A stretch of DNA of 24,859 nt. It comes from a virus. The position numbers and the translations under genes are program-made. Below the pieces are notes generated by a model. The model searched no databases and was not told the DNA's origin. It saw nothing but the letters and a program-made list of their open reading frames with translations. Location of the stretch: positions 1-24,859 of IMG/VR virus record IMGVR_UViG_3300020473_000118. One strand, written 5' to 3'. This document shows, in pieces, positions 1-24,859 of this stretch (positions within the stretch are counted from its first letter, which is position 1; each line of letters opens with the position of its first letter).

Positions 1-227
1 GATTTCTCATCAATAAATCTAGTCTTAACTAACTGTTCATTATTAGTTAAGAATGTAATATCAAGACCAAATGATTGTAAGTTTAAACAAACATTACCTG
101 CCATACCAGATTTAGTTTGTATCTTAGCATAATCTAAAACAGGAACAGGAGCCTCTGGACTTATCCGAGTACATCTACCATAGATGTATTCATCCTCACA
201 ACTATCACCCAGTAACAGTACTTTCAT
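1..227 (-). CDS. PfkB-family sugar kinase, HldE N-domain-like (N-terminal 75 residues, runs off the left edge)
   Basis: The reading frame starts at an ATG at 225-227 and continues without a stop to base 1, giving 75 residues. The N-terminus (MKVLLLGDSCEDEYIYGRC) is followed by TRISPEAPVPVLDY and then GMAGNVCLNLQSFGLDI. This matches the start of D-glycero-beta-D-manno-heptose-7-phosphate kinase (HldE/RfaE domain I), where a GD motif, 'RISPEAPVPV' and a Gly-Gly/Ala-N-V-A-x-N segment form the sugar-binding part of the ribokinase/PfkB fold. That enzyme phosphorylates heptose 7-phosphate at C1 in the cytoplasm, a step in ADP-heptose synthesis. The gene overlaps the upstream nucleotidyltransferase by 23 bases, so the two are probably translationally coupled and together resemble a split HldE. 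The catalytic Asp region lies outside the window, so activity cannot be judged. Substrate is inferred; another PfkB sugar kinase is possible. Confidence 0.8.
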   Translation of the reverse strand, partial: MKVLLLGDSCEDEYIYGRCTRISPEAPVPVLDYAKIQTKSGMAGNVCLNLQSFGLDITFLTNNEQLVKTRFIDEK

Positions 228-624
228 TAATCTTTTTGATTACATTACTACTGGAATATCCACCTACTCTAGGAAGATGTCTTACTTCACCAGCATGTTC
301 CCAACCAACTACATCACCATCCCTCCAATCATCACCAAGTAATAATATATCAGGTTGGTATAATTCAATTAGATCTTCTAACTCTTGTCTACTACCAAAG
401 GTATGAACAACATCAATATACTTGATTGCCTCAAGCATAGCCACCCTATAATGAAGATCGTTTATAGGGCGATGCTCTCCTTTGTCAGTACGAATCTTCT
501 CATCCGTATCAGTAGCAACTATTACTTTGTTTCCTAGAGATCTAGCAACCTTGAATAGTTCTATGTGTCCTGGATGAAGAATATCGAATGTGCCATTGCA
601 CCAAACAATATCATTCTGCATCAT
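205..624 (-). CDS. Nucleotidyltransferase, HldE C-domain-like (ADP-heptose synthase type)
   Basis: A 139-residue cytidylyltransferase-fold protein. Residues 10-20 hold NGTFDILHPGH, with the HxGH nucleotide-binding motif at 17-20. KGEHRPINDLHYR (48-60) resembles the HldE C-domain segment, and YSSSNVIKKI (123-132) fits the ISSTxxxKxI end motif. The length equals a single nucleotidyltransferase domain. In HldE this domain transfers AMP from ATP to heptose 1-phosphate to give ADP-heptose. GDDW (97-100) and LPR (117-119) also recall glycerol-3-phosphate cytidylyltransferase (TagD), so the sugar and nucleotide are not certain. Adjacency to an HldE-like kinase and a GT9-type transferase favours the heptose role. 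It overlaps the carbamoyltransferase by 14 bases upstream and the kinase by 23 downstream. Two adjacent ATGs (619-621, 622-624) could serve as start, and neither has a strong ribosome binding site. Confidence 0.82.
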   Translation of the reverse strand: MMQNDIVWCNGTFDILHPGHIELFKVARSLGNKVIVATDTDEKIRTDKGEHRPINDLHYRVAMLEAIKYIDVVHTFGSRQELEDLIELYQPDILLLGDDWRDGDVVGWEHAGEVRHLPRVGGYSSSNVIKKINESTVTG

Positions 625-2431
625 TTGGAACTTTGACTAACTTCTGAAGTTCAGGAAGATACATATACTCAATCTTACTTTTCAATAAAGTATTAATAGC
701 ATCTTCAATAGTTTCCACTAAAGGATCTCCACCAAGATTAAATGAAGTATTAAACAAAATAGGAACACCAGATAGTTTTTCAAAAGCATCTATTAACTTG
801 TAGTAATGTTCATTATCATCTTCACCAAGTGTTTGAATTCTACAAGTGCCGTCTACATGAATAACTGAAGGAATCTTTTCCTCAACACCTGGTTTACATT
901 CAACAGCATACATCATATGAGGTGATGCTTCTCTACCCTTTAAATCAAACCAATCATGTACTTTTTCCTTTTTCATAGAACAAGCAAATGGTCTAAAGAA
1001 CTCTCTCTTTTTAACACGATTAACAATGTCCTTTCCATCCTTTATAGTAGGATCAAACAATATAGAACGATTACCAAGTGCTCTAGGTCCACCTTCAGAT
1101 CTTCCTTGGAAGATAGTTACTATCTCACCACTACGAATTAACTTAGCGATATCATCATAAGAAGTATCAGTAACTTCTAAGAAATCTTCCTCAAAATATT
1201 GCGTATATGTTTGTGGATCATACTGTGGTCCATAATAAATTGATTTTCTTTCACCTAAATTCCTACTAGGTTGTAATTGATTAAGTACATGATAAGCACC
1301 ACCTATTGATGTTCCACCATCGTGTGAAATAGGTTCACAGTAAATATTAAGATCAGGAAACTCTTCCCAATACTTATAGTTTGCAACACAATTTAAACCA
1401 AATCCACCAGAAATACAAATATTTTTCTCTCCAGTCATTTCATGTGCCTTACGAATCAACTTGATCATTTCTTGTTCAGATTCTCTTTGAATCTGATAGG
1501 CAACATCTTTTTGAGTTTGTGTATAATTTTCTCCTATAAATCCCCACCCTTCATCAAACTGACCAGTTCTTCTCATTTCCTCTTCATCATCCATAAAGAT
1601 TTTATATCTTTGAGTATTCATATAAGATCCATTAGGATAGTCTGGTATGAATACATCTCTATTACCCCATCCATCTCTAAAAAATGGTGGTAGATCAGGA
1701 TTTGGTTGACCATAAGGAGAAAGACCCATGAGTTTACCTGCATCAATAGTCTTAAAACCTGCATATCTTGTTGCAGATTCATAACATTTAGTGATGCCTG
1801 GATATTCTGTCAATATGGTATCACATGCTTCATCAACGTCTTCAGGTTTTTCTTCATCTACTAGAAGTCCTCTTAATGATTTTACACCTAAAGGATAAGA
1901 AGTTCCAATATGTTTATATACTGGTTCAATCTTAGATGGATGACTAACTTTAAAAATACTTTCAAATTCAAAACAGGTTTCATGCTTACTAATATCAGTT
2001 TGTAAAAAACTTCCAGCACCATCAACTACAAGACAAGCAGCAGTATCAAAACCAGAATTCATAAACGCACAAGTAGCATGCATTTGATGATGAATGTTAC
2101 TACATTCATGATACTCATATGGTTTTGGTTTTACTGGTTTTAATGGATGATCAAAAGTTCCTCCTGTTGTTCTGAGCATTTTTCTAATAATGCCCTCATA
2201 AACACTTTCTCCTGTCCAATCTAGTTCAGGACCAGATTTATGCGTATGACATACAACTAAATGATCAATATGATCAACATAATCAAATACCTTTAACAAT
2301 CCCATTAAAGGACCACCATCATACTTTCTTCTAGTAATCCTCTCTTCCTCAAGATAAAATACGATTTTACCATCAACCATTAAGGTTGTGCTCGCATTAT
2401 GTCCACGAGCACAAGAAACAATAACACTCAT
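611..2431 (-). CDS. Carbamoyltransferase, NodU/CmcH/TobZ family
   Basis: A 606-residue protein of the usual family length with both expected domains. The N-terminal Kae1-like domain carries GHNAS (10-14), HHQMHATCAF (114-123), VVDGAG (135-140), GKLMGLSPYG (232-241) and SGGFGLNCVAN (341-351). These include the two His and the Asp expected to hold the metal and carbamoyl-adenylate site. The C-terminal YrdC-like domain carries EGGPRALGNRSIL (446-458), REFFRPFA (476-483) and NTSFNLGGDP (561-570). The family moves a carbamoyl group from carbamoyl phosphate, via carbamoyl-AMP, to a hydroxyl on a sugar or antibiotic. The acceptor here is probably a sugar, inferred from the neighbouring glycosyltransferase and heptose genes. 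It starts 11 bases after the glycosyltransferase stop with a good GAGG site 8-9 bases before the ATG. No key motif is missing, so it is probably active. Confidence 0.93.
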   Translation of the reverse strand: MSVIVSCARGHNASTTLMVDGKIVFYLEEERITRRKYDGGPLMGLLKVFDYVDHIDHLVVCHTHKSGPELDWTGESVYEGIIRKMLRTTGGTFDHPLKPVKPKPYEYHECSNIHHQMHATCAFMNSGFDTAACLVVDGAGSFLQTDISKHETCFEFESIFKVSHPSKIEPVYKHIGTSYPLGVKSLRGLLVDEEKPEDVDEACDTILTEYPGITKCYESATRYAGFKTIDAGKLMGLSPYGQPNPDLPPFFRDGWGNRDVFIPDYPNGSYMNTQRYKIFMDDEEEMRRTGQFDEGWGFIGENYTQTQKDVAYQIQRESEQEMIKLIRKAHEMTGEKNICISGGFGLNCVANYKYWEEFPDLNIYCEPISHDGGTSIGGAYHVLNQLQPSRNLGERKSIYYGPQYDPQTYTQYFEEDFLEVTDTSYDDIAKLIRSGEIVTIFQGRSEGGPRALGNRSILFDPTIKDGKDIVNRVKKREFFRPFACSMKKEKVHDWFDLKGREASPHMMYAVECKPGVEEKIPSVIHVDGTCRIQTLGEDDNEHYYKLIDAFEKLSGVPILFNTSFNLGGDPLVETIEDAINTLLKSKIEYMYLPELQKLVKVPNDAE

Positions 2432-2442
2432 TATATACTACC

Positions 2443-3627
2443 TCAAGAATCTGATTTAGTGTCTTTATTCAATTCCATTTCTACCAATTTCTCAATTGGT
2501 TTCTTTTTTTCAATCTTGGGTTTACTAAATCCAGCAACAGGTTTTGGTGGTGTTAGTAACTTTTTAGTTATTGATTGACCTGATTTAGTAATCTTTGGTA
2601 TTTTTGGTTTATTATCCTGACTAATCTGTGGATTTGGTAATTTTGTCGGTGGTTTTGGTTCTGTAACTTTACTTACACCTATTGCATTTTTAATAGTTAG
2701 TACTATTTCTTTAACTTGAGTTGGAGAAGTAATCATCATATCCTCATTTTTCCTATCTCTGGAAGCATCCATTGATAATCTAATTGGACTATAAACTCTT
2801 TTCTCTTTACCTAAATCAATAATTTTATGATTATTAATACCAGAATATGATACATTCTCAGGATAAGTTGATCCAACACAAACCACTGTTTCTTTATCTA
2901 CAGACACAGCAAGATGTTGTCCAACACTATCACATCCCAAGAAACAATTAGAAGCATTAATAACACCTGCCCATTGCAACAGATTTATATTGTGAGGCAT
3001 TGCAATTCCCATTTCTTGCCAACTAGGAATCTCAATCTGTGACATTATTATAACGCCATAATGTTTCTTTAACTCCTCAATAATTTCAATAACATTTATA
3101 ATCTCAAAACTTCTACCAGAAGTATCATAGATAAACTTTCCTTCAACCTGAACAGATTGACCGAAAGGTTGAAATACAACTACCTTATCCTTACCAGTAA
3201 CTTCTCTAACCTCATTACAAATATTATGACCTATAATTTGTTCGGTCTTATTTAACTCTAAATGAGGTTTTTTAGTTTCAACACCTGTTGGAATATGATC
3301 TAAGTCATTTATTAGAATATCAAATGCCTGACATAAATTTGCTTTCTGATTAAAATATGCATTTAATCTATAAGGTTCTGGTGAAACTATCTCTTTATCT
3401 TTTAACTTCTCTTCAAATAATCCTTTATGATCCAACTTATAAACCCTATCCCTAAGAGGAGGACTTGCTTGAAACAACTCATCCCAAGACTCGGATATGA
3501 TTATGAAATCATCGTCTATACCTCCATTAATATTAACATACTTTTCCAATGCAGGTATTGCACAAACAACTCTTCCAGCACCTCCATTAATAAAAAATGC
3601 TTTACTTAGCTTAGGTAATTTTTCCAT
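2443..3627 (-). CDS. Glycosyltransferase family 9 (heptosyltransferase-like) with a Lys/Pro-rich tail
   Basis: 394 residues. The first ~315 resemble GT9 ADP-heptose:LPS heptosyltransferases. GGAGRVVCAIPALEKY (15-30) fits the N-terminal acceptor-side glycine loop, VVVFQPFG (149-156) starts the second Rossmann domain, and CDSVGQHLAVSV followed by VGSTYP (232-256) matches the family D-S-x(3)-H-L-A nucleotide-sugar segment. Such enzymes add heptose to LPS inner core at the cytoplasmic face. Residues ~320-394 are a Lys- and Pro-rich low-complexity tail (repeated KPP, KPK, PKI), which the family does not normally have. It could be a flexible linker or binding tail. This is the first gene of the four-gene operon, 26 bases downstream of the -10 of a strong sigma70-type promoter, with AGAGG about 10 bases before the ATG. 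Sequence divergence from typical WaaC/WaaF is large, so the donor sugar is inferred. Confidence 0.72.
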   Translation of the reverse strand: MEKLPKLSKAFFINGGAGRVVCAIPALEKYVNINGGIDDDFIIISESWDELFQASPPLRDRVYKLDHKGLFEEKLKDKEIVSPEPYRLNAYFNQKANLCQAFDILINDLDHIPTGVETKKPHLELNKTEQIIGHNICNEVREVTGKDKVVVFQPFGQSVQVEGKFIYDTSGRSFEIINVIEIIEELKKHYGVIIMSQIEIPSWQEMGIAMPHNINLLQWAGVINASNCFLGCDSVGQHLAVSVDKETVVCVGSTYPENVSYSGINNHKIIDLGKEKRVYSPIRLSMDASRDRKNEDMMITSPTQVKEIVLTIKNAIGVSKVTEPKPPTKLPNPQISQDNKPKIPKITKSGQSITKKLLTPPKPVAGFSKPKIEKKKPIEKLVEMELNKDTKSDS

Positions 3628-3652
3628 TCAATTCAAACCTCTAATGTTTAAT

Positions 3653-3681
3653 ATTATACCAGTGGTGCATTATATAGTCAA
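3653..3681 (-). promoter_or_regulatory. Near-consensus sigma70 promoter for the glycan operon
   Basis: On the minus strand a TTGACT -35 (3676-3681) is followed by a 17-base spacer and a perfect TATAAT -10 (3653-3658). A TG one base before the -10 gives an extended -10. Transcription would begin near 3646, about 18 bases before the glycosyltransferase ATG. This is a host-type (early) promoter and differs from the TATAAATA-like motifs in front of the structural genes. It lies directly beyond the terminator that closes the structural block. Confidence 0.82.
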
Positions 3682-3719
3682 CCACTTAAAAGATATTGTG
3701 TGATGATTACACTACACCA

Positions 3720-3757
3720 AAATATTATAAAACCCCTCAACTAAAAAGTCAAGGGGT
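3720..3757 (-). terminator. Rho-independent-type terminator ending the structural block
   Basis: On the minus strand ACCCCTTGAC (3748-3757) pairs with GTTGAGGGGT (3732-3741) around a six-base loop, a ten-pair stem with two G-T wobbles and a strong ACCCCT/AGGGGT base. A TTTATAATATT run follows. It lies 25 bases after the stop of the last cysteine-rich fibre gene and just upstream of the sigma70 promoter, so it would separate late structural transcription from the glycan operon. Confidence 0.85.
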
Positions 3758-3782
3758 CTTAAAATTTAAATTTTATATTATT

Positions 3783-4904
3783 CTAATTACACTTCCATTG
3801 TAAGCATACCATACCAAATCTACCAGCGTCTGCACAAACTCCATCAGAACCCCAAGAGTGAGTTTCCCAACCACCAGCAGCAGGTACTCTTAGACAACTA
3901 CTCTGCCAAGAAGAACAATAAGGATAAGCACAACAAGTACCAGAAGACCATGTTGGGCAACACTGAGTACACATTTCAAATCCTTTAATTGGTGGGTGTA
4001 CTGACCATCCATACTTACTACTATCATAACAGTACCTAGGCCATGATCCACGAATACCATATATTATAGCATTATTAACTTTTGTTGCATCCTCTTCACC
4101 AGCCCAATAATCACATTTTATACATCCATTATACATTGATCCAGCAACAAACTTGAGAGGTCCTTGGCATATTGCACAAACCTGACCATTACAGAAATGC
4201 ATTCCCTCTTCACAAATACATCCACCTGAATCTGGGCAACAAGCAGTAGCAATTCTATAGTAAGAACATTTACCTATATTACCAGCCCAACTATGTAAGG
4301 TTCCATCCCCACCTTCTGCACAGAATTGACAGAACACACCGTGTCCATCATACACCCAAGTAGGACATCCTGGAACTCTTCCTCTTCCACCTGCAGTTTG
4401 ATAACAACAATAAGCACAACCAGAACACATACAGAAACATTGTCCTGGAGTAACCTTAACAATAGCAGATGCATATGCTCCAGTAGATCCAAAAGGAGAA
4501 TCAGCAAACGATCTAGCAGAACCAGATCCACCACCTGCACCCCAAAGTTGGAATCGAGCACAAGTTACACCAGGTGGAACACACCAAGTACAGTTATATC
4601 CACATCTCCAATATCCAGAAGGATTACAAACTTTTAGATCATTAGTCCAACCATCTCCTTCTGGAATACAATCCCAAAACTTTGGTTCACTAACTTGGTT
4701 CTGTGATGACCATTGAACTGGACACCACATTAAGCAAGGTTCAATCTCACATAACCACTGAATAGAACTAACAGCTGATCCACCGCCACCACCAATTTGA
4801 GCTACCTTCTCATTAACAAGAGTTCTATAACAGGCTTCCTTTTCTCTAATACTTTTTTGATACTCGACCTGTTGATTAAAAGCAGTATAACTTAATACAT
4901 CCAT
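3783..4904 (-). CDS. Cysteine-rich tail-fibre-like protein, copy 2
   Basis: 373 residues with 40 cysteines (about 11%), including CxxC, CC and CxC clusters throughout. A short helical N-terminus (MDVLSYTAF, 1-35) leads to a five-glycine hinge (38-42). A glycine-rich beta module follows, with GVTCARFQLWGAG (112-124) and GAYASAIVKVTPGQ (142-155), the pattern of glycine-rich domains common near phage fibre tips. It is a paralogue of the 363-aa protein upstream: the same N-terminal motif, the same GVTCARFQLWGAG block, SGCAxCC, and a similar end (GRFGMVC). It is probably a virion surface protein stabilised by disulphides or metal, though no zinc-finger or other named cysteine fold is recognised. 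It starts three bases after the preceding stop, with GAGG about 12 bases before the ATG. No signal peptide is seen. The function is inferred from context. Confidence 0.7.
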   Translation of the reverse strand: MDVLSYTAFNQQVEYQKSIREKEACYRTLVNEKVAQIGGGGGSAVSSIQWLCEIEPCLMWCPVQWSSQNQVSEPKFWDCIPEGDGWTNDLKVCNPSGYWRCGYNCTWCVPPGVTCARFQLWGAGGGSGSARSFADSPFGSTGAYASAIVKVTPGQCFCMCSGCAYCCYQTAGGRGRVPGCPTWVYDGHGVFCQFCAEGGDGTLHSWAGNIGKCSYYRIATACCPDSGGCICEEGMHFCNGQVCAICQGPLKFVAGSMYNGCIKCDYWAGEEDATKVNNAIIYGIRGSWPRYCYDSSKYGWSVHPPIKGFEMCTQCCPTWSSGTCCAYPYCSSWQSSCLRVPAAGGWETHSWGSDGVCADAGRFGMVCLQWKCN

Positions 4905-4907
4905 GAT

Positions 4908-5636
4908 TTAAATTTCCTCGTCTAATAGTGGTAGGTTTTCCGTATTAATAAGAGATTCTATCTCTCTTCTTGCATCAGCATCTAATTTTGGTTCCGTACC
5001 AACTTTAGGTGTATTAAGAACCTTCCACTCTTTCATAAGTGGATTAGCATCAGCAAAAGTTTTACACTCTGCTTGATAAGTCTTAACTGCTGTATGAGTA
5101 GAAGCCGATAATGCTTGATGATCAGTAAAAATACCAACCAAATTTGACCTCATTTCAGCTCTCTGTTTCCATAGGTTGGTTTCTTCTCTAAGTTTTTGGT
5201 CAAAAACCCAACCACCAGAGGCAATTCCAGCACCATTACTTTTTTCAAAATCATATCTTAAAGTATAAGCATCACTTAACCTTAAATTTTCCTTTGCTTT
5301 ATATACCTCACCGTTAGATTGAGGTTCATCAATATAAGTATAATTATGGAAGAATCCATCCTGAACATTTTTGTCAGGAGTAGAAGGTATAAATCTATCT
5401 TGATAGAAATAAGCTATTGGTAAATCATTTGCATCCGCATTTGGTTTAACAACAATCCTATATTTATCAGGATCAAAAATCTCATAGTCAGGATCTATAT
5501 CAACAATAACTCCATTATCATTAATCTCAAATACAATTTCATCTGGACCATCATAATTATATGTTCCTTTTCTGGTAGTTGATATACCAGCAACATAATT
5601 TTCTTCAGGTAATGGATAATTGAATGTAGTTTTCAT
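4908..5636 (-). CDS. Uncharacterised protein between two cysteine-rich fibre genes; possible fibre assembly partner
   Basis: 242 residues, soluble, acidic, no membrane segment or signal peptide, and only one cysteine, in sharp contrast with both neighbours. The first ~130 residues look beta-rich (short strands with D/N/P turns). Residues ~145-205 look helical, with FDQKLREETNLWKQRAEMRSN followed by a Thr/Ala segment ending LMKEW. That helical part loosely recalls the 'LWxxxRxxxNxxL..sD' segment found in small tail-fibre assembly chaperones, but the likeness is too weak to name a family. It has its own late promoter (TATAAATA at 5659-5666) and a GGAGG site upstream. A role in folding or attaching the adjacent cysteine-rich fibres is an inference from position only; a short structural protein is equally possible. 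Confidence 0.6.
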   Translation of the reverse strand: MKTTFNYPLPEENYVAGISTTRKGTYNYDGPDEIVFEINDNGVIVDIDPDYEIFDPDKYRIVVKPNADANDLPIAYFYQDRFIPSTPDKNVQDGFFHNYTYIDEPQSNGEVYKAKENLRLSDAYTLRYDFEKSNGAGIASGGWVFDQKLREETNLWKQRAEMRSNLVGIFTDHQALSASTHTAVKTYQAECKTFADANPLMKEWKVLNTPKVGTEPKLDADARREIESLINTENLPLLDEEI

Positions 5637-5658
5637 CGCTTAAAAGTTTCCTCCAGAT

Positions 5659-5666
5659 TATTTATA
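5659..5666 (-). promoter_or_regulatory. T4-type late promoter motif TATAAATA
   Basis: An exact TATAAATA on the minus strand lies in the 42-base gap between the 363-aa and 242-aa genes. It is followed by a GGAGG ribosome binding site and the ATG at 5636. The exact match to the T4 late -10 element and its intergenic position make it a good candidate. Confidence 0.72.
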
Positions 5667-5678
5667 CTAACATTATGA

Positions 5679-6770
5679 TTAACCATAACAAATACAAACC
5701 ATACCCATTCTACCAAAATCTCCTTGAGGATATCCAGTATGACCACCACATTTCATGTTATATGATCCACCACGAGAAGGAACTTGATTACATCCCTGTG
5801 ATGCCATTGAACAACATCCACCTCTATTATAACAACAAGCTTCATATGAAGTGTTGTTTTGACAGGTATCATTACATCCTAAGAATCCATAAGTAGGAGC
5901 ATGTAATGCACAGGCTCTAAAACCACCACCCGTCATAAATTGTCCATATAATCCATTATGACCATAAATTTCACCCTGTGATGCAGTACCATAATATGTA
6001 ACTTCCTCTTCATCAATCATTGGCCAATGATATCTATTCTGAGAACCTCTAGGCCAAGCATATGCGGATTGAGGAATACTGTTCTCTAAGCACATATCAT
6101 TACCATTATATTGAGCACACATACCCATATAATATAACCAGTTACTATACTGACCTAGTCCTTTACCAGTTCCACCCTGATTATTATGTGCTTTAATAGT
6201 ACAACATATATTACTTCTTCCTCCCTGAGCACAGAAATTAGTTAATCCAGTTCCTTGTACATAAGATGGGTTTCCTACAGTATTTGCTCCTCCCCAACAA
6301 GGATGACAGCATTGAGCACAACCAGAACATATCGTATAAGTTTGTCCTGAGCTTACAGGAATTATAACAGAAGCATATGCTCCAGATGATCCAGGTAGAC
6401 CGTATCCACAGCAACAACTAGTTCCAGAAGAAGCACCTGCACCCCAAAGTTGAAATCTAGCACAAGTTACACCACTTGGAACAGTCCAACTACAATTACA
6501 ACCACATCTCAAATATCCTGATTGGTCACAAACTTTAAATCCAGTAGTCCAACTACCACTTGCAGGGTCTTTGGGTATCAAACACCACAATAATGGATTC
6601 CTTGCACCAGAATATTTAACTAATTTTATATTAGCTTCATTAGCACCACCACCGCCACCGCTACCGCCAGATTGAACCTCGGTTATAGACGCATCAAGAG
6701 CTTGAATCTTATCTCTCAACCCCTGATTTATTTCCGCAAGAGCGTTATATGTTAATACATCTACTGCCAT
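5679..6770 (-). CDS. Cysteine-rich tail-fibre-like protein, copy 1
   Basis: 363 residues with 30 cysteines (about 8%), many as CC pairs or CxxC. Residues 1-33 form a short helical stalk (MAVDVLTYNAL) followed by a Gly/Ser hinge (34-42). The glycine-rich beta module has GVTCARFQLWGAG (100-112), GAYASVIIPVSSGQ (130-143) and SGCAQCC (149-155). The C-terminal part is rich in Gly, Asn, Tyr and Cys and ends GRMGMVC. It is paralogous to the 373-aa protein at 3783-4904, sharing the N-terminal motif, the hinge, the module and the end, but the middle and much of the cysteine spacing differ. It is probably a virion surface or fibre-tip protein, inferred from the fold style and cluster. It follows the 89-aa gene by one base and has GAGG seven bases before the ATG. 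How so many cysteines are kept reduced or paired in a phage made in the cytoplasm is unclear. Confidence 0.7.
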   Translation of the reverse strand: MAVDVLTYNALAEINQGLRDKIQALDASITEVQSGGSGGGGGANEANIKLVKYSGARNPLLWCLIPKDPASGSWTTGFKVCDQSGYLRCGCNCSWTVPSGVTCARFQLWGAGASSGTSCCCGYGLPGSSGAYASVIIPVSSGQTYTICSGCAQCCHPCWGGANTVGNPSYVQGTGLTNFCAQGGRSNICCTIKAHNNQGGTGKGLGQYSNWLYYMGMCAQYNGNDMCLENSIPQSAYAWPRGSQNRYHWPMIDEEEVTYYGTASQGEIYGHNGLYGQFMTGGGFRACALHAPTYGFLGCNDTCQNNTSYEACCYNRGGCCSMASQGCNQVPSRGGSYNMKCGGHTGYPQGDFGRMGMVCICYG

Positions 6771-6771
6771 T

Positions 6772-7041
6772 TTAAACCTCTGTTATTGATGTAATAAGGA
6801 ATTCACTATCATATGATAGTTGCCAAGTCTTTGAAACCCCATTGATTGTCTCTGTAAACTGGGTAATGTTTCCAGTGCCACCATAGGATATACTACTATA
6901 GTTAGTATCACCTAATGTAATAGCAGTTACATTGTTACTACCATCAGTAGTAATACCAGATGCTCTGGTAAACTCTTCAGTTTTTACTGATCCACCGCCA
7001 CCAGTACCTTTATTGATGGATAATCCAACATATCTACCCAT
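6772..7041 (-). CDS. Small fibre-associated protein, 89 aa
   Basis: An 89-residue protein with a basic-hydrophobic start (MGRYVGLSINKG), a GTGGGG hinge at about 12-17, and then a compact Thr/Ser/Gly-rich beta segment (TEEFTRASGITTDGSNN and LGDTNYSSISYGG). No catalytic motif, cysteine or membrane segment is present. Its length and composition fit a small virion accessory or connector protein of the fibre cluster. It sits 10 bases after the 106-aa gene and one base before the cysteine-rich 363-aa gene, with a GGTGA site close to the ATG. It may be an adaptor for the cysteine-rich fibre, an inference from order only. The family is not recognised. Confidence 0.6.
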   Translation of the reverse strand: MGRYVGLSINKGTGGGGSVKTEEFTRASGITTDGSNNVTAITLGDTNYSSISYGGTGNITQFTETINGVSKTWQLSYDSEFLITSITEV

Positions 7042-7051
7042 TAGTTCACCT

Positions 7052-7372
7052 CTATGCTGATTGCTCTAAACCAGTAACCGTGACACTAGTATCACCAGTT
7101 GACATATAAACAACCACTCTCTTACCAGCTTGAAGTGCCATACCAGTTCTTTCAACAACTCCCTTTGGAGGAACAGTTACATCATACTCAATCCACTCAT
7201 TAGTACTGGGTGAACTTGATCCAGATAATGCTATTCTTACGTTTACAGGGTTAGATGATGAACGATTAATAACCATCACATTAACAACAGATAATGTTGA
7301 ACTGGGAACGGTATATACGGTTGTATTAGAGCTGCCAGAGGGTGCGGATTGTCCTAAAATTCCAGATGCCAT
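7052..7372 (-). CDS. Small beta-sandwich virion protein, 106 aa
   Basis: 106 residues, predicted all-beta with alternating hydrophobic strands: TTVYTVPSSTLSVVNVMVINR (17-37), EYDVTVPPKGVVERTGMAL and RVVVYMSTGDTSVTVTGLE. The order (an opening YTVP strand, an N/R/S turn, a middle VPPKG segment, then a 'gd.v.v.s..' strand) resembles that of the 113-aa protein at 21406-21747, so the two are probably distant paralogues. Small beta-sandwich proteins of this kind occur as fibre or tail decoration components, but no named family is assigned. It is the first gene after a clear late promoter (7399-7406), with GAGG upstream of the ATG, and heads the sub-operon running on to the cysteine-rich protein. 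Confidence 0.6.
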   Translation of the reverse strand: MASGILGQSAPSGSSNTTVYTVPSSTLSVVNVMVINRSSSNPVNVRIALSGSSSPSTNEWIEYDVTVPPKGVVERTGMALQAGKRVVVYMSTGDTSVTVTGLEQSA

Positions 7373-7398
7373 TTTTTAAATTGTACCTCTTCTTGTAG

Positions 7399-7406
7399 TA
7401 TTTATA
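7399..7406 (-). promoter_or_regulatory. T4-type late promoter motif TATAAATA
   Basis: An exact TATAAATA on the minus strand lies in the 46-base gap after the 1453-aa gene. GAGG and the ATG of the 106-aa gene (7372) follow. It would start the sub-operon of the 106-aa, 89-aa and 363-aa genes. Confidence 0.72.
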
Positions 7407-7418
7407 GTTATCATTAGG

Positions 7419-10400
7419 TCAACTCAAACCTACGAAGAAAGTTCGTGATTGTGAATCAGTCCTATTTAGTGCCAATGCATTATTGGTACTATTAGTTAGG
7501 CTATTAATGTCAGTCTGAGTTTGATTCCTTTCAGTAGCTAACCCTAGAGTTGTATGGTTGTGTGCCATTAATAATCCAGCAGCATCTCTCTCAGCATCCT
7601 TAGTATCAACATAAGTCTTAACTGCAGCCTGTGTTGGAACTTTCTCATTACTATTTTGAGATAATGTTACATCAGTTGAGAACTCATTAATTTGAGCACC
7701 TAACTGAGCACCGATTGAACCCAATTGCAATGAAGTCAAACCAGATAGATCGAAACTGTTAGCATTCAATGTTGCAGCACCAGTTGCCTGGTTAACACGG
7801 AAATATCTACCAACACGGAAGTTACCATCGTGATCAGTTGAAACATAGAAAACACGACCAGGATAGGATTCTTGAATCTCATTCGCCTGAACAGGATCTT
7901 GATTTGGTGCTGCTGGCCAGTTAGTTGTGGATGTTCCACCAGTACCAACTTGCAAGAAGTCATGACCAGTTAATCTTGCCTGACTAAAGATGTAACGAAT
8001 TCTAATCTCCTGTTCATCAAAACATTTCGCTGCTTTCTCTTCAACAAGAGTTAGTGTAGTTACACCATAATTATCAGTGTTTATTCCTGTAACCTTCACA
8101 AATTCATTATCAATCTTAAGGAACTTACCAATAGATCCGTGGAAACCATCTGGATCTACTGCTCTGAATGAAGTATCAACTCCAACAAAATCTTTCCAAA
8201 CTTCACAAGAAGTAGAACTCAATACACTAGTCTGACCAATTGAAGTAAACTGTTCACCAATTGCGTGTGCTATTGGAGTACCTGCTCCATCCTGATTCCT
8301 CTGAACATTCATGGAGTTGGAGTTAGGGAAACTTACAATCTTAACTAACTCTTCTGAGGTAGGCATTAAAGCATACTCACCAGGGTTGAATCCACTAATA
8401 GTATTCACACTCCAAGTAGTATCAGATGCTCCTGCTGGTACAAGGAATTGTGCGTAACTTCCTGTAGGTGTGTACTGAACAAAGGTTGAATTACCACCAG
8501 TATGTGCAGCACCAGTTGATGCCCACTGTCCTCTATCAATAAACACATTACCTTTTCCAGTTGATCCTACCTGACTTACACCAGAGATCACAAATGTAAA
8601 TGGATCAGCACCAGTAATTTGTTGATTATTAAATCCACCGTTTCCAGATCCAGTTACAAACTCTATACTACCGTTAATTTCAAGAGTAGGTGAGGTTGTT
8701 AAACCAGCACAAACCAAAGTACGACCAGACTGACCTCTGTTTCCTGTTATTCCATTTGAAATTATATTAGCAGTTACACCACTAGTTCTTCCAGTAATAG
8801 TTTCATTAGGTAAGAATCCAGTACCAACACCAACAGCTCCTTTAGTCCTTACAGAATAATAGATATTCTTTTCATCAGCACCTTGTTTTGAGTTAACAAT
8901 ACCTATTGCCTCAGAAGTTGATCCTCTAATTTCTTCTCCAATTTGGAATCCACCAGCTTGTGCAGATTGTGTAGCAGGATCTATTTCAAGAATCAATCCT
9001 TCAATAGTACCCTTTCTAAACTTCTCAATTGGACTGAATCCAGAGCTAACAATACCATAATTACCCCAAGAACTGTTACCAGCAAGTGATCTAATTCTTC
9101 CACCACGAGTAGCACAGTAAGAAATATGGCAATAGTATGTGAAGGAGGAAACCATCTCTGCTGCTGCACCACTAGTTACCCAGAATCCAACACCATGATC
9201 ATGAATATTTGTAAACGAGTCAAACACAATTGACTTGTTAGATGGTGTTAATCCATCATCCTTAAACTGTCTATGTACATTACCATCAACGATTGCACCT
9301 ACACCAAATTCAGATTTGGCAGAACAGTTTGATATGTATGGAGATTTAAGTACTCTGCTCTCAGGATTTAATCTAACAAATGTACCTTTAACAGTTGCGT
9401 TATTAAGGTCGTCTGGAGTAGCAGTAAATGTAAGGCTAGTAGAAGATACTGTTTGAGTCTTATCTACTTCAATAGTAGATGTGTCAATAAACTGAATAAC
9501 TTTTGTTCCATTAGAAACACCACTACCTGTTACAGTTGTTCCTACTAAATCAGGGAAGAAATCACTACCACTAACAATAGTTCCACTAATAGATCCACTT
9601 AATGTTGCAGCGATATTTGCTTTAACAAAACCATTCATTCCCTCCATAAAGAGGTCTTTAAGCATAGTCTTGTCACTCATCAAGAACATTGTTGATGTTG
9701 AGTTCTCTCTTGTTTCAATTGAAGTTATAGCAATATCAGTTACACCATTTTCCCAAGTATCTGAAGTAGTCCATTTTCCACCAGTAACTGGTCTAATTTC
9801 TACTCTAGTCTTTTCATCAAAACTAGAATCCAAAATACTAGCAGTTTTAGTTCCTGCACCATTTGTTATAACAGATCCATAAGAAACATAAGGAGCTGCT
9901 TTTTTAATTGCACCAGTAGCAGCACTTACAAAATTATGTGTTGTTGTATCTGTAATAGCACCTTGACCACCATTTACATTAACCGTAATTGTTGTAGCGG
10001 TAACTTCTTTAATTGGTAGAAGATTATTGTAAGCATAGTCATATCCAGAAACAGTTCCAGTTGCACCAGATGAACGAGGATATGTCTTTTGAGTTGTATT
10101 ACCATCACCATTATAGTTACAAGTGAAGGTTAATGAATTTGTAACTATCTCGATACTATCAGTAGTTACTAAATCGTGTGCTCCAATAGTACATACCATA
10201 TCACCAGATGTTGGATTATAGTTAATCGCAGTTGGTGTATAAGTTGCAGCAGGTGCAGCAGCAAGAGTAAGAACCTGATGCCAAGCATCAGCACCCTTAC
10301 CAACATTTACAGTAATTGATGCACCACTTGTTGCAGTAATAGGAAGATTAGCACCAGCAGCAGGGTCTTTTCCAGGTCTTGGATATGCATGCTGTGAAGC

Positions 10401-11780
10401 GTGGTTATCTTGAGAGCAAGTAAATGTTAATGTTCTATCACCAATCTGAATAGTATTTGATGTAGTAAGAGTATGAGATCCAATTGTTAATACTAAATCT
10501 CCTGTAGTACTATCATATGTTGCACCACTAACACTCTTCTGACTACCAGTGTTTGGAGTAATACAATCTGCTACAGCACTAACAAAAGTATGATCATAAT
10601 GACCAGCAGCCTTAACTTTAGATGTTCTTAGGTTATCTCCAACAATTGTAACTTCAGGAGGAACAACAATAGGAAGTGTCTCATTATAAACACCAGCTTT
10701 TACATAGATACTTGCTGGTCCAGTTGCTATTCCACAAGCGTGTCTTACTGAATGGAAGGATCTACTTATACTCGATCCATCATTAGTGAAATCATTTCCT
10801 TCTTCTGTTACATAATAAACTGGGTGTGTAGTACTATTATTTTCCCACTGAGGAACACCTTCTGGACTTACTGCCAATACCTGACCATCAGCTCCTACTG
10901 GCAATCTAGCAGCACCAGTGGTGTAGTAAACCAAGTCACCCTCGGTTGTCATAACATTAGCAGCAGCACCCTCTGCTAACACATTCCAAAAAACTCCATT
11001 AGAGTCTGTTGAAGGATCCTGATTTAAATTACCAAGAGTTGCAACACCAATATAACTATTACTTAATTTCTTAACAGCATCACCAAGATTATATTGAACA
11101 GTAGGCTCCCACTGTCCTTTCCAAGCAAGACCTTTATTTACTAGACTCCAACTTGCTGCTTCTGTAGGTAAAACATTTGTACTGGTAGTAATCGCAACAT
11201 ATGTATATCCACCATATAATGCTAGATCACCTTGCTTATAATCAACTGTTGTATTATATTCTCCCGTTACATTAAAACCAGTTGTTAATATATCCCAATC
11301 CGCAGCTAAATTATATGCAGGTGGTTTATTTGTATTCTTTCTCGTAGCAACATATGTGTATCCACCATATGCTACAATGTCACCTGTTTGATACTCAGTA
11401 GAAGATGCCCAAGTATCTTCATAGTTAAATGATGAAATATAATCAACTATAGAACTTAATTCTGGATCAAAAGCTACAGGAGAAGTATGACCAGCAGTTA
11501 CTCTATACTGAGTATTACCATATTTAAATACATCATTTATTTTATACCAAAAACTTGCAGTCCAATTTCCTTTATTGGTTATACCTTCAGTATGCAGCGA
11601 CCAATTAGCTGCTAAATCATTACTATAAAAAAGATTCTCGTTATTAGCGGAGGTATGGTTTGTCTTACAAACATAAGTGTTAGAACCATACTTTACTATG
11701 TCATCAATAACATAAGCAGTGCTGATTCCCCAGTCACCTCTCCAATTAAATTTTAATCTACCGAGTCTAAATTCAGCCAT
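7419..11780 (-). CDS. Giant tail-fibre/adhesin protein with five carbohydrate-binding-like modules and a beta-helix
   Basis: 1453 residues, the largest gene here. Residues ~11-267 hold five tandem ~50-residue modules of the type W...Y..GDxVxYxGxxYVxxxxxxxxxP (for example TGDIVAYGGYTYVAT at 132-146 and QGDLALYGGYTYVAI at 183-197), the pattern of CBM5/12-like chitin-binding modules. MTTEGDLVYY...RLPVGADGQVLAV (277-304) is a common fibre linker. A pectin-lyase-like beta-helix starts at YYVTEEGNDF (322-331), with KAGVYNETLPIVVPPEVTIVG (361-381). Two LTFTC...YPR repeats follow (451-468, 550-569). The last ~130 residues have VFYVSTDHDGNFRVG and VPTQAAVKTYVDT, then a coiled segment. The beta-helix opening and the 'STDxxGNFRxG' block are shared with the 827-aa protein. 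It is probably a receptor-binding or polysaccharide-binding virion protein. Depolymerase activity is possible from the beta-helix, but no catalytic residues can be named. Confidence 0.8.
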   Translation of the reverse strand: MAEFRLGRLKFNWRGDWGISTAYVIDDIVKYGSNTYVCKTNHTSANNENLFYSNDLAANWSLHTEGITNKGNWTASFWYKINDVFKYGNTQYRVTAGHTSPVAFDPELSSIVDYISSFNYEDTWASSTEYQTGDIVAYGGYTYVATRKNTNKPPAYNLAADWDILTTGFNVTGEYNTTVDYKQGDLALYGGYTYVAITTSTNVLPTEAASWSLVNKGLAWKGQWEPTVQYNLGDAVKKLSNSYIGVATLGNLNQDPSTDSNGVFWNVLAEGAAANVMTTEGDLVYYTTGAARLPVGADGQVLAVSPEGVPQWENNSTTHPVYYVTEEGNDFTNDGSSISRSFHSVRHACGIATGPASIYVKAGVYNETLPIVVPPEVTIVGDNLRTSKVKAAGHYDHTFVSAVADCITPNTGSQKSVSGATYDSTTGDLVLTIGSHTLTTSNTIQIGDRTLTFTCSQDNHASQHAYPRPGKDPAAGANLPITATSGASITVNVGKGADAWHQVLTLAAAPAATYTPTAINYNPTSGDMVCTIGAHDLVTTDSIEIVTNSLTFTCNYNGDGNTTQKTYPRSSGATGTVSGYDYAYNNLLPIKEVTATTITVNVNGGQGAITDTTTHNFVSAATGAIKKAAPYVSYGSVITNGAGTKTASILDSSFDEKTRVEIRPVTGGKWTTSDTWENGVTDIAITSIETRENSTSTMFLMSDKTMLKDLFMEGMNGFVKANIAATLSGSISGTIVSGSDFFPDLVGTTVTGSGVSNGTKVIQFIDTSTIEVDKTQTVSSTSLTFTATPDDLNNATVKGTFVRLNPESRVLKSPYISNCSAKSEFGVGAIVDGNVHRQFKDDGLTPSNKSIVFDSFTNIHDHGVGFWVTSGAAAEMVSSFTYYCHISYCATRGGRIRSLAGNSSWGNYGIVSSGFSPIEKFRKGTIEGLILEIDPATQSAQAGGFQIGEEIRGSTSEAIGIVNSKQGADEKNIYYSVRTKGAVGVGTGFLPNETITGRTSGVTANIISNGITGNRGQSGRTLVCAGLTTSPTLEINGSIEFVTGSGNGGFNNQQITGADPFTFVISGVSQVGSTGKGNVFIDRGQWASTGAAHTGGNSTFVQYTPTGSYAQFLVPAGASDTTWSVNTISGFNPGEYALMPTSEELVKIVSFPNSNSMNVQRNQDGAGTPIAHAIGEQFTSIGQTSVLSSTSCEVWKDFVGVDTSFRAVDPDGFHGSIGKFLKIDNEFVKVTGINTDNYGVTTLTLVEEKAAKCFDEQEIRIRYIFSQARLTGHDFLQVGTGGTSTTNWPAAPNQDPVQANEIQESYPGRVFYVSTDHDGNFRVGRYFRVNQATGAATLNANSFDLSGLTSLQLGSIGAQLGAQINEFSTDVTLSQNSNEKVPTQAAVKTYVDTKDAERDAAGLLMAHNHTTLGLATERNQTQTDINSLTNSTNNALALNRTDSQSRTFFVGLS
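10377..10430 (-). repeat. FTCxxDNHASQHAYPR repeat in the 1453-aa gene
   Basis: This stretch encodes residues 451-468 of the 1453-aa protein (LTFTCSQDNHASQHAYPR). A diverged copy (TFTCNYNGDGNTTQKTYPR) is encoded at 10074-10133. Both are related to the two copies in the 827-aa gene about 12 kb away. Confidence 0.65.
10971..11750 (-). repeat. Five tandem carbohydrate-binding-like modules (protein-level repeat)
   Basis: This stretch encodes residues 11-270 of the 1453-aa protein. Five copies begin near residues 11, 69, 120, 168 and 218. Each has an opening Trp/Tyr, a 'Y..GD/DDxVKYG' turn, a 'xxYVxxxxxx' strand and a closing Trp (W60, W162, W211, W265; the second copy lacks a clear closing W). 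The third and fourth copies are the closest to each other (both with YGGYTYVA). Confidence 0.75.
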
Positions 11781-11796
11781 TGTTGTTTCTTAAATC

Positions 11797-12177
11797 CTAT
11801 TTTGGTCCTACGGAATAATCATAATCACCAAACTTTGCAACGAGATATCCATCGTTATCAACATAATAAGAGATTCGCCTAAAATCGAATCTGAACTGTT
11901 GGTATTTATCGAACTCATTGTTCCTATAAGTTTTTTCTTCAGTGGTTTCATCCACATAATCTAAACCTTCTAGGAACTCTGGATAGGGTGTTCCATCAAG
12001 TCTATGAGAGACATCAACCACTTCATCATCTGAAGTTTTCACTTTAGTATAACGAAGCATACCGTCATCATCTCTTCTCAGAGCGTGAACGGTAAATTTA
12101 TCTTGTTGACCAAATTGAAGTCCGCCACCACCACCGCTAGTGCCAGATAGCATACTTCCACTTAGGAACATTGTCAT
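11797..12177 (-). CDS. Small virion-cluster protein, 126 aa
   Basis: 126 residues beginning MTMFLSGSMLSG, followed by a TSGGGGG hinge and then a charged region (FTVHALRRDDDGML) and a Tyr/Asp/Phe-rich C-terminus (FRFDFRRISYYVD, FGDYDYSVGPK). I chose the ATG at 12175-12177. It forms an ATGA overlap with the stop of the 257-aa gene, and GGAGGG stands seven bases before it. A longer frame opening with TTG at 12190-12192 would put the ribosome binding site inside the coding sequence. No enzyme motif, signal peptide or membrane segment is seen. Position between the 257-aa and 1453-aa fibre genes, with the glycine hinge, suggests a small structural or connector protein. The family is not recognised. 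Confidence 0.65.
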   Translation of the reverse strand: MTMFLSGSMLSGTSGGGGGLQFGQQDKFTVHALRRDDDGMLRYTKVKTSDDEVVDVSHRLDGTPYPEFLEGLDYVDETTEEKTYRNNEFDKYQQFRFDFRRISYYVDNDGYLVAKFGDYDYSVGPK

Positions 12178-12947
12178 GCAAATACCCTCCAATTACTGCC
12201 TGTCCAAACAAATCTAACAGTAGCTCCATCTACATCACATGCAAAGGGAGAATCAATCACACCACTGTAATTAATAAACTGTTCATTATTTTGGGTGGCA
12301 ACCATAAGATTATTTATGCTCCAAGTTCCTTCATCATCATGTAGATCAATAAAGTCTCCAGGATTTTTACTTCCCACTCCAGGAAGAGTTAATTGAAAAG
12401 CTGCTCCAGAGGTATTTGTAAGATATGATGTATTAGAAATTACATATCCACTAGAACTTACTTGAGTTAGTGATGGTACAGTTGCTTCTGCTTGAACCTG
12501 AAGTTTACTGAAATCAATAACTACAGTAGATCCATAACCAACAACAGTCAGACCAGCACCAACGAAGTTGATATCAGTAAATCCTACACCAATTCTATTA
12601 AATGTTGGATCAATATATCCACTTTCTTTATTAAGAGCAGTTGATCCGATACCAACACCACCAGCAAATGGATTACCATCCAAATACCTAACAACACCAC
12701 CAACATATATGTCACCTAAGAAATTAGCCCAACCTGCGAAGGTACTAAAACCTTGAACATTAAAATTCTCAACAACTGTTAATCCAGCACCTATTCTTGT
12801 GTCACCAAGAACATCAAGTTTATACTGAGGATCTACAGTTCCAATACCAACATTAGGTGTTGTCGTACTGGTAATAGCAATCTTACCTGTAGTGTCATCT
12901 ACTACAATATAATGACCAAGTTGTGATAGCTCTCTATTGAATGCCAT
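12174..12947 (-). CDS. Tail-fibre-like structural protein, 257 aa
   Basis: 257 residues. After a short start (MAFNRELSQLGHYIVVDDTTGKI) comes VGIGTVDPQYKLDVLGD (33-49), the repeat common in phage fibres of the endosialidase/S74 style, then several 'GAGLTVV' and 'GIGSTA' beta repeats and a C-terminal beta domain with NYSGVIDSPFACDVDGATVRF and a final TGSNWRVFA. There is no S74 chaperone motif at the end, so the protein is short compared with autoprocessed fibres. It is most likely a fibre shaft or tip component. It overlaps the 126-aa gene by four bases (ATGA), so the two are probably co-translated. A late-promoter-like AATAAATA stands upstream at 12968-12975. The specific virion position is not known. 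Confidence 0.7.
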   Translation of the reverse strand: MAFNRELSQLGHYIVVDDTTGKIAITSTTTPNVGIGTVDPQYKLDVLGDTRIGAGLTVVENFNVQGFSTFAGWANFLGDIYVGGVVRYLDGNPFAGGVGIGSTALNKESGYIDPTFNRIGVGFTDINFVGAGLTVVGYGSTVVIDFSKLQVQAEATVPSLTQVSSSGYVISNTSYLTNTSGAAFQLTLPGVGSKNPGDFIDLHDDEGTWSINNLMVATQNNEQFINYSGVIDSPFACDVDGATVRFVWTGSNWRVFA

Positions 12948-12967
12948 TATATGATTACTTTATTAGA

Positions 12968-12975
12968 TATTTATT
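12968..12975 (-). promoter_or_regulatory. Late-promoter-like motif AATAAATA
   Basis: AATAAATA on the minus strand lies 20 bases upstream of the 257-aa ATG, within the 43-base gap. It differs from TATAAATA by one base. The same variant precedes the 827-aa gene and the HNH gene. Confidence 0.55.
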
Positions 12976-12990
12976 GAGATTATACATCAT

Positions 12991-13851
12991 CTAAGTTACA
13001 CTACCTCCATGACCATAAACATAATATTCAGTACTTGATATGCACAATACTTTGCAAAAGGATAACTGATTCATCGTAAGTGTGGTTTTAAGTTGACCAG
13101 GACCAGCATTACCTGCTGCTGGTGGCATCAGAATAAATTGAGCACTACCTGAAGTAGTCATAGTAGCACCATTTATATTTTGATTATTAATAACCGTAAT
13201 CTCATCTCCAGGTTGTAATGTGGATCCAAGTGATGAAATATTAACAGAGTTATTACCACTTGTACCAGTCATATTAATTATCTTTCCTGCATCAGCACCA
13301 GTTACAGAATAAGAACCATTAGCAGCAGTAGTAGTTAGAACTACACCACCAGAAAATGGATTACCAATAATAAATCTACCACCCATATTAGAGTGTGCTG
13401 TACATTGATAGTAAAGCACACTAGGTGCATCTTGAGGAACATCAAATACAATGTCTGTTGGTGCAACACCATCATTATTAGTTACACCAGTATTGTATTG
13501 TGTACCTGCAGATCCATTAATAGTACTTTGAATCCTAAACGGATGTCCTGAAGATCTATTATGGAAAATATATCTCTGCCCTCTCACAAGATTTATATCA
13601 GGATCGAATCTAGTTCCACCATCAAATCCAGGTCCTTTAAAACTATAATGATCAGTTCCATCATTACCAATCTCCCAACTAGCAATAGCACCTCTAAACT
13701 CATAGGCAGTACAGGTTGCACCAATTGATACATCAGTACTAATAGCAACATTTACAGCATTTAAATTTATGTTATTAGGACTTGTAAGTGTTGGACTACC
13801 AGAAGGTTGAACAAAACTAATTTTCTTTACACCGAAACCTTTTTCTGCCAT
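12991..13851 (-). CDS. Structural protein with a cupredoxin-like domain and possible type 1 copper site
   Basis: 286 residues. Residues ~65-162 resemble a cupredoxin domain: INLVRGQRYIFHN (86-98), HPFRIQ (103-108), a beta segment DIVFDVP, and YYQCTAHSNMGGRF (147-160). H103, C150, H153 and M156 would be the type 1 copper ligands, with a C-x2-H-x2-M spacing a little shorter than the C-x2-H-x4-M of plastocyanin. After this comes GNPFSGGVVLTTTAANG and a C-terminal beta domain (ITVINNQNINGATM) of fibre style. Its place between the subtilase and fibre genes, and the N- and C-terminal fibre-like parts, suggest a virion protein rather than an electron carrier. Copper binding is inferred. The domain may be purely structural. 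A weak late-promoter-like motif lies upstream. Confidence 0.7.
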   Translation of the reverse strand: MAEKGFGVKKISFVQPSGSPTLTSPNNINLNAVNVAISTDVSIGATCTAYEFRGAIASWEIGNDGTDHYSFKGPGFDGGTRFDPDINLVRGQRYIFHNRSSGHPFRIQSTINGSAGTQYNTGVTNNDGVAPTDIVFDVPQDAPSVLYYQCTAHSNMGGRFIIGNPFSGGVVLTTTAANGSYSVTGADAGKIINMTGTSGNNSVNISSLGSTLQPGDEITVINNQNINGATMTTSGSAQFILMPPAAGNAGPGQLKTTLTMNQLSFCKVLCISSTEYYVYGHGGSVT

Positions 13852-13864
13852 TGTTATTTTTACT

Positions 13865-13872
13865 TATTTAGA
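13865..13872 (-). promoter_or_regulatory. Weak late-promoter-like motif TCTAAATA
   Basis: TCTAAATA on the minus strand lies 13 bases upstream of the 286-aa ATG, in the 22-base gap after the subtilase stop. It matches six of eight late-promoter positions including TAAATA, but the spacing to the start is short and the match is loose. Confidence 0.35.
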
Positions 13873-13873
13873 T

Positions 13874-15697
13874 TTAGGAACTTAATGATGCTTCCCCATT
13901 ATTAGCATATGGGTTATATAAAATCCTACGACGAGAACTCTTTAAACTATAAGTATTTCCCCAGTAGGATGAATCAGTTGCACTGTTACTTTGATATGGA
14001 TCATAAAAAGCAGTCTCTGGCATTTCTAAAGAACCATGTTCAAATAACCACTTTCTTGCCTGTGCCCTTGTAGCACCTGGATTAGCTTCCAAATACAATG
14101 CCATCACACCACACACTTGAGGTGTTGCCATACTGGTTCCACTTATAGCATAATTGTAAAATGTTCCATTTCTTGGGTCAGCATATCCAGCATCATATGG
14201 ACTAAGAATATTAGATCCACCAGCCCAGACATCAACAGCAGGTCCTCTATTACTAAAAGAAGAACATCTTTCTTGATCAGTTCCACCTTGTGTAGTAACA
14301 TCTATAGATCCAACAACAATTGCAGCATCTTCTTTATCTTGATGACTAAATGCAGGTGTTCCGCTTCTATTATAATAGTTACTATACCCATCATTATAAT
14401 ACATAGTACCACTGTCTATTGTATTATCATAATCCCTACCTACAGGTATCTCTTGTTTATCATCAGAATTACCTGCAGCAAAGCACCATACAATATCTTT
14501 ACAATCAGGATCTGCAAATACTTCATCGGCTTCTGATTGACCATATGTTTGCACAGAAGTAAACTGTTTGTATGGTCCCCAAGTAGACATCCAATAAACA
14601 GATGGACAAGCAGTTGAAGACATTGATGCTTTAGGGAAAGTTTGCCCTCTTTCAGTTGCAGTATAATTATTTGCAGCAGTAAAGAATTGTCTGAATCCCC
14701 AACTACCATTAACTACAGTAGGATTTCTTCTACCAGTTTCTGGATTGATTGGTTTATTCTTATGCCAAACTTTAATATAATCAAATCCATCAGAAGGATT
14801 TGACCATCCACAATCACTTCTATCAACACAAGCGATAGACCATATGTTTCCTTCAAAAGCATGACCAAATTGATTTCCAGCAGCAGTTCCAGCAACATGA
14901 CTACCATGATAACTTATACTATAAGGATAACCAGAGTATCCTTTCTCCATCATTAAAGCAGAATTAACTTTATAATTTGCTAGTGTTGAAGTTCCAGGAG
15001 CAACCAAACCTTCAGAAGCCCAATTAATGTTGTACTCAGAAGCACCGTGGATTAATATGTCTCTTACTCTAGTATAATCTTCACAAGCAGTAGGATCAGG
15101 AACAGATGTGATTCCTGGTTTTAAAAACTCTGGATGATCCCAACGAACACCAGTGTCCATAATAACGACATCAACATTTTTTCCAGTCAAAGTATAATGT
15201 ACTTCAGATGGAACCTCTGGATTAGGACCAAAAACATTAAATTTATTTGAATGTCTCCATAATCCCCACTGAGTAAAATCCAATACTCCACCTGGATTAC
15301 CTCCACCACCAGAAGAATCTCTTCTATTTCTAACAGGATATTTAAATCTATCAGTGGTTAGATGACTGTCAAACTCCTGGTCATATTTTCTCTGCTCTAT
15401 CTCATACTCATTATATAAATGAGATCTCAGAACCCAATCAACTTTGGGATGATTTTTTAATACATCTGCCTCTGCAGGAGACATTTCATATACACTTCTC
15501 TTTGGAGAACACTTCATCTCTGAAGTACAATCAATCTTTCTATTTGGTATATTGTCTATATTATTTTCATCAATTATATAATCATGAATCTCTTGCCAAT
15601 CTAAAGCATCCTTTACGCATACAGTATATGCTTGCTGAGTATCAGGATATACAACAAGAACTCTTCCAGTATTTGAATCTAATGTTGTACTAATCAT
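13874..15697 (-). CDS. Subtilisin-like serine protease (peptidase S8) in the virion gene cluster
   Basis: 607 residues. The catalytic core spans about 165-560. Asp181 lies in VVIMDTGV, His264 in HGSHVAGTAAG (264-274), Asn410 in CFAAGNSDD (405-413, the oxyanion Asn) and Ser522 in SGTSMATPQVCG (519-530). All four key residues are present. Residues 1-130 could be a prodomain or virion-anchoring part, and a glycine-rich linker (SSGGGGNPGG, 128-137) separates it from the core. There is no signal peptide or membrane segment. The core has long insertions compared with compact subtilisins and a ~45-residue Ser/Tyr/Asn-rich tail. Start: ATG in a 4-base ATGA overlap with the 283-aa gene, with GGAGG four bases before it. 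Position amid fibre genes suggests a virion-borne or fibre-maturation protease, which is an inference. Digestion of host surface proteins is an alternative. Confidence 0.88.
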   Translation of the reverse strand: MISTTLDSNTGRVLVVYPDTQQAYTVCVKDALDWQEIHDYIIDENNIDNIPNRKIDCTSEMKCSPKRSVYEMSPAEADVLKNHPKVDWVLRSHLYNEYEIEQRKYDQEFDSHLTTDRFKYPVRNRRDSSGGGGNPGGVLDFTQWGLWRHSNKFNVFGPNPEVPSEVHYTLTGKNVDVVIMDTGVRWDHPEFLKPGITSVPDPTACEDYTRVRDILIHGASEYNINWASEGLVAPGTSTLANYKVNSALMMEKGYSGYPYSISYHGSHVAGTAAGNQFGHAFEGNIWSIACVDRSDCGWSNPSDGFDYIKVWHKNKPINPETGRRNPTVVNGSWGFRQFFTAANNYTATERGQTFPKASMSSTACPSVYWMSTWGPYKQFTSVQTYGQSEADEVFADPDCKDIVWCFAAGNSDDKQEIPVGRDYDNTIDSGTMYYNDGYSNYYNRSGTPAFSHQDKEDAAIVVGSIDVTTQGGTDQERCSSFSNRGPAVDVWAGGSNILSPYDAGYADPRNGTFYNYAISGTSMATPQVCGVMALYLEANPGATRAQARKWLFEHGSLEMPETAFYDPYQSNSATDSSYWGNTYSLKSSRRRILYNPYANNGEASLSS

Positions 15698-16545
15698 GAT
15701 ACCTCCGTTCTAAAGAATTTATAAGTTATTGTTCCAGTAATTCCAGTTTCTGGTGTAGCATTTATAGTTAAACTACCGCCAGCAATAGATGATCCAACAG
15801 AAACAAGAAGATGATTATTAAAAGTTATTCCAGATTGTTGAATATAAGAATTACTTCCATCATTTAATATTGTAACTTGTTGGGATTGCTTACCAAGAGA
15901 ATGACTGAAATACAGATTATAATCTGCCGTCACATTACTTGTAGCAATACTATCTAATACCTCTGTTTGTCCTGCAGCAGCATTAAAAGTAGAACCACCA
16001 AGAGTACTTGATCCTGGAGCACTAGGAAGGTTGGTTAAGTTAGATCCATCTCCAACAAATGCATTAGCAGTTACAATACCTGCTACTGTTACACCACTAT
16101 TTCTAACAGTAACTATACCAACACTACCTTTATCTTCAACAAATAAATCACTAGTTCGTACTGTAAGATCACCAGTATTAGTATTTCCACCAGCACTTAT
16201 ATAAGCCTTACCATCATTGTTACCATTAATTTGTAACTTAGAATCAGCACCACTACCACCTTCAGTTAATGGGGTTCCTCCAAAATAAAGTGGTAAATTA
16301 TCTTTAAATCTTGCATTATTATGAAAATCAACAGAATTACTAAAACTACTTACTCCAACAAAAGTACTTACACCAGCTACCTTAATATTATTAAACTCTG
16401 ATGTTCCTTCAGTATTAATACCTGCTATTCCAATATCTCCTGTATTACCAGTGGATTTCCAAGTAGTTCCATCCCATTTCCAAGACTGACCAGAGGAAGC
16501 ATGAACATCATTTATATTTGGATTATTAGGAAAATTTATTGCCAT
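15694..16545 (-). CDS. Tail-fibre-like structural protein, 283 aa
   Basis: 283 residues. The N-terminus (MAINFPNNPNINDVHASSG, then WKWDGTTWKST) matches that of the neighbouring 676-aa protein (MAINFPASPNIDDTHSASG, WKYDGTSWN), showing a shared virion-attachment head. The middle carries repeats such as GVSTFVGVSSF, ITANAFVGDGSNLTNLP-like (158-174) and GGNTNTGDLTVRTSDL. The last ~90 residues (from about 195) form a beta domain ending TGTITYKFFRTEVS. It is a fibre or baseplate accessory protein, with the N-terminal head probably docking to the virion. The gene overlaps the 676-aa gene by one base (TAATG) and the subtilase by four, so translation is coupled in both directions. No catalytic motif is seen. 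Confidence 0.75.
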   Translation of the reverse strand: MAINFPNNPNINDVHASSGQSWKWDGTTWKSTGNTGDIGIAGINTEGTSEFNNIKVAGVSTFVGVSSFSNSVDFHNNARFKDNLPLYFGGTPLTEGGSGADSKLQINGNNDGKAYISAGGNTNTGDLTVRTSDLFVEDKGSVGIVTVRNSGVTVAGIVTANAFVGDGSNLTNLPSAPGSSTLGGSTFNAAAGQTEVLDSIATSNVTADYNLYFSHSLGKQSQQVTILNDGSNSYIQQSGITFNNHLLVSVGSSIAGGSLTINATPETGITGTITYKFFRTEVS

Positions 16546-18575
16546 TAACTTGTAGGAGGAAGTGGGATTTGATTAGGTTCCATAATTAACTTACCATTAG
16601 CATCGGTAAGACTACTTGATTTAATATTATCATCTTGGCGTTCACCAATTACCATCCAAGAAATAGTATCGGTGCAACTATTATCTTGTGCAGTAATAGT
16701 TAATGTATTTCCAGAAACAGACCCCTTAACAGCAGTCCATCCTGATTCATTAGTTGTGAAACATTGTACATCTCTATTTAATGTCACAAAGGTTCCAGCA
16801 GTCATATCAGATTTAGTATCAAGATTAACTGTAGCAGTACCACCTACTAAATCAATCTTACCACGATAAATGTTATCACATTGTGGACCTTCAATGAATG
16901 AGTGTACTAAATCTTTTGTAGTTGAGAGACCAGCAAGAGGATGAGGTATTCTAAACGATCCACTACCTTTAGTAAGAGCACCATATACAGTAACGCTATT
17001 ATTAAATATCCTCATATTGAGGGTTCCTAGCATTCCACCACCAGCATAGAAGATTATCGAATTATCTCCTCCACTAATAGTATCATGGTAACAAGATATC
17101 CTTGCACCTGATGTACCACCAGCATTTGTCCATTCTAATGAACCATCCAAATTAGCACTATATTTTAAATTGGAACCAGCAAAACCACTTCCATCATTAT
17201 ATTGAAGCTGGTTAGCAGATCCACCTGGACTTCCAGAAGGAGGTACATTAACCCAGTTAGTACCATTCCAACTTATAGTATCATTATTATCAACACCACT
17301 AAGAACTACATTTCCTAAAACTTGTTTTCCATCAAACATTAAGTTATTAGAATCAACACCTAGAGATTTCTCTACATTGGTATCGGATACAAACTTTATA
17401 CTATTATCTGATAAGAATAAATGTCTAATCTTATACTCAGCATTACCCAAATCATATTGTGCGTTTGCTTCAGGAATTATATGACTGTTAATCCTAATTT
17501 TATTACCAGATGTTCTACCTGTTAATACTCCTTGAAGTTTTATTCCACCATCACCAAAATAAGCAGTAGATCCAATACCAACAGTGTTACCAATTCCAGT
17601 ACCACCCAATGTGGAAATACCAGTTACATTTAAGTTAGTAAATGATGCTGATGAAGCAACAGTTCCAGTAGCACCTTTCTGACCTTTATCACCTATATCT
17701 CCTTTATCTCCTGTTTCACCTTTAGGTCCTGCAACTGTAGAATCAGCACCAGTTTCTCCTTTATCTCCTTTTGCTCCAGGTACAGTTGATTGAATTCCCT
17801 TTTCTCCCTTTGTACCAGCATCACCTTGATCACCTTCTAGACCTTGTATTCCTTTCTGACCTACTTCACCCTTAATACCTTTATCTCCATCAATACCTTT
17901 CTGACCAATCATTCCTTCCAGTTTATGGAATATAAACCTACTTGGTTGTCCAGAAGGATAATCAATCTGCATAGGATTATTACTATCAATCAAAAACCTA
18001 ACTTGCTGCTGTGCAAGATCAGTAATATTAAAAATATATTCTTGACTACTATGACTTAGTTCTGGATATGTATCAGTTGAAGTAATAGTATGTGATTGTG
18101 AAACATCAGTCCAAGATGATCCACCATCAGATGAATAATTTATTCTAACAGTAAAATCAGTATTATTAGCAATAGATGATCTTCCATATCCAAATACTTC
18201 TGCTTTAACACTCCACTGCCCAGTAGTAGGAAAATTAAATACACCATTATTCTCACTCATTCCAGCACCAGAAACGGCAAATCCAGCACTAGTTACTCTA
18301 CCCATATTACCAGTACGAGTATTACCATCACCAATAACTTCATTATTATATGCATTACCGTTTTGTGTTACACTTGATACTACTGCCAACCAGAACATAT
18401 CAAATTCTTGTGGAGCATCATCAGCCTTTTCACCTTTTTGCCCTTTTGCTCCTGCATCACCAACAGATGTTGAAGCAATGACAAGATTCCAACTTGTTCC
18501 ATCATACTTCCATGTCTTACCAGAAGCAGAATGTGTATCGTCTATATTAGGACTAGCTGGAAAATTTATTGCCAT
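16545..18575 (-). CDS. Collagen-repeat tail-fibre protein, 676 aa
   Basis: 676 residues. The attachment-type N-terminus (1-30) is shared with the 283-aa protein. A short GDAGAKGQKGEK stretch (39-50) is followed by a C1q/jelly-roll-like beta domain (~106-220: NNGVFNFPTTGQWSVKA, NYSSDGGSSWTDV). Then comes a collagen-like region (224-304) of Gly-X-Y repeats rich in GDKG, GQKG and GETG, broken twice by short STVPGA/STVAGP gaps. The middle has 'GIGSTAYFGDGG' repeats. The end (~538-665: SFRIPHPL, LVHSFIEGPQ, NIYRGKIDL, VKGSVSGNTLTI, ISWMVIGERQD) is a fibre C-terminal domain seen in many phage structural proteins. Such collagen runs trimerise fibre shafts. The jelly-roll part is paralogous to the end of the 939-aa protein. 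It is most likely a trimeric receptor-binding fibre. Confidence 0.85.
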   Translation of the reverse strand: MAINFPASPNIDDTHSASGKTWKYDGTSWNLVIASTSVGDAGAKGQKGEKADDAPQEFDMFWLAVVSSVTQNGNAYNNEVIGDGNTRTGNMGRVTSAGFAVSGAGMSENNGVFNFPTTGQWSVKAEVFGYGRSSIANNTDFTVRINYSSDGGSSWTDVSQSHTITSTDTYPELSHSSQEYIFNITDLAQQQVRFLIDSNNPMQIDYPSGQPSRFIFHKLEGMIGQKGIDGDKGIKGEVGQKGIQGLEGDQGDAGTKGEKGIQSTVPGAKGDKGETGADSTVAGPKGETGDKGDIGDKGQKGATGTVASSASFTNLNVTGISTLGGTGIGNTVGIGSTAYFGDGGIKLQGVLTGRTSGNKIRINSHIIPEANAQYDLGNAEYKIRHLFLSDNSIKFVSDTNVEKSLGVDSNNLMFDGKQVLGNVVLSGVDNNDTISWNGTNWVNVPPSGSPGGSANQLQYNDGSGFAGSNLKYSANLDGSLEWTNAGGTSGARISCYHDTISGGDNSIIFYAGGGMLGTLNMRIFNNSVTVYGALTKGSGSFRIPHPLAGLSTTKDLVHSFIEGPQCDNIYRGKIDLVGGTATVNLDTKSDMTAGTFVTLNRDVQCFTTNESGWTAVKGSVSGNTLTITAQDNSCTDTISWMVIGERQDDNIKSSSLTDANGKLIMEPNQIPLPPTS
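17664..17906 (-). repeat. Collagen-like Gly-X-Y repeat region
   Basis: This stretch encodes residues 224-304 of the 676-aa protein. Most triplets are Gly-Asp/Gln/Pro/Ala-Lys or similar (GDKG, GQKG, GIKG, GETG), with two breaks near residues 262-268 and 279-284. On the plus strand the triplets appear as repeated 'cctttatctcc' and 'cctttctgacc' strings, a DNA-level repeat as well. Confidence 0.9.
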
Positions 18576-18579
18576 TTTG

Positions 18580-21399
18580 TTATGATTGAATTACTTTTTC
18601 AAAAGTTATTGTAGATCTAGGAGCATCGTTCAAAAAACCACCTATAGCAGAATTCATAAAGTAAACGTTTTGACTGTCACTATCAAATGACAATCTTACT
18701 TTTTGTTGAGCAGTATCAGTAATATTTAGAGCATGGTCAATACTTGGATGGCGATACAAATTACTACCACTAGCACCAGCAGATAGAAGATCCCACCATT
18801 CACATAGGGATTGCCAACTTGTTCCTCCATCATTAGTATACTGTAAATTCATTTTAGCATTCCAGTTTGATCCAGAAGCATCATTCCTCATTTGAAGAAG
18901 TGCTTTAATCTTATAGAATCCTATAGAAGGGAATGAGAATATACCAGATGATTCACCTATACCATCTCCTTGATTTGCAAAAGGAGCACCTGGTCTAGCC
19001 CAAGTTCCACCAAAAAGATTACCAGAACCTATAGTAGAATCTGACATAGCATTTGCAGTAGTTTGACCAGATAATGAATACATATCGTACACATAAGATC
19101 CACTAAGAGCACCTTGCGTACCTGCAGCATCTACCCACTGCTGACTATCACCATCATCATAATATACTTTCAGAGCACCTACAGAGGAGTTCCACCATAG
19201 ATCTCCATCTCCAGCAGAAGTTGGTGCAATATCTGAAGTAGTTACATTAGCACCACCACCTTCAAGATAAACTGTTGATATACCAGCATCTGGTGTAGTA
19301 ACAGTTGAAATACCTGATCCTCTAAAATCTATAGTAGTAATACCATATCCAGCATTACCACCAACAGTATTAATTCCTATGCCTAAACCACCACCAAAGA
19401 AATAAGTAGCAGTTATGATACCAGCATTAAATATTCCATAGGTATTAGCATCTAAATCATATCCAAGTTGAGGTGATGCATCTTCTACAAGATTATTGAG
19501 AGTACCACCACCCCCTCCACCAGAACCACCTTGTCCACCAGGAGAAGCGTCTATCCATTGAGAACTATCAACATCAGTATAATATACCTTTAAAACTCCT
19601 TCATCTGACTTCCACCAAAGATCTCCAATTACAGGTCCAGATGGTGCAGAGTCTGAAATAGATACATTAGCACCAGCAGCAATACCAGTTAATTGTGATC
19701 CATCACCAACGAATGAAGTAGCACTTACAATTCCAGCGAAAGTACCATTACCAGTATCTGTAATTGTCGCAGCAATACCTACTGATGGTCCAATTACTAT
19801 TCCAGATCTTGCAGTAATAAGTCCTACTGAATCTACATTTCTTACATCTTCATAAGTTAATGTTCCACCAATAGAAACATCAGATGCAAAACTAGCCGAG
19901 TATGCACTTATGTTTCCACCCTGTATGCTACCAACTAAAGTACCATAAAAAGCAGTTGCAGTTACTGCCGTAGCAACTTGTACACTGTCAGCAACCACAC
20001 GACGAACAGTTATATCAGGTGTTCCTATTAAATTCTGAGCATCTGTTGAAGTAGTTGCTGTTAATGCATTACCATTAAGTTGTCCATTGAATACTGAAGC
20101 AGTTAAAGCACTTGAAGCTGGATTGAAAGATAATCCAGTATCTGATTCTAATGTCTGATATCCAGATGCACCATCAACAAAAGTTATATAACAAGTCTCA
20201 TCAGCAAAATTATTTGAAGTAATATCAACTTGTAATGCTTGAGTTGCAGGTCCAGAAAATGTATTAGCAGTTATTATTCCAGTTACATTTAAATTACCAC
20301 TTACATCAGCATCACCATTAATATCTAAACTAGTAGAAGTTACAACACCAACATTAATACCATTAGCAGATATACCCCCAACCGTTATATTAGGACTACC
20401 AGTTAAACCTAGAGCGTTTGTTGCAACAGTAGCAAGTCCTGCAATACTTGAATAATGAGATCCAAGGTCAATTTTAGCTACTCCATCTATAACAGATGCA
20501 GTATATGCAGCACCAACAAAATTAATTGTTCCTGCAGTACCAACAGGAGAACCTTCTTCCTGTATTACAACTCCACTTCCAGCAGCAATGACTCCAGTTA
20601 AATTTGAACCATCACCATAAAATCTATTAGCAGTTACTGCTGTACTTACATTGACACTATCAGCAGTAAAACGACGAGCATTTATATCAGGTGTTCCTTC
20701 TATTGCATATGCAGTACCAGCAGAAGTTGCAGTACTTGCAGTACCAGTAAGATCACCAGTAATATCACCAAAAAATCCCTGTGTTGCCGTAACAATACCA
20801 GTGGCAAGTATATGATTAAAATATGATCTTCCTACAGTATTAATACCAGTTGTGCTACCACCACTACCACCAGTATTTCCAGTACCACCTATACTAGTAG
20901 CATTAAATGATACTAATTCTACTAAATCTCCAGCAAAACACCCAGTGTTTAAAACAACTAAACTACCAGTAGTAGCAGTATATTCAGTTAGTGATAACTT
21001 AACACCATTAACATATACATCAATGTAATTGATATTATATGAAAAAGCAAAATCAGTCTGACCTGCAGTTGCTGTAAATGTTGAGGCACTTCTAACTTCA
21101 GGAAAACTAGCCCACTCCAGACCATTTCCAGTTGATTTTAAAAACTGCCCATTAGATCCATAGGTATTACCAATACTTAGTGGTCCACCAAGAGTAGTAA
21201 TACCAATTATATTTAAATTTCTAGCACTAAGGTCACCAGTAATCTCACCAGCAACACCAGTAACATAGAGTTGAGGTACAGTTAATATACCACTAATTCT
21301 AGCATTACCAATGACATCAAGAACGAGCCTCTCATCAGTGTAATCTGTTACACCAATGAATTGTTGAAATAACCTACCGCTTCTATATCTTGGAGCCAT
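18580..21399 (-). CDS. Long repetitive tail-fibre-like protein, 939 aa
   Basis: 939 residues. The N-terminus (MAPRYRSGRLFQQFIGVTDYTDERLVLDVIG) is followed by many beta repeats: 'GDLTGTASTATSAG', paired segments DSVNVSTAVTANRFYG (247-262) and DSVQVATAVTATAFYG (471-486), GDGSNLTGV (262-270) and GDGSQLTGI (565-573). Two GDLWW...VYYxDxDSxQWxDA blocks occur at 592-618 and 732-758, and a GGSGGGGGG linker lies at 624-632. The last ~125 residues (815-939) form a C1q/jelly-roll-like domain (SSGIFSFPSIGFYKIKA, QYTNDGGTSWQSL, NITDTAQQKVRLSFD), homologous to residues ~106-220 of the 676-aa protein. It is probably a tail-fibre shaft with a terminal binding domain. It follows the 113-aa gene by six bases. 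No enzyme motif is seen, and the exact virion position is unknown. Confidence 0.78.
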   Translation of the reverse strand: MAPRYRSGRLFQQFIGVTDYTDERLVLDVIGNARISGILTVPQLYVTGVAGEITGDLSARNLNIIGITTLGGPLSIGNTYGSNGQFLKSTGNGLEWASFPEVRSASTFTATAGQTDFAFSYNINYIDVYVNGVKLSLTEYTATTGSLVVLNTGCFAGDLVELVSFNATSIGGTGNTGGSGGSTTGINTVGRSYFNHILATGIVTATQGFFGDITGDLTGTASTATSAGTAYAIEGTPDINARRFTADSVNVSTAVTANRFYGDGSNLTGVIAAGSGVVIQEEGSPVGTAGTINFVGAAYTASVIDGVAKIDLGSHYSSIAGLATVATNALGLTGSPNITVGGISANGINVGVVTSTSLDINGDADVSGNLNVTGIITANTFSGPATQALQVDITSNNFADETCYITFVDGASGYQTLESDTGLSFNPASSALTASVFNGQLNGNALTATTSTDAQNLIGTPDITVRRVVADSVQVATAVTATAFYGTLVGSIQGGNISAYSASFASDVSIGGTLTYEDVRNVDSVGLITARSGIVIGPSVGIAATITDTGNGTFAGIVSATSFVGDGSQLTGIAAGANVSISDSAPSGPVIGDLWWKSDEGVLKVYYTDVDSSQWIDASPGGQGGSGGGGGGTLNNLVEDASPQLGYDLDANTYGIFNAGIITATYFFGGGLGIGINTVGGNAGYGITTIDFRGSGISTVTTPDAGISTVYLEGGGANVTTSDIAPTSAGDGDLWWNSSVGALKVYYDDGDSQQWVDAAGTQGALSGSYVYDMYSLSGQTTANAMSDSTIGSGNLFGGTWARPGAPFANQGDGIGESSGIFSFPSIGFYKIKALLQMRNDASGSNWNAKMNLQYTNDGGTSWQSLCEWWDLLSAGASGSNLYRHPSIDHALNITDTAQQKVRLSFDSDSQNVYFMNSAIGGFLNDAPRSTITFEKVIQS

Positions 21400-21405
21400 T
21401 GGATG

Positions 21406-21747
21406 TTAATTAAGAGTTTCTAATATACTTGCAATGAATTTTACATGACCAGGAGCACTTGATGCCAATTTAAGTGTATCACCTTGTTCAATAACCAATT
21501 TTCCAGCAGTCAGATTCATTGTATCATGACCTTGGATAGGCATTTCCTTTACAATCTCAGTAGTAACTGCAATACCTGTTCTTGTTCTTACATGATCTAA
21601 TGATACTGTATGAGATCCAGCATCAATATTTGTTGCTTGTGATAATAATATCACACCACTATATCCAACTGGAGCAGTATAAATTCCAACCTTATCTGCT
21701 GGTGCTACATTTGTAATAGTTTTGAATACATTTAATGGTAAAGCCAT
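21406..21747 (-). CDS. Small beta-sandwich virion protein, 113 aa
   Basis: 113 residues, predicted all-beta: VGIYTAPVGYSGVILLSQATN (20-40), SHTVSLDHVRTRTG, MNLTAGKLVIEQGDTLKLASS and GHVKFIASILETLN. The strand order resembles the 106-aa protein at 7052-7372 (IYTAP against VYTVP, then an 'l.aGd.l.l.as' strand), so they are likely distant paralogues, though identity is low. A very strong AGGAGGAGAT ribosome binding site stands upstream and overlaps the last codons of the 827-aa gene, so high expression is likely, consistent with a many-copy virion component. It lies four bases after that gene. No named family is assigned with certainty. Confidence 0.65.
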   Translation of the reverse strand: MALPLNVFKTITNVAPADKVGIYTAPVGYSGVILLSQATNIDAGSHTVSLDHVRTRTGIAVTTEIVKEMPIQGHDTMNLTAGKLVIEQGDTLKLASSAPGHVKFIASILETLN

Positions 21748-21751
21748 TTTA

Positions 21752-24235
21752 TTAATCTCCTCCTAGTGCTAGAATTAATGGCGTGACATTAGCGAACAAA
21801 CTCTTGGAATAAAAATTACCAGCGATAGTTCCGCTAATTTGGTCTATGATAACACCCTCACCAATTCTAAAGTTTCCACCTTGGTCAGTGCTAGTGTAGA
21901 TAACTAATCCACCGTGACGATTAACAACTTCATTCTCTTGTATAGTAACACCTCCACGGGAAGGAAGAGAACTAACAGGATCAACTCCACTACCAATATA
22001 TTGGAATGAATGACTCGATGCTAATGTTCTACTTTGCCTAAAGAAAGGAACTGTATTTCCAACACCAAGAGCATACGGTACATTTTCATTTATTGTAATC
22101 GTACAAATTCCAGAAGAGATTGGAGTTGATTCCTTAATAGAATAATAAGTTGGAAGTAATTCTAAAGTAGCTGTTGCTGTATTTATCCCAACATCAGGAG
22201 CAGAAAATGTAACAGTTGGTAATGATGTATAACCCCTACCATTTGAAATTAGTTCTACTTCATCAACTCTACCTTGGAAAATAGTTGCAACTGCTGTTGC
22301 ATGAACACCCCATTCAGGTGTAGATGTAGGAGAACTAATAGTAATAGTTGGCGGACTATTATACCCACTTCCTACATTAGTTACCTTTATAACACCAACA
22401 CTATAATACTGATCATCAAAGTATGCTACCTTACCATCAAATGGTCTAATAACATTTAAGAGTACTTTACCACCACCAATATAAGTATGAGGGAATCTAT
22501 TCGGTCCAACATATGCAGTGAATGAATTTGTTGTAGGAACAGAAGTTACATTAAAAACATTTCCATTTTTATCTGGAAATATTTCATTAGTTGCTATACC
22601 AACATTAACAGTAAATGTATTATTATTAGGTACAGACTCAACACCCAATACCTTATTATATGAAGGATCTTTTGTTCTTGGATATGAATGCTGTGTAGCA
22701 TGATTATCCTTATCACAAGTAAATGTAATTGATTCAGGATCAAGAGAAATTGTAGTCTCTGCTCTCATTACACCATTAGGAGTAGCAGACTTAAACCAAT
22801 GCTCTGCACTATCCTCAGATACTCCAACATTAATATCAAACTTATGATTAGGAGTATCTACATTAGAAACTTGTAACCAAGTATTATAAGCAGGATCACT
22901 TACTCTTGGATATGAATGATCTGTGGCATGATTATCTTTTGCACAAGTAAAGGTTAATGAATTTGGTAATACCTTAACATAATCACCATTAGATAATCCA
23001 TGTCCAGTACTATGTAATGTTAATACACCAGTAGAAGGAATATAAGTTGCGGTTGAAATTGTTGCAGGTGGATTAGTATTTGGAAATCCATGATTAGCAA
23101 CAGTTAATGTCATCAATCCAGTATCTGGATTATAAGTTGCACCAGTTGGTTGAGTTTGACCAGCACCTGTTATATTAATAGCACTAGTAGCAGCAGATAC
23201 AAATGTATGTGAGGAATTTCCATATCCACAAGTGAATCCAAGACGAGACATTGTGACTGCCATTCCCACAGCAAATCCATGATCACCATAGGTTGTGATA
23301 GTAGTGAGTCCAGTTACTCCATCATAAACTGCATCACTAATACTAAGAACAGGAGTGCTTAAATCAATCTCAAACTTATCAGCATTTTCTGTTGCTGCTG
23401 ATGCTAGAGTTCCTGTATACTGAAGAGGTCCTACACCATCACAAATTAAACCATAGTTACCAAAAGAAGAGTTTGAGTTTGTGACATCACACTGTCCACC
23501 AGATTCGCAAGTTACTGCAGCATCAAGATTCATTGTAAACAATGAAACTATCTGAGCATATCCTTCATTACTAACAGAAACACCTATACCATTTAAATTA
23601 TATTGTGTATAAGAGTCTGTGACCATACTCTTAAATGGTCCTATAGAATTATTACCATCTACTTTTAAACCAATACTATTCTTAACTTTATTAGTACAGA
23701 ATCTTACATAAGGAGATTGATTAACATACTGAATCTTATCAGGATCAAATGCTACAACTGCAACTCCTTCATTTACAGTTCCTGCAAATGTCATCTCCTG
23801 TAGCATATCTCCAGGACCAACATGAAATATATCTTTATCTACATTTGCTGGTGATACCGTAACTTCTCTTAATGTATCTCCAACAATACTAACTTGTGCA
23901 GGAACCTTTATTGGATTATCTTCTACATAAGTTCCAGCACTAACTTTAATAACAGTTCCCTCTGTTGCAATTCCGACTGCTGATTTGATTGTTGCTTTTG
24001 AGTCTGAGACTGTGAGTCCTGAGTTTCCGTCGTTTCCATCTTTTGTAACATATAGGGTATTTGTAACGGCACTCGAACCTACTCTAACAACATCCGTACC
24101 AATACCAGGACGAGAACGTAATGTATACAGTTCAGCATCATAAGTATTAAGAGCTAATTCACCTAATTGTAAGTCCGATACTGCTGGAATCTTTCCAGGA
24201 ACAGCAGATCGTTTAATTCTAAACGGAGTCGCCAT
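21752..24235 (-). CDS. Beta-helix virion protein, 827 aa
   Basis: 827 residues. The first ~60 residues (FRIKRSAVPGKIPAVSDLQLGELALNTYDAELYTLR) resemble fibre attachment heads of the major-tropism-determinant type. A pectin-lyase-like beta-helix follows from LYVTKDGNDGNSGLT (61-75), with SAGTYVEDNPIKVPAQVSIVG (99-119), to about residue 265. Then come Ig-like or beta repeats with LTFTC.KDNHATxHSYPR at 427-444 and 503-520, a weaker related segment (LGFTCGYGNSSHTF, 332-345), two 'GxGYxSxPTVTxSxP' repeats (~622-636, ~667-680), and an end (YTSTDQGGNFRIGEGVIIDQISG) homologous to the 1453-aa C-terminal region. This architecture suits a tail accessory or baseplate-fibre protein that binds polysaccharide. 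No catalytic residues can be assigned. A late promoter and a 16-base palindrome lie upstream. Confidence 0.78.
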   Translation of the reverse strand: MATPFRIKRSAVPGKIPAVSDLQLGELALNTYDAELYTLRSRPGIGTDVVRVGSSAVTNTLYVTKDGNDGNSGLTVSDSKATIKSAVGIATEGTVIKVSAGTYVEDNPIKVPAQVSIVGDTLREVTVSPANVDKDIFHVGPGDMLQEMTFAGTVNEGVAVVAFDPDKIQYVNQSPYVRFCTNKVKNSIGLKVDGNNSIGPFKSMVTDSYTQYNLNGIGVSVSNEGYAQIVSLFTMNLDAAVTCESGGQCDVTNSNSSFGNYGLICDGVGPLQYTGTLASAATENADKFEIDLSTPVLSISDAVYDGVTGLTTITTYGDHGFAVGMAVTMSRLGFTCGYGNSSHTFVSAATSAINITGAGQTQPTGATYNPDTGLMTLTVANHGFPNTNPPATISTATYIPSTGVLTLHSTGHGLSNGDYVKVLPNSLTFTCAKDNHATDHSYPRVSDPAYNTWLQVSNVDTPNHKFDINVGVSEDSAEHWFKSATPNGVMRAETTISLDPESITFTCDKDNHATQHSYPRTKDPSYNKVLGVESVPNNNTFTVNVGIATNEIFPDKNGNVFNVTSVPTTNSFTAYVGPNRFPHTYIGGGKVLLNVIRPFDGKVAYFDDQYYSVGVIKVTNVGSGYNSPPTITISSPTSTPEWGVHATAVATIFQGRVDEVELISNGRGYTSLPTVTFSAPDVGINTATATLELLPTYYSIKESTPISSGICTITINENVPYALGVGNTVPFFRQSRTLASSHSFQYIGSGVDPVSSLPSRGGVTIQENEVVNRHGGLVIYTSTDQGGNFRIGEGVIIDQISGTIAGNFYSKSLFANVTPLILALGGD
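22676..22729 (-). repeat. FTCxxDNHATxHSYPR repeat, copy in the 827-aa gene
   Basis: This stretch encodes residues 503-520 of the 827-aa protein. The same motif recurs at 22904-22957 in this gene and at 10377-10430 (and more weakly 10074-10133) in the 1453-aa gene. The DNA is also alike: 'ttggatatgaatg', 'gtagcatgattatc' and 'caagtaaatgt' strings recur on the plus strand. Confidence 0.7.
22904..22957 (-). repeat. FTCxxDNHATxHSYPR repeat, second copy in the 827-aa gene
   Basis: This stretch encodes residues 427-444 of the 827-aa protein. It shares 15 or more of 18 residues with the copy at 22676-22729 and is followed, as there, by a DPxYNxxL segment. Confidence 0.7.
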
Positions 24236-24266
24236 TTATAATGATTTCGGTATGTACCCTAAAACG

Positions 24267-24282
24267 AGCAGTATATACTGCT
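24267..24282. promoter_or_regulatory. 16-base perfect palindrome in the leader of the 827-aa gene
   Basis: AGCAGTATATACTGCT reads the same on both strands. It lies five bases downstream of the late-promoter-like AATAAATA (24287-24294) and 31 bases before the 827-aa ATG. As RNA it can form a six-pair stem with an AUAU loop at or near the 5' end of the late transcript. It could be an mRNA-stabilising hairpin, a protein-binding operator or a weak terminator for the HNH gene (CGTTTTAG follows). Confidence 0.6.
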
Positions 24283-24286
24283 GAGT

Positions 24287-24294
24287 TATTTATT
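24287..24294 (-). promoter_or_regulatory. Late-promoter-like motif AATAAATA
   Basis: AATAAATA on the minus strand overlaps the first base of the HNH stop codon and lies 51 bases upstream of the 827-aa ATG. It would drive the long structural operon from the 827-aa gene downward. Confidence 0.58.
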
Positions 24295-24665
24295 CAAGTT
24301 AAATTATTCCTTCTTGGGCGATATGCAAATAAGTCCTTTGGTGGATCGGGTCTCATCCATTTTCTAATCTCATGGTATCTTTCTAAAGAGAAAAAACTCT
24401 GATTAAAGAACCATTCTTCCCAATCTTCATGTCCCTTATCTTGATTACAAGAATGACAACAACATACCACATTCTTAGTAAAATCAGGACCGCCTTTTGC
24501 TCTAGGAACTATGTGATCTATTGTAAGATGATCTTCACTACCACAATAGGCACATTTAAAATCCCAACTCTCTTTTATATCCCTCCTCCATAATCGTCTT
24601 GCTTCTGATGAACTTGTAGTTTGTAAATTAAACACATAAGCCTTCGGAGTATGGAGAATAGTCAT
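24294..24665 (-). CDS. Free-standing HNH endonuclease
   Basis: 123 residues. The HNH domain spans about 36-80: CAYCG (38-42), LTIDHIVPRAKGG (47-59, His51 as the first catalytic His), N65, and CHSCNQDKG (70-78). Cys38, Cys41, Cys70 and Cys73 form a probable zinc site, and the DNA-cutting betabetaalpha-metal motif is complete. The N-terminal ~35 residues and a Trp/Phe-rich C-terminus (WEEWFF, RYHEIRKWM, RPRRN) may bind DNA. It is a small stand-alone enzyme between structural genes, as often seen for homing endonucleases in T4-like phages. No intron or intein is visible around it. The start ATG lacks a strong ribosome binding site. A late-promoter-like motif lies upstream at 24686-24693. Confidence 0.88.
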   Translation of the reverse strand: MTILHTPKAYVFNLQTTSSSEARRLWRRDIKESWDFKCAYCGSEDHLTIDHIVPRAKGGPDFTKNVVCCCHSCNQDKGHEDWEEWFFNQSFFSLERYHEIRKWMRPDPPKDLFAYRPRRNNLT

Positions 24666-24685
24666 AAACTATTGCGAGTTAAAAT

Positions 24686-24693
24686 TATTTATT
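24686..24693 (-). promoter_or_regulatory. Late-promoter-like motif AATAAATA
   Basis: AATAAATA on the minus strand lies 20 bases upstream of the HNH ATG, just after the stop of the preceding gene. It is the same variant and has the same 20-base spacing to the ATG as the copy before the 257-aa gene. Confidence 0.52.
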
Positions 24694-24698
24694 GATTA

Positions 24699-24859
24699 CT
24701 ATCCGCTTTTTCTTTTCTTTAGAATTGAAGTAATAAAACTAACTATCATTTGTATCAAAGACTTAAACCAATTACCTTCTAGTGTATCAAACATATACAT
24801 GTTTAATCTAAAAGCATAGTTTGCTTCTACTATAATAGCATCTACTTGATGTTGATCTA
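24699..24859 (-). CDS. Unidentified protein, C-terminal 52 residues (runs off the right edge)
   Basis: An open frame enters from the right edge and ends at TAG (24699-24701). The 52 visible residues include DQHQVDAIIVEANYAFRLNM, then FDTLEGNWFKSLIQM, a hydrophobic stretch (IVSFITSIL) and a basic end (KKRKSG). The hydrophobic segment is short and may be an amphipathic helix or a membrane-associated tail. The other two minus-strand frames are blocked by stops, which supports this one. Too little is present to name a family. It is the gene upstream of the HNH insertion, so it is probably another late structural or accessory gene. Confidence 0.55.
   Translation of the reverse strand, partial: DQHQVDAIIVEANYAFRLNMYMFDTLEGNWFKSLIQMIVSFITSILKKRKSG

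Follow-up and report, generated by a model that had tools for sequence, protein, structure and literature searches.

Subtilisin-like (S8) serine proteases are recognized by a significant S8 profile hit that spans the catalytic domain, by a subtilisin/proteinase K fold, by Asp, His and Ser in that order together with an oxyanion-hole Asn, and by serine-dependent proteolysis. Zymogen subtilases of the I9 type have in addition a propeptide fold N-terminal to the catalytic domain and process themselves at its boundary, and secreted bacterial subtilases carry an N-terminal signal peptide. In phage tails, a subtilisin-like fold is found in the tail-sheath domain (PF04984), and JC307 gp55, a phage tail sheath, has a subtilase-like domain that lacks the catalytic triad (PMC13118943). 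Among cyanophages, an S8 peptidase was mentioned in P-HM1 and P-HM2 (Sullivan et al. 2010, PMC3037559), and proteins of the PHROGs family phrog_9158, which is listed there under "unknown function", adjoin fibre or baseplate genes in P-SSM2 (PSSM2_297), S-RSM4 (SRSM4_039) and S-H38 (annotated 'subtilisin-like serine protease'). The protease family and its fibre context have been visible in public cyanophage genomes for years. Our literature search on subtilisin-like, S8 or subtilase phage virion proteins, with most subscription journals outside its reach, returned nothing on the family except the remark in PMC3037559, and we found no paper that assigns it a role.

A subtilase gene in a cyanophage fibre cluster

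The window analysed here, the whole 24.9-kb stretch of a virus record, is a fragment of a P-SSM2-like cyanophage (Kyanoviridae) and encodes a member of this family (Table 1). An earlier note on this DNA had proposed the open reading frame without naming its strand. The frame is real and lies on the minus strand, where it encodes 607 aa; the plus-strand translation is riddled with stops, and in 200 shuffles of the window the longest stop-free run was 210 codons. Pfam found a single domain in the product, Peptidase_S8 (PF00082; residues 172–551, E=2.2e-27; score 96.5 bits, cut-off 21.8). PHROGs placed it in phrog_9158 over nearly its full length (residues 19–604, E=4e-154), with a weaker match to phrog_3677, 'protease'. 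Other elements that had been read from the letters also hold. The four-base overlap with a fibre gene and the strong ribosome binding site are borne out by an ATGA shared between the protease start and the fibre stop and by a GGAGG, and the tail-fibre context by PHROGs matches of the neighbouring genes and by synteny with P-SSM2 that runs through endonuclease, fibre genes, short fibre, protease, fibre and carbamoyltransferase. The N terminus had been described as free of a signal peptide; its first 60 residues indeed contain no signal-peptide-like hydrophobic stretch (maximum 19-residue Kyte–Doolittle mean 0.39), so the enzyme, which departs in this from secreted bacterial subtilases, would be made in the cytoplasm. 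The same fibre cluster holds a paralogous pair of Cys- and Gly-rich proteins of phrog_35878 (unknown function; 3783–4904 and 5679–6770, minus strand), whose high cysteine content is unusual for a phage structural region.

Table 1 Features of the protease locus, in positions of the window
Feature	Position	Strand	Remarks
Upstream fibre gene, 283 aa	15694..16545	-	Overlaps the protease gene via ATGA
Conserved ~96-aa C-terminal 'tip' domain of upstream fibre	15697..15984	-	Linked to the protease in 18/18 phage records
Shine-Dalgarno GGAGG of protease gene	15702..15706	-	Inside the end of the upstream fibre gene, just before the ATG
Subtilisin-like serine protease gene, 607 aa	13874..15697	-	phrog_9158 / Peptidase_S8
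I9-like propeptide, residues ~20-108	15374..15640	-	AF2 model of residues 1-112
Low-confidence linker, residues ~110-137	15287..15370	-	Propeptide cleavage would be expected here
Catalytic domain, residues ~138-600, proteinase K/aqualysin fold	13898..15286	-	Predicted structure
Catalytic Asp181 codon	15155..15157	-	Invariant in homologues
Catalytic His264 codon	14906..14908	-	Invariant in homologues
Oxyanion-hole Asn410 codon	14468..14470	-	Invariant in homologues
Catalytic Ser522 codon	14132..14134	-	Invariant in homologues
Downstream fibre/connector protein, 286 aa, phrog_677-like	12991..13851	-	PHROGs
First 44 aa of downstream protein	13720-13851	-	Conserved with the cassette
Cupredoxin-like domain in downstream protein	13366..13698	-	Invariant His, Cys, His, Met

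Relatives of the protease were found by tblastn in 46 of 50,697 phage records, all of them marine cyanophages or marine single-cell phages. The closest, at 71.5% identity, are those of P-SSM2 and P-SSM5, the P-SSM2 protein thus differing from that of the window at ~28% of its sequence. Subtilases had been called rare in phage virion clusters, which overstates the case for this phage group because many T4-like cyanophage genomes already have the gene annotated. Nor is the gene new, since PSSM2_297 (T4-GC 292) is already tagged in GenBank as 'hypothetical protein, contains PF00082'. A branch comprising the S-H38, S-CREM1 and S-RSM4 proteases differs from the window in that it follows a different fibre C-terminal domain. 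Divergent relatives with 25–28% identity occur in other viral contigs (loci L109–L119), and the complete ones keep the triad. For a bacterial source, a single scan of genome contigs with two degenerate peptide patterns, a narrow search that excludes little, gave no relative.

A conserved active site and a predicted propeptide

The protease had been described as catalytically intact, and its sequence agrees: Asp181, His264, Asn410 and Ser522 appear in the S8 order in canonical contexts (VIMDTGVR, HGSHVAGT, AAGN and GTSMATP, respectively), and the Asp, His and Ser align with those of aqualysin I. Equivalents of the four residues are invariant in 57 of 57 aligned homologues. In a wider alignment of 77 rows, the only departures at these positions are gaps in three fragments, and every full-length homologue, down to ~25% identity, retains all four. 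Nei–Gojobori dN/dS values of the protease against its four closest relatives were 0.19–0.23, compared with 0.53–0.98 for the upstream and 0.64–0.72 for the downstream fibre in the same comparison with close relatives. Judging from these sequences, the active site is under purifying selection.

An AlphaFold2 model of the protease, built on 29 sequences, reached a pTM of 0.85 and predicts an S8 fold. Its catalytic domain matched a cold-adapted subtilisin-like proteinase (Z 31.8, 270 aligned residues, rmsd 2.3) and aqualysin I (Z 31.7). The predicted enzyme resembles proteinase K, aqualysin I and cold-adapted Vibrio-type subtilases in catalytic fold (Z about 30–32) and triad contexts, whereas it differs from them in having no signal peptide, long family-specific insertions and a phage fibre context.

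Modelled alone, residues 1–112 form a core of the order beta-alpha-beta-beta-alpha-beta, and subtilase propeptides make up the majority of its 20 best structural matches. The best match had Z 6.8 (65 aligned residues, rmsd 2.5), a Z below 8 not being decisive by itself. Foldseek gave no significant match of this model in the PDB (best E 0.07), and S8_pro-domain matched weakly in one relative. As the Pfam I9 profile had no match in the protease at E<=1, the assignment builds on fold and position: the segment stands directly before the subtilase domain, and residues ~20–108 therefore look like an I9-type propeptide, which is the natural reading of the model. They share predicted fold and position with known subtilase propeptides (I9; subtilisin E/BPN', Tk-subtilisin), from which they differ in the modest Z and the missing profile match. 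Between this segment and the catalytic domain, pLDDT falls below 50 at residues 110–125 and 127–133. Structure prediction had been suggested as a way of telling whether residues 1–130 form a prodomain or a virion-docking head; the region models as a propeptide followed by a flexible linker, and we set the docking head aside.

Fibre tip, protease and connector N terminus travel together

The gene before the protease encodes, at almost every locus, a fibre whose length varies widely (from about 244 to 2043 aa in complete ones) and whose C terminus is a conserved domain of ~96 residues, here called the tip. A search of the phage collection for the tip, independent of the protease, returned 18 records. 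Of these, 17 were already among the protease-bearing ones. In the remaining one, AG-345-F15, the tip is immediately followed by a divergent protease, giving 18 out of 18 records with this arrangement. Among the fetched loci, 150 of 152 tip domains stand directly before the protease; both exceptions come from a single S-SCSM1 gene that appears in two loci. This count is biased, since the protease was the query by which these loci were collected.

On the other side of the protease, the downstream gene begins with MADKxFGVK or similar in most loci. In pairs whose proteases are 40–55% identical, the tip had a median identity of 40% and the first 44 downstream residues one of 59%, as against 23% and 15% for the neighbouring fibre bodies. 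Exchange of the fibre bodies thus leaves tip, protease and downstream N terminus together. In S-SCSM2R, fibre, protease and cupredoxin-like connector (locus L122, 3391–9098) lie on the strand opposite the preceding genes, as if they were a self-contained insert.

The downstream protein of the window contains a cupredoxin-like domain, a putative metal binder, in which a type-1-copper-like ligand set (His, then C-x2-H-x2-M) is invariant in 52 of 52 collected domain copies. We found the domain in 349 phage records, where it frequently bears the annotation baseplate wedge or tail-fibre connector; Pfam Copper-bind picks up fused relatives, but with scores short of its cut-off. A literature search on phage cupredoxins found nothing relevant by title or abstract, and copper binding would be an unusual property for a phage tail protein. 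The S-SCSM2R gene annotated 'PetE (plastocyanin)' (locus L122, 8592–9098) is a phrog_677 connector with this domain directly after the protease, and is probably not a photosynthetic plastocyanin.

Fusions and virion annotation of relatives

Several relatives carry additional domains on the same chain. The S-SCSM1 protease gp144, named 'baseplate wedge subunit (virion protein)', resembles the window in the protease region (51.5% identity), the upstream tip gene and the type of downstream N terminus, and differs from it by a LamG-domain insertion in the C-terminal tail, where about 815 extra residues include two Laminin_G_3 matches. An unfused relative matches the DNA on either side of this insertion; the lectins therefore entered the tail or, as is less likely, were lost from it. 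In ACG-2014e, the protease is fused with a cupredoxin-like domain, and in ACG-2014h (locus L127, 3338–6262) with an alpha/beta-hydrolase (esterase-like; weak AXE1/BD-FAE matches) as well as a cupredoxin-like domain. The same hydrolase is also found within the annotated baseplate gp7 of S-ShM2, and has relatives in 65 cyanophage records. The window protease has no lectin domains and a shortened C-terminal tail. A C-terminal motif resembling GVxISGISFxQ ends 52 of 122 protease ORFs (for example in loci L037, L090 and L120) and 0 of 828 other ORFs over 150 aa; it is shortened in the window protein and may be a docking peptide.

Mass spectrometry detected 45 S-SCSM1 proteins in CsCl-purified virions (PMC9602691), and the GenBank record of this phage has 47 genes named or noted 'virion protein'. 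The tag is also present on NMNAT, a D-Ala-D-Ala carboxypeptidase and a translational repressor, proteins that prediction is most unlikely to have marked, and several predicted baseplate and head-closure genes lack it; it therefore very probably denotes detection. The protease–LamG fusion and both its neighbours, the tip-bearing gp145 and gp143, carry it. The authors of that study caution that CsCl preparations may retain abundant proteins of the infection. For S-CREM1, a proteome with 14 detected proteins has been reported.

Role of the protease

We favour, with a probability of about 0.5, a zymogen-type proteinase K-like subtilase that is carried on the fibre or baseplate of T4-like cyanophages and digests a host surface protein at or just after adsorption. 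Enzyme and fibre partner would be synthesized together in the host cytoplasm, the gene overlap suggesting translational coupling. The I9-like propeptide would guide folding, hold the enzyme inhibited until assembly and be removed by autoprocessing. From particle carriage onward we infer the steps: the mature protease would remain on the fibre assembly of the window phage's particle and trim a host-surface protein, in effect as a proteolytic counterpart of a tailspike depolymerase. The conserved active site, predicted folds, purifying selection, fixed tip linkage, fusions and virion annotation of one orthologue are all consistent with a particle-borne enzyme. Against it stands the fact that the virion tag concerns one fused orthologue, whereas the window version has a shorter tail and no lectins. 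The interpretation in the earlier note survives in part: its intact residues in a fibre cluster and its missing signal peptide hold, and of the two placements that it named, cytoplasm or particle, carriage on the particle is the more likely; its claim of rarity is overstated. The three roles that it offered (fibre maturation, digestion at adsorption and release at lysis) are inseparable by sequence alone.

Fibre maturation stays a serious rival because of the strict tip-domain linkage, even if we regard it as rather unlikely. The protease would here cleave the upstream fibre, for instance at the tip, or another fibre during tail maturation, whether or not it is then retained on the particle. 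Its pairing with the tip in all 18 phage records, the gene overlap, the missing export signal and a constraint stronger than that on the fibres fit such a role, and a propeptide enzyme beside a conserved fibre C terminus could equally be an assembly protease. However, inspection of the aligned loci by eye revealed no conserved cleavage-like sequence before the tip, S-SCSM1 gp143 has a tip with no protease gene after it, gp143 and the other tip-bearing protein, gp145, are both annotated as virion proteins, and lectin, esterase-like and cupredoxin-like fusions seem ill-suited to a dedicated processing enzyme.

The two other explanations fit poorly. An intracellular or lysis-time protease that breaks down host cytoplasmic proteins or aids progeny release would agree with cytoplasmic synthesis, and an active subtilase could help to degrade host proteins, but in the relatives examined the gene lies within the fibre/baseplate cluster, where it adjoins or overlaps a fibre gene, and this role is improbable given the fusions to lectin and baseplate-type domains and the orthologue annotated as a virion protein. 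A structural, non-proteolytic use of the fold has a precedent in the triad-less JC307 gp55 sheath and is very unlikely for a protein that retains its propeptide and, in all full-length homologues, four catalytic residues; with the triad intact and no Pfam match to PF04984, we rejected a tail-sheath identity.

The lectin, esterase-like and cupredoxin-like fusions, together with the S-SCSM1 virion annotation, favour a putatively particle-borne enzyme over a lysis factor. Our tentative proposal for the locus as a whole is a portable cassette, lodged between exchangeable fibre bodies and made up of fibre tip, zymogen protease and connector N terminus, that may supply cyanophages with a proteolytic tail enzyme, equivalent for protein to the tailspike depolymerases. 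In some phages this enzyme would form one chain with a lectin, esterase-like or cupredoxin-like domain. With most subscription journals out of reach, our searches turned up no description of the tip–protease linkage, of the propeptide assignment or of the series of fusions.

A protease active on the particle would give marine phages a tail enzyme that breaks down protein and could contribute to their choice of cyanobacterial host. Its strict association with one particular fibre end offers a direct means of locating it. We know of no identified receptor for most cyanophages, and a protease whose substrate can be found might lead to one.
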